Below are positions 1 through 42,837 of a stretch of 42,837 nt of DNA, one piece after another. This DNA is from Magnetococcales bacterium (GTDB lineage: Bacteria > Pseudomonadota > Magnetococcia > Magnetococcales > UBA8363). Position 1 is the stretch's first letter. Each line of letters opens with the position of its first letter. The notes beneath the pieces are model-generated. The model ran no database searches, was not told the DNA's origin, and saw nothing but the letters and a program-made list of their open reading frames with translations. Location: positions 1-42,837 of the forward strand of contig JADGCQ010000020.1 of assembly GCA_015228925.1 (NCBI GenBank). The letters run 5' to 3'. Both the position numbers and the translations under genes were made by a program.

Positions 1-62
1 TCAAAACCCTGGGGGCAATCCCCCAGACCCCTTTTTTCTTTTGATAATTTTATTTTATTTAA
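1..62. repeat. Right end of a dispersed MITE-like repeat element (copy 1, partial)
   Basis: The first 62 bases match the right terminal unit of the elements at about 19915-20166 and 35443-35714. A hairpin with stem CTGGGGG (9-15), loop CAAT and stem CCCCCAG (20-26) is followed by ACCCC and a T-rich tract. The rest of the element lies outside the window. It sits just beyond the stop codon of the Hsp70-like gene. That gene runs leftwards, so its transcript enters the element, and the outward-pointing left hairpin of the missing half could terminate it. Confidence 0.75.
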
Positions 63-74
63 TGTCAACGCGCT

Positions 75-2954
75 CTATAGGAAAAGAGTTTCCCGATAAA
101 CAACCTCTTCAGGACGCTTTTCAATTTGTTCGATCGTTGTGGCCAAGCAAACTTCTACCCGTGTAGGCCCTATCGCCTGGATAAAAAGCTTTCGTCCCTG
201 CGCTCCAGGGCCAAAAATCAAGCTTTTTTCCTTGAGTTCTCTGGATCCCCTGCGTAATTCACCCACACCAGCCTGAGGGGAGGTGGAAAAAACCAGGACG
301 AAGGTGCCCCGCGTCGGCACCCCCATCTCCTCCCAAACCGAGTAGGGACCATTTTGCATGAGAACCGGGTGGAAACGTCCCCGTTTGATTTTCCCAACGA
401 AGAAGGAAAAAGGTGCCTCTCCCTGTTTATTTTCCTGACTGGGGCCAATGGCCAGGAACGGTTCACCGGGAACCAGCTTCAACAAGCCAATGGCGACACC
501 GGTTTTTGCCGTGGGTTTGTAAGGATTCTCCGGGTCACCGGGTGGCGGGCGATGGATGATAAGTTTTTTACAGCCTATGGATTCTTGAATGTGTTCGAGA
601 ACCTTGTTTTTCTTCAGTCCCCCCTGGGGAGGTTCCCATTTGAACATTCTTTCTTGTGTCAGAGCGGAAAAAAGGGCCTGAACCAGTAAGGCCCTGCTGG
701 CATTGCCCGCTTGCAAAACATGAATTTCCGTCGGTTCCATGCTCCGAGAACTGAACGCTTGTCTCATGGCGATGAAAAAACGATGGACCCCTTTCCCGAC
801 CCGTGCCACCAGGAAATGATTGATATGGTTGCGGTCCACCTGAAAACGTACCGGCGTTTTTTCGCGTGAGCGGTTAAGGAGTTCCAGTTCAAGGATACCA
901 ATGCGTTTGTTGGCGTGACAACTTTGAAACTCAGGGCGCAGATTAAACCCTGAATCCATAATCTCCTGGCTGAGAACATCACCGATACGATCAGAAAGTC
1001 GGCGTGGTTGTATGGGGCGGTCGTCGCTTTCTGACGTTTCGGAAGTGTTTTCGTCTCCAAGGATGTCCCACTGAAAGTTTTCCCATAATTCGCGTACCTG
1101 AGCCATGACCAGGGCGGTATTGGTCTGCGCTACGTGGGAATGATCCAAAAACAGTTCATAGCCCGGAAAGACCTCCCCCTCCGGCGGCAGAGAGAAGGGG
1201 ATACGATGTTCACGACACACTTCAAGATTATCGCGGAATACCAGATAGGCGAGATTGGCGACCAGATTTTCTCCCCCCAAATACATGTCACCACTGGCCC
1301 CGAAATGGTTGATCACCTGTTCGTAACCCCCCTTGGCCTCTTCCTCGGTGGGGCTGCGATAGATGCCAAAATCAAAATCGGTGCTGCCACCGCCAAAGTC
1401 AAATACGGCATAGGCGACCCCGGTATCGCTGAATTCAATATCCAATTCTTCCAGGGCGCAGGCGGCATAAGCCGCAGGTTCCGAAGCCTCTTCCGTGACG
1501 CGGAAGCGATGAATTTTTTCCGATTCCATGAGGATGGATGGTAGACTGCGCATCAAACCACGGGCAAAACTGGCGCGGATCCGATTTTTGACCTCCTTGG
1601 GGTAGGTTACCGGGAAGGTCATGCAATATTCCAGGAACAGGCCATTGGAGCGGCTGTTGATAAATAAACCCAGATAATAAGCGTAGAGTTCGATAGGATC
1701 GAATGGATCGTCTTTGCCGACTGTAATGCGTTGGCCAGGGACCGGCATGGGGGCAAAGGATGGGATAATTTCCATTTCGTACCCGGTGGCCTGATCGGTG
1801 ACGCGGGCAATTTCGCCCATTTGGGCTTGTAGCGGCCACTGTTTGATCGCGGTCAACATACTGGCAACGATGGATTGATTGGCCTCGTTGGCGCGGAAGT
1901 TATTCAAGGCTTCGTGGGAAAAATGAAAATCATCCCAGCGGGTCATGGGGCGATAGGCTTCCGATCTCCAGATATCGAGCAACTGTGGCAGATTGATAAA
2001 TTCTAGGATAGTCGGGTTTTGATAATCATTGGGGCAGGGTTTACGGAAGAAATCGGTCATTCCCACGCGCAGTAACGCGATTTGACCATGGACACGGCAT
2101 GCGACGACGGTGGAACTGGTCCCAAAATCGATAGCGACCACCCCCTCTTTGACATCCCGTTCTGGATTGCGGGCCTCCCAGGGCTGTTTGAGTTCCACCC
2201 CCACCCACCCGGAACCTGTCGGTTTTTTGGGTTGATACAATTCCCACAACCCTTTTTCCATATCCAGCAGATACGATTCTTCCAGGACCGGGAGTCGGGC
2301 GCGATTATAATCGCCTTCCAGCAATAATTGTTTGAGTGCCCGGATGGATGGGGGGGAAGCGGCTTGTTTTTTGTTGGCATTGAGGGTTACAGAGTAAAGT
2401 TGATTCAACTTGCTGGTGATAATCCCGGAACTATCGTGAGGGAGCAGGGAATTGGCGACGATGAATGAGAAGACATCCCGTTGAGCCACCCGGTGCAAGG
2501 GGATGACCATGTTCAGGTCACCGGAGAGTCCTATTTCACCGGTATTCATTTTCACCGTATGGAAGCCCTGGTCTAGGGGGGATTGTTCCCCGGAGAGGAG
2601 GGGTTCACGACAAAATTTTTCATGTTCTGCGAATAATTTTTCGCGTGCGACCGATTTCAGTTCTGCGATATCGGGCAATTCCCAATTTTTAAATGTATAG
2701 ACTTGCAGTCGGGCGAGATATTGAAACACCTCTTCGCCACGGGCTTGGAAACCGTGCAACAGCCAAAGGCAGCGCAGTTGGTTATCGAAGAAAATTTTGG
2801 GTTGTTTGATGAAGGAGACAAACCGTTCTTTTTGTAGCAGCCTGAGGATTTCCTGGCGTAGGGAACGAATTTCCCGCTCACGGGTGGGATCATTATTGGG
2901 CGGGAGTTGGGGTGTTAGCTGGTTTTCACGAAACCAGACCTTACTGACTTTCAT
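75..2954 (-). CDS. Hsp70/actin-fold ATPase family protein of unknown function (959 aa)
   Basis: This is a large soluble protein with no signal peptide or membrane segment. Residues 1-270 form a charged N-terminal region that I do not recognise. An actin/Hsp70-type ATPase core follows. Its phosphate-1 loop is VAIDFGTSST (about 273-282), its phosphate-2 loop is VFDFGGGSTD (about 517-526), and a putative adenosine motif lies near QAGNASR (about 748-754). About 200 residues follow the core. It lacks a DnaK-type substrate-binding domain. It loosely resembles large SrfB-like actin-fold proteins in size, but I cannot assign it to that family. The ATG at 2954 is preceded by GGAG at a good distance; upstream in-frame codons are less likely. 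It is divergent from leuA and followed by a repeat element. Any partner genes further left are outside the window. The ATPase fold is secure and the function unknown. Confidence 0.8.
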   Translation of the reverse strand: MKVSKVWFRENQLTPQLPPNNDPTREREIRSLRQEILRLLQKERFVSFIKQPKIFFDNQLRCLWLLHGFQARGEEVFQYLARLQVYTFKNWELPDIAELKSVAREKLFAEHEKFCREPLLSGEQSPLDQGFHTVKMNTGEIGLSGDLNMVIPLHRVAQRDVFSFIVANSLLPHDSSGIITSKLNQLYSVTLNANKKQAASPPSIRALKQLLLEGDYNRARLPVLEESYLLDMEKGLWELYQPKKPTGSGWVGVELKQPWEARNPERDVKEGVVAIDFGTSSTVVACRVHGQIALLRVGMTDFFRKPCPNDYQNPTILEFINLPQLLDIWRSEAYRPMTRWDDFHFSHEALNNFRANEANQSIVASMLTAIKQWPLQAQMGEIARVTDQATGYEMEIIPSFAPMPVPGQRITVGKDDPFDPIELYAYYLGLFINSRSNGLFLEYCMTFPVTYPKEVKNRIRASFARGLMRSLPSILMESEKIHRFRVTEEASEPAAYAACALEELDIEFSDTGVAYAVFDFGGGSTDFDFGIYRSPTEEEAKGGYEQVINHFGASGDMYLGGENLVANLAYLVFRDNLEVCREHRIPFSLPPEGEVFPGYELFLDHSHVAQTNTALVMAQVRELWENFQWDILGDENTSETSESDDRPIQPRRLSDRIGDVLSQEIMDSGFNLRPEFQSCHANKRIGILELELLNRSREKTPVRFQVDRNHINHFLVARVGKGVHRFFIAMRQAFSSRSMEPTEIHVLQAGNASRALLVQALFSALTQERMFKWEPPQGGLKKNKVLEHIQESIGCKKLIIHRPPPGDPENPYKPTAKTGVAIGLLKLVPGEPFLAIGPSQENKQGEAPFSFFVGKIKRGRFHPVLMQNGPYSVWEEMGVPTRGTFVLVFSTSPQAGVGELRRGSRELKEKSLIFGPGAQGRKLFIQAIGPTRVEVCLATTIEQIEKRPEEVVYRETLFL

Positions 2955-3093
2955 AAAATCTCCGTAAAAAGACAAGTCACAGCATCTTGAGGAAAGCTTG
3001 AAAGGTTTTTGGTATACAGGCAACACCACCCTACAAGGAACCTTTGGCAACATGCTAACACGATTAAGATACGGTTGTCAGTTGGTCCCATCT

Positions 3094-3122
3094 TGTTTGC
3101 CAAAAACGGTGTTATTTAGAAT
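3094..3122 (+). promoter_or_regulatory. Possible sigma-70-type promoter for leuA
   Basis: TTGTTT (3094-3099) and TAGAAT (3117-3122) are separated by 17 bases in the 263-bp divergent gap between the Hsp70-like gene and leuA. The -10 matches the consensus at 5 of 6 positions and the -35 at only 3 of 6. I see no leucine-rich leader peptide or T-box-like structure here. Confidence 0.35.
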
Positions 3123-3217
3123 TGTCGGACATGGCATAGCCTTTTGCTGCACCTGGAGTTATGGCAGACTCGTTGGTAGGGGAACCCGTTCAAAGACCAA
3201 CCTGGAATGGAATGACA

Positions 3218-4765
3218 ATGCCTGAGACTGTTTTTATTTTTGATACCACATTGCGTGATGGGGAACAATCTCCCGGAGCATCGATGAATATTGAGGAGAA
3301 ACTGCGTATTGCTCGGCAGTTGGAGCGGTTGCGGGTCGATGTGATCGAGGCGGGCTTTCCCATCGCTTCCGTGGGCGATTTTGAGTCGGTCAGGGAGGTT
3401 GCGCTCCATGTTCGGGAGTGTAGTGTCGCCGGGTTGGCGCGTGCCCGGTTTGCCGATATCGACCGGGCCTGGGAAGCGTTGTCGGGTGCAGCCAATCCGC
3501 GAATCCATACGTTTATTGCCACCAGCCCCATTCATCGGAAGCATAAGTTGGGTATGGATCAGGACCAGGTTTTGGAGGCGGCGGTAGCGGCGGTGCGGCG
3601 GGCGGTGCGCTATACCAGCAATGTGGAGTGGTCAGCCGAGGATGCGGGGCGTACCGAATTGGATTTTCTCAGCCGGATTGTTGAAGCTGTGATTGCTGCC
3701 GGGGCGACGACCGTGAATATTCCCGATACGGTGGGTTATACGTTACCGGAGGAATTTGGCGCACGCATTGACTATCTGATGCACCATGTCAGCAACATTC
3801 ATAAAGCGGTGGTTTCTGTCCATTGTCACAATGATCTGGGGTTGGCGGTGGCCAATTCTCTCGCTGCTGTCGCCCATGGGGCGCGTCAGGTTGAATGTAC
3901 CATCAACGGGCTGGGGGAACGGGCCGGCAATGCCGCTTTGGAGGAGGTGGTCATGGCGTTGCGTACCCGTCATGATTATGGTCCATTCCATCATCTGACC
4001 AATCGGATTGAGACGACCGAAATCATTCGGACTTCAAAGCTTGTTTCTGGGATCACCGGGTTTCCCGTGCAGCCTAACAAGGCCATTGTGGGGGCCAATG
4101 CTTTTGCTCATGAATCGGGTATTCATCAGGATGGTGTCCTCAAGGAGGTGACCACCTATGAAATCATGACCCCCGCATCGGTGGGGTTATCGACCAATCG
4201 GATGATCTTGGGTAAACATTCGGGGCGTCATGCGTTTAAAGAGCGGCTGAAAGAGTTGGGGTATGAACTGGATGATGGCCAATTGGATCGTTCTTTCCGC
4301 CGTTTCAAGGCGTTGGCGGATATGAAGCAGGCGTTGTTTGATGAGGATATCCAGGCTTTGGTGGATGATGAGGTGATTCGTGAGGATGATTATTATCGTT
4401 TGGAGCGGTTGCATGTCGCTTCGGGGACTCAGGATACCCCGGTGGCGGCGGTGACGATCCAGGTTGGGGGTGAGGCCATTGTCCATGCGACGGGTTCTGG
4501 TGTGGGGCCGATCGATGCGGTATTTCAGACCATCCATACGTTGATCCCTGAGGCGGGGGCGGCCCGGTTGAACTTGTACCAGGTAAACGCCGTGACCGAG
4601 GGGATGGATGCCCAGGCGGTTGTTACGGTCCGGTTGGAACAGGGGGGACGTTTGGTTCAAGGGCAGGGGGCGGATAATGATGTCATCGTCGCCTCGGCCA
4701 GGGCGTTCATCAACGCTTTGAATAAACTGGTTCGCCGGGAAAAATCACCCGGTCAAGGGGTATGA
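3218..4765 (+). CDS. leuA: 2-isopropylmalate synthase
   Basis: LeuA condenses acetyl-CoA with 2-oxoisovalerate in the first committed step of leucine synthesis. The N-terminal TIM barrel opens with [13 protein letters not shown], which includes the metal-binding Asp. [13 protein letters not shown] supplies the metal-binding histidines, and [11 protein letters not shown] follows. The linker contains the conserved HESGIHQDG segment. The C-terminal 120 residues look like the leucine-sensing regulatory domain. From this start the protein is 515 aa, typical of bacterial LeuA. The start at 3218 has GGAATGG 7 bases upstream. ATG 3212 is nearly equivalent, and ATG 3161 has GGAG only 2 bases away, so it is less likely. 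No leuB, leuC or leuD is nearby. The function is secure; only the start is uncertain. Confidence 0.95.
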
Positions 4766-4893
4766 CGATCGGTCTTGATATCTTCTCTCGAAAACTGGAG
4801 CTTTCGGATGTTTGAGGCCCAATCATTGGATGATGTTTTCTTGGACAGGGTGTGAAAGCGACCGATGTGGATCCTATTGCAAGGAGATCTGCC

Positions 4894-5115
4894 ATGACTG
4901 AAGAATCATCCGAATTGGGAGGTATTCTGAATGCCGTCCGCGAAACTGCTCGTGACTTACACGGTGCTGGTCTCATCGACAAGCGGCGCATGGCCGAGTA
5001 CGATGCGCTTTGTCTTCAGCCTGTTTCGGAGTACGATGGCAACCGGATCCGGGTACTCCAGGACAGCTACCATTTGAGCCAAGCGATTTTGGCGTTGATA
5101 CGGAACACGAAATGA
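4894..5115 (+). pseudogene. Truncated HTH antitoxin-like regulator (HigA/YiaG type), 73 aa
   Basis: The reading frame has a good ribosome site (AGGAG, 7 bases before ATG 4894). It begins like proteobacterial HTH antitoxins that pair with RelE/HigB toxins: a helical region with LIDKRRMAEYDALCL, then the start of the HTH, RIRVLQDSYHLSQAIL. In the family the HTH continues for another 30-40 residues. Here the frame ends after ALIRNTK, within the recognition region, and none of the other frames resumes it before the converging rnc gene. No toxin gene lies upstream; only short unrelated frames are in 4766-4893. I read it as a decayed toxin-antitoxin remnant, although a short functional protein cannot be excluded. 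Confidence 0.6.
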
Positions 5116-5148
5116 TGGATCGGGCGGAACGGTCGTGGTTCAGATTCT

Positions 5149-5925
5149 TCAACCATCCTCGCTTTTTTCCAACATCAACAACATTTGTTCCGCTGCCGCT
5201 TGCTCCGCATGACGTTTGGATCGACCGGAACCGATGCTCGATTCTTTACCTCCGACGAGGCATTCTACTTGAAAGTTTCGGTCGTGCGGCGCACCACTGA
5301 CTTCAACGACGCGATACCTCGGTAATGGTAAGCCAGAACCCTGAAGTTTTTCCTGGAGTACCGTTTTGGAATCTTTGTTCCACCGTCCCTCTTTCAGGTT
5401 TTCCATGCGGGAAGAGAGGACATTCTGCGTGACCTTCAACGCCGCTTCATAACCACCATCCAGATAAATGGCACCAAACAGGGCCTCGATGCCGTTGCCA
5501 AGGATCGAAGGTTTGGTGCGGCCACCACTGCGCTCTTCCCCCTTGCCCATTTCCAAAAGACCTCCCAGCCCCAATTCCACACCGACACCACCCAATGTCC
5601 GGGTGTTGACTAAGGAGGACCGCCATGTGGATAAAAGTCCCTCTGGTGCTTTGGGAAACCGATGATAAAGCAATGTTGAAACGGCAAGATTGAGGACTGA
5701 ATCCCCCAAAAGTTCAAGGCGTTCATTATGACTGTTGACCATCACGCCATCAACTGTCTCTTCCGATTGCCCGGGGTCTGATTGCCTGGGGGCAGATCGA
5801 TGGGTCAACGCCAACCGCAGCAGGGTCCGGTCGGAAAAATGATACCCCAAAGTCTCTTCAAGGGCTAAAAGCAGATCGATCGGTTCGGAGTTGTTGTCCA
5901 CGAAGGGGTCATTTGCCAGCTTCAT
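5149..5925 (-). CDS. rnc: Ribonuclease III
   Basis: RNase III is an endonuclease that cuts double-stranded RNA in rRNA processing and mRNA turnover. The catalytic domain carries the signature ERLELLGDSVLNL (from residue 68, with the essential Glu and Asp) and the second acidic cluster in EALFGAIYLDGG. A C-terminal double-stranded-RNA-binding domain spans about residues 180-250, ending in the Ala-rich HAEQAAAEQML helix. The length of 258 aa is slightly above E. coli Rnc. The ATG at 5925 lies inside the end of the DUF4845 gene (17-nt overlap), which implies translational coupling. It is last in lepA-lepB-DUF4845-rnc. The usual downstream partner era is absent; the convergent antitoxin remnant lies there instead. 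Confidence 0.96.
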   Translation of the reverse strand: MKLANDPFVDNNSEPIDLLLALEETLGYHFSDRTLLRLALTHRSAPRQSDPGQSEETVDGVMVNSHNERLELLGDSVLNLAVSTLLYHRFPKAPEGLLSTWRSSLVNTRTLGGVGVELGLGGLLEMGKGEERSGGRTKPSILGNGIEALFGAIYLDGGYEAALKVTQNVLSSRMENLKEGRWNKDSKTVLQEKLQGSGLPLPRYRVVEVSGAPHDRNFQVECLVGGKESSIGSGRSKRHAEQAAAEQMLLMLEKSEDG

Positions 5926-6253
5926 ACTTCAAAACCATTTCTTCATGCCCTTTCCAAGCCAGAGTTCGTCCACCAATCTCGAACACCAACGGGATGCGTT
6001 GGGTCACGACGACTTGGTAGCCCAATTTGGCTTCACGAAACTGGAAGGTTTCTTGGGTCGTTTTGATGTTGGAACGATCCAACTCAAAATTGATGCGTCG
6101 CATCACCTCTTTTTCGGGAAGATTGGCATATTCCAGGACTACCCGGTCGGCCAGATCCTTCATAAGATAATAATCATAGATGCCCGGCCCCGTTTTGCCT
6201 AGAAAAGTCAGAAACAGGCCGAGGATCCCCCCAATCAGTAGCAATCTGGACAT
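5909..6253 (-). CDS. DUF4845 family single-pass membrane protein
   Basis: This 114-aa protein begins with a hydrophobic segment (LLLIGGILGLFLTFLG) that should anchor it in the inner membrane. A small periplasmic alpha/beta domain follows. Proteins of this family lie between the signal peptidase and RNase III genes in many proteobacteria, and that position is the main reason for the assignment. Their function is unknown. AGGA precedes the ATG by about 8 bases. The gene starts 62 bp after lepB and overlaps rnc by 17 nt. Confidence 0.75.
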   Translation of the reverse strand: MSRLLLIGGILGLFLTFLGKTGPGIYDYYLMKDLADRVVLEYANLPEKEVMRRINFELDRSNIKTTQETFQFREAKLGYQVVVTQRIPLVFEIGGRTLAWKGHEEMVLKYEAGK

Positions 6254-6315
6254 GGTTGATTCCTAGTATTGGATGTTGATGAACCGGATGATGCAAAGGA
6301 AACAGGGTCTCGATC

Positions 6316-7209
6316 TTATCGGACCAAACTCCCAAGTCGTTCCCAACGCAACCTGTTGTTTTGGCCATCCCAGGACCAAAAAATCGCCAAGGCACGCCCC
6401 ACAAGCCGATAGGCGGGGACGAACCCCCAGAAACGACTGTCGTTGCTGTTATCCCGATTGTCCCCCATGACAAAGTAGTGTCCCGGTGGGACCACCTCAT
6501 CGGTAATTTGGTCGGAAAAAGAGAATGGGCGAACGAGTATGGAATGGGGATTGTTCTCCATCTTTTCAATAAATTGCGACGAATCAACTTCCGAACCGCG
6601 TTCGTTCAGATACACATAGTCGCCGACGGTTTCGTACTCCACCGGCTTATTGTTGATGTAAAGGCGTTTGTCCTGGTAGACGATGCGATCCCCCGGAAGG
6701 CCGACGATCCGTTTGATATAATCTTTACTGGGATCGCGTGGGTATTCAAAAACGGCGATATCACCTCGATTGGGTCCGTCTCCCATGAATAGCCGTTCTC
6801 TGGTGAAGGGGATGCGGTGGCCATAGGTGAACTTGCTGACAAATAGGTAATCCCCGACCAGCAAGGTGGGGATCATGGAGCCAGAAGGTATTTTAAACGG
6901 TTCCACGACAAAGGTGCGCACCAACAGGGCAATTCCCACAGCCAGGACGATCGCTTCATAATATTCGACGACGAGCGACTCTTTTTGTAGGAAGGATCGC
7001 CCTTTCCAAAAGAACAACAATCCGACCAGCAAAAGGGCCACGGCCACCATCGGTTCCCAATGGAGGGCCGGTTCTTCGACACCATCGCCGCTGGTGGTAT
7101 AGCTACCCAATATGTAGACGCCGCTGACCATGAACATGGCACCGTGCCACAGATGTTTGGCCGATGGCTTGGTGGGAACCTCCCTGTTATTTTCTCTGGT
7201 CTCTTCCAC
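6316..7209 (-). CDS. lepB: Signal peptidase I
   Basis: LepB cleaves signal peptides from exported proteins at the outer face of the inner membrane. The N-terminus has a hydrophobic stretch at about residues 25-37, a second at about 54-67, and a third at about 85-101. The third leads into the catalytic serine box PSGSMIPTL (Ser111). The general-base lysine is in YIKRIVGLPGD (Lys166), and the conserved box MGDNRDNSNDSR lies near the C-terminus. The start is GTG at 7209. An AGGTGA ribosome site overlaps the lepA stop codon, so translation is probably coupled to lepA. The length of 297 aa fits a Gram-negative enzyme with an extended N-terminal membrane region. Confidence 0.96.
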   Translation of the reverse strand: MEETRENNREVPTKPSAKHLWHGAMFMVSGVYILGSYTTSGDGVEEPALHWEPMVAVALLLVGLLFFWKGRSFLQKESLVVEYYEAIVLAVGIALLVRTFVVEPFKIPSGSMIPTLLVGDYLFVSKFTYGHRIPFTRERLFMGDGPNRGDIAVFEYPRDPSKDYIKRIVGLPGDRIVYQDKRLYINNKPVEYETVGDYVYLNERGSEVDSSQFIEKMENNPHSILVRPFSFSDQITDEVVPPGHYFVMGDNRDNSNDSRFWGFVPAYRLVGRALAIFWSWDGQNNRLRWERLGSLVR

Positions 7210-7219
7210 GTCAGATCAC

Positions 7220-9043
7220 CTATTCCACTTTCAATACGGCCAGGAATGCTTCTTGTGGGATTTCAACTTTTCCGACCTGTTTCATCCGTTTTTTTCCCGC
7301 CTTTTGTTTTTCCAAGAGTTTTCTTTTTCGTGTGATATCCCCGCCATAACATTTGGCGGTGACATTTTTCCGTAACGCCGTGACCGTTTCCCTGGCGATG
7401 ATTTTGGCTCCGATGGCCGCTTGAATGGAAATCTCAAACATTTGCCGGTGGATAATTTCTTTCATTTTCTTGGCCAAGTCACGCCCTTTTGCCTGCGACT
7501 TTTCACGATGTACGATACACGAAAGGGCATCGATGGGTTCGCCATTGATTAGGATGTCGAGTTTGACCAGATTGCCAGGCCGATATTCGAGCCATTCATA
7601 ATCCATGGAGGCATATCCACGGGTGAGCGATTTCAGACGATCATGGAAGTCCAGAACCACTTCATTCAAGGGGATTTCAAACTTGATCAGGACGCGGGTA
7701 TCGGAAACATAAACGATGTCGCTTTGGATACCGCGACGATCATTGCACAATTGCATGATGGATCCCATATATTCGGCGGGAGCCATGATGGAGGCTTTGA
7801 TGAACGGTTCTTCGATAACATCCCAATGGTTGGTCGGGGGGAGATTGGCGGGATTGTCCACCTCCATCAGGTTGCCATTGGTCAGGACTACCCGGTAGAC
7901 GACGCTGGGGGCGGTGGTGACGAGTTCCAAATCAAATTCGCGTTCCAGCCGTTCCTGGACGATTTCCATGTGGAGCATCCCCAGGAAACCGCAACGAAAA
8001 CCAAACCCCAGTGCCGGAGACGATTCGGGTTCGTAGATGATGGCGGCATCGTTGAGAGACAGCTTTTCCAGGGCCTCTTTGAGGGATTCATATTCGGAGG
8101 CTTCAATGGGGTAGAGACCTGCGAATACCATGGGTTTGACCGCTTTAAAACCGGGGAGCCGTTCCGAGGCGGGGCGGGAGGCGTCGGTGATGGTATCACC
8201 GACGCGGGCTTGGGAGAGTTCCTTGATGCCGGCGATGACCAAGCCGACTTCACCGGCACTGAGCGTCTCCACATCGACCACCTTTGGGGTGACGACGGCA
8301 AGGCGATCCAAGGCGTATTCCAGGCCGGAACTCATGAGACGAATTTTTCGGGTGCGACTTTCAACCCGCTTTTGCGTCGAGAGACTTCCCTGATAAACAC
8401 GGACCAATGCGACCACACCCAGATAGTTGTCATACCAGGAATCGACGATCAACGCTTGTAATGGGGCGTTTCGATCCCCTTTGGGAGGGGGCATCCGCAG
8501 GACGATGGCTTCAAGAATGTCATCGATACCGATACCCGATTTGGCGGAACATTGGATGGCATCTGTCGCATCGATGCCGATGACATCTTCGATTTGTGCC
8601 CGAACTCTGGGGACATCGGCGGAAGGGAGATCGATCTTGTTGATAACCGGGACGATTTCCAGGTCGTTTTCCATGGCGAGGTAGACATTGGCCAAGGTTT
8701 GCGCCTCGACCCCCTGGGCGGCATCGACGACGAGCAGTGCCCCTTCGCAGGCGGCAAGGGATCGTGAGACTTCGTAGGAAAAGTCCACATGGCCGGGGGT
8801 GTCGATCAGATTGAGGATATAGGTCTGCCCATCGCGGGCCGTATAACGCAAACGGGCCGACTGGGCTTTGATGGTGATACCCCGTTCTCGCTCCAGGTCC
8901 ATGCTGTCGAGAACCTGGTTGGACATGTCACGCATCTCCATGGCCCCGGTACGTTCGATCAAGCGATCAGCCAGAGTACTTTTGCCGTGGTCAATGTGGG
9001 CGATGATGGAAAAATTTCGAATTCGATTCAATGTCAGGCACAC
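7220..9043 (-). CDS. lepA: Elongation factor 4 (LepA GTPase)
   Basis: LepA is a ribosome-bound translational GTPase related to EF-G. The G1 loop AHIDHGKST, the G2/G3 region ([17 protein letters not shown]) and the G4 motif NKID are all present. The EF-G-like domains follow, then the LepA-specific C-terminal domain with [18 protein letters not shown]. The length of about 600 aa is standard. The start is unclear. No in-frame ATG fits the N-terminus; GTG at 9043 or TTG at 9031 (giving [14 protein letters not shown], closest to other LepA proteins) are the candidates, and neither has a strong ribosome site. It is first in lepA-lepB-DUF4845-rnc and lies 76 bp after the fliX-like gene. Confidence 0.96.
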
Positions 9044-9119
9044 GCAAGGTCGAAGGCTTCGGGTTCTGCCGGTCAGCCTGTCGATAACGTATCAAGGAGG
9101 CGGCGGAATACCAGGAGAC

Positions 9120-9584
9120 CTAGTTATAATCTCCCCGTTCGCTTTTCGCCAGTTCTACTGTTGCCAAAACCGTCGTTCGGTGCAACAAATCCCGTTCCAG
9201 ACCGGTTGTCGGGGTATCGGACAGGGTTCGCAGGGCACTGTCTCTTGTTTTGCGCAGATGAGAGCGCAGTTGGACGTTTTCCAGCGACCCGCTTTTGCTG
9301 GAAGATGAAATATCCCGGCCCATGGCGGCCAGAGAATCCAGGAGTTCCCCGGTTTGTAGCAATTGTTCACGGCGTTGATGGGAAGTCGGTTCACGATCAC
9401 TCACGGCACCGATCTGCGAGGGTGCGGTGATCTCTTCGACCCCTTCCACTTCATGGATTCCGGCAACATCCGCCAGATGACGGGCAAAAATTTCCCCTTT
9501 GATCCCCTCGATGTTTCGACTTTTGGCGGATGACACCGAGCCAGAGGCTGGGGTTCCAGCCTTTCCCACACGGCGGATGCTCAT
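9120..9584 (-). CDS. FliX-like flagellar assembly regulator
   Basis: This 154-aa soluble protein has a low-complexity N-terminal half and a helical C-terminal half. Its HQRREQLLQTGELLDSL segment resembles the helical core of FliX, and its final helix TVLATVELAKSERG resembles the FliX C-terminus (…AAVELAKL…). In Caulobacter, FliX works with the sigma-54 activator FlbD to couple late flagellar gene expression to basal-body assembly. AGGAG precedes the ATG. A sigma-54-like promoter lies 65-80 bp upstream (9649-9664), consistent with a flagellar gene class. No other flagellar gene is in the window, which is unusual for FliX. Assignment rests on recognised sequence similarity only. Confidence 0.6.
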   Translation of the reverse strand: MSIRRVGKAGTPASGSVSSAKSRNIEGIKGEIFARHLADVAGIHEVEGVEEITAPSQIGAVSDREPTSHQRREQLLQTGELLDSLAAMGRDISSSSKSGSLENVQLRSHLRKTRDSALRTLSDTPTTGLERDLLHRTTVLATVELAKSERGDYN

Positions 9585-9648
9585 GATGGGCTCCTTTTTT
9601 GGAGTTGAATGGTTTCCACTTCGTCAGATCCCTGACCTGAATAGACAT

Positions 9649-9664
9649 TACAAGGCGCGTGCCA
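9649..9664 (-). promoter_or_regulatory. Sigma-54-like promoter upstream of the fliX-like gene
   Basis: On the minus strand the sequence is TGGCACGCGCCTTGTA. It matches the consensus TGGCACG-N4-TTGCA except that the -12 C is T (GG-N10-GT rather than GG-N10-GC). The predicted start is near 9638, about 54 nt before the fliX-like ATG. FliX itself acts in the sigma-54 flagellar hierarchy of Caulobacter, which makes the site plausible. Confidence 0.5.
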
Positions 9665-9832
9665 AAGATAGTCTTTGCTTTCGGCATAGGCGGCCCAGAC
9701 CCAAATTTTCATAAAGATCGTTAATCCGCCAAATTTACACGGAAACAAACGATGGAACAAACCATTATGGGGTGAGATTGCGACTTTTTTTGTGGGTGTC
9801 GTCAGGAATGAGGATGGGGTTGTTTTTTATAT

Positions 9833-9860
9833 TTGATAAAATTGATAACAATGATAGAAT
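9833..9860 (+). promoter_or_regulatory. Possible sigma-70-type promoter for the phosphorelay operon
   Basis: TTGATA (9833-9838), a 16-base spacer and TAGAAT (9855-9860) lie in an AT-rich tract. They are 43 bp before the ATG at 9904, which has GAGG 7 bases upstream. The rest of the 319-bp gap 9585-9903 holds the divergent fliX promoter candidate; I see nothing else there. Confidence 0.45.
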
Positions 9861-9903
9861 TGGAACATGTTTTTGGGAATCATTGAATCCGTGAGGCAAG
9901 CCC

Positions 9904-10509
9904 ATGACAAAAAAATTAAATGAATTGATTACAACGACAGACGCCGCCAAATTGCTTGGGGTTGCCCGGAGATCTGTTCAGCTTTGGATGGAAAAAGGGG
10001 TGTTGCGGGCGATGAAAACTCCAGGGGGGCATCGCCGTATCACGCGGGAATCGGTGGAGGCGTTGCTGAAAGAGTGGAACGCCGTCATGGAAAGTGAGAC
10101 GGTGCCCGACCAACTCACACTTTTGATTGTGGAAGATGATCCGGTCTTTTTAGAATTTTATCGGGGCAACGTGACCGAATGGGGCGATGATATTCGCATC
10201 ATCACGGCGGAGAGTGGTTTTGAAGGGTTGCTCAGGATTGGCCAGCAAAAACCGGATATTGTGATTGCCGACCTTAAAATGCCTATGATGGATGGTGTCG
10301 AACTGATTCGGTGCGTCAAGGCCAATCAAGATTTTTCCGCGACTCTCATGATTGCTGTCACCGCCATGGATGATCATGAAATTCGAAAACGGGGAGGACT
10401 TCCCGAGGATGTTTTTATTTTTCACAAGCCGCCCCCCATGGATCAAATCAGGGAGATTGTCGAAGAAATTTTGCAAGCTAGGCGGCAGAGTACCATGGCA
10501 GTCGTGTGA
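9904..10509 (+). CDS. Excisionase-type HTH / response regulator receiver fusion
   Basis: This 201-aa protein has an N-terminal MerR/excisionase-like winged HTH (residues about 8-58: TTDAAKLLGVARRSVQLWMEKG, then TPGGHRRI). A receiver domain follows (about 73-195), with acidic pair VEDD, phospho-acceptor Asp123 in IADLKMP and the conserved Lys175 in HKP. In most response regulators the DNA-binding domain follows the receiver; here it precedes it. It is first in an operon with two hybrid histidine kinases (37 bp to the next gene). It is the only protein of the three with a DNA-binding domain, so I infer that it is the transcriptional output of the phosphorelay. Targets are unknown. Confidence 0.85.
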   Translation: MTKKLNELITTTDAAKLLGVARRSVQLWMEKGVLRAMKTPGGHRRITRESVEALLKEWNAVMESETVPDQLTLLIVEDDPVFLEFYRGNVTEWGDDIRIITAESGFEGLLRIGQQKPDIVIADLKMPMMDGVELIRCVKANQDFSATLMIAVTAMDDHEIRKRGGLPEDVFIFHKPPPMDQIREIVEEILQARRQSTMAVV

Positions 10510-10546
10510 TGTTTGACGATTTCTTGGTAAAAAATGGAGTATGACC

Positions 10547-12994
10547 ATGACTGGGATGACAACTTCGAACTCCATTGCCAGCATTTTTCATAACGTGGTG
10601 ACGGCGTGGATCATTCTCATTTTATCCATTTTCATCACCATCATTAGTTGGCATGTTTCCAACGACTATGTCCAAAAGCGTGCTGATGATAACTTTAACC
10701 ATAAAGTTGAAGAGGCGCGGCTGGCCATCATCAAACGGATGGAGGAATATCAACAGGTTCTCCGGGGTGGTCTTGGTCTTTTCACGGCTCAGAGAGATTT
10801 GTCGCGGTGGCAATGGAAAGCCTATGTGGAAACCCTGGATATCGATGCCTTTTGGCCCGGTATCCAGGGGATTGGGTTTTCACGCATGATTGCGCCGGGG
10901 GATAAAGAGATCCATGAACAACAGTTACGCCAAGCAGGGTATCCCGATTATGCCATCAAACCGGCAGGGAAGCGTGAAATCTACAGTGCTATCATTTTTT
11001 TGGAGCCTTTTGACAAGCGCAACCAACGGGCTTTTGGCTATGATATGTTTTCCGATGCGGTACGTCGCACCGCCATGGAGCAGGCACGCGATACTGGACG
11101 GCCAACCGTATCTGGGAGGGTGACTCTGGTGCAGGAGACGGATCGGGACATTCAGCCCGGCTTTCTCATATTTCTCCCCCTTTACCGGGAGGGGGCCTCC
11201 TTGAACACCATCGAAGAGCGTCGTGTTGCCCTGGAAGGGTTTGTTTACAGTCCATTTCGCGTCAAAGATTTATTTCGTGGTATTCTCGGCCCTGGGGATC
11301 CTTACCTCGATTTTCAGGTTTATGACGGTGATACCGTGACCGTGCCATCGCTGCTCTATTCCACGATCAACGTGGAGGGTGGGGGTGAGGTCGCTCATCG
11401 AATCCACCATAATCGGGTTCGATCCATCGCCCTGCCGGGGCGACACTGGACCGTCAGGTTCCAGTGTCGCCCCATATTTGACTATGAGATGGGGAGTAGC
11501 CAACCCTTTTTGGTGGCCTGTCTGGGGATGACGGTCGATATTTTATTGTTTTTGATCCTCAAGTCGATTTCCGGTCAAAAAGATCGCATCCAAAAAGAGG
11601 CCCTTCGCATTGGACAGGAATTGACCGCCTCTGAAACCCATGCGCGGCACCTTGCGGAAGAGGCCAATCGTACCAAAAGTGAATTTTTGGCCAATATGTC
11701 CCACGAACTGCGTACCCCCTTGAATAGCCTGCTGATACTCTCCAAAATCTTGGCTGATAACCGCGATGGAAATCTGACCCCAAAGCAGGTGGAATCGGCA
11801 CGGATCATCCATCAGAGTGGTTCCGATCTGCTCCGATTGATCAACGATATCTTGGATCTGTCCAAGGTGGAAGCGGGGAGGGTGGTGGTTGTTCCGACGG
11901 AAAAATCATTGGCCGATCTGGTGCAACATCTGGATCGGATGTTTACGTCGGAAGCGGTGGAAAAAGGGATTGCATTTCGGGTTACCACCGATGCCAGCCT
12001 ACCCGCAACATGGTGTACCGACTGGAATAAAGTGGAACAGATTTTAAGTAAAATTCTTGCCAACGCATTCAAATTTACCGAGAGGGGATTTGTGACGGTC
12101 ACCCTAGGGCATCCTCCCCCAGACCATCTTTTCACGAACCCGCGCCTTGCGTCGGAACCCTGTTTGGCCATCACCGTGACCGACAGCGGGATTGGCATTT
12201 CAGAAACCCAACGAGGGCAGATTTTTAAGGCGTTTTGGCAGGCCGATAGCTCGACCAGTCGCAAATATGGTGGCACGGGTCTTGGGCTTTCCATTTCGCG
12301 CAAATTCAGCGAACTTTTGGGCGGTGAAATCAGCGTGGAAAGCCAGGAGGGGCGTGGGACTTCCGTGACCCTTTTCCTTCCGGCGCACGTTTCCGCAACA
12401 CCCGTCATGCCGACAGAGGCTTTGAGGGCTGATGACGCACCCGACCATGCCCAGACACAAGCGGCGGTTCCCAGGGATGATGGTATGGAACATCGTGTTG
12501 ACGAAACAAGCGTCTCCTGTGTTCCAGAGGTGCGTGGAGACGATCCCATCGCGCAGAAAAGCGTCCAGGAAAACATTGTTTTTACCGTCCTTATTGTGAA
12601 CGATGACATGCGTTATTCCTTTTCTTTGGCGCAGTTTTTTCAGGGGCGGTCGATCCGTGTATTTTTTGCCCGGGATGGTCAGAAAGCCCTGGTGGAATTG
12701 GAAAAAAAACGGGGAATTGACATCCTGTTGGTGGATGTTTCGCTCCCCAACAGGGATGGGTTGGCAACGATTCATAGCATCAAAGGACACGATGATTTTC
12801 AGCATTTCCCTATCATCGCTTTGGTTGATGCCGATAGACCGGAAGATCGGGAGATGTCCCTTCAGGCTGGAGCGGACAATACGGTCGGTAAACCTGTGGA
12901 ATTTTCGGTACTTTTGGAAACCATGCAAACATGGTTTGCCTCGAAGTCGGCAGGAAAAAAAAACGATCTGCTGGATGACAGGATGGAGGTCTAA
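10547..12994 (+). CDS. CHASE-domain hybrid sensor histidine kinase
   Basis: Order of parts: transmembrane helix (about residues 12-33), periplasmic CHASE-type sensor domain (about 60-270), second transmembrane helix (about 325-345), HisKA with MSHELRTP (His386), HATPase with N box, DSGIGIS and GGTGLGLSIS, then a C-terminal receiver. CHASE domains bind small extracellular ligands such as cytokinin-like molecules. The ligand here cannot be told. In the receiver the first acidic residue is Asn (LIVNDD instead of the usual acidic pair), while the phospho-acceptor (about Asp730, LLVDVSLP) and the C-terminal Lys (VGKPV) are intact. The start at 10547 is preferred because GGAG lies 7 bases upstream; the ATG at 10541 is only 1 base from it. 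The next gene begins 5 bp later. Confidence 0.9.
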   Translation: MTGMTTSNSIASIFHNVVTAWIILILSIFITIISWHVSNDYVQKRADDNFNHKVEEARLAIIKRMEEYQQVLRGGLGLFTAQRDLSRWQWKAYVETLDIDAFWPGIQGIGFSRMIAPGDKEIHEQQLRQAGYPDYAIKPAGKREIYSAIIFLEPFDKRNQRAFGYDMFSDAVRRTAMEQARDTGRPTVSGRVTLVQETDRDIQPGFLIFLPLYREGASLNTIEERRVALEGFVYSPFRVKDLFRGILGPGDPYLDFQVYDGDTVTVPSLLYSTINVEGGGEVAHRIHHNRVRSIALPGRHWTVRFQCRPIFDYEMGSSQPFLVACLGMTVDILLFLILKSISGQKDRIQKEALRIGQELTASETHARHLAEEANRTKSEFLANMSHELRTPLNSLLILSKILADNRDGNLTPKQVESARIIHQSGSDLLRLINDILDLSKVEAGRVVVVPTEKSLADLVQHLDRMFTSEAVEKGIAFRVTTDASLPATWCTDWNKVEQILSKILANAFKFTERGFVTVTLGHPPPDHLFTNPRLASEPCLAITVTDSGIGISETQRGQIFKAFWQADSSTSRKYGGTGLGLSISRKFSELLGGEISVESQEGRGTSVTLFLPAHVSATPVMPTEALRADDAPDHAQTQAAVPRDDGMEHRVDETSVSCVPEVRGDDPIAQKSVQENIVFTVLIVNDDMRYSFSLAQFFQGRSIRVFFARDGQKALVELEKKRGIDILLVDVSLPNRDGLATIHSIKGHDDFQHFPIIALVDADRPEDREMSLQAGADNTVGKPVEFSVLLETMQTWFASKSAGKKNDLLDDRMEV

Positions 12995-12999
12995 ACAGC

Positions 13000-15900
13000 A
13001 TGAGTAAACTTCATAAACCAATTATTCTTATTGTCGATGACAGGGCAAGCAATTTGAAAGCATTGCGTATGCTGCTCTCTCAGGTGGACGCGGAGGTCTT
13101 GGAAGCGCAATCGGGCAATGATGCCCTGGGTCTTTTGGTGGAGCATGAGGTCGCCCTTCTCCTCCTGGATGTGGATATGCCGGAAATGGATGGTTATGAA
13201 GTTGCCCGAATGGCCAAGACGCTGGATAAAACCAAGGATATTCCAATCATTTTTATTACGGCGGCATATAATGATGATTTTCATAAATTGAAGAGTTATG
13301 AATTTGGGGCCATCGATTATATCGAAAAACCGATTGTGGATACGATCCTTCGTGCCAAAGTGACCCTTTTTCTAGGTCTTTACGTGGCGCACCAGAAGAC
13401 ACGACATGCCAATAGTCTGTTGCTTCAAGAAATTGAAAAACGGATTTCGGTGGAAAAGGCACTGTTAGAGGAAAACGGTGAGCGCAAGCGGGTGGAGAAG
13501 GCTTTACGGATGAGCGAAGAACGGTTCCGATCTCTGGTGGAGTCCACGTCGGATTGGGTCTGGGAGTTGGATACCCAGGGTCGTTTTACCTATGCCAGCC
13601 CGCAGGTGAAGGAAATTCTGGGTTATGATCCCGAAGAGATTGTCGGCAGATTGACCGGTTTTGATCTCATGCCGCCTGGAGATGCGGAAAGAAACCGGAT
13701 CGAATATCAGAAATTTGTCGCAGCCGCAGTGCCATTCAAGGGGATGGTCAATAAAAATTTCCATAAGGATGGGAGAGAGGTCTTTCTGGAATCGAGCGGT
13801 CGCCCCTATTGTGACAACACGGGAAAGCTTCTTGGGTATCGTGGCATCGACAGGGACATCACCGAACGCAAACAGATGGAAAGCCGTCTGTCAGAAAGTG
13901 AAGATCAGCACGGAACTTTGGTTGCGAATGTCCCTGGCGTTGTGTTCCGGTGTGCCTTGGATGCGGATTGGACCATGAACTTCATCAGCGAAGGGATCAA
14001 AGCACTTTCGGGATACCCCGCCTCGGATTTTATTGACAATCGCGTCCGCTCGTTTGCCAGCATCATCGATCCCGATGATCGTCACGGTGTGGAGACGACC
14101 ATTTTGGCATCCATCAAGGAGCGACGGCCTTACGAGATTGAATATCGCATCACCGATGCCGCAGGCCATATCCACTGGGTGTTTGAAAAGGGTCAAGGGG
14201 TTCATTACAGGGGAGGGGAACCGGAATGGTTGGATGGGGTTATTTTGGACAATACCCGCCGCAAACATGCCGAAGAGGAGACCTTGAAGTTTCGCCGGGC
14301 TGTGGAACAAAGCCCTGTTTCCGTCGTCATCACCGATTTGAAGGGCAATATTCGCTATGCCAACCCCCGATTTTGTCAGATTTCGGGTTACAGTGCCGAA
14401 GAAATTTTGGGTCAAAATCCGCGTTTTCTTAAATCGGGCCATACGTCGGCGGAGGAATATCAGCGGTTGTGGGGGAAGATCACGCGCGGGGAGGTTTGGC
14501 AGGGAGAACTTTTGAACGTCCGCAAGGATGGTTCCTACTATTGGGAATTGGCGACCATCAGTGGGGTCCAGACAGAGCCTGGCCAGGGGATTACCCATTT
14601 TATTGGGATCAAGGAAGAAATTACGGAACGCAAAAAAGTGGAGAAAGCTTTGAATGAGACCCGGCTTCGGGCCGAGCAGGCGAATCGTGAAAAAAGCAAT
14701 TTTCTTTCCACCATGAGTCATGAAATTCGCACACCCATGAATGCCATCCTGGGTTTGGCCGATCAACTGGCGGATATGCCATTGGGTGCCCAGGCCCGTC
14801 AATACCTGGACATTGTTCGTCGCAATGGCAACAACCTGTTGGCACTGATCAATGACATCCTGGATGTCTCCAAGATCGAGGGGGGGCATCTGCAACTGGA
14901 GGCGATTGTATTCAACCTGCAACAACTCCTCGAAGATATTAAGGAGACATTTCTTTATCGAGCCGAAAGCAAGGATTTGGAGTTGGTCTGGCAATGGGAT
15001 TCATCTTTGCCTGCCCATCGCTTGGGGGATCCCAGTCGCTTGCGACAAATTCTTATCAATTTGGTGGGCAATGCGCTCAAGTTTACGCAACAGGGATCTG
15101 TCAGGATTTCGGTCCAGCAAGATCCATCTATCCAGGATCGGGTCTATTTTTATGTTCAGGATACTGGGATCGGTGTTACCCGCGAACAGATGAGAACTAT
15201 TTTCGAGGCGTTTTCCCAGGCGGACAGTACGACGACGCGGGTTTATGGTGGAACGGGTCTGGGTTTGGCCATCTGCAAACGATTGGTGGAACTGATGGGC
15301 GGTGAGATTACCGTTGAGAGTGTGGTGGGAATAGGGAGTACATTCCGTTTTTTTGTTGTTTTGAAATCGGTAGCACCGGAACAGGTTTTACGGGAACGCC
15401 CGGAAGCGACCATCGGCGTCCTTTCCAATGGTGGATGGGCGGGGGAATCTTCGGGGATGCGGATTTTGCTGGCTGAAGATGTGGATGACAATATTATCGT
15501 CATTCAGTCCTACCTTGAGGGGACATTGCATCACCTGGAGATGGCCAAGAATGGCAAATTGGCGGTGGAAAAATACAAAAAGGGGGGCTTTGATGTCATT
15601 TTGATGGATATCCAGATGCCGGTCATGGATGGATACGAGGCGACGCAAAGGATTCGCCGCTGGGAGAGGGATTCTGGTATTACGCCTGTCCCCATCCTGG
15701 CATTGACGGCCCATGCTTTGGCGGAAGAGGCGGAAAAATGTAGGCAGGCGGGATGTAATGGCCACATTACAAAACCGATCAGGAAACATCAATTATTGGA
15801 AACTTTGGCGCGGTTGCGTTCACGAGAGCCGAGATCTTCTTCTTTGCCTGAAGCGGAACAGAAACAGGTCTCCCCCTTGGAGCCAACGGACCAGGCCATC

Positions 15901-16236
15901 GATCCAGAAAAGTGGCGTCTGTTTCAGAGTGATCTGGGGTCGAGTGTTGGCCGGGTTGTGCAGAAATTTTTGGAGTGTCTTCCAGAACGGCAGACCTGTG
16001 TTTGCAATGCCCTGGCACAAGGGGACGCCAAAAGTCTTGAGGATACGTGCCACAAACTCAAGGGGGGAGCGGCCACATTGGGGGCAATCCGGTTTTCCCG
16101 CATTTGCGCCGAGATCGAGAAGGGGGCCAAGGGGGGGGACTTGGTTGCGGCAGGTGCATTGCGGGATGTTTTTAACACAGAATGCCAACGGATTACCTTG
16201 GCACTCAACGCTCTTCTCGCGCGGGGAGACCCATGA
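13000..16236 (+). CDS. Multi-PAS hybrid histidine kinase with N-terminal receiver and Hpt domain
   Basis: This 1078-aa cytoplasmic protein has no membrane segment. Order of parts: receiver 1 (phospho-acceptor Asp57, LLLLDVDMPEMDG), a short coiled coil, three PAS/PAC units (about 170-290, 300-425, 430-550, each ending in a D-I/E-I-TERK-like motif), HisKA with MSHEIRTP (His574), HATPase (GGTGLGLAIC), receiver 2 (Asp870, ILMDIQMPVMDG) and an Hpt domain (His1018 in CHKLKGGAATLGA). All catalytic residues are present, so the protein contains a full His-Asp-His relay. GGAGG lies 10 bases before the ATG. With the two upstream genes it forms a phosphorelay; the likely final acceptor is the HTH-receiver protein. 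The signal is unknown. Confidence 0.92.
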   Translation: MSKLHKPIILIVDDRASNLKALRMLLSQVDAEVLEAQSGNDALGLLVEHEVALLLLDVDMPEMDGYEVARMAKTLDKTKDIPIIFITAAYNDDFHKLKSYEFGAIDYIEKPIVDTILRAKVTLFLGLYVAHQKTRHANSLLLQEIEKRISVEKALLEENGERKRVEKALRMSEERFRSLVESTSDWVWELDTQGRFTYASPQVKEILGYDPEEIVGRLTGFDLMPPGDAERNRIEYQKFVAAAVPFKGMVNKNFHKDGREVFLESSGRPYCDNTGKLLGYRGIDRDITERKQMESRLSESEDQHGTLVANVPGVVFRCALDADWTMNFISEGIKALSGYPASDFIDNRVRSFASIIDPDDRHGVETTILASIKERRPYEIEYRITDAAGHIHWVFEKGQGVHYRGGEPEWLDGVILDNTRRKHAEEETLKFRRAVEQSPVSVVITDLKGNIRYANPRFCQISGYSAEEILGQNPRFLKSGHTSAEEYQRLWGKITRGEVWQGELLNVRKDGSYYWELATISGVQTEPGQGITHFIGIKEEITERKKVEKALNETRLRAEQANREKSNFLSTMSHEIRTPMNAILGLADQLADMPLGAQARQYLDIVRRNGNNLLALINDILDVSKIEGGHLQLEAIVFNLQQLLEDIKETFLYRAESKDLELVWQWDSSLPAHRLGDPSRLRQILINLVGNALKFTQQGSVRISVQQDPSIQDRVYFYVQDTGIGVTREQMRTIFEAFSQADSTTTRVYGGTGLGLAICKRLVELMGGEITVESVVGIGSTFRFFVVLKSVAPEQVLRERPEATIGVLSNGGWAGESSGMRILLAEDVDDNIIVIQSYLEGTLHHLEMAKNGKLAVEKYKKGGFDVILMDIQMPVMDGYEATQRIRRWERDSGITPVPILALTAHALAEEAEKCRQAGCNGHITKPIRKHQLLETLARLRSREPRSSSLPEAEQKQVSPLEPTDQAIDPEKWRLFQSDLGSSVGRVVQKFLECLPERQTCVCNALAQGDAKSLEDTCHKLKGGAATLGAIRFSRICAEIEKGAKGGDLVAAGALRDVFNTECQRITLALNALLARGDP

Positions 16237-16425
16237 TTCGCGGTTAGGCTTCTATGAATGCTTGCCCCCGCCAGTCACATTGGGGATAATCGGTGGTCTG
16301 GGGTGTCGTGGCGTGTCCGTTGTTTGGCCATGAGTGCCCTGCAAGTACCTTGGACCTTGCGTATGTTTTAAGGTTGTGTCGCTAAGTGAGGTGTGTTGTG
16401 TTGTCTTTACCAAAGAGAGGGATTC

Positions 16426-16938
16426 ATGAGCGGATCATCCAACATGGTCGTCTCCTCTCCTGAGACCGATACCAGCAACCCCGTCAGTCTGGTGGAGGAT
16501 TACGCCATACGGCAGGATTGGGGTGCGGAGAGGTCCAGTGAGTTTGAGTTGTGGGCGGAGGTTCCAGGTCAGTGGGGTAGTCAACGCCTGTGGGCCGTGT
16601 ATCATGACGACACCTGTTTTCTCCAGTTAAACTGTTATTTAAACTTAAAAATACCGGCTCGGCAGTTGCATAAGTCCAGTCATTTGATCACCTTGATGAA
16701 TGAGCGGGTTTGGCTGGGGCACTTTGAGATTTGGAGTGAAGAACAAATCCCGGTGTTCCGTGTGGTCGTCCCTTTGCGCAATAGTGAACTGAAAGAAGAG
16801 CAACTCGAAGACATCATGGAAGCCATCCAGGAAGAGACGGATCGGTTTTTTCCTGCGTTGCAGTGGGTTCTTTGGGGGGGTAAATCACCCGAAGATGCCA
16901 TTGCCGCCGCGATCATCGATACCGAAGGGGAGGCATGA
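16426..16938 (+). CDS. YbjN domain-containing protein
   Basis: This 170-aa soluble protein resembles the alphaproteobacterial YbjN group, which has a fold like type III secretion chaperones. Recognisable parts are the LNCYLNLKIPARQ strand, LITLMNERVWLGHFEIW, and the closing region PALQWVLWGGKSPEDAIAAAI followed by TEGEA. Those last two patterns are typical of the group. The family is linked to sensing or stress roles in enterobacteria, but the biochemical function is unknown. The start at 16426 has GAGAGG just upstream; the in-frame codon at 16393 lacks a ribosome site. It stands alone between the phosphorelay operon (189 bp upstream) and glgB. Confidence 0.82.
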   Translation: MSGSSNMVVSSPETDTSNPVSLVEDYAIRQDWGAERSSEFELWAEVPGQWGSQRLWAVYHDDTCFLQLNCYLNLKIPARQLHKSSHLITLMNERVWLGHFEIWSEEQIPVFRVVVPLRNSELKEEQLEDIMEAIQEETDRFFPALQWVLWGGKSPEDAIAAAIIDTEGEA

Positions 16939-17037
16939 GAGAAAAGTGGGGTTGATTTTCTGTTAAGGAATCATCGGGTTGGTGTGGGTATTTTTGCATC
17001 AGCCTCTCTATTGGCGGCAGGGTGGAAACGTGAGCCA

Positions 17038-17066
17038 TTGGATAAGCCTGTGTATTTTGGTATGCT
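17038..17066 (+). promoter_or_regulatory. Possible sigma-70-type promoter for glgB
   Basis: TTGGAT (17038-17043), a 17-base spacer and TATGCT (17061-17066) lie within the 295-bp gap before glgB. No other clear signal is seen in the gap. Confidence 0.35.
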
Positions 17067-17233
17067 GGGTGGATGTTTGCGGCAATTTATTAGAAAACCG
17101 GGATTGAAAAATTCCAAGGACGAAGTGTCGATGCTTGGCGGGTTGGGTGTGCCGGGTTTGGTGCTTTGGCCTGTTTTGGGGCAATGACGATCCGGTTGAA
17201 CCTCCAAAAGACGTACCGGGGAGAAAAGTCGAT

Positions 17234-19462
17234 ATGGAAAGCATCAAGAACGACGTGATGGAGTTTTTATTTGCACCCCATCAGATCGATCAGATCATTT
17301 ATGGCGATTGCCGGGATCCTTTTTCCGCATTGGGAATGCACCTGATTCCATCGGGTGGTGTGAGTGTGCGGGCTTTTCTGCCCGGTGCCCTCAGAGTTGA
17401 ACTGATTACCCGGGACACGGGGGAGAAAGTTTGCGACATGACCCGGATACGCGACGAGGGGTTGTTTGTGGCAATTCCCCGTGGCATCAAGGAGATGTTT
17501 GGTTATCGGTTCCGGGTGGATTTTGGCGGCGGTCTGATGGAACTGGAAGATCCGTACCGGTTTTGGACCGTCCTGGGCGAGATGGATGCCTATCTGTTTT
17601 CCGAGGGGCGGCATTGGGAAATTTATAATCGGTTGGGTGCCCACCATCAGACGTTGGATGGTGTCGAGGGTGTTTTGTTTGCCGTTTGGGCACCCAATGC
17701 GCGGCGTGTGAGTGTTGTGGGTAGTTTCAATAATTGGGATGGGCGTCGTCATCCCATGCGTTTGCGGGTGGAATGCGGTATTTGGGAATTGTTTGTTCCC
17801 GAGGTCAAACCGGGGGATCTTTACAAGTATGAACTCAAAGGGGCTTATGGCGATCTGCTGCCACTGAAGGCGGATCCTTATGGTCGCGCCTGTGAACCCC
17901 CTCCTGGGAATGCCTCCATTGTCGTGGGTAAGAGCCAGCATGTTTGGCAGGATGCGGACTGGATCAAAGCGCGCGAATCTTGGGATTCGTTGCACAAGCC
18001 CATGGCCATTTATGAACTCCACCTGGGATCGTGGAAGCGCAAGCCCGATGAGAACAATCGGTTTTTGACCTATCGGGAATTGGCCGACGATTTGGCGGAA
18101 TATCTCACGGTGTTAGGGTTTACCCATGTGGAGCTGCTCCCCATCACCGAATTTCCGTTTGATGGTTCGTGGGGTTATCAGCCGACTGGTCTGTACGCGC
18201 CGACGTTCCGGTTTGGGACGCCGGAGGATTTTAAATATTTTGTGGATCGTCTGCATCGGGCCGACATTGGTGTTCTCATGGACTGGGTTCCGGGCCATTT
18301 TCCCACCGATGGTCATGGGTTTGGACGGTTTGATGGTACCGCTTTGTATGAACACGATGATCCCAGACAGGGGTATCATCAGGATTGGAACACGCTGATT
18401 TATAACTTTGGCCGGACGGAGGTGGTGAATTTCCTGGTAGCCAATGCCTTGTTCTGGATCAAGGAATACCATCTGGACGGTCTGCGTGTGGATGCGGTGG
18501 CTTCCATGCTTTATAACGATTACAGCCGCCAGCCGGGTGAATGGATTCCCAATTATTATGGTGGCAACGAAAATCTTGGTGCCATTGGCTTTTTGCGGAC
18601 CCTCAACGAGCAGGTTTATGCCCAGGGTCAAGGGGCGATCACCATTGCGGAGGAATCGACCTCCTGGCCCATGGTTTCCCGACCCACGAGCATGGGTGGT
18701 TTGGGGTTTGGGTACAAATGGAACATGGGGTGGATGCACGATACGTTGCTCTACATGGCCAAGGATCCGGTGCATCGGCGGCATCATCAAAACAACCTGA
18801 CGTTTGGCATGTTGTATTGTTACAGTGAAAACTTCATCTTGTCGCTTTCTCACGATGAGGTTGTCCACGGCAAGCGGTCGTTGATCGATAAGATGTCGGG
18901 GGATGCTTGGCAACGGTTTGCCAATTTGCGTACCTATTACACCTTTATGTTTACCTATCCTGGTAAGAAGCTGTTGTTCATGGGGATGGAATTTGGCCAA
19001 GGGTTGGAGTGGAATCATGATTCCAGCCTGGATTGGCATCTTCTGGACAATGTGCCGTTTCATCGCGGGGTGTGGAGTTTGGTTCGTGATTTGGGCCAGC
19101 TTTACAAGAATAACCCCGATGTCCATGGATTGGATCATGAGCCGGGTGGGTTTGAGTGGATTGATTGCCATGACACCGATCAGAGTGTCATTTCCTATCT
19201 TCGCCGCGCCAAGGATAGCAAGGGTGTTGTGGTTGTTGTGTGCAACTTTACACCGGTTGTTCGGGAAAATTATCGCATTGGCGTGCCGTATCTGGGTACC
19301 TATCTTGAGAAAATCAACTCAGACGCCACGGAGTATTGTGGTGGTGGCATTGGCAATGAGGGGAAGGTGATTGCGGAGGAAATTCCGGCCCATGGGCGTC
19401 CGTATTCGGTGAACCTGCGGTTGCCGCCATTGGCGGGTGTGGTGTTTGTGTTGGAAGCGTAG
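17234..19462 (+). CDS. glgB: 1,4-alpha-glucan branching enzyme (GH13)
   Basis: GlgB adds alpha-1,6 branches to glycogen. An N-terminal GlgB-specific domain (about residues 15-110) is followed by a CBM48-type domain (about 120-225, with FAVWAPNARRVSVVGSFNNWDG). The GH13 barrel has nucleophile Asp420 (GLRVDAVASM), acid/base Glu473 (IAEESTSWP) and Asp541 (LSHDEVVHG). A C-terminal beta domain completes it. The length of 742 aa matches E. coli GlgB. The ATG at 17234 has GGGGAG about 10 bases upstream; the in-frame extension back to 17135 is not supported. No other glycogen gene is adjacent. A strong terminator follows. Confidence 0.96.
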   Translation: MESIKNDVMEFLFAPHQIDQIIYGDCRDPFSALGMHLIPSGGVSVRAFLPGALRVELITRDTGEKVCDMTRIRDEGLFVAIPRGIKEMFGYRFRVDFGGGLMELEDPYRFWTVLGEMDAYLFSEGRHWEIYNRLGAHHQTLDGVEGVLFAVWAPNARRVSVVGSFNNWDGRRHPMRLRVECGIWELFVPEVKPGDLYKYELKGAYGDLLPLKADPYGRACEPPPGNASIVVGKSQHVWQDADWIKARESWDSLHKPMAIYELHLGSWKRKPDENNRFLTYRELADDLAEYLTVLGFTHVELLPITEFPFDGSWGYQPTGLYAPTFRFGTPEDFKYFVDRLHRADIGVLMDWVPGHFPTDGHGFGRFDGTALYEHDDPRQGYHQDWNTLIYNFGRTEVVNFLVANALFWIKEYHLDGLRVDAVASMLYNDYSRQPGEWIPNYYGGNENLGAIGFLRTLNEQVYAQGQGAITIAEESTSWPMVSRPTSMGGLGFGYKWNMGWMHDTLLYMAKDPVHRRHHQNNLTFGMLYCYSENFILSLSHDEVVHGKRSLIDKMSGDAWQRFANLRTYYTFMFTYPGKKLLFMGMEFGQGLEWNHDSSLDWHLLDNVPFHRGVWSLVRDLGQLYKNNPDVHGLDHEPGGFEWIDCHDTDQSVISYLRRAKDSKGVVVVVCNFTPVVRENYRIGVPYLGTYLEKINSDATEYCGGGIGNEGKVIAEEIPAHGRPYSVNLRLPPLAGVVFVLEA

Positions 19463-19478
19463 TTTAAAAGACGATTGC

Positions 19479-19503
19479 GGGGGGGATCATCCCCCCCCCT
19501 TTT
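19479..19503 (+). terminator. Rho-independent terminator of glgB
   Basis: Seven G (19479-19485), loop ATCAT and a C run (19491-19499) form a strong stem. TTTT (19500-19503) follows, 17 bp after the glgB stop codon. Confidence 0.75.
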
Positions 19504-19529
19504 CGGCGAGGCGATATATCCAGGACGGA

Positions 19530-19862
19530 TCAGGATTTCACGGCCTGTTCAATAGCTTCGGTTACGAACTGGTTGAGGCTTTTGCTCAGGGACTCGGCCA
19601 CCGAAATGGCGCGGGCGTGCAGTTCTGGGGGAACCCTCGCCATGATTTTTCCAGAAAAAGGCCTGTCGGGGCTTTCCCCTTTTGCCGCGCAGGTTTCCAG
19701 ATAAAAATCGACAGATTCCCGAAAGGCTTGTTTTATCTCGGTAACAGACTCACCGTGGAAGGTGATGATCGGTTTGATGCCGACGACGCGCCCTACGAAG
19801 CATCCATCCTCGTCGCTGTACTCGATTCGGGCCGCATAGCCCTTGTGCATCATGGGGGTCAT
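19530..19862 (-). CDS. HicB-family antitoxin-like protein (solitary)
   Basis: This 110-aa protein has an N-terminal HicB-like partial RNase H fold (YAARIEYSDEDGCFVGRV, then ITFHGESVTE and the AFRESVDFYLE helix). A C-terminal ribbon-helix-helix-type segment follows (GKIMARVPPELHARAISVAESLSKSLNQFVTEAI). HicB proteins neutralise the mRNA interferase HicA and repress their own operon. No HicA is present on either side. GGAG lies 7 bases before the ATG at 19862. The ATG overlaps the TGA of a 20-codon open frame (19859-19921) that starts at the edge of the repeat element, so an upstream partner may have been lost. Confidence 0.8.
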   Translation of the reverse strand: MTPMMHKGYAARIEYSDEDGCFVGRVVGIKPIITFHGESVTEIKQAFRESVDFYLETCAAKGESPDRPFSGKIMARVPPELHARAISVAESLSKSLNQFVTEAIEQAVKS

Positions 19863-19921
19863 GGTTTGACTCCAATTCGTTTCAGAAATTCACGGGGTAA
19901 CCGTTCAGCCCCCCTAAAAAA
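19859..19921 (-). pseudogene. C-terminal remnant of a gene upstream of hicB
   Basis: Twenty codons ending in GAERLPREFLKRIGVKP and a TGA overlap the hicB ATG (ATGA). The stop/start overlap, and the hicB ribosome site inside the frame, are what a coupled upstream gene would leave. The frame is closed by a TAA exactly where the left arm of the repeat element begins. The residues are too few to name the protein; HicA would be expected from context. This is inference and could be chance. Confidence 0.3.
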
Positions 19922-20166
19922 TTATTGAAAAGAAAGAAGGGGTCTGGGGAATTCTTTCCCCAGGGTTTTGACTTTAAATCAAAAGCTTCCATTTTTTCTT
20001 TTGACTTTATTTTCGATATTAAATCAAAAGATTAAACATGGGAACATTTTTTTAAATTCAAAAACAAAAGTCAAAAGCGGAACATGGAAACCTTTTTGTT
20101 TAAATTCAAAGTCAAAACCCTGGGGGCAATCCCCCAGACCCCTTTTTTCTTTTAATAATTTTATTT
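19915..20166. repeat. MITE-like repeat element, copy 2 (full)
   Basis: The ends are inverted repeats of roughly 50 bp. The left arm has hairpin CTGGGG (19944-19949)/CCCCAG (19958-19963); the right arm has CTGGGGG (20120-20126)/CCCCCAG (20131-20137). Each is followed outwards by a T-rich tract on its own strand. The left hairpin has changed loop and stem length but stays paired. Inside are two copies of a unit with period 47 bp. One is intact (20071-20104) and inverted relative to copy 3; the other is degenerate (from 20024). There is no coding potential. The outward-facing hairpins could terminate transcription from the sigma-54 activator gene. It fills most of the 325-bp gap between hicB and that gene. 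Confidence 0.75.
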
Positions 20167-20187
20167 GGCGAAATCACTAATCTTATG

Positions 20188-21753
20188 TCACTCCTCCGAG
20201 AGGGGGAATGACGGGCTTAATTTTTTTTCAATTTGATAAAGTTTGATTTTATTGTGTAGCGATTGCCGGGTGACATCCAGCAACGCTGCGGCTTGTATTT
20301 TATTGCCTTTAGTCTTTTGTAGTGCTTTAAGGATTAATTTAATTTCGGTACGGCGGCGGTGTTCCGGGAGGGAGAGGGTATCGGGTTCCGACTCGGTGGG
20401 TTGCGGGGTATGGGAACGGAGGGAGCAATGTTCAATGGAGATGATTTCACCATCGGGGGTGAGGGCGACGAGCCGTTCGACTTCGTGTTGTAGCTGACGG
20501 ACATTGCCGGGCCAGTCAAAGCGTTCAAACAGTTCCATGACCTCGCTGGAGAAACCGCGGACATGTTTGTTGAAGCGGGCGTTGATTTCATCGAGGAACA
20601 TAAGTGCCAGAGGGACGATATCATCCGGGCGTTTGTTGAGGGGGGGGATGGTGATATCGACGGAGAAAAGGCGGAAGAAAAGGTCTTCTCTGAACCGTCC
20701 TTTGGCGACCTCTTCACGCAGGTCGCGGCTGGAGGCGGAGATGATACGGAATTGGTAGTGATGTATTTTTTGTCCGCCGAGGCGTGTCCCTTCGTTTTCT
20801 TGGATGGCGCGGAGGAACTTGGGTTGGATGGAGGGGGGCATGTCGGCGATTTCGTCCAGGAAGAGAGTCCCCCCAGAGGCCTCCTCGAAGCGTCCCATGC
20901 GACTGGTGTGTGCGCCGGTGAAGGCCCCTTTTTCAAAACCGAAAAATTCGCTCTCCATAAGGGTTTCGGGGATGGAAGAGCAGTTGACGGCGACGAAAGG
21001 TCGATTGCGGCGATCTTCGGCGGCTTCGTGGATGATCCGGGCGATAACCTCCTTGCCGGTGCCGCTGGCACCGGTGATAAAGACGTTGACGGGGAGGGGG
21101 CCGATCTTGGAAGCGATATCGAGTACCTGGCGCATGGGTTTGCTGGCAGCGATAAAGCGGTGTTTCCCCTTAAGAATTTCGTTGGTACGTGTCAGTTCGT
21201 CGTGCATCCCTCGGGAGATGCGGATAATTTCATCACTGACGCGATTGTTTTCGATGGAGAGTGCCAGAAATTTGACGATCCGTTGCAATAAGGCGGCATC
21301 GGCTTCATCGAAGTCGAAAGGTTCTTGTTTATTCAGGAGTTCGACGGCACCGAGGGCATAGTTGCCGACGATGCTGATGATGGGGACGCTGAGAATATTG
21401 CGGGTGATGAAGTCGGTTTTTCGAGCGATTTCCTGATGAAAACCGGCACTTTGGTCGAGTCGTCCCTGGATGATGGTTTGGGAGGTGGTGATGGATTTTC
21501 CGACGATGCTCCCATTTTTGGGGGCGATGATTTCTTTTTCTTTGAGTCCGGTTCCGAATTGCAGCCAAATATCATCGGAGTTGGCATCCGCCAGGAAGAT
21601 GGAGCAGCGTTCCGCCTTGAAGAGGGTAGGAAAGATATCGACGAAGAAGAGCATGAGATCTTCATAATCGCGGGTGGCCCAGGAACGGTTGATGCGATCA
21701 AGGAGAGACTTGAGATTGACAAGCCTCTGGTGGATATCACCGGGCTTGGTCAT
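20188..21753 (-). CDS. Sigma-54-dependent transcriptional activator with GAF domain
   Basis: This protein remodels sigma-54 RNA polymerase at -24/-12 promoters. The N-terminal 190 residues are a GAF-type sensor domain. A AAA+ domain follows with Walker A GASGTGKEV, the sigma-54-contacting GAFTGA loop, Walker B GGTLFLDEIAD and arginine-finger region FREDLFFRL. The C-terminus is a Fis-type HTH (IQAAALLDVTRQSLHNKIK). All core motifs are intact. I take ATG 21753 (521 aa), with GGA about 8 bases upstream; the longer frame starts at a TTG (21804) without a ribosome site. No receiver domain is present, so the input is probably a ligand or redox cue sensed by GAF. It is divergent from a small secreted protein gene with a sigma-54-like promoter, its likely target. 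Confidence 0.93.
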   Translation of the reverse strand: MTKPGDIHQRLVNLKSLLDRINRSWATRDYEDLMLFFVDIFPTLFKAERCSIFLADANSDDIWLQFGTGLKEKEIIAPKNGSIVGKSITTSQTIIQGRLDQSAGFHQEIARKTDFITRNILSVPIISIVGNYALGAVELLNKQEPFDFDEADAALLQRIVKFLALSIENNRVSDEIIRISRGMHDELTRTNEILKGKHRFIAASKPMRQVLDIASKIGPLPVNVFITGASGTGKEVIARIIHEAAEDRRNRPFVAVNCSSIPETLMESEFFGFEKGAFTGAHTSRMGRFEEASGGTLFLDEIADMPPSIQPKFLRAIQENEGTRLGGQKIHHYQFRIISASSRDLREEVAKGRFREDLFFRLFSVDITIPPLNKRPDDIVPLALMFLDEINARFNKHVRGFSSEVMELFERFDWPGNVRQLQHEVERLVALTPDGEIISIEHCSLRSHTPQPTESEPDTLSLPEHRRRTEIKLILKALQKTKGNKIQAAALLDVTRQSLHNKIKLYQIEKKLSPSFPLSEE

Positions 21754-21804
21754 TGTGGATTTCCATGCATAGAGGGGGTGATCACGGGAAGTATCATGGT
21801 TCAA

Positions 21805-22039
21805 ACATTCGATAAGTAATCAATCATGGACTTGTCATTTATCTATTCGTGACACGGGTGAAAAATATTTAGACATTTTTTGTTTGGCTTTACATTTTAA
21901 AAACTGAAACGGCATAAGAAAATTTCATGGGCATTCCTTGGAGAGCATGGTGTATGGTGGAAGCGTGTGATTTATCAGGAGGTGTGTGGTGGGGTTTTGG
22001 TTGGTGGGAGGGGGATGGGGGTCGAGGATAGGGCAATAT
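21805..22039. other. Divergent intergenic region between the sigma-54 activator and the small secreted protein gene
   Basis: This stretch is AT-rich near the activator and G-rich near the secreted protein gene. I see no convincing gene. A small palindrome, CGTGACACG, lies near 21847-21855 and could be part of an activator site, but this is weak. The sigma-54-like promoter at 22040-22055 borders it. Confidence 0.4.
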
Positions 22040-22055
22040 TGGCGCGATAGATGCT
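22040..22055 (+). promoter_or_regulatory. Sigma-54-like promoter for the small secreted protein gene
   Basis: TGGCGCGATAGATGCT has the invariant GG (22041-22042), exactly 10 bases, then GC (22053-22054). It is close to the consensus TGGCACG-N4-TTGCA. The predicted start is near 22066, leaving a 5' leader of about 40 nt with GGAGG at 22093-22097. The gene for a sigma-54 activator is divergent and next door. Confidence 0.55.
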
Positions 22056-22105
22056 CTGTGTCGGTCAGGTATGTTTTGGATTGTTTTATTGTGGAGGACC
22101 GAATC

Positions 22106-22378
22106 ATGAAAGCGTTGCGCGGATGTGGGGGGAGATGGGGCAAGGGGTTAGCGATGGTTTTGGGATTGGGGATGGCGTTATCGACGGCGACGCCGGTTTA
22201 TGCGGCACCTGGGGATGCGGCGATTGTTTTGGTTGGATTGATTTTAGGTGGCGCACGGAATGTGGGGGGGCACCACAAGGTGATGGTTCCCAGGGGTGCC
22301 GTGCAGACGGCTGAGAGGGATAGAATCTCGGTGCCGGATTGTGGTCGGTCGGGTGTTTCGCCGTGTGGTTATCCGTGA
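22106..22378 (+). CDS. Small secreted protein of unknown function (90 aa)
   Basis: An excellent ribosome site (GGAGG, 8 bases before ATG 22106) precedes a classical signal peptide. It has a basic start (KALRGCGGRWGK), a hydrophobic core (LAMVLGLGMALSTA) and a probable signal peptidase I cut after PVYA. The mature part is about 57 residues. It has a short hydrophobic Gly-rich stretch (IVLVGLILGGA), a His pair, and two cysteines near the C-terminus. I do not recognise a family. The gene is tail-to-tail with the InsA-like gene, with 10 bp between stop codons, and has its own sigma-54-like promoter. Export is well supported; function is unknown. Confidence 0.7.
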   Translation: MKALRGCGGRWGKGLAMVLGLGMALSTATPVYAAPGDAAIVLVGLILGGARNVGGHHKVMVPRGAVQTAERDRISVPDCGRSGVSPCGYP

Positions 22379-22388
22379 GGTTGGCGGG

Positions 22389-22727
22389 TCAACCGGCAGC
22401 GACCTTGGCGGGTTGATTTTTGCGGGGGCGGACACCGACGGGGGGCGCGGAGAATCGGGAGAGTTGTTGGAAGATTGTGAGGACATCGGACTCGGACAAT
22501 TTAAGGGATTGTGATATTTCGGTGGCGTCGGCACCATCGAGGGCGAGTTCGATGATTTGGGTGCGCATGGAAGGTGCGAGGGGTTGCGCACGGTAGTTCA
22601 GCAGGAAGATGGTCCTTTCGCAACGCGGATCTTGGCAACTGTAGCGTTGTTCGCCGTTGGGTTGTTTGCCGTATTTGACCACATTCAGTCCATTGCAATC
22701 GGGGCAGCGTACTTGAGCGAGGGCCAT
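22389..22727 (-). CDS. Solitary InsA-like zinc-ribbon/HTH protein
   Basis: This 112-aa protein matches the pattern of IS1 InsA. A zinc ribbon near the N-terminus (CPDC … QRYSC … RC) is followed by a helical HTH-like region (IIELALDGADATEISQSLKLSESDV). InsA normally is the DNA-binding half of the IS1 transposase and a repressor, made with InsB by frameshifting. Here there is no InsB frame, no transposase core and no inverted terminal repeats, and the C-terminus ends in a basic tail. AGGAG is well placed before the ATG. A sigma-54-like sequence lies about 55-70 bp upstream. I infer a domesticated DNA-binding protein rather than an active insertion sequence. Confidence 0.7.
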   Translation of the reverse strand: MALAQVRCPDCNGLNVVKYGKQPNGEQRYSCQDPRCERTIFLLNYRAQPLAPSMRTQIIELALDGADATEISQSLKLSESDVLTIFQQLSRFSAPPVGVRPRKNQPAKVAAG

Positions 22728-22779
22728 GGTGGACTCCTTGGGGTGGATGGGGTGATGTTCCGCGTCATGGTTTATGGAT

Positions 22780-22795
22780 TACAAGGTTTGTGCCA
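22780..22795 (-). promoter_or_regulatory. Sigma-54-like promoter for the InsA-like gene
   Basis: Minus-strand TGGCACAAACCTTGTA matches the consensus TGGCACG-N4-TTGCA except A for G in the -24 block and T for C at -12. It has the same GG-N10-GT arrangement as the site before the fliX-like gene. The predicted start is near 22770, about 43 nt before the ATG. A palindrome ACCCTGTATAGGGT (22843-22856) lies about 75-85 bp upstream of that start, where activator sites often lie. Confidence 0.4.
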
Positions 22796-22842
22796 GGGCG
22801 TCTTTTTTTAATAGTTTATTGAAATTATTTATTATTTTTTAT

Positions 22843-22856
22843 ACCCTGTATAGGGT
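22843..22856. promoter_or_regulatory. Palindromic candidate operator ACCCTGTATAGGGT
   Basis: Perfect 5-bp arms flank a GTAT centre in the gap between the InsA-like and DnaJ-related genes. The distance to the sigma-54-like promoter suits an upstream activator site, but no second copy was found before the secreted protein gene. Confidence 0.3.
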
Positions 22857-22870
22857 GTCGGCGCATTTAT

Positions 22871-22917
22871 GGAATTATTTGCCGGGTGGCTGTGGCAAAT
22901 AATTCCGGTATTTTTTT
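22871..22917 (+). terminator. Perfect 13-bp inverted repeat with T run (terminator-like, plus orientation)
   Basis: GGAATTATTTGCC (22871-22883), a 10-base loop and GGCAAATAATTCC (22894-22906) are perfectly complementary. Seven T (22911-22917) follow on the plus strand. By shape it is a rho-independent terminator for rightward transcription, yet both flanking genes are on the minus strand. It could stop antisense readthrough into the DnaJ-related gene, or be a protein-binding site. Confidence 0.5.
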
Positions 22918-22981
22918 CCATGATTGCGGGGGTCTGCTTCAGCACGCCTCCTATCACACGGCGATCTACGATTGAAAAACG

Positions 22982-23569
22982 TCAAACACTGTATTTTAAA
23001 AGAATTTCGGCTGCATCGGCAATTTTGATGAACACCCCCCCGTCTCCCCCCGCATCTGGGTGATGCTCTTTGGCCAGTTGGCGATAGCGGGAGCGGATGG
23101 CGGTCGTATCGGCGGTGTTGGGAAGCCCCAGAACGCTAAGTGCCTCCCCCCGCTTTTCATCCGACGCCAACCGTTGCCAAAAACTTTCGATCATCGCCGC
23201 CACATCGGCGCGGGTGGTCGTCTCCATGTGGTGCCAATCCAAATAATACCCCTGCAAAGGATCGAGCGGGATCACTGCGTCTTCCAGGGGGGCGGATAAA
23301 AAAGGGGTGATCCGAATTTTGAGACAGTGAATCTCCAAAGCACCCAATTTTTGCTCCCAAAGCCGCGTCCTCAGCAAATACAACAGATGAAACAATAAAA
23401 AATGGACATGGAATAAATCCAACGGATCGCTCAGACTTTGATGATCGAAAAAAACGATCTTCTCCCGCTTTAACACTTGAACCAGTTCATATTCTTTGAT
23501 CCCCGCCGGATAACGCCACAAAAGTGCGGCCAACCGTTCCAATAACCGTTCGCGGATTTCAGGGTCCAT
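22982..23569 (-). CDS. DnaJ-related protein with C-terminal J domain
   Basis: This 195-aa protein has an N-terminal helical DNAJ-related domain (residues about 1-125, beginning MDPEIRERLLERLAALLWRYP). A J-domain-like C-terminus follows (EALSVLGLPNTADTTAIRSRYRQLAKEHHPDAGGD), including the HPD motif needed to stimulate an Hsp70. It therefore is a likely Hsp70 co-chaperone. The partner may be DnaK elsewhere; the Hsp70-like protein at 75-2954 is a remote possibility without supporting context. ATG 23569 gives the usual N-terminus; an in-frame GTG at 23614 adds 15 residues but has no ribosome site. It is divergent from the membrane fusion protein gene. Confidence 0.82.
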   Translation of the reverse strand: MDPEIRERLLERLAALLWRYPAGIKEYELVQVLKREKIVFFDHQSLSDPLDLFHVHFLLFHLLYLLRTRLWEQKLGALEIHCLKIRITPFLSAPLEDAVIPLDPLQGYYLDWHHMETTTRADVAAMIESFWQRLASDEKRGEALSVLGLPNTADTTAIRSRYRQLAKEHHPDAGGDGGVFIKIADAAEILLKYSV

Positions 23570-23666
23570 GATCAAAATTCTCGATACCGGAAAAAGGGTC
23601 CAATCGTGGTACACTAGGGAAAATGGATTGCACAGACAAGTCTTTCCGGTTTAAAAACATCGCATC

Positions 23667-25046
23667 ATGACCCCACAGACCCAACCTCCGCCATCCGAAC
23701 GTCTCGCCCGTCAGGTCCAGGGGCTGACGACCCTCCTGACGTTGCAAGAGGAGGCGCGTCAAGCGCAAAGCTTGGCTGAACTGGCCTTTATCATCGTCAA
23801 TGGCACTCTGCGCTTGGTCTCCTACGCCCAGGCGGTATTTTGGCGGGTGACCCCTGGAAAAAAAAATATCCTGACCGCCGTTTCCGGTGCCCCCCGGTTT
23901 GATCCCAACGCCCCGCAAATGGTTTGGTATCGCAAAGCCATCGATGTTCTGACCCAGGCCGCCGATATGGACCCGATTCAGGAGGTCGCCTTGGAACGAT
24001 TGCCGCCGGCGTTGCGTCAGGAAGGGGAAGACTGGAGCCATGCCCATGGAGTATGGTTGCGGGTGAAACATCCCCGAAGTGGCGCAAACCTCGGTGGGTT
24101 GTGGTTGAGCCGTGACCGCCCCTGGGAAGAGGGGGAGCGGGTGTTGTTGGAACATCTGCTCAATGGCTATGCCGAATCGGTAGCCCTGTGGCAGCAGCGA
24201 CCATTGCCAGGTGCCATGATCCTGCGAAAATTGCGCCGAGGGGGGGGGATCTTGATACTCCTGGCCGCTTTGTTCGCAACCCTGTTCATTCCAGTGCGCC
24301 AATCGGTTTTGGCCCCGGCGCGGGTGGCTGCGGTGGATCCCTCCATGGTCACCGCACCCATGGATGGGATGGTGGCGCGGTTTTTTATCCAACCCCATGC
24401 CCAGGTGAAAGTGGGTGATCTTCTCTTCACTCTGGATACCACAGAACTCAATCATCGTTATCACTTGGCCCTCGAAGAATTGGCCCTCGCGCAAACCCAA
24501 CTGCGTAAGGTGGGGCAATTGGCCTTCTCCGAAAAAGAACGGGTGGCCGAAATCGCAACCAATAAAAACTTGGTCCGCGAAGCCAGTGCCAAGGTCGATT
24601 ATGCGGTGGAACTCCTGGAACGGGCGCAGGTCAAGGCGGCAGTCGATGGGGTGGCGGTGTTCAGCGACCCCTATGCCTGGTTGGGGCGACCGGTGCGTTT
24701 GGGGGAACGGGTGCTGGAAATCGCCTCCCCCCAACGTGTGGAAATCGCCATCGACCTCCCCGCCGCCGAGGCGATGCCCTTTGTTTTGGAATCGGAGGTG
24801 GTGCTTTATCTGGATGGTGATCCCCTCAACCCCCTCTCTGGGCGTCTCCGTTTTGCCGCCTATGAGGCGACGCTAACCCCGGAAGGAAAACTGATCTATC
24901 TGCTGAAGGCCGATTTTGCTCCCCACACCACCTTGCCGCGTCTGGGACTTAAGGGGACCGCCAAGGTGTATGGTCGTGAAGTAACCTTGTTTCACGCTCT
25001 GTTCCACCGTCCCATCGCCGCCCTGCGCCGTCTGGTGATTCTGTGA
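23667..25046 (+). CDS. GAF-domain/HlyD-type membrane fusion protein
   Basis: This 459-aa protein has a cytoplasmic GAF-like domain (about residues 15-180), one transmembrane helix (about 193-210, GGILILLAALFATLFIPV) and a periplasmic HlyD-type adaptor part. The adaptor part has a barrel-sandwich half (VTAPMDGMVARFFIQPHAQVKVGDLLFTLD), a short helical hairpin and a second half (VKAAVDGVAVFSDP … LGERVLEIASPQ). HlyD proteins normally link an inner-membrane transporter to an outer-membrane channel; neither is present here. Its stop overlaps the GTG start of the M50 gene by 4 nt, so the two are coupled. The ribosome site is weak. Pairs of GAF-HlyD and M50 proteins are known from annotation of other proteobacteria, with no established function that I can name. 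Confidence 0.85.
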   Translation: MTPQTQPPPSERLARQVQGLTTLLTLQEEARQAQSLAELAFIIVNGTLRLVSYAQAVFWRVTPGKKNILTAVSGAPRFDPNAPQMVWYRKAIDVLTQAADMDPIQEVALERLPPALRQEGEDWSHAHGVWLRVKHPRSGANLGGLWLSRDRPWEEGERVLLEHLLNGYAESVALWQQRPLPGAMILRKLRRGGGILILLAALFATLFIPVRQSVLAPARVAAVDPSMVTAPMDGMVARFFIQPHAQVKVGDLLFTLDTTELNHRYHLALEELALAQTQLRKVGQLAFSEKERVAEIATNKNLVREASAKVDYAVELLERAQVKAAVDGVAVFSDPYAWLGRPVRLGERVLEIASPQRVEIAIDLPAAEAMPFVLESEVVLYLDGDPLNPLSGRLRFAAYEATLTPEGKLIYLLKADFAPHTTLPRLGLKGTAKVYGREVTLFHALFHRPIAALRRLVIL

Positions 25047-27130
25047 CCCCGGAGGCGGGACAGCTTCCGCCATTGCGGCAGGATTTGCGCCTGCTCCCCG
25101 GTGGGGCGGGAGGGGGCGGGGAACCCACTTGGTTGTTGTGGGATCAACCGCGCAATCTGTTCTTTCGTGTGGGATGGGCCGAATTTGAAATGCTTTCCCG
25201 CTGGGCTTTGTGCCGGGAGCCGCAAGGGTTGATCGATGCCGTCAACCGCGAAACCACCCTGACCATGACCTCCGAACGGTTGGCGGAATTGGTGCAATTT
25301 TTAAGGCTTCAAGGGTTGGTACAACCGGATCGTGCCGATTTTCGCCGATATGCAGGACAGACTGGCGTGTTCACCGCATTATTGCACCATTATCTTTTTT
25401 TCAGAATTCCCCTGGTCCGCCCCGATTCTTTTTTGCAAAAAATCTTCCCTGTGGCGACATTCTTGGGCCATGGGGTGACCCTTTTTTTGACTGGAGTGGC
25501 CTTGGTGCTGGGGGGGTACTTCACATTACGCCAATGGGATGCGTTTACCGGTTCCGTGGGGGGATGGAGCAGCCCGGAGGGGATGACCATCTTGTTCATC
25601 ACGATTTTCGCCTCCAAACTGGTGCATGAACTGGGACATGCCCTGGCGGCCAAGCGTATGGGATGTCGGATTCCCGCCATGGGGGTCGCCTTTTTGGTCC
25701 TGTGGCCATTTTTCTATACCGATACCAATGAAACTTGGCGTTTGACCCAAAAAAAAGATCGTTTTCGTGTCGCCATCGCCGGAATCGCCGCCGAATCCTT
25801 TCTGGCGGCCTGGGCACTCTTGGCCTGGGCTTTGGTGGCGGACGGGCCATGGCGCGGCGCACTTTTTTCCTTGGTTGCGGTCATCTGGACCAGCACGCTA
25901 CTCCTGAATGCCAACCCGTTCATGCGGTTTGATGGCTATTTTATGCTTTCCGATACCCTGGATATCCCGAATCTTCATGAACGGGCCTTTGCTATGGGTA
26001 AATGGTTCCTCCGTAGAACCCTTTTGGGGGCGAAACTTCCCCTCCCGGAGCCATGGCTATTGCGGCAACGGGTATTTTTGATCACCTTTGCCCTGGGAAC
26101 TTGGCTTTATCGTGTGATCTTATATTTTGGCATCGCCCTGTTGGTTTACCATCTTTTTTTCAAGCTATTGGGGGCGTTCCTCATGATGGTGGAGGTATAT
26201 TGGTTCTTGTTGGGGCCGATCATGAAAGAATTGGGGTGGTGGTGGCGCAACAGAACACAGATGGCGGCGGGGCATGTCCGGTTATGGATGCTTTTGGCCT
26301 TGTTGGGATGTGCGATATTTTTCCTCCCATGGCATAGCGCGATCAAGATGCCGGCGGTGTTGCGTACTTCGGTCCATGTCAGGATTTTCCCCCCCGAAGG
26401 GGGGATGATTCAAACTCTTGCGGTGGCATTGGGACAACGGGTCAACAAGGGAGATCCTTTGCTGAAACTGGATGCTTCCGAATGGCGGGGGCAATTGCGC
26501 TTGGCGCGATTGGCAGTGGTGCGGTTGCAGGGGGAGTTGCTGCTCCAGGGTCCACAATTTGCCGCCAACCGTCTGGTGGCCGAACAGCAGTTTGCCAGTG
26601 CCAACGCCCAGGTTTTTGGTTTGCTGCGGCAGATGGAGCGGTTGGACATTTCATCTCCCATCGATGGGACGGTGACCAAACTTCGGGAGGGGCTGGTCCA
26701 AGGGATGATGGTGGGGCGAGAAGATGAACTGATTACCATCCGCCAGTATGCCTCGGAGCAGATTTTTGCCTATGTGGCGGAGGATCAACGCGATTTGGTG
26801 CCACCGGGATCCCAGGGGATATTTTATCCCGATCACGCGGGGTATCCGACGATCCCTTGTACCTGGGTGGATGCCGATCCGTTTGCGGTGGCAACATTGG
26901 AGGATGTGCAACTGGCGTCGGTCTATGGTGGTCCCATCGAGGTGGAGCGGATGGAACGGGAAACGCTCCGTCCGCAGTACCCGGTCTTTATCATCCGTTT
27001 TCAGCGGGGGGGCGCGGCGATGGAACAGACGATCGCGGGGATGGTGATTGTCCCAGGACGGCCCGATACGTTGGCGGGGCGGGTTTGGAAAAGTGTCGCA
27101 GCGTTATGGATCCGGGAGACCGGATTCTAA
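25043..27130 (+). CDS. M50-type membrane metallopeptidase with PqqD-like and barrel-sandwich domains
   Basis: This 695-aa protein starts at a GTG overlapping the previous stop (GTGA). The N-terminal 110 residues look like a PqqD-type winged helix. A polytopic membrane region follows, with zinc motif HELGH (195-199) and third ligand region FMRFDGYFMLSD (Asp297), as in site-2 proteases. More membrane helices lie near 345-375 and 415-435. The C-terminal third is a HlyD-like barrel-sandwich/lipoyl domain (about 445-580) in the periplasm. The active-site residues are intact, so proteolysis within the membrane is plausible. I infer that it works as one envelope complex with the upstream adaptor. 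The substrate is unknown. It converges with the AlbA_2 gene (40 bp, no clear terminator). Confidence 0.88.
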   Translation: MTPEAGQLPPLRQDLRLLPGGAGGGGEPTWLLWDQPRNLFFRVGWAEFEMLSRWALCREPQGLIDAVNRETTLTMTSERLAELVQFLRLQGLVQPDRADFRRYAGQTGVFTALLHHYLFFRIPLVRPDSFLQKIFPVATFLGHGVTLFLTGVALVLGGYFTLRQWDAFTGSVGGWSSPEGMTILFITIFASKLVHELGHALAAKRMGCRIPAMGVAFLVLWPFFYTDTNETWRLTQKKDRFRVAIAGIAAESFLAAWALLAWALVADGPWRGALFSLVAVIWTSTLLLNANPFMRFDGYFMLSDTLDIPNLHERAFAMGKWFLRRTLLGAKLPLPEPWLLRQRVFLITFALGTWLYRVILYFGIALLVYHLFFKLLGAFLMMVEVYWFLLGPIMKELGWWWRNRTQMAAGHVRLWMLLALLGCAIFFLPWHSAIKMPAVLRTSVHVRIFPPEGGMIQTLAVALGQRVNKGDPLLKLDASEWRGQLRLARLAVVRLQGELLLQGPQFAANRLVAEQQFASANAQVFGLLRQMERLDISSPIDGTVTKLREGLVQGMMVGREDELITIRQYASEQIFAYVAEDQRDLVPPGSQGIFYPDHAGYPTIPCTWVDADPFAVATLEDVQLASVYGGPIEVERMERETLRPQYPVFIIRFQRGGAAMEQTIAGMVIVPGRPDTLAGRVWKSVAALWIRETGF

Positions 27131-27170
27131 ACCGCAATCATCATGGAATACGTCGTCTGGAAAGTGGGGT

Positions 27171-28415
27171 CTATGATACCCCGTTTCTGGCCTTTGGGAG
27201 CGTTGTTTTAAGAAAATCTTCGGTAGCTTCAAAAATCGGCTCGATCCCATTGTATTTGATCATTAACGGAATGACTTTTGTGCGTATCCCCATGCCGCGA
27301 GATTCAACATAGCGACAGTCGCGCAAAATATCCATGATAAGGTGATTCCTCGGTGATCTTTGTCCCGCTTTCATTTTTGCAATGGTCATGGAGTTTGGAA
27401 GTTTTCCTGGGCTGTTCACTTCAATGCGATCACTATAGATCGTCATCACGACTTCCACATTCCTTGTCCAATCCCGATGGGCCAGTGCATTGATGACGAT
27501 TTCTCGAATCACCTCTTTGGGATAATGCCAAGTGACATCGCGGCGCAGATCATCGTTGATTCTGCCACTCTCATCCGTGATGAACGGCAACACAGCCGAC
27601 ATAAATTTCTCAATGAGACCATCATCGACCCATTGTTTTCCACCCCGATCATCATCTTGCCATCGTGCCACCAGTGGACCGTCCAAATGGCGATCAAGTC
27701 GGGCCTGATACTCCATATCGGTGCCATCAAAGGCCATAACACGCAATCCGGCCTGCGGTAGAAATCGTCTGGGGTTGATGCCAAACAACAACAAACCCGC
27801 AATGGAACATACTTGGTGTCCCTGACCATCTTCCGCCATCAGTCCAAGTCCCAAAAGGCGGTCGATCCATTCAGAACGGTTGGCTGGAACCTGTGGATCG
27901 GCGATAATCGTTCTCAAGTAGTAGCCCAGTCGATCCAAGTCAAGATTGGAGAGCGTCGTTCCCGCAACGGGAAGTGCTTCAACATGAAGCATACCACCCG
28001 TTTCATAAAGCCTCATGATTTGCTCGCGGGTTGCCAATTCCGAGCGATTACCCATGCGAACATAGGTCTCCTCACGATGATCATGACGAACCACGTAAGG
28101 TTTGGAAACACCGGGAGATAAACTGATGATGCCAACACGCTGTCCAGGACCGACAACAATTTCTTCATAGAATGGAATGATTTGCGGGTGAACTTTATCG
28201 CGGAAGATATTCAAGACCCATTCTTGGGCATTATCACGTTGCAGGCCCGAAATCGTACCATCATCTTCGACACCGAGCAGAATACGTCCACCCTGAGTAT
28301 TGGCAAAAGCAACGATTCCTTTAGCGAGTTGTTCCGGTCGAATGTCATCACGCTTAAATTCAATGCCAGAGTTTTCACCGTTGGCAATGATCTCAATTAA
28401 TTCTGATTTCAGCAT
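27171..28415 (-). CDS. AlbA_2 (Schlafen-like) domain ATP-binding protein
   Basis: This 414-aa soluble protein has an N-terminal AlbA_2/Schlafen AAA_4-type domain (residues about 10-130). Its hallmarks are the EFKRD motif, AFANTQGGRILLGVEDDG, and YVRMGNRSELAT. The C-terminus is a GHKL-type ATPase domain (HATPase_c_4, about 295-400: EVIREIVINALAHRDW, then the DRIEVNSPGKLP strand). Family members are annotated as transcriptional regulators or nucleic-acid-binding proteins, and some relatives occur in defence loci. The activity is not established. It lies 65 bp after thiL on the same strand, so may be read from the same transcript, but its content is unrelated. The ribosome site is weak (GAG before ATG 28415). 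Confidence 0.85.
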   Translation of the reverse strand: MLKSELIEIIANGENSGIEFKRDDIRPEQLAKGIVAFANTQGGRILLGVEDDGTISGLQRDNAQEWVLNIFRDKVHPQIIPFYEEIVVGPGQRVGIISLSPGVSKPYVVRHDHREETYVRMGNRSELATREQIMRLYETGGMLHVEALPVAGTTLSNLDLDRLGYYLRTIIADPQVPANRSEWIDRLLGLGLMAEDGQGHQVCSIAGLLLFGINPRRFLPQAGLRVMAFDGTDMEYQARLDRHLDGPLVARWQDDDRGGKQWVDDGLIEKFMSAVLPFITDESGRINDDLRRDVTWHYPKEVIREIVINALAHRDWTRNVEVVMTIYSDRIEVNSPGKLPNSMTIAKMKAGQRSPRNHLIMDILRDCRYVESRGMGIRTKVIPLMIKYNGIEPIFEATEDFLKTTLPKARNGVS

Positions 28416-28480
28416 AGCGTGATCTCAATAGCCATATTTCACTTTACGTCGATTGAATGCCGCTTTTCCACCCTAGCCAA

Positions 28481-29515
28481 TCAAAAATGCTTAAAACCCG
28501 ATCCCTGCATGGTGATGGGGGTGCCATGGTCGAAAACACGGATCCCCTTCTGTTCCGTAATGACCCCAACTTCCGTCAACGGCAAACCAAGATTGGCGGC
28601 AATGGCTGGGATATATTCCAACGCACCCGGTGTCACCGTAAACAAAAGTTCATAATCCTCGCCACCGGTCAAAAGGGTTTGCCACGCATCCGGGCCACCA
28701 TTCTCCAGCCATCGACGGGCCGCTGGGGACAGGGGGATCTTTCCCAAATCAAGGTCGGCCCCGACACCAGAAGCGTCACACAAACGCCCGGCATCGGCCA
28801 AAAGACCATCGGAAATATCGATGGCTGCCCGGGCAACGGAGGCATCGACCAACGCCAACCCCAGGTCGATTCTCGGACTGGGTTTAAGATGCCGGTCCAC
28901 AAAAAATGTCCCGTCTGCTTCCGTATTGGCCGCCCCCCCCAGGTCAACCCCTAAAAGGCGACGTAACCCCAGCGCGGAATCACCCATGGTCCCAGACACA
29001 AAAATCCGATTGCCCACTTCGGCACCCGAACGTAGGATGGCGCGGCCATGACCGACTACCCCAAACATGGAGATGGTCAAAACGATCGGACCCGATGTCG
29101 CCGAAGTGTCGCCCCCCACCAACGCAACCCCGTACCGCTGACCCGCATCATCCATCCCCAACGCCAACTGTTCCACCCACGCCAAAGGTGTTTCCGGCGG
29201 CAACGCAATGGAGAGCAGACACCACCGCGGTTCTCCCCCCATGGCGGCAATGTCTGATAAATTGACACACATCGTTTTCCAACCCAACAGCCTGGGGTCC
29301 GTCTCCTGGGTAAAATGAATCCCTGCGACCAGCGTATCCGAGGTGGTCAACAGATCCTGGGTTCTCGGCACCAAAAGCACCGCCGCATCATCCCCGACGC
29401 CAGCACTGATACCAGGGACATCTGTTTTACCTAATCCCTTGAAACAGTGGTCGATGAGTCCAAATTCCCCCAACGAAGAGACCGTTCTGTCATTCGCCAC
29501 GCCCTTCACTCCCAT
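28481..29515 (-). CDS. thiL: Thiamine-monophosphate kinase
   Basis: ThiL phosphorylates thiamine monophosphate to the coenzyme thiamine diphosphate with ATP. It belongs to the PurM/AIR synthase-like fold. Landmarks are GVGDDAAVL (metal-binding Asp residues), TSDTLVAGIHF, NLSDIAAMGG, VGGDTS and DISDGLLADAG, with TGGEDYELLF in the C-terminal half. The length of 344 aa is normal. ATG 29515 lies 5 bp after the nusB stop. In-frame GTG codons just downstream are possible starts. The nusB-thiL pair at the end of a riboflavin operon is a widespread arrangement. Confidence 0.95.
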   Translation of the reverse strand: MGVKGVANDRTVSSLGEFGLIDHCFKGLGKTDVPGISAGVGDDAAVLLVPRTQDLLTTSDTLVAGIHFTQETDPRLLGWKTMCVNLSDIAAMGGEPRWCLLSIALPPETPLAWVEQLALGMDDAGQRYGVALVGGDTSATSGPIVLTISMFGVVGHGRAILRSGAEVGNRIFVSGTMGDSALGLRRLLGVDLGGAANTEADGTFFVDRHLKPSPRIDLGLALVDASVARAAIDISDGLLADAGRLCDASGVGADLDLGKIPLSPAARRWLENGGPDAWQTLLTGGEDYELLFTVTPGALEYIPAIAANLGLPLTEVGVITEQKGIRVFDHGTPITMQGSGFKHF

Positions 29516-29520
29516 CGACT

Positions 29521-29988
29521 TTAAGTCCGAATTTCACGGGCTAAGCGGTCCAATATCCCATTGACAAACCCGCCCGACTTTTTATCACCATAGCGCTTGG
29601 AGAGTATAACCGCCTCATTGATGATCACGCCCACATCCAGGTTCGGCTCCGTCAAAAGCTCAAAAACCGCCTGCCGCAATACATTGCGATCAATGGCCGC
29701 AATCCGCTGCATCGACCAGTTATCCGCCGCCTGGGAAATCATCGGATCCAACGTTTCAATCCGGTTCCAGGTTCCAGAGGCCAATTTCTGAAAATAAGCT
29801 AAGTCCACCTGTCCACTGTGATTTTCTTCGCTTAACTGTTCTACGGCCAGACGGATATGTTCCCCCGTGATGTCACTTTGATAAAGTGCCTGCAAACTTA
29901 ATTCTCTGGCCTTGTGCCGCCCTACAGAGAGTTGTCCCGCAACCATCTCTCCCAAGCTTTTATCCGTTGCATCGTCGCTCCGAGCCAT
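29521..29988 (-). CDS. nusB: Transcription antitermination factor NusB
   Basis: NusB binds boxA RNA with NusE (S10) to prevent early termination in rRNA operons. The 155-aa protein is all-helical with the family landmarks RHKARELSLQALYQSDI, then IAAIDRNVLRQAVFELL and VIINEAVILSKRYGDKKSGGFVNGILD. It has about 20 extra N-terminal residues. GAGGTGG is well placed before ATG 29988. It lies between ribH (74 bp upstream) and thiL (5 bp downstream). Confidence 0.96.
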   Translation of the reverse strand: MARSDDATDKSLGEMVAGQLSVGRHKARELSLQALYQSDITGEHIRLAVEQLSEENHSGQVDLAYFQKLASGTWNRIETLDPMISQAADNWSMQRIAAIDRNVLRQAVFELLTEPNLDVGVIINEAVILSKRYGDKKSGGFVNGILDRLAREIRT

Positions 29989-30062
29989 GACACCACCTCA
30001 GTTACTATCCAACAGTTTTGGTCAGCACGGATTTTTTTAAGATAGGAAATTTTAAAATAGCA

Positions 30063-30539
30063 TCATATTTTTGTAAACAAATCCGCCATCTCGATCATCG
30101 ATTGTGCCGTTTCCCAGCCCTTGTTACCCGCCTTGGTCCCCGCCCGATCAATCGCCTGTTCCACCGTATCGGTCGTCAACACCCCAAAACCCACGGGTAT
30201 TCCCTGTTCCATAGCCACCGAGGCCACACCTTTGCTGACCTCTGCCGCAACATAGTCAAAATGGGGGGTAGAACCACGGATGACCGCGCCCAAACATACG
30301 ATACCGGCATATTGACCACTTTTGGCCATGCGAACCAACGCCATGGGAATCTCGAAGGCCCCTGGTACCCGGACCACGGTGATGGCTTCCGTGCCGATCC
30401 CGTGGCGGCGAAAGCAATCCAATGCCCCTTCCAACAACCGTTCGGTGATAAATCCGTTGAAACGGGAAACGATCACCCCGTAGCTACGACCATGACCGGT
30501 ATCCAAATGACCTTCCAATACGCGAACCTGTTCAGACAT
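30063..30539 (-). CDS. ribH: 6,7-dimethyl-8-ribityllumazine synthase
   Basis: RibH condenses 5-amino-6-ribitylamino-uracil with 3,4-dihydroxy-2-butanone 4-phosphate to give the lumazine precursor of riboflavin. Landmarks are [46 protein letters not shown] (with the catalytic His) and [15 protein letters not shown]. The length of 158 aa is typical. It follows ribBA by 71 bp in the riboflavin operon. Confidence 0.97.
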
Positions 30540-30610
30540 GGGTTTTCATCCCCTTGCATAAAGTCAAACCGACGGGCAACGTTCAACACTTTCACGCAAC
30601 TTGAGCCACC

Positions 30611-31837
30611 TTACAACGCCTCCGCCGTATGCGCCGGGAGCAGGTGACCCATCTTATGGCGTTTGGTCTCCAGATAATGGGCATTGCCCTGTCCAGGGGG
30701 AATGGTAATGGGAACCCGTTCCACCACTTCCATTCCATAACCTTCCAAGCCAATGATCTTCTTGGGATTATTGGTCATAATTCTGATTTTGCGCACCCCG
30801 ACATCCCGCAAAATTTGCGCCCCGATGCCATAATCGCGCAAATCCGCTGGAAAACCAAGCTCTGTATTGGCCTCCACCGTGTCCAATCCCTGGTCCTGAA
30901 GGTTATAGGCGTGCATTTTGTTGATCAGGCCAATACCCCGGCCCTCCTGACGCAGATACAGTAAAATTCCGCACCCTTCTTTGCCAATGTATTCCATGGA
31001 AGAACGCAACTGTCCGCCACAATCACAACGCAACGAGCCAAACAAATCGCCCGTCAGACATTCACTGTGAACCCGAACCAACACTGGCTTTTCAGGATCG
31101 ATAGTCCCTTTGATCAGGGCGACATGTTGAAAATCATCGACATCATTGGTGTAAACATAAAGCTGCCACTCGCCGCCATGTATGGAAGGTATTCGGGTTT
31201 CGACCTGGCGATGGATCAATTTTTCATTTTGCGTCCTGAAAGAGATCAAATCGGCGATGGTGCCAATTTTCAGCCCATGTTGTCTGGCAAAAGGGATCAG
31301 ATCAGGAACCCTGGCCATGGTACCATTTTCGTTCAGGATTTCACAGATGACTGCCGCTGGATTGCGACCCGCCATACGGGCCAAATCCACCGAGGCTTCG
31401 GTATGTCCCGCCCGTACCAGTACACCCCCTTCCTTAGCAACCAGGGGAAACACATGGCCGGGTCGTACCAAGTCGGACGGCAGACTTTCGGCACCGATGG
31501 CGACGGCGATGGTGCGTGCCCGATCATGTGCCGAGATTCCCGTGGTCACTCCGGTTTTGGCTTCGATGGAGACGGTAAACGCCGTCTTGAACTTGGCATC
31601 GTTATCTACCACCATGAGCGGCAACTGCAAATAATCGATCCGTTCCTGCGTCAATGCCAAGCAAACGAGACCACGGCCAAACTTGGCCATAAAATTGACC
31701 GCTTCCGGTGTGCAATCTTGCGCGGGGATGATCAAATCGCCTTCATTTTCGCGATTTTCATCATCGACCAGGATGATCATACGGCCTTGGCGGAAATCAT
31801 CGATGATTTCTTTGATGGAATTAAAGTCCGACGACAT
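30611..31837 (-). CDS. ribBA: Bifunctional 3,4-dihydroxy-2-butanone-4-phosphate synthase / GTP cyclohydrolase II
   Basis: The N-terminal half (about residues 1-200) is the DHBP synthase, with [17 protein letters not shown] and RPGHVFPL around the metal and ribulose-5-phosphate site. The C-terminal half is GTP cyclohydrolase II, with the zinc cysteines in [18 protein letters not shown] and then [10 protein letters not shown]. Both active sites look intact, so one protein supplies both branch precursors of riboflavin. AGAGAGG lies 11 bases before ATG 31837, inside the end of ribE (4 bp between genes). No FMN riboswitch is visible. Confidence 0.97.
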
Positions 31838-31841
31838 TGGA

Positions 31842-32501
31842 TTAAAAACCTCTCTTCAGTAAATAGGCTTCATCGACAAGCCCCACGGGACGACCCCATC
31901 CCCCCGTCGCCAACAACCGTTCCACATAACGACCCAAAAGGTCGGTTTCCACATTGACCAAACTTCCAGCCACCAACGCCGCCAATGTCGTTTTATGGCT
32001 GGTATGGGGAATGATGTTCACCGCAAAACGGGTCACCGCACCGCCATCCACCACCTCATTGACTGTCAGGCTCACCCCGTCCACGGCAATGGAGCCTTTG
32101 GGGATAATATAGCGGCCAAACTCCGCTGGCACACGGAACCAAATTGCGACCGAATGGCCCTGGGGAACCAAACGCTCCACCTGTCCCACAGTATCCACAT
32201 GACCTTGGACCAAATGTCCATCTAACCTGCCACCCAACACCAATGCCCGTTCCAGATTGACCGCTTGTCCTACCCGGATTCCTGACATGGTGGTGACACC
32301 GACCGTTTCCCTGGAAACCTGTACCGTAAAACTCACAGCATCCTTTGCGATCACCGTCAGGCAAACGCCGTTGACCGCAATCGAGTCTCCCAGAGCAACC
32401 TTGGCCAGATCAAACGGTGCTGCGATGCCCAAGGACCAGTCGCTCCCCCCTTTTTGCAGGCTGCGCACATGCCCCATCCCCTCGATCAAACCGGTAAACA
32501 T
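31842..32501 (-). CDS. ribE: Riboflavin synthase, alpha subunit
   Basis: RibE dismutates two lumazine molecules to riboflavin and the pyrimidine. It is a tandem of two lumazine-binding barrels. The first begins [12 protein letters not shown] with [11 protein letters not shown]; the second has GHVDTVGQV and [14 protein letters not shown]. The length of 219 aa is typical. Its start overlaps the ribD end by 16 nt, so expression is probably coupled. Confidence 0.96.
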
Positions 32502-33595
32502 GGCCCATCCCGCATAAACTTTCCCATCGTCGCCTCAATCAGAAGATCCTCACCCAACCGGGTGATCTCAACGCCATCCAACCGCAATGCATCGGCCAAG
32601 GAGGCGACACCACTTCCCCCCAAAAGGCCAGGGGCCATGATCCCGCCAATGAGCATGGGGGCCAGATACAAGGACAAACGATCCACCAATCCACCCGCCA
32701 TCAACGATCCCGTCAGTTTTCCGCCGGACTCGGACAGGACGCTGTTGATTCCCATGGAACCCAAACGCCGCATCAGATCATCCAGATCGACCCGTTCCGA
32801 GCCGTCATCGCGGCAGACCAGGACGGTTGCTCCCCGATCCCGTAGTATTTTGGCGCGCTCATGGTTTTCATCCAACACCGTCGCCACCCATAACGGGGCA
32901 CTCTCCGAAGAGGACCAAAACGCCCCTTCCAAAGGGGTGCGCAAGCGTGAGTCCACCACCAAGCGGATGGGATCGCGTCCCCCGGCAATCCGGCAGTTCA
33001 AGCGGGGATTATCCGCCAAAAGGGTACCGATTCCAACCATGACCACATCATGGGTATTTCGGAGACGCCCCACGCTTGTCCGAGATTCAGGGCCGGTGAT
33101 CCACTGGCTTGCACCGGTATGGGTAGCTGTCTTGCCATCCAGGGAGGCTGCCAATTTGCAATGAACCAAGGGGCGTCCGCGAAGCACGCGACTAATGAAT
33201 GGTGCGTTCAGCCGTTTTGCCGCAGTCTCCCGCACCCCCACCCGGACCACTATACCAGCCTCTTGGAGTCTGGCAAACCCTTTGCCCGCCACCCGTGGAT
33301 CGGGATCGGTCATGGCAGCGACCACTTGCCGCACCCCCGCAGCGATCAAGGCGTCGGCACAGGGTGGTGTCCGCCCATGGTGACTGCACGGTTCCAGGGT
33401 CACATACGCCGTTGCCCCGTGCGCCAATGGTCCCGCCTGTTGCAGCGCGAAGACCTCCGCATGGCCAGCACCAGCGCGTGGGTGAAATCCTCGTCCCACC
33501 ACCCGTCCATCCTTGACCAACACACACCCCACCACCGGATTGGGATGCGTTCGACCCAAACCTTGCGCTGCCAGACGCAGAGCGAGGTCCATCAT
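32486..33595 (-). CDS. ribD: Bifunctional riboflavin biosynthesis deaminase/reductase RibD
   Basis: The N-terminal deaminase has the zinc site HAEV and PCSHHGRTPPC; the C-terminal reductase (from about residue 140) has KLAASLDGKTAT and VGIGTLLADNPRL. Together they perform the second and third steps of the GTP branch. I prefer the start ATG at 33595 (MMDLALRLAAQ, 369 aa), because TTGAGG lies just upstream. A GTG at 33631 would add 12 residues and lie only 3 bp after glyA, but has no clear ribosome site. Both halves look functional. Confidence 0.95.
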   Translation of the reverse strand: MMDLALRLAAQGLGRTHPNPVVGCVLVKDGRVVGRGFHPRAGAGHAEVFALQQAGPLAHGATAYVTLEPCSHHGRTPPCADALIAAGVRQVVAAMTDPDPRVAGKGFARLQEAGIVVRVGVRETAAKRLNAPFISRVLRGRPLVHCKLAASLDGKTATHTGASQWITGPESRTSVGRLRNTHDVVMVGIGTLLADNPRLNCRIAGGRDPIRLVVDSRLRTPLEGAFWSSSESAPLWVATVLDENHERAKILRDRGATVLVCRDDGSERVDLDDLMRRLGSMGINSVLSESGGKLTGSLMAGGLVDRLSLYLAPMLIGGIMAPGLLGGSGVASLADALRLDGVEITRLGEDLLIEATMGKFMRDGPCLPV

Positions 33596-33634
33596 TTTTG
33601 CCTCAAGTTGCGCGGGCACTTCCAACGTCACGTT

Positions 33635-34906
33635 CTAAAGGGTTGAATAAATCGGGTAACGCCGACACAACGCCTGGGTTTGGCGATGAATTTCCGTTTC
33701 CACCTTGTGACTTTCTCCAGGGTTGGTGGCGGCGGCATCGACAACCTGCACAATCCAACGGCCAATATCTCTGAAATCGGCCTCATTGAATCCACGGGTG
33801 GTTGCTGCCGGCGTTCCCAACCGGATACCCGAAGTGATAAACGGGGAGCGGGGATCGTTTGGGATGGCATTTTTGTTACAGGTCATTCCGGACCGTTCCA
33901 ACGCCGCTTCGGCATCTTTGCCGGTGATGTTGCGCGAGGTCAGATCCACCAGCATCAGATGATTATCCGTGCCGCCCGATACGATGCGTAACCCTTGTTC
34001 CACCAAGGTTTCCGCCAAGGCCACCGCGTTAGCCCGAATACGCCGGGCGTATTCTTTGAACTCCGGTTGTAATGCCTCACGAAAAGCGACCGCTTTGGCC
34101 GCAATGACGTGTTCCAAGGGGCCACCCTGGATACCCGGAAAGATTTTGGAATTGATTTTTTTCGCCAAGTCTTCCCGATTGGTCAGGATCATACCGCCAC
34201 GGGGGCCACGGAGGGTTTTATGGGTGGTTGTGGTGACGATATCGGCGTATGGAAACGGACTGGGATGTTCTCCCGCCGCCACCAAACCGGCAAAATGGGC
34301 CATATCCACCACCAAATCGGCCCCGACGGCATCACAAATCTTGCGAAACCGGGGAAAATCAATGACACGGCTGTAAGCGGAGGCACCGGCAACGATGATA
34401 CGGGGGTGGTGTTGCTGCGCCAGGCGTTCCACTTCGTCATAGTCGATGGTTTCGGTTTCGGGATGCAGACCATACTGCACGGGTTGAAACAACTGGCCGG
34501 AAAAGTTTGGGGCGGCACCATGAGTCAAATGGCCGCCATGGGCCAAGGACATTCCCAACAAGGTATCTCCCGCCGTCGCCAAGGCCAAAAATGCCGCCAT
34601 GTTGGCCTGGGAACCGGAATGGGGTTGTACATTGGCATAGGCGCAGCCAAACAACTCACAAGCGCGGGAAATGGCCAATACCTCGGCCCGATCCACACAG
34701 TCACATCCACCATAATAACGTTTGCCGGGATACCCTTCGGCGTATTTGTTGGTCATGACGCTCCCTTGTGCTTCCAGGACGGCGCGACTGACGATATTTT
34801 CCGACGCAATCAACTCAATCTGGTCTCTTTGCCGACTCAGTTCATCCTGGATGGCGGCATAAATCTCCGGGTCAGCAACGTTCAGGGAGGCGGTTGAATC
34901 AGTCAT
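33635..34906 (-). CDS. glyA: Serine hydroxymethyltransferase
   Basis: GlyA converts serine and tetrahydrofolate to glycine and methylene-tetrahydrofolate using PLP. Landmarks are [48 protein letters not shown] and the PLP-lysine motif [13 protein letters not shown]. The length of 423 aa is standard. The start is ATG 34906 with TGAGG nearby; the longer frame begins with a TTG. It lies 17 bp after rpiB. Confidence 0.97.
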
Positions 34907-34923
34907 GGTATTCCTCATGGGTA

Positions 34924-35403
34924 TCAAAATGGGTTTGCCGAGCAGGGTTTTGTCGGTTTCGGCGTTATCAATGCGTCCAGCCCTTCGATACGCCGCTGAT
35001 GCCGTCCCCCTTCAAAGGGTTCTGTTAGCCAGACATCGATCATTGCTTGTGCCAATCCCGGTCCTGTCACCCGGCCACCGATGACGAGTACATTGGCATC
35101 GTTGTGGCGTCGCGACATGCGCGCTGTAAATTCATCGTGACACAAGGCAGCGCGTATCCCCTGGAAACGGTTAGCCGCCATGGACATACCCAAACCGGTG
35201 CCGCACAAAAGGAGACCCCTTTGGGCCTCTCCCCGGAGGATACGGTGACACAACTCGGCTGCATAGTCGGGATAGTCCACCGAGTCGGGTCCGTTGACAC
35301 CCAGGTCGCACACTTCCAGGGCATGTCGGACGCGCAGGTGTTGTACCAACTCGTTTTTAAGAACCCAAGCCCCATGATCGCAGGCGATGATCAACTGGTT
35401 CAT
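34924..35403 (-). CDS. rpiB: Ribose-5-phosphate isomerase B
   Basis: RpiB interconverts ribulose-5-phosphate and ribose-5-phosphate. The 159-aa protein has [20 protein letters not shown], the active-site cysteine loop [24 protein letters not shown], and [21 protein letters not shown] is 6 bases before ATG 35403. It is first in the rpiB-glyA-rib-nusB-thiL operon. Ribulose-5-phosphate is also the RibBA substrate, a possible metabolic link. I see no obvious promoter in the upstream gap, which the repeat element mostly fills. Confidence 0.95.
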
Positions 35404-35442
35404 TTGCAACCCTCCGTGGATTTCCTAAGAGCATAGTGACAT

Positions 35443-35714
35443 TTAAAAAAATATTAAAAGAAAAAAGGGGTCTGGGGGATTGCCCCCAGGGTTTTGACTT
35501 TGATTTTTATTTTGTTTTTGTTTTTGACTTTAAACAAAAAGGTTTCCATGTTCCGCTTTTGACTTTGTTTTTAACTTTAAACAAAAAGGTTTCCACGTTC
35601 CGCTTTTGATGGAATGTCAAAAACAAAGTCAAAAGAAGAAACTGAAGCTTTTGATTTAAAGTCAAAACCCTGGGGGCAATCCCCCAGACCCCTTTTTTCT
35701 TTTAATCATTTTCC
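35443..35714. repeat. MITE-like repeat element, copy 3 (full)
   Basis: The left arm holds hairpin CTGGGGG (35472-35478)/CCCCCAG (35483-35489); the right arm holds the mirror hairpin (35670-35676/35681-35687). Arms are near-identical inverted repeats of about 50 bp. Each runs outwards into a T-rich tract on its own strand. Inside, a 35-bp unit occurs twice with 47-bp period (35528-35562 and 35575-35609), with one mismatch, in opposite orientation to copy 2. There is no reading frame. It fills most of the 402-bp gap between rpiB and lapB and could terminate transcription arriving from lapB. Confidence 0.8.
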
Positions 35715-35721
35715 AGGGGTG

Positions 35722-35805
35722 TCAATACGCCCCATCCGTTCTTAACCAAGCCATCATAATCCACTCATCGTTACGGATAAAGGTTTCCAGACTTTTATCG
35801 ATGAT
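35722..35805 (-). other. Open 27-codon stretch in frame after the lapB stop
   Basis: Directly after the lapB TAG, the same frame stays open for 27 codons. They read IIDKSLETFIRNDEWIMMAWL and then RTDGAY before a TGA. It looks protein-like, but there is no start codon or ribosome site. It may be the remnant of a gene end, or chance. Confidence 0.25.
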
Positions 35806-36990
35806 CTACATGGGTTCCATGGCATCCCAGCGATGACACTGTGGACATTTCCAATAGATGTCCTGGGATTGAAAGCCACATTGGGAACATTGAAATCCCG
35901 GTTGTCGCGACAAAAGATGATCCAAACAACGGACCGCGACCCCCAAAGCCTCCTCCTCCCGGTTGAGATGTCCCAACAACCGCACCAACAAACGGGCCAT
36001 CACCACCGAACCGGGATATTTGGAATACCCCTTCAACAACACATCCACCGCTTCCCTGGTCCGGTTGCGCGACTGTAATTCACGACTCCACAAAACGATC
36101 AACCTGGGTGATGCCGAAGGGGCATTGACCGCATTGCGCATACACTCCTCAAATCCACCCAGGTCACCCTGCTCGATATAAGCCCGCTTTAACGGTTCCA
36201 TCAACATGAAAAAATGACTGGGGCGGTTCTTCTTCAGGGTGGCAAAGGTTTGAATGGCCCCCTTGACCTTGTTTTGAGATAATTGCGCCTCGCCCAACAA
36301 ACGAAAGGCCTCCACACAGCCGGGATAGACCCGGATCGCCTTGCGAAACCAATCTATCCCTGGATGGTCATCGCCCTCACCCAATGTCCGTGCCTGCTCC
36401 AGGCCAATCTTGATCAGCAAATGCGCTTCACGTCTCGGATCTTCCTCACCCGTGACCTTGACCAACCGCTTGAGAATATCCAAAGCGATATCCCAACGCC
36501 CTTCGTTTTCATGCAAAGCCTGAAGCCCCGCCAACGCTTTGCGATGATTGGGATCCAATTCCAAAACTCGCCGAAAGGAATCAATGGCCCGATCCACAAA
36601 ACCACCCTGCCGATAATCCTCGCCCAACGCATAAAGGGCCGCCTTGCGGTAGGCATCGCTCAGGCTGGGACGGGCAATCAAATTTTGATGAATGCGAATG
36701 GCACGCCCCACCTCGCCACGGGAGCGGAATAAATTACCCAAAGATAAGTGAATTTCAACCGTTTCTGAATTGATGCGGACAACATTGGTAAAGGCTTCGA
36801 TCGCCTTGTCCGGCTCGTCGGATAATAAAAAATTAAGGCCCCGAAAGGTATAGGAGGTTTCCTGGTGCCGCTCCGGTTCTTCGCCAAAACTCAAGGCATC
36901 GTCGCGCCCCATGCGATACCCTGCCCTGAAAATGATGGCACCCACCGTAATCGCCAAGGCAGACCAACCCGTCAGATGGGCAATATCCAT
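35806..36990 (-). CDS. lapB: LapB-type TPR protein (lipopolysaccharide assembly protein B)
   Basis: LapB is an inner-membrane-anchored protein that, in E. coli, presents LpxC to the FtsH protease and so limits LPS synthesis. Here the N-terminus is a membrane anchor (AHLTGWSALAITVGAIIF). A series of TPR repeats follows (residues about 45-340). The C-terminus is a rubredoxin-like metal site with two CxxC pairs (CSQCGFQ and CPQCHRW). The length of 394 aa is close to E. coli LapB (389). ATG 36990 is chosen to put the anchor at the N-terminus; the ribosome site is weak. It follows lapA, as in many proteobacteria. Confidence 0.92.
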   Translation of the reverse strand: MDIAHLTGWSALAITVGAIIFRAGYRMGRDDALSFGEEPERHQETSYTFRGLNFLLSDEPDKAIEAFTNVVRINSETVEIHLSLGNLFRSRGEVGRAIRIHQNLIARPSLSDAYRKAALYALGEDYRQGGFVDRAIDSFRRVLELDPNHRKALAGLQALHENEGRWDIALDILKRLVKVTGEEDPRREAHLLIKIGLEQARTLGEGDDHPGIDWFRKAIRVYPGCVEAFRLLGEAQLSQNKVKGAIQTFATLKKNRPSHFFMLMEPLKRAYIEQGDLGGFEECMRNAVNAPSASPRLIVLWSRELQSRNRTREAVDVLLKGYSKYPGSVVMARLLVRLLGHLNREEEALGVAVRCLDHLLSRQPGFQCSQCGFQSQDIYWKCPQCHRWDAMEPM

Positions 36991-37168
36991 CACTGCGGTT
37001 GACCGGATCGATGGTGTTGGGAAAAACGGCGACACACTGGCAGGACTCCCTGGCATTTTTCCAGGCTAACCCAAGAAGAAACGGAATTTTTCCGATAAAC
37101 GGGCCGGGTACAACACCCCAACAGCCGCGAGAAAACAAAAACGTTTGAACTCCCCCTCTTGGAGAGTG

Positions 37169-37474
37169 TTACAACTGCACGTCGTTGTCCAACGGTTGAT
37201 TCCGTAGATTGGTCAATTCCCGCTCCAAAGCTTGGTTTTGCCGCTGCAATTGCTCAGAGCGGCGACGCATGACACTCATTCGTCCCCACCCCGAAACCGC
37301 ACAAAAGATAAAGCCTAGCAACATTGGGACAAACGCAAGGACAAAGACCGGAATACTGGTCTGTTGCCAATTTCCAGGGATATGGATGATCACATCATCC
37401 TGGTTATTCAGGGCAAAAACCACGGCAACGATGGTTAAAACCACCACCATGACAAGATTAATCCATCCACCCAT
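37169..37474 (-). CDS. lapA: LapA-domain inner membrane protein
   Basis: This 101-aa protein has two transmembrane helices (about residues 5-22 and 42-62) with the typical ALNNQ motif between them. A cytoplasmic coiled coil follows (RRRSEQLQRQNQALERELTNL). LapA partners LapB in LPS-assembly control. ATG 37474 is the likely start; upstream codons in frame are non-ATG and lack a ribosome site. It lies between ihfB and lapB. Confidence 0.85.
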   Translation of the reverse strand: MGGWINLVMVVVLTIVAVVFALNNQDDVIIHIPGNWQQTSIPVFVLAFVPMLLGFIFCAVSGWGRMSVMRRRSEQLQRQNQALERELTNLRNQPLDNDVQL

Positions 37475-37545
37475 ATGCGCCAACTTCAAGGTGATATGCA
37501 ACCCGGTGACGCCCCACCTCCGCACGAACAAGAACCCTGCGAAGA

Positions 37546-37581
37546 AAGGAAGGGGGGAGACAACCGCCTTCCCCCTTCCTT
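37546..37581 (-). terminator. Hairpin between ihfB and lapA (possible terminator or attenuator)
   Basis: AAGGAAGGGGG (37546-37556) and CCCCCTTCCTT (37571-37581) are perfectly complementary with a 14-base loop. For minus-strand transcription the far arm continues into a T/C-rich tract rather than a clean T run. It may partly terminate transcription after ihfB and lower lapAB expression. Confidence 0.45.
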
Positions 37582-37649
37582 GCCGTCATTCTTGCGCGAA
37601 AATAACAAAAGACACACTGTTTGTGACTCTCAGATCGGCCCGATGGGAC

Positions 37650-37925
37650 TCATTGATCGACCCGTTCCCGCAACTCCTTGCCGGCCTTGAAAAACAATAC
37701 CCGCTTGGAATCGACGAAAACTTTATCCCCCGTCTTGGGATTGCGTCCATCCCGCGAACGCCGTTCCTTCAGTCCAAAACTGCCAAACCCACGCAACTCC
37801 ACACGATTCCCGTTTTCCAAAGAGAGGCTAATCTCCTCAAAAACGGTATTGACAACAGTTTCAGCATCTTTTCTGGATAACCCCTTTTGCCGGGCAAGGG
37901 CATTGATCAAAGCTGACTTGGTCAT
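37650..37925 (-). CDS. ihfB: Integration host factor, beta subunit
   Basis: IHF-beta forms a DNA-bending heterodimer with IHF-alpha. It acts in recombination, replication and sigma-54 transcription, the last relevant to the sigma-54-like promoters in this window. The 91-aa protein has MTKSALINALARQ, GFGSFGLKERRSRDGRNPKTGD (the DNA-intercalating arm with the conserved Pro) and VLFFKAGKELRERV. ATG 37925 is preferred to GTG 37931. The position after rpsA is conserved in proteobacteria. Confidence 0.93.
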   Translation of the reverse strand: MTKSALINALARQKGLSRKDAETVVNTVFEEISLSLENGNRVELRGFGSFGLKERRSRDGRNPKTGDKVFVDSKRVLFFKAGKELRERVDQ

Positions 37926-37990
37926 AGACACCTACCTTCCAGAGTCCAAAAATAAAACATGATCCATGTTATAAGATAGCTGCCCAAGGA

Positions 37991-39703
37991 TCAAGCCCCC
38001 GCTTTTCTTTCCAAAGCTTTGCTCAACGCTTCGCCCAAGCTGCTGGTGGCGGTGCTACTGTCAGCGGTGTATTCCTTGAGCGTTTCGCGTTCCTGCACAT
38101 TTTCCAATGAGCGGACCGAAAGAGAAATCTTACGCTTTTGCCGATCCACCTGGGTTACCATCACATCCAAGGCTGCTTCTGGGGTGAGACGGCCCCCTTC
38201 GGGATCTTCCCTGGAGAACTCGCCCTTACGTAACAATCCATCCACCTGTTCCGACAGGGAAACCACAACGCCGGCACCGATCACTTCCTTGACGGTACCA
38301 CGGACGGTCGTCCCTTTCGGATTGGCATCCACCCACAAGGTCCAGGCGTCGGGATTGGCTTGTTTGAGTCCCAGAGAGATCCGCTCTTTTTCCGGGTCGA
38401 GAGAGAGGACAACCGCTTCCACCTCCTGGCCCCGTTGGAACTGTTTGAGGGCATCTTCACCCGCCCCAGCATCCCAAGTGACATCCGACAGATGCACCAA
38501 ACCATCGATATCCCCTTCCAAGCCGATGAACAGGCCGAACTCGGTGATATTCTTGATTTCGCCCTTGACGGCACTCCCCACCGGATGACGCTCCGCAAAA
38601 GTCATCCAGGGATTTTCCATGCACTGCTTCAGCCCCAGTGAGATGCGACGCCGATCGGCATCCACATCCAGGACCATGACTTCGACTTCACGACCCACAT
38701 CCAAAATCTTGGAGGGGTGAACATTCTTTTTGGTCCAGGCCAGTTCCGAAACGTGCGCCAACCCTTCCACACCCGATTCCAACTCAACAAACGCGCCGTA
38801 ATCGGTGATGTTGGTCACGATACCCCGGAATTTGACCCCCGAAGGATATTTGGCCCCAATCCCTTCCCAAGGGTCGGTCTGGAGCTGTTTCATCCCCAGG
38901 GAGATCCGTTGGGTTTCGGAGTTGAACTTGATCACCTGGACGGAAACGGTATCTCCCACCGAAACGACGTTGGAGGGGTGCTTGACCCGTTTCCAGGACA
39001 TATCGGTGATGTGCAGGAGGCCGTCCAGGCCGCCCAAATCGACGAATGCACCATAATCGGTGATATTTTTGACGATACCGTCCAGGATCATCCCTTCGTG
39101 CAGGGTTTCCAACAGGGCCGAGCGGGCACTGTCACGCTGCTTTTCGATCACCGAGCGACGGGATACGACAATATTGCCCCGACGGCGGTCCATTTTGAGG
39201 ATGTCGAAAGGTTGTTCTTCATCCTGGAGACGCATGATGTCGTGGACGGGACGGACATCCACCTGAGAGCCGGGGAGGAAGGCCGACAGGGAATTGAGAT
39301 CCACCGTATATCCCCCCTTGACCTTGCCAACGATGCGGCCATTGACGACCTTTTTATCGTTGAAGGCTTTTTCGAGGGACATCCAGGCCTCTTCCCGTTT
39401 GGCCTTTTCGCGCGACAGCACCGCTTGACCATTTTGGTCTTCGCAACGCTCGACGAATACATCCACGGTATCGCCGATCCCGACCTCCAGTTTGCCATTG
39501 GCGTCGTAGAACTCACGGATCGTCAATCGGCCTTCTGATTTCAGGCCAACATCAATGATGAATTCATCACCTTCCTGCTGGATGATGGTTCCGGTGACGA
39601 CCTGACCTTCTTTGCCGACCCCTTTTTCGAACGAGTCCTCCAACAATGCACCAAAGTCTTCGTCCTCAAGTTCGATGTCTTCCACCCTTAGTTCCACACC
39701 CAC
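37991..39703 (-). CDS. rpsA: 30S ribosomal protein S1
   Basis: S1 binds mRNA on the 30S subunit. The 570-aa protein carries six S1 (OB-fold) repeats, beginning near residues 32, 120, 205, 290, 377 and 464; examples are VKNITDYGAFVDLGGLDGLLH and VTNITDYGAFVEL. This is the full six-domain form of Gram-negative bacteria. The start is GTG at 39703, with AAGG 7 bases upstream. An ATG 1 base out of phase gives only a few codons. The gap to cmk is 176 bp, in which I see AT-rich sequence but no firm promoter. Confidence 0.96.
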   Translation of the reverse strand: MGVELRVEDIELEDEDFGALLEDSFEKGVGKEGQVVTGTIIQQEGDEFIIDVGLKSEGRLTIREFYDANGKLEVGIGDTVDVFVERCEDQNGQAVLSREKAKREEAWMSLEKAFNDKKVVNGRIVGKVKGGYTVDLNSLSAFLPGSQVDVRPVHDIMRLQDEEQPFDILKMDRRRGNIVVSRRSVIEKQRDSARSALLETLHEGMILDGIVKNITDYGAFVDLGGLDGLLHITDMSWKRVKHPSNVVSVGDTVSVQVIKFNSETQRISLGMKQLQTDPWEGIGAKYPSGVKFRGIVTNITDYGAFVELESGVEGLAHVSELAWTKKNVHPSKILDVGREVEVMVLDVDADRRRISLGLKQCMENPWMTFAERHPVGSAVKGEIKNITEFGLFIGLEGDIDGLVHLSDVTWDAGAGEDALKQFQRGQEVEAVVLSLDPEKERISLGLKQANPDAWTLWVDANPKGTTVRGTVKEVIGAGVVVSLSEQVDGLLRKGEFSREDPEGGRLTPEAALDVMVTQVDRQKRKISLSVRSLENVQERETLKEYTADSSTATSSLGEALSKALERKAGA

Positions 39704-39879
39704 ATTGCCACCTTCGATTAATGGTTGATCCCAAACCGCCCTTCTTCGTGTGGTTTTTTTGCGTCATCGGCCCGATTGCAATACCGCTGGCCATGAAATG
39801 CAAGAAAACCCGATTCCCCAGACCGCTTTTTCCCTATATATTAAGAGGGGCCAGCGGGGCTAGAGGGGTTTCGTTTGCC

Positions 39880-40578
39880 TCACCGTTCCTGGTACAACGG
39901 TGCGATGAGGGCGGCTACTTGGTGTTGGCTCTCTTCCAACGTCATGAACGTGGTATCCACGATTATGGCGTCGTCTGCGGGGACCATGGGGGCATGGGCA
40001 CGCGCCATGTCCCTGGCGTCCCGAAGTTTCATCTCCGCCAACAACCCAGGCAAGCTAACAGTTTCTCCCTTCTCTTGCAACTCCAAAGCCCGACGTTTTG
40101 CCCTTTCTTCCAAGGAAGCGGTCAAAAAAATCTTTCGTTGGGCCTCCGGCCACACGACGGTGCCGATATCGCGGCCATCGAGGAGAATATTTTTTTTTCC
40201 ACCATAGTTGCGTTGAAAATCGAGGAGGGCACTGCGTACCGGCCCCAAGGCTGCCACCCGTGAGGCCTCCATGGAGACCGTTTCCTGGCGCAACGCCAGG
40301 GTGACATCTGCGCCATCCAGGCTGGCGACAAAGCGACCATCGACCGGAGAAAAGACAAATGCCATCTCCCGTGCCATCGTCGCCAAGCGATCCGGTTGGT
40401 CTGCCAAGCCGCCATGTTGCAACGACAACAAGGCCACGGCCCGATAAATGGCCCCGGTATCCAGATATTCAAAATCATACTGAAGGGCCACCCATCGGCA
40501 CACCGCCCCCTTGCCAGCCCCGGCGGGTCCATCGACGGCAACGACGAGTCGGTCGAGCGGGGTCCGTTTGGTGATCAT
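39880..40578 (-). CDS. cmk: Cytidylate kinase
   Basis: Cmk phosphorylates CMP and dCMP. The P-loop is DGPAGAGKGAVCRWVA; LDTGAIYRAVAL and LLDGRDIGTVVWPEA form the CMP-binding region; the lid is near ERAKRRALELQEKGE. The length of 232 aa is standard. Its ATG overlaps the aroA stop codon (ATGA). It stands between aroA and rpsA, the usual arrangement. Confidence 0.96.
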   Translation of the reverse strand: MITKRTPLDRLVVAVDGPAGAGKGAVCRWVALQYDFEYLDTGAIYRAVALLSLQHGGLADQPDRLATMAREMAFVFSPVDGRFVASLDGADVTLALRQETVSMEASRVAALGPVRSALLDFQRNYGGKKNILLDGRDIGTVVWPEAQRKIFLTASLEERAKRRALELQEKGETVSLPGLLAEMKLRDARDMARAHAPMVPADDAIIVDTTFMTLEESQHQVAALIAPLYQER

Positions 40579-41948
40579 GATGTTGCGATCATCCCTCCGA
40601 TATTGTTCAATTGTTGGACGAAATTTGGGAACGATGTGGCAATATTGGCGGTGCGCAGAATGGTCACGGGGTTTTTACAGCGCAACCCTGCCACCGCCAG
40701 ACTCATAGCGACGCGATGGTCGGTGAGGGAATCCACCGTCACCCCCCCCTCCAACCCTTCCGGCCTCCCCTGAATGATGACACCATCTCCGTGTTCTTCG
40801 ACCCTGGCCCCCAGTTGGTTCAGCCCCAAAGCCATGGCCCGGATCCGGTCGGACTCCTTGTGACGCAATTCGCCCGCACCCGCCAAAACGGTTTGCCCCT
40901 GGGCCAGGGCGGCGGCAACAAAAAAAATAGGAAACTCATCGATGGCACGGGGGATCACTTCGGGTGGTACCGTGATCCCTTTGAGTTCGGCGAATCCCAC
41001 ACCGATATCGGCCACCGGCTCTCCCCCTTCCAACCGTTCGTTGGAGAGCGTCAAACCGGCACCCATTTCGGCAAGAAGATCCAAAAGCCCTGTGCGTGTC
41101 GGATTGATGCCGACACCCTCGATCAGGAGATCACTCCCCGGACACAAAAGCCCCGCCACCAGGAAAAATGCCGCGCTGGAAATATCTCCCGGTACCCGGA
41201 TGGTTTGCCCCTTCAAGTCTGGCCAGCCCTCCAGGGTGACTGTCAAACCATCGCGTTGGATGACGGCACCAAATCCTGTCAGCATCCGTTCGGTATGATC
41301 CCTGGATAGAGCGGGTTCGGTCACCTGGGTGACACCGGCGGTATTGAGTCCTGCCAGCAAAATGGCACTTTTCACCTGTGCCGAGGCGACTCCAGTTTGG
41401 TGTTCCAACGGCAATAGTTCACGTCCGCGAATGGCCAACGGGGCCAGTCGGCCACCGTCGCGTCCCAGAATCACCGCTCCCATGCGGGTTAACGGTTGGA
41501 TCACACGACCCATGGGGCGCGTCCTAAGGCTGTCGTCCCCCGTGACGACCGAGAAAAAAGATTGGCTGGCCAAAAGCCCGGTCAAAAGTCGCATTCCCGT
41601 TCCCGAATTACCCATGTCCAACACATGGTCCGGTTCCGACAATCCGTCCAACCCCACCCCATGGATTGAATAGATCCCTTTCTCTGAGATGGTGATTTCC
41701 ACCCCCATGGCTCGAAAAGCGGCGACGGTCCGCAGGACATCTTCCCCTTCCAGCAGACCGTGTACCACGGTTTCCCCTGCGGCCACCGAACCCAGGATGA
41801 TCGCACGGTGGGAGATGGATTTATCTCCAGGAACCCGCATGACCCCTTTGAGGCCGTTGCCGCCCCGGACAGGTTCAACGACAATCGACTGGGGAACGGT
41901 CGCTTCCGCCCCTTCAGTCTGTTTCGTTTGTGTGTTTGTTCCGCTCAC
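40575..41948 (-). CDS. aroA: 3-phosphoshikimate 1-carboxyvinyltransferase (EPSP synthase)
   Basis: AroA joins PEP and shikimate-3-phosphate in the shikimate pathway. Landmarks are VPGDKSISHRAII, GNSGTGMRLL, RPMGRVIQPLTRMGA, and ELRHKESDRIRAMA. The RPMGRV segment is of the kind seen in alphaproteobacterial enzymes. The 457-aa length includes about 30 extra N-terminal residues. The start is GTG at 41948, overlapping the tyrA stop (GTGA), with a G-run ribosome site about 7 bases upstream. It is coupled to both neighbours. Confidence 0.96.
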   Translation of the reverse strand: MSGTNTQTKQTEGAEATVPQSIVVEPVRGGNGLKGVMRVPGDKSISHRAIILGSVAAGETVVHGLLEGEDVLRTVAAFRAMGVEITISEKGIYSIHGVGLDGLSEPDHVLDMGNSGTGMRLLTGLLASQSFFSVVTGDDSLRTRPMGRVIQPLTRMGAVILGRDGGRLAPLAIRGRELLPLEHQTGVASAQVKSAILLAGLNTAGVTQVTEPALSRDHTERMLTGFGAVIQRDGLTVTLEGWPDLKGQTIRVPGDISSAAFFLVAGLLCPGSDLLIEGVGINPTRTGLLDLLAEMGAGLTLSNERLEGGEPVADIGVGFAELKGITVPPEVIPRAIDEFPIFFVAAALAQGQTVLAGAGELRHKESDRIRAMALGLNQLGARVEEHGDGVIIQGRPEGLEGGVTVDSLTDHRVAMSLAVAGLRCKNPVTILRTANIATSFPNFVQQLNNIGGMIATS

Positions 41949-42835
41949 CGTTTGCCCCCCTTGTCCCCTTTGACCACCCGATCCCGCGTTGCCCGCGATT
42001 GGGCGAAAATTTCGTGTAGGGCCTCGCCATGGCCTGCCGCCACCATGGCATAAAGATCATCCAAATCGCCGCGAAAGCGTGTGATCATCTCCAGGATGGA
42101 ATCACGGTTTTCTAAGCATATGTCGCGCCACATTGTCGGATCGGAGGAGGCAATGCGGGTAAAATCGCGAAAACCACTGGCGGCAAAGCGAAATACTTCG
42201 GATTGAATATCATTTTCCAGATCGGATAAGGTTTTGACAATGTTATAGGCCATCAGATGGGGCAGATGGGACGTGGCGGCCAATACCCGATCATGATGTT
42301 TGGGATCCATGGTTTCCACCCGCGATCCCACCGCTTCCCAGACGATGGTTACCAACTCCAGGGCATCTTTGGCGGTCTGTTCTGTGGGTGTCAGAATGGT
42401 TCGACTCCCTTCAAAGAGGGTGGCGAAGGAGGCTTCGACACCCGAATGTTCGGTCCCGGCGATGGGATGACCGCCGACAAAATGGACCCCTTTGGGCATA
42501 GCCGCCTCGCATTCGGTGACGATCCGCCCTTTGACACTTCCGGCGTCGGTGACGATTGCCCCCGGCATCAATCCTGGGGCCGCTGCCCGAATCACCGGGA
42601 CGATGGCCCGCACCGGGGTGGCGACCAAGACCATATTGGCCCCGCGTACCCCGGCCACCGGATCGGTGGTAAAGGTGTCGATCACCCCCAGGCTCATCCC
42701 TTTTTCCAGGCTTGACAGGCTACGGTTGACACCGACCACCTCGCCAACTTTGTCGCGTTCCTTGAGTGCCCGGGCCAGGGAACCGCCGATCAGGCCAAGA
42801 CCAATAACTGTCAGCTTCTTGATAAAAAATGACAT
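41945..42835 (-). CDS. tyrA: Prephenate (or arogenate) dehydrogenase
   Basis: This enzyme makes the tyrosine precursor from prephenate with NAD(P). The Rossmann motif GLGLIGGSLA is near the N-terminus; DAGSVKGRI, GGHPIAGTEHSGVEA (with the catalytic His) and ATSHLPHLMAYN follow. At 296 aa it is the monofunctional form without chorismate mutase. The ATG at 42835 lies 2 bases from the window edge, so the upstream region cannot be seen; the N-terminus looks complete. It leads the tyrA-aroA-cmk-rpsA group. Confidence 0.93.
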   Translation of the reverse strand: MSFFIKKLTVIGLGLIGGSLARALKERDKVGEVVGVNRSLSSLEKGMSLGVIDTFTTDPVAGVRGANMVLVATPVRAIVPVIRAAAPGLMPGAIVTDAGSVKGRIVTECEAAMPKGVHFVGGHPIAGTEHSGVEASFATLFEGSRTILTPTEQTAKDALELVTIVWEAVGSRVETMDPKHHDRVLAATSHLPHLMAYNIVKTLSDLENDIQSEVFRFAASGFRDFTRIASSDPTMWRDICLENRDSILEMITRFRGDLDDLYAMVAAGHGEALHEIFAQSRATRDRVVKGDKGGKR

Positions 42836-42837
42836 GG

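Follow-up and report, generated by a model that had tools for sequence, protein, structure and literature searches.

The locus described here raises the question of what a gene derived from an insertion sequence is doing next to a sigma-54 activator, and which regulator controls the two. In the 42,837-nucleotide stretch of Magnetococcales DNA that was analysed (the window), a sigma-54 activator gene (20188..21753, minus strand), a gene for a small, apparently exported protein (22106..22378, plus strand), and an InsA-like gene (22389..22727, minus strand) follow each other. Judged by its relatives, the genome belongs to the magnetotactic order Magnetococcales. The initial annotation had read them as a self-contained sigma-54 regulon. 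Direct reading of the sequence bore out the three genes and their positions, including the 10-bp gap between the stop codons of the secreted and InsA-like ORFs (22379-22388), and the intact GAFTGA of the activator and the sigma-54-like motifs at 22040-22055 and 22780-22795 are present as described. The best explanation overall, to which we would assign a probability of about two in three, is that a domesticated InsA half and a second activator have come under FlbD-like/sigma-54 flagellar control.

The activator comprises 521 amino acids and has the features of the NtrC-family enhancer-binding proteins (an AAA+ domain with GAFTGA and a Fis-type HTH), preceded by a GAF domain, with Pfam matches to GAF, Sigma54_activat, and HTH_8. 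It reaches 290.4 bits for NifA, short of the curated cut-off of 528.85, and it likewise misses the cut-offs of all other NCBIfam models among the matches listed. Relatives of the activator are present in most families of the Magnetococcales.

The InsA-like protein (112 amino acids) corresponds to only the InsA half of the IS1 transposase. It matches the Pfam family Zn_ribbon_InsA (PF03811) and covers positions 1-81 of the 199 positions of NF033558, below the IS1 model cut-off of 100 bits, and alignment and profile place the Cys4 zinc ribbon and the HTH of InsA at residues 8-91. The catalytic InsB half was not found in the window, where the neighbours of the InsA-like gene are other genes, and the only inverted repeat of at least 11 bp (copies at most 60 bp apart) between 20000 and 24000 is the pair of dyads discussed below. 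An AlphaFold model (pLDDT 67.8, pTM 0.33) has paired-domain and LuxR-type HTHs as best Foldseek matches, with 0 of 834 at E <= 0.001, and weakly supports the predicted HTH. Within the genus, dN is 0.11-0.21 with dS above 1.2, and the comparison with the near-copy in G004 gives a dN/dS of 0.32 based on very few changes; one near full-length copy is present per genome among the genomes counted. In several families, these comparisons show an intact gene that evolves under purifying selection. The initial proposal of a DNA-binding protein derived from a transposase is thus supported by profile matches, alignment, and purifying selection, with the binding itself being predicted, and the protein is transposase-derived, kept by selection, and probably DNA-binding.

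Both members of the pair, InsA-like gene and activator, lie on the minus strand, and the pair is conserved. Of 29 loci, 18 have the activator downstream of the InsA-like gene on the same strand, and at the remaining 11 it was not seen downstream. In the window, a 633-bp gap holding the convergent gene separates the two, and at L034, L035, L037, and L038 they are 0-8 bp apart or overlap by 2 bp. The same-strand pairing had been missed in the initial annotation, which took conservation of the trio of activator, secreted, and InsA-like gene in related genomes as a check of its reading. This trio is not conserved, given that the secreted gene is limited to the genus (five of its eight genomes) and absent from all 33 other genomes searched. 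A match in G030 was dropped as spurious (the frame contains stops, there is no plausible ORF, and the match appears to fall on the antisense strand of a different gene). According to the sequence comparison, the conserved unit is the InsA-like gene together with the activator.

The sigma-54 part of the earlier reading fared better: the genome encodes rpoN (one Sigma54_DBD match, 223.7 bits), and both -24/-12 elements are kept in relatives, that of the secreted gene in 5/5 orthologues and that of the InsA-like gene across families. The sigma-54 -24/-12 consensus is TGGCACG-N4-TTGCW, and TGGCGCGATAGATGCT and TGGCACAAACCTTGTA each agree with it at 10 of 12 fixed positions. The window contains 11 matches of this quality versus a mean of 4.95 (range 1-9) in 20 Markov simulations, and eight of the 11 are located inside other predicted ORFs (>=80 aa). 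Motif matching by itself is weak evidence; conservation is strong evidence.

The element of the secreted gene, TGGCGCGATAGATGCT (22040..22055, plus strand, GG-N10-GC), is located 66 bp before the ATG in the window and at -58 to -69 from the ATG across the five orthologues, all of which retain GG-N10-GC. The site is identical in the window and G004, and its flanks have diverged in the other three orthologues. It also lies within a longer in-frame ORF with a GTG start at 21986, but a conserved ribosome site, GGAGGACC, and a signal-peptide-like N terminus, read by eye, favour the ATG at 22106. The encoded protein (90 aa) has no Pfam or NCBIfam match; its core DAAIVLVGLILGGARxxGGHK is conserved, the C-terminal GYP is found in four of five orthologues, and the comparison with G004 gives a dN of 0.05 and a dS of 0.22. 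The transcript of the secreted gene may end at a terminator-like stem followed by a T run (22400..22423, plus strand), which lies within the 3'-terminal part of the InsA-like gene and comes from a consensus scan that found two such structures versus 1.4 expected.

The conserved site of the five orthologues comes without perfect FlbD-type dyads, none being present within 400 bp of the promoter. Because the site is nevertheless conserved, the neighbouring activator may drive the secreted gene. An element upstream of the activator (21845..21895), which is conserved in the alignment of six genomes of the genus and reads ATGTAAA ... ATGTCTAAATATTTT ... TCACGAA on the minus strand, is a candidate site for the activator or another regulator, at about 145-195 bp upstream of the -24 of the secreted gene. 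In some other families, too, TGTAAA-type dyads precede the activator. The TAAA ... CGAA within the element would also allow a sigma-28-like reading. It is only somewhat less than an even bet that sigma-54 does not control the secreted gene, or that the neighbouring activator does not drive it, with the motif being coincidental or serving another activator. The -24/-12 element is imperfect, any enhancer is at most a candidate, and the TGTAAA/TGTCT element also occurs in G005, a genome without the secreted gene; a site conserved in 5/5 orthologues, compared to a background of 1.4-2.2% per region, argues against this view.

The promoter of the InsA-like operon, TGGCACAAACCTTGTA (22780..22795, minus strand, GG-N10-GT), lies 68 bp before the ATG. 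Its position and the TGGCAY half are conserved in relatives, and the -12 is GT in the window and GA in many relatives, not the canonical GC. Further upstream, positions 22871-22906 form a perfect 13-bp inverted repeat, composed of a distal putative enhancer dyad, GGAATTATTTGCC (22894..22906), and a proximal one, GGCAAATAATTCC (22871..22883), which starts 88 bp upstream of TGGC. Both are read on the minus strand and have the form GGMA-N5-TKCC. The repeat is absent from the initial annotation. At 23 of 28 InsA-like loci, a dyad precedes a -24/-12-like site by 55-135 bp, versus 247 of 20,000 random 800-bp windows (1.2%), both patterns having been refined on the same loci as counted; 13 of the 28 loci pass with the strict form TGGCAY-N5-TTG. 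An enhancer-like site at a set distance is thus found, on these refined patterns: in 19 of the 23 loci, the nearest dyad lies 67-69, 86-90, or 98-101 bp from TGGC, with the distance classes not being independent because they largely follow clades. The density of single dyads in the InsA-like loci is 0.24 per kb, so that about one in five 900-bp upstream regions would hold one by chance. Dyads are absent at L050 and L051, the latter being a truncated frame, and lie farther off (208-462 bp) at L035, L036, and L038.

The same pattern precedes flagellar genes. Scanning 41 genomes for a dyad with -24/-12 element resulted in 133 sites versus eight for the reversed control. Among 20 hand-picked sites, ten head genes for FliK (seven) or FlgE/F/G (three); for the other ten, including three of six in the window's own genome, the downstream genes are not established as flagellar. 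PMC3333781 gives CCCGGCAxxxxxTGCCGGG as the FlbD site and GGCAxxxxTGCC as the DVU1063 site, and the InsA-like promoter carries the ftr-like dyad GGCA-N5-TGCC in the degenerate form GGMA-N5-TKCC. By profile matching, each of the seven genomes tested encodes one FlbD-like gene (one match at E <= 1e-100 in 7/7). The encoded proteins reach 419-437 bits, short of the curated FlbD cut-off of 750; the one from the window's genome has the AAA+ domain and Fis HTH with a receiver below the Pfam cut-off. FliX was considered for the ORF at 9123-9584, which has no Pfam match, and is not claimed. Since the InsA-like and the fliK and flgE/F/G-type promoters have the dyads in common, a FlbD-like gene is present, and dyads also stand where no activator orthologue was found, the flagellar sigma-54 regulon most likely includes the InsA-like operon.

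This bears directly on the initial proposal, in which the neighbouring activator would turn on the secreted and the InsA-like gene alike, each at a sigma-54 promoter of its own. The proposal draws on the adjacency of the genes, the conserved -24/-12 elements, and the intact GAFTGA. However, the draft genomes G013 and G041 keep the InsA-like dyads and no activator orthologue was found in them, which led us to reject binding by the activator as the only reading of the paired dyads. Of the two genomes, G013 carries less weight because one in-frame TGA interrupts its FlbD-like gene, a point in favour of the proposal. The InsA-like dyad is also common to fliK and flgE/F/G-type genes, and the secreted promoter has no perfect dyad within 400 bp, so that one activator site does not serve both promoters. 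While the conserved -24/-12 elements and rpoN stand, a unit run solely by the adjacent activator is therefore unlikely.

The paired dyads might instead be the operator of the InsA-like protein itself, serving autorepression as at the promoter of IS1 InsA. According to PMC12428005, IS1 InsA is an autorepressor with a DNA-binding domain common to InsA and the transposase. In genomes where no activator was found, the dyads still accompany the InsA-like gene, and the strict N10 dyad pair occurs at only one place in the window's genome, the InsA-like promoter. However, 7 of 11 places with the strict pair in 41 genomes are located away from an InsA-like gene. The pair as a unique mark of the InsA-like promoter thus holds for the window's genome only, and single dyads with -24/-12 elements are widespread, preceding fliK and flgE/F/G-type genes. 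Moreover, G008 has no InsA-like match, yet contains six pattern sites, one of them before an FlgE/F/G gene (L280), and the dyad consensus resembles the FlbD site given in PMC3333781. In place of a FlbD enhancer, an operator is thus rather improbable, but both readings could be true at once.

A reading of the repeat at 22871-22906 as an intrinsic terminator, and of the InsA-like gene as a decaying IS1 remnant, is very improbable, because the T run following the repeat on the plus strand (hence terminator-like), arms able to form 7-13 of 13 pairs in 12 loci (at least nine in 10 of 12), and partial IS1-like InsA copies elsewhere in the window's genome are opposed by the lack of a convincing plus-strand gene end near the repeat, the set distance between dyads and -24/-12 in most loci, and an intact gene under purifying selection over several families. 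Such pairing of the arms is also expected of two near-palindromic sites.

Flagellar control would operate as follows. The InsA-like gene would be a domesticated IS1 transposase half that has kept the DNA-binding zinc ribbon and HTH and lost the catalytic half; it would often head an operon whose next gene is the GAF/AAA+/Fis sigma-54 activator. The FlbD-like flagellar activator would bind the GGMA-N5-TKCC dyads upstream of the operon's sigma-54 promoter, and with this protein bound there, the InsA-like regulator and the second activator would be made together with the hook and rod genes. The InsA-like protein would then bind DNA as a regulator of transcription, most likely as a repressor like IS1 InsA. 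The second activator would turn on a sigma-54 target further down the cascade; within this genus, the divergent gene for the small exported protein is the likeliest one. The conserved pair, its promoter and dyads, and the same pattern before fliK and flgE/F/G-type genes are found by sequence comparison; from these we infer the binding of the dyads by the FlbD-like protein, the regulatory role of the InsA-like protein, and the driving of the secreted gene by the activator. The InsA-like gene is thus probably an unrecognised step in the motility control of magnetotactic cocci. More speculatively, and rather doubtful in its full extent, a transposase fragment would sit within the flagellar hierarchy, with the InsA-like protein providing feedback or a checkpoint and the activator opening a third tier, which in this genus would include a small exported protein linked to how the cells swim or behave on surfaces.

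To our knowledge, the domestication of the DNA-binding half of an IS transposase into a lineage-specific bacterial regulator has rarely been documented. In a partial coverage of the literature, no paper listed dealt with a regulator derived from InsA or with a FlbD regulon in Magnetococcales. Here the wiring can be read: a flagellar-type enhancer precedes the domesticated InsA-like gene, and a second activator often follows. The locus offers a concrete and testable candidate for extra motility control in magnetotactic cocci, and the dyad and -24/-12 pattern provides an initial outline of a FlbD-like regulon in Magnetococcales.

Compared to known systems, the activator has the domain order of the NifA and NorR type activators (GAF, AAA+ with GAFTGA, Fis HTH) but is paired with an InsA-like gene. 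With IS1 InsA, the InsA-like protein has the zinc ribbon and HTH in common, and an autoregulatory position is possible for its gene. However, this gene has no InsB half beside it in the window, occurs in one near full-length copy per genome among the genomes counted, has a sigma-54-type promoter and frequently a fixed partner gene, and is conserved by descent in one order. Further close parallels are the FlbD/ftr regulon of Caulobacter and the DVU1063 system of Desulfovibrio vulgaris, which also have a GGCA-N5-TGCC-like enhancer upstream of -24/-12, located before rod and hook-length genes, and a FlbD-like activator with a weakly scoring receiver. In contrast to these, the dyad here is often GGMA/TKCC and paired, the FlbD-like proteins score below the curated FlbD cut-off, and the set takes in one gene derived from a transposase and another for a second sigma-54 activator.

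The activator (21753-20188, minus strand), the secreted ORF (22106-22378, plus strand) and the InsA-like ORF (22727-22389, minus strand) lie on contig C122, part of a draft genome of 4.25 Mb, and the window sequence contains these genes and both sigma-54-like motifs where the initial annotation had placed them. That annotation had combined the three genes into one inducible unit in which both small genes carry sigma-54-like promoters. Its observation is confirmed and its sigma-54 idea holds, although the wiring of the unit probably differs from the one it proposed. As evidence for sigma-54 promoters a motif match by itself is not impressive. Matches in 10 of 12 positions occur 11 times in the window compared with 4.95 on average (range 1-9) in 20 Markov simulations, and eight of the 11 fall within other predicted ORFs. 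A further intergenic site, TGGCACGCGCCTTGTA at 9649-9664 (minus strand), matches in 11 of 12 positions and is located 80 bp ahead of a 154-aa ORF (9123-9584, minus strand) without matches in a Pfam search. A protein with a similar start is encoded at L267:361-810 in genome G005, after a dyad (GGMA-N5-TKCC) plus -24/-12 site. An ORF resembling HicB-family antitoxins (19530-19862, minus strand) is found downstream of the activator, and at 23667-27130 (plus strand) an HlyD-like membrane fusion protein stands ahead of a protein that combines M50 peptidase and HlyD parts, the two forming a possible peptide maturation or export pair.

Matches to the InsA-like protein are present in 29 of the 41 genomes compared (E <= 0.001), including fragments of IS1-like elements. 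Near full-length relatives (40% identity or more across at least 88 residues) are found in 23 of the 41, representing seven families of the order as counted from the match listing. In the named genome collection, all 20 loci encoding a relative of the InsA-like alignment are titled Magnetococcales (magnetotactic cocci) or Candidatus Magnetaquicoccus, a magnetotactic coccus, the closest being 97% identical; on this ground the window is assigned to that order. Neighbourhoods were compared at 29 loci, comprising the window, 23 stretches extracted by their coordinates, and L070, L071, L072, L078, and L081; L028, a near-copy of the window, is counted among them. The activator lies downstream of the InsA-like gene on the same strand at 18 loci, separated by 0-8 bp or overlapping by 2 bp in L034, L035, L037, and L038. 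It was not seen downstream at the other 11, among them L048 and L051, whose contigs end there, and L041, L047, and L078, where only about 0.7-1.4 kb are left. In the window, G004, G007, and G006 the two genes flank the secreted gene, which has the opposite orientation. In G002, where the InsA-like gene is on a separate contig, the secreted gene adjoins the activator, and G005 has the InsA-like/activator pair without it. Searching the 41 genomes revealed the secreted gene in five of the eight genomes of the genus and in none of the 33 others, one spurious match being discarded. None of the InsA-like gene, the secreted gene and a close activator relative was found in G001 and G003, both of which are 74-75% complete. 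Judged by gene neighbourhoods, the conserved unit is the InsA-like gene plus the activator. In several families a Crp/Fnr-type gene is divergent from the InsA-like operon (L042:3712-4413, L039:6047-6721, L048:1162-1926, and seven further loci). The L042 gene, the single copy scanned, has cNMP_binding and HTH_Crp_2 domains; at the loci belonging to the genus of the window a tblastn search gave no such gene. In L039, L040, L041, L045, L046, L048, L049, L081, and perhaps L047, the InsA-like gene is separated from its sigma-54-like promoter by a small ORF of low conservation.

The InsA-like protein matches the InsA zinc ribbon of Pfam (PF03811, E 1e-7) and positions 1-81 of the 199 of the IS1 transposase model (E 2e-12, below the model's cut-off), and every one of the 20 aligned sequences keeps its four cysteines. 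The predicted structure comprises ribbon strands and three helices at modest confidence, and its fold matches are weak. Because dN is below dS, both within the genus (0.11-0.21 versus above 1.2, close to saturation) and against the near-copy in G004 (0.012 versus 0.038), the gene is under purifying selection. IS1 InsA is described in PMC12428005 as an autorepressor sharing the DNA-binding domain of the transposase, and therefore a regulatory role may be inferred for the InsA-like protein. Partial or interrupted IS1-like InsA matches, distinct from the conserved gene, occur on contigs C142, C166, C197, C105, and C193 of the window's genome.

Elements of the TGGCAY-N5-TTG type precede the InsA-like gene both within the genus and in further families. 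In the window, two perfect dyads (22871-22883 and 22894-22906) are located upstream of this promoter. Of the 29 loci, 27 have one or more perfect dyads in the 900 bp (in L030, 339 bp) ahead of the InsA-like gene; at the background of 0.24 per kb in these loci about one in five would be expected to carry one by chance. Leaving out L028, 23 of 28 loci have a -24/-12-like site with a dyad 55-135 bp ahead of it, versus 247 of 20,000 random windows, with a -24/-12 expression that was broadened after the loci had been seen; under the strict TGGCAY-N5-TTG form the figure is 13 of 28. Among the five remaining loci, three have both elements at 208-462 bp, and L050 and L051 lack the dyad. The closest dyad is 67-69, 86-90 or 98-101 bp from TGGC in 19 of the 23, which hints at helical phasing, although these classes largely track clades.

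The pattern GGMAN5TKCC-N58-88-TGGCAYN5TYG matches 133 sites in the 41 genomes versus eight for the reversed control, and 39 genomes have at least one. We inspected 20 of the 133, comprising the full set of five non-InsA sites in the window's genome plus 15 picked by hand, favouring recurring sequences. Seven of these precede FliK genes and three FlgE/F/G-type genes. One precedes the gene of a NUDIX protein (L277) and one that of a repeat protein with carboxypeptidase-regulatory-like domains (L276); those at L267, L271, L278, and L279 gave no Pfam matches, and at L263, L264, L265, and L269 no convincing gene was recognised by eye. Of the six sites in the window's genome, one each precedes the InsA-like gene, fliK and a flgE/F/G-type gene, and three have no convincing gene after them. 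The dyads of the InsA-like promoter look flagellar in type. According to PMC3333781, the site of FlbD, the Caulobacter flagellar sigma-54 activator, is CCCGGCAxxxxxTGCCGGG and that of Desulfovibrio DVU1063 is GGCAxxxxTGCC, and PMC3930126 describes FlbD as switching flagellar genes at ftr sites. Each of the seven genomes tested contains one FlbD-like match at E <= 1e-100, all below the curated cut-off. In the window's genome, this FlbD-like protein carries AAA+ and Fis HTH domains and a receiver under the Pfam cut-off, and another AAA+ activator is encoded nearby.

Two genomes speak against the neighbouring activator as regulator of the InsA-like promoter: G013 (98% complete) and G041 keep the -24/-12 element and both dyads along with the InsA-like gene. 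An activator orthologue was not found in G013, where the best GAF match (E 7e-16) is to a different frame of 903 residues, nor in G041, which gave no GAF matches at 1e-6; in these metagenome-derived drafts the absence is not certain. The FlbD-like match is present in both, intact in G041 and interrupted by one in-frame TGA in G013. The activator relatives L204 (G021) and L205 (G010) have no GAFTGA-like string by simple pattern search.

The secreted ORF is supported as a coding gene because dN is 0.05 versus a dS of 0.22 against G004; beyond this comparison it evolves fast (dN 0.40-0.53). Its ribosome site is conserved in the five orthologues. Its -24/-12 element is kept in all five at -58 to -69 from the ATG, is identical in the window and G004, and follows a rule that 1.4-2.2% of random regions meet. 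Within 400 bp upstream none of the five has a perfect GGMA-N5-TKCC dyad, and three dyads with one mismatch occur in G007 and G006. A conserved element lies upstream of the activator at 21845-21895, about 145-195 bp upstream of the -24 of the secreted gene, through which the activator might drive this gene. The element is also found in G005, though that genome lacks the secreted gene. Upstream of the activator orthologue, L213 (G017) has two perfect TGTAAA-N5-TTTACA dyads, and in some other families related but degenerate elements stand ahead of the activator.

The flagellar hierarchy of one order has apparently taken in a transposase-derived gene, followed by a candidate cascade that is open to testing. 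Although derived from an IS1 element, the InsA-like protein is not itself one. The activator, an NtrC-family protein, has the domain order of NifA but fails the NifA cut-off. The InsA-like promoter resembles an FlbD/ftr sigma-54 promoter in look and placing, and its putative membership in this class is supported by the dyad, the geometry, and the shared flagellar targets.

Follow-up and report, generated by a model that had tools for sequence, protein, structure and literature searches.

A GAF-HlyD and PqqD-like-M50-HlyD gene pair from a Magnetococcales bacterium: the probable inner-membrane half of an export machine for giant LEPR proteins, lacking an ABC ATPase

Type I secretion (HlyB-HlyD-TolC, and LapBCE-type systems for giant adhesins) combines HlyD-type adaptors with TolC and serves giant, repeat-rich surface proteins that carry no Sec signal. 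Adaptors of the same general kind occur in tripartite efflux (MacA, MexA, EmrA), and among solved structures it is these that the two HlyD domains described below resemble most. Regulated proteolysis is a common task of M50 enzymes. An M50 core is also found in the daptide leader protease (NF041824) and in the YydH/LiaK epipeptide protease (NF058609), the daptide model spanning an N-terminal PqqD-like region as well. In the accessory Sec pathway a second, shortened SecA-like ATPase, SecA2, is encoded beside very large protein genes, an arrangement resembled by one type of cassette described here. The LEPR-XLL/LEPR-8K proteins are covered by a curated family, NF012209, which models an N-terminal motif of giant proteins. 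A LEPR-XLL giant protein has been reported in Vibrio, with no exporter named for it (PMC10868602). A literature search that did not extend to bioRxiv and most subscription journals retrieved no paper that connects HlyD to M50, or LEPR to an exporter.

The window, that is, the whole stretch of 42,837 nucleotides analysed, is one complete contig (C122) of a 4.25-Mb genome. It contains two consecutive genes on the plus strand, and the features of the region are as follows.

22982..23614, minus strand: DnaJ-related gene, divergently transcribed (PF12339 and PF00226)
23667..25046, plus strand: GAF-TM-HlyD adaptor, 459 aa, ATG start (open reading frame, HlyD_3 above cut-off, AlphaFold model, conservation in the genus)
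23697..24206, plus strand: GAF domain, residues about 11-180, predicted to be cytoplasmic (VIA-align Z about 15 to solved GAF domains)
24225..24293, plus strand: single transmembrane helix, about residues 187-209 (helix in the model; the translation has the hydrophobic stretch RGGGILILLAALFATLFIPV here)
24291..24986, plus strand: MacA/MexA-like periplasmic adaptor domain of the GAF-HlyD protein, residues 209-440 (Z 16.4 to MacA)
25043..27130, plus strand: PqqD-like-M50-HlyD protein, 695 aa, GTG start (open reading frame, Peptidase_M50 and HlyD_D23 above cut-off, model)
25067..25318, plus strand: putative divergent PqqD-like (leader-binding type) N-terminal domain, residues about 9-92 (bbb-aaa topology; hhalign to the sister protein)
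25625..25639, plus strand: HELGH zinc site, H195, E196 and H199 (invariant in A4; HExxH in 79/79 homologues)
25907..25936, plus strand: second M50 motif NANPFMRFDG, N289-G298 (N289, P292 and R295-Y299 invariant in A4)
26318..27076, plus strand: MacA/HlyD-like periplasmic adaptor domain of the M50-HlyD protein, residues 426-678 (Z 17.1 to MacA)

The two genes overlap by 4 bp, the GTG start of the M50-HlyD gene lying on the TGA stop of the GAF-HlyD gene, which bears out the start-stop overlap noted in a first-pass annotation of this DNA. HlyD domains in both proteins and the M50 domain in the second were called by Pfam above cut-off. The DnaJ-related neighbour is also kept at four orthologous loci (L187, L188, L190 and L192); membership in the system is not claimed for it.

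The GAF-HlyD protein was modelled with a pLDDT of 92.4. Although Pfam called no GAF domain in the window protein, and PF01590 matched in only 5 of 51 relatives, residues 11-180 of the model superimposed on solved GAF domains (3mf0, 3cit, 3ci6, 3hcy and phytochromes) with an rmsd of about 3 A. The predicted structure thus assigns a GAF fold to the N-terminal domain.

The M50-HlyD model reached a pLDDT of 89.4. Membership in the M50/site-2 protease group is indicated by PF02163 above cut-off and by the presence of both HExxH and NxxPxxxxDG, the latter as NxxPxxRxDG, in 79/79 homologues; the degenerate active site that the first-pass annotation had named as evidence against its reading was therefore not encountered. 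The N-terminal domain follows a beta-beta-beta-alpha-alpha-alpha pattern in the model. Pfam left PqqD uncalled in the window-type proteins, but a sister paralogue in the same genome (on C184) matched PF05402 above cut-off (25.3 bits against 23.4), and the window-type and sister families aligned end to end, N-terminus included (hhalign, E 8.7e-75). The daptide leader-protease model NF041824 gave sub-cut-off matches in 66/66 relatives and the YydH/LiaK model NF058609 matched 65/66, the window protein itself scoring below both cut-offs (156 against 300 bits and 36 against 225 bits, respectively). Because of the alignment to the sister protein and the daptide-model matches, and since a Pfam call is lacking, the domain is best called divergent PqqD-like, as far as sequence and model can indicate. 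A PDB sequence search with this domain returned no PqqD match; in fold searches with the whole M50 model the matches listed were only adaptors and lipoyl/biotinyl domains, which is no evidence against PqqD. The first-pass annotation is supported in its domain content: an adaptor domain in the periplasm for each protein, GAF on the cytoplasmic side of one, and a PqqD-like domain with an intact HELGH site in the other.

Relatives of the M50-HlyD protein are encoded by at least 595 genome stretches. Plasmid relatives were found by tblastn at 35-38% identity to the window protein, and annotated plasmid cassettes from Escherichia, Kosakonia, Azospirillum, Magnetospirillum and Burkholderia have one common gene order: giant protein, lipoprotein TolC, small adaptor (MFP1), GAF-HlyD and M50-HlyD, with no ABC ATPase. 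The giants of these cassettes are large Ig-like, DUF4347 or ELWxxDGT proteins. The window pair consists of GAF-HlyD directly followed by PqqD-like-M50-HlyD, as in cassettes with LEPR giants. Among complete E. coli genomes, 24 of 5,426 had the cassette M50 gene, for the most part on plasmids. Many Pseudomonas carry the cassette. These occurrences in E. coli and Pseudomonas make it genetically testable.

Neighbourhoods were counted at 77 of the best loci, with loci having enough sequence as denominators; these loci are not independent, since they were picked by similarity and are rich in Pseudomonas. GAF-HlyD lay directly upstream of M50-HlyD in 60/71 loci, MFP1 was present in 55/69 and TolC upstream in 32/64. 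At Pseudomonas loci a LEPR giant was found downstream, sometimes with TolC after it. In a search of the three adaptors for an RLS-type TolC-docking motif, the shared MFP1 matches listed, all from Pseudomonas, fell in the barrel-sandwich part and not in the hairpin. The first-pass annotation had described the pair as having neither transporter nor outer-membrane channel; none is encoded nearby, but the family has a lipoprotein TolC and a third adaptor, and an orphan TolC-MFP1 pair exists elsewhere in this genome (see below). The neighbourhood comparison that it had recommended recovered TolC in the cassettes and no RiPP precursor annotated in the plasmid cassettes. A constant ABC partner, which it had named as contrary evidence, was considered and rejected: an ABC gene on the same strand and nearby occurred in 1 of the 77 loci. 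In the flanks examined at the loci orthologous to the window pair, the sole ABC gene codes for a PstB-like importer ATPase on the opposite strand.

The giant proteins share an N-terminal motif with the consensus A-L-E-P-R-[MI]-[LM]-F-D-G-A ("ALEPRMLFDGA"), which follows a basic leader. Among 28 sampled motifs, selected by pattern, the motif started at a median of 31 aa from the start of the open reading frame and the median net charge of the leader was +3. No segment with the hydrophobicity of a transmembrane helix was found near the motif, except in one frame (at L020) whose start was probably annotated too far upstream. By sequence comparison, the giant clients lack a Sec signal peptide.

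The distribution of the motif was determined in 398 genomes of the phylum, counting NF012209 matches that exceeded the cut-off and lay in frames of at least 800 aa. LEPR proteins and M50-HlyD occurred together in 64 genomes, LEPR alone in 3, M50-HlyD alone in 24 and neither in 307 (odds ratio 273, Fisher p 1e-49, relatedness ignored). Outside the order to which the window belongs the corresponding numbers were 28, 2, 16 and 304 (p 9e-28, relatedness again ignored). Of the three LEPR-positive genomes without M50-HlyD, one is 57% and one 86% complete, and the match in the M50-less genome G028, in a frame of 1014 aa, may be due to chance. Physical proximity was also observed: 38 of the 94 LEPR matches listed have a listed M50 gene no more than 40 kb away, the strands agreeing in 30 of these cases, and in two genomes a LEPR giant and TolC are fused in one open reading frame. 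The genome of the window has seven large open reading frames matching NF012209, two of them above cut-off, and four of the seven are located in or beside cassettes (C111, C179, C190 and C192).

DUF4347, the first recognised domain of many giants, was considered as a marker of clients. It is associated with cassettes and is a weaker marker than LEPR because it also occurs in genomes without M50-HlyD. The DUF4347 proteins at five M50-less loci that were inspected all lacked LEPR, and two of them (L150 and L151) start with a Sec-like signal peptide; LEPR is present, as detected by pattern or by NF012209, on those giants of cassette-bearing genomes whose N-terminus is complete. This small sample of sequences suggests that LEPR could be an alternative export mark read by the cassette.

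A second type of M50 operon, represented in this genome by the sister gene on C184, encodes a LEPR-XLL protein or another of comparable giant size (about 8-10 kaa), often with DUF3467, a long adaptor, MFP1 or TolC and a SecA-like ATPase of 640-680 aa. Most genomes with the sister type have an extra SecA, usually adjoining the sister M50 gene (48 genomes checked; exceptions G010, G331 and G186), and the SecA-like gene of the present genome is located beside the sister M50 on C184. Genomes having only the window type contained a single housekeeping SecA in 24/24 cases, and no SecA-like protein is encoded in any window-type locus, so that the window type has no identified ATPase of its own. Since the sister type usually has a dedicated SecA-like ATPase, the energy for the window type might come from housekeeping SecA or from the proton-motive force.

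These observations bear on a conventional reading of the locus, in which type I secretion is driven in trans by an ABC ATPase encoded elsewhere, the M50 protein being limited to substrate processing or to the role of an extra adaptor. HlyD and TolC are typical type I parts, this genome has many ABC transporters, and ABC genes of type I size were found within 10 kb in 4 of the 77 loci (L072, L085, L086 and L119). We nevertheless regard this reading as unlikely: the ABC gene is not a member of the cassette, the N-terminal leader motif of the clients is tied to M50 and not to ABC, and the sister type carries SecA in place of ABC.

In the genus of the window, the pair is kept in 7 of 8 genomes, with orthologues at 95, 76, 70, 69, 67 and 66% identity, so its presence is not a matter of chance. 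No TolC, MFP1 or LEPR giant was found near the window pair or at the six orthologous loci in the flanks available. Elsewhere in the window's genome, an orphan TolC-MFP1 pair is encoded on C137 (570 bits for TolC, 217 bits for MFP1), and two orphan LEPR/DUF4347 giants, of 4534 aa on C133 and of 2355 aa on C213, have no cassette in the sequence fetched. Each of these groups lacks the parts that the others supply, and on this basis we infer that the window pair may be one half of a cassette that has been split, and may function in trans with the TolC-MFP1 pair and the two giants.

The retention of the pair throughout the genus without the remaining cassette genes could also mean that it has left export for regulated proteolysis, a frequent role of M50 enzymes; the GAF domain would then sense a cytoplasmic ligand and the M50 site would cut a membrane or leader substrate, with no part for TolC. 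This seems to us improbable, to about the same degree as the conventional type I reading, as the pair has lost neither of its HlyD domains nor any part of the catalytic site, and the matching orphan TolC-MFP1 and LEPR giants are present in the same genome.

The reading of the first-pass annotation was right as to a coupled membrane machine with PqqD-like and M50 domains, but a RiPP-like machine for peptide maturation and export, which the PqqD-like domain and the daptide and YydH/LiaK matches of the relatives might recall, is very unlikely, for the cassettes have no annotated RiPP precursor or modification enzyme and the clients of the family are giants. The small secreted protein (22106-22378) that had been put forward as a speculative client is rejected here, since its conservation does not follow that of the pair: it was found only beside the orthologue that is 95-96% identical, not beside the others. 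Its N-terminus is of an ordinary Sec-like kind.

The reading that we prefer, and hold to be probable, is that the pair forms the inner-membrane half of a machine resembling type I secretion, without an ABC ATPase, which exports giant surface proteins with an N-terminal LEPR motif. Comparison of the sequences establishes the domain content, the conservation, the cassette membership and the association with LEPR giants, and an export role of the cassette is well supported by it. As to the mechanism, we infer that the PqqD-like domain would bind the LEPR leader at the cytoplasmic face and that the M50 site would cleave this leader within or at the membrane. A conduit to TolC, through which the giant would pass to the surface, would be built from the HlyD domains of GAF-HlyD, M50-HlyD and MFP1, and the GAF domain may gate this conduit through a cytoplasmic ligand. 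In this genome the window pair would work in trans with the TolC-MFP1 of C137 and the giants of C133 and C213.

We propose more tentatively, as a possibility somewhat short of even, that the cassettes represent a distinct Gram-negative secretion system, in which the LEPR leader is bound and cut by a PqqD-M50-HlyD protease that is itself part of the TolC conduit. Two forms would exist, one with a dedicated SecA and one, that of the window, with no ATPase of its own, and one copy would be split across the genome in the genus of the window. The machine encoded by the cassette is widespread and apparently undescribed, and a membrane protease seems to stand in it at the place that the ABC pump holds in classical type I secretion. 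It would join a leader-binding protease to a trans-envelope conduit, and it gives the LEPR-motif giants, whose export route is unexplained in the literature searched, a testable machine. The sister form, with its SecA, points to a way of feeding a TolC-type conduit in which no ABC transporter takes part.

Compared with type I secretion, the family has the HlyD adaptor and TolC (the channel not being local to the window) and no co-encoded ABC ATPase; it has three adaptors, one of them fused to an M50 protease, and its clients carry a conserved N-terminal LEPR leader. Unlike the daptide and YydH/LiaK proteases, M50-HlyD is fused to a HlyD domain, its clients are giants and not small RiPP precursors, and the scores of the window protein do not reach the curated cut-offs. 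Unlike the tripartite efflux systems, the cassette has no RND, MFS or MacB pump, and cytoplasmic GAF or PqqD-M50 modules are attached to its adaptors. The sister SecA differs from SecA2 in that it occurs in Gram-negatives, where its partners are PqqD-M50-HlyD, HlyD adaptors and TolC, and it is absent from genomes having only the window type. The literature searched links no export machine to the LEPR-XLL/LEPR-8K proteins, whereas here they are tied to the M50-HlyD cassettes.

Judging from gene content, the genome to which the window belongs also holds a predicted SecA-linked system, located on another of its contigs, C184:

L019 (locus on C184), 5179-9311: sister PqqD-M50-HlyD gene and its neighbours

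The sister gene adjoins a gene for a 679-aa SecA-like ATPase, and the locus also encodes MFP1 and a ShlB-type outer-membrane protein beside it.

Two further genes were noted in this genome: an additional M50-HlyD paralogue on C162 (L016:8731-10893), with no GAF-HlyD gene adjacent, and an orphan lipoprotein TolC on C214 (L021:4767-6722), with no adaptor gene adjoining.

In the window itself, a small gene lies between the GAF-HlyD/M50 pair and the sigma-54 activator gene:

22389-22727, (-) strand: gene for a small zinc-ribbon protein (InsA type, PF03811)

The protein also has a helix-turn-helix-like stretch.

The DUF4347 giants L150:9640-17220 and L151:9545-16132 carry Sec signal-like N-termini in place of the LEPR motif, and the genomes encoding them lack M50-HlyD. 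An N-terminal LEPR giant and a C-terminal TolC domain form a single ORF in two genomes (L020:11020-16953 and L193:3109-8787). The C-terminus of an LEPR/DUF4347 giant (L018:13705-18720) bears a caspase-like domain (PF00656, E 5e-15).

Among 5,426 complete E. coli genomes, 24 carried the M50 gene of the cassette, which was plasmid-borne at 21 of its 25 places; in the plasmids viewed (loci L009 and L010) it is accompanied by an Ig-like giant.
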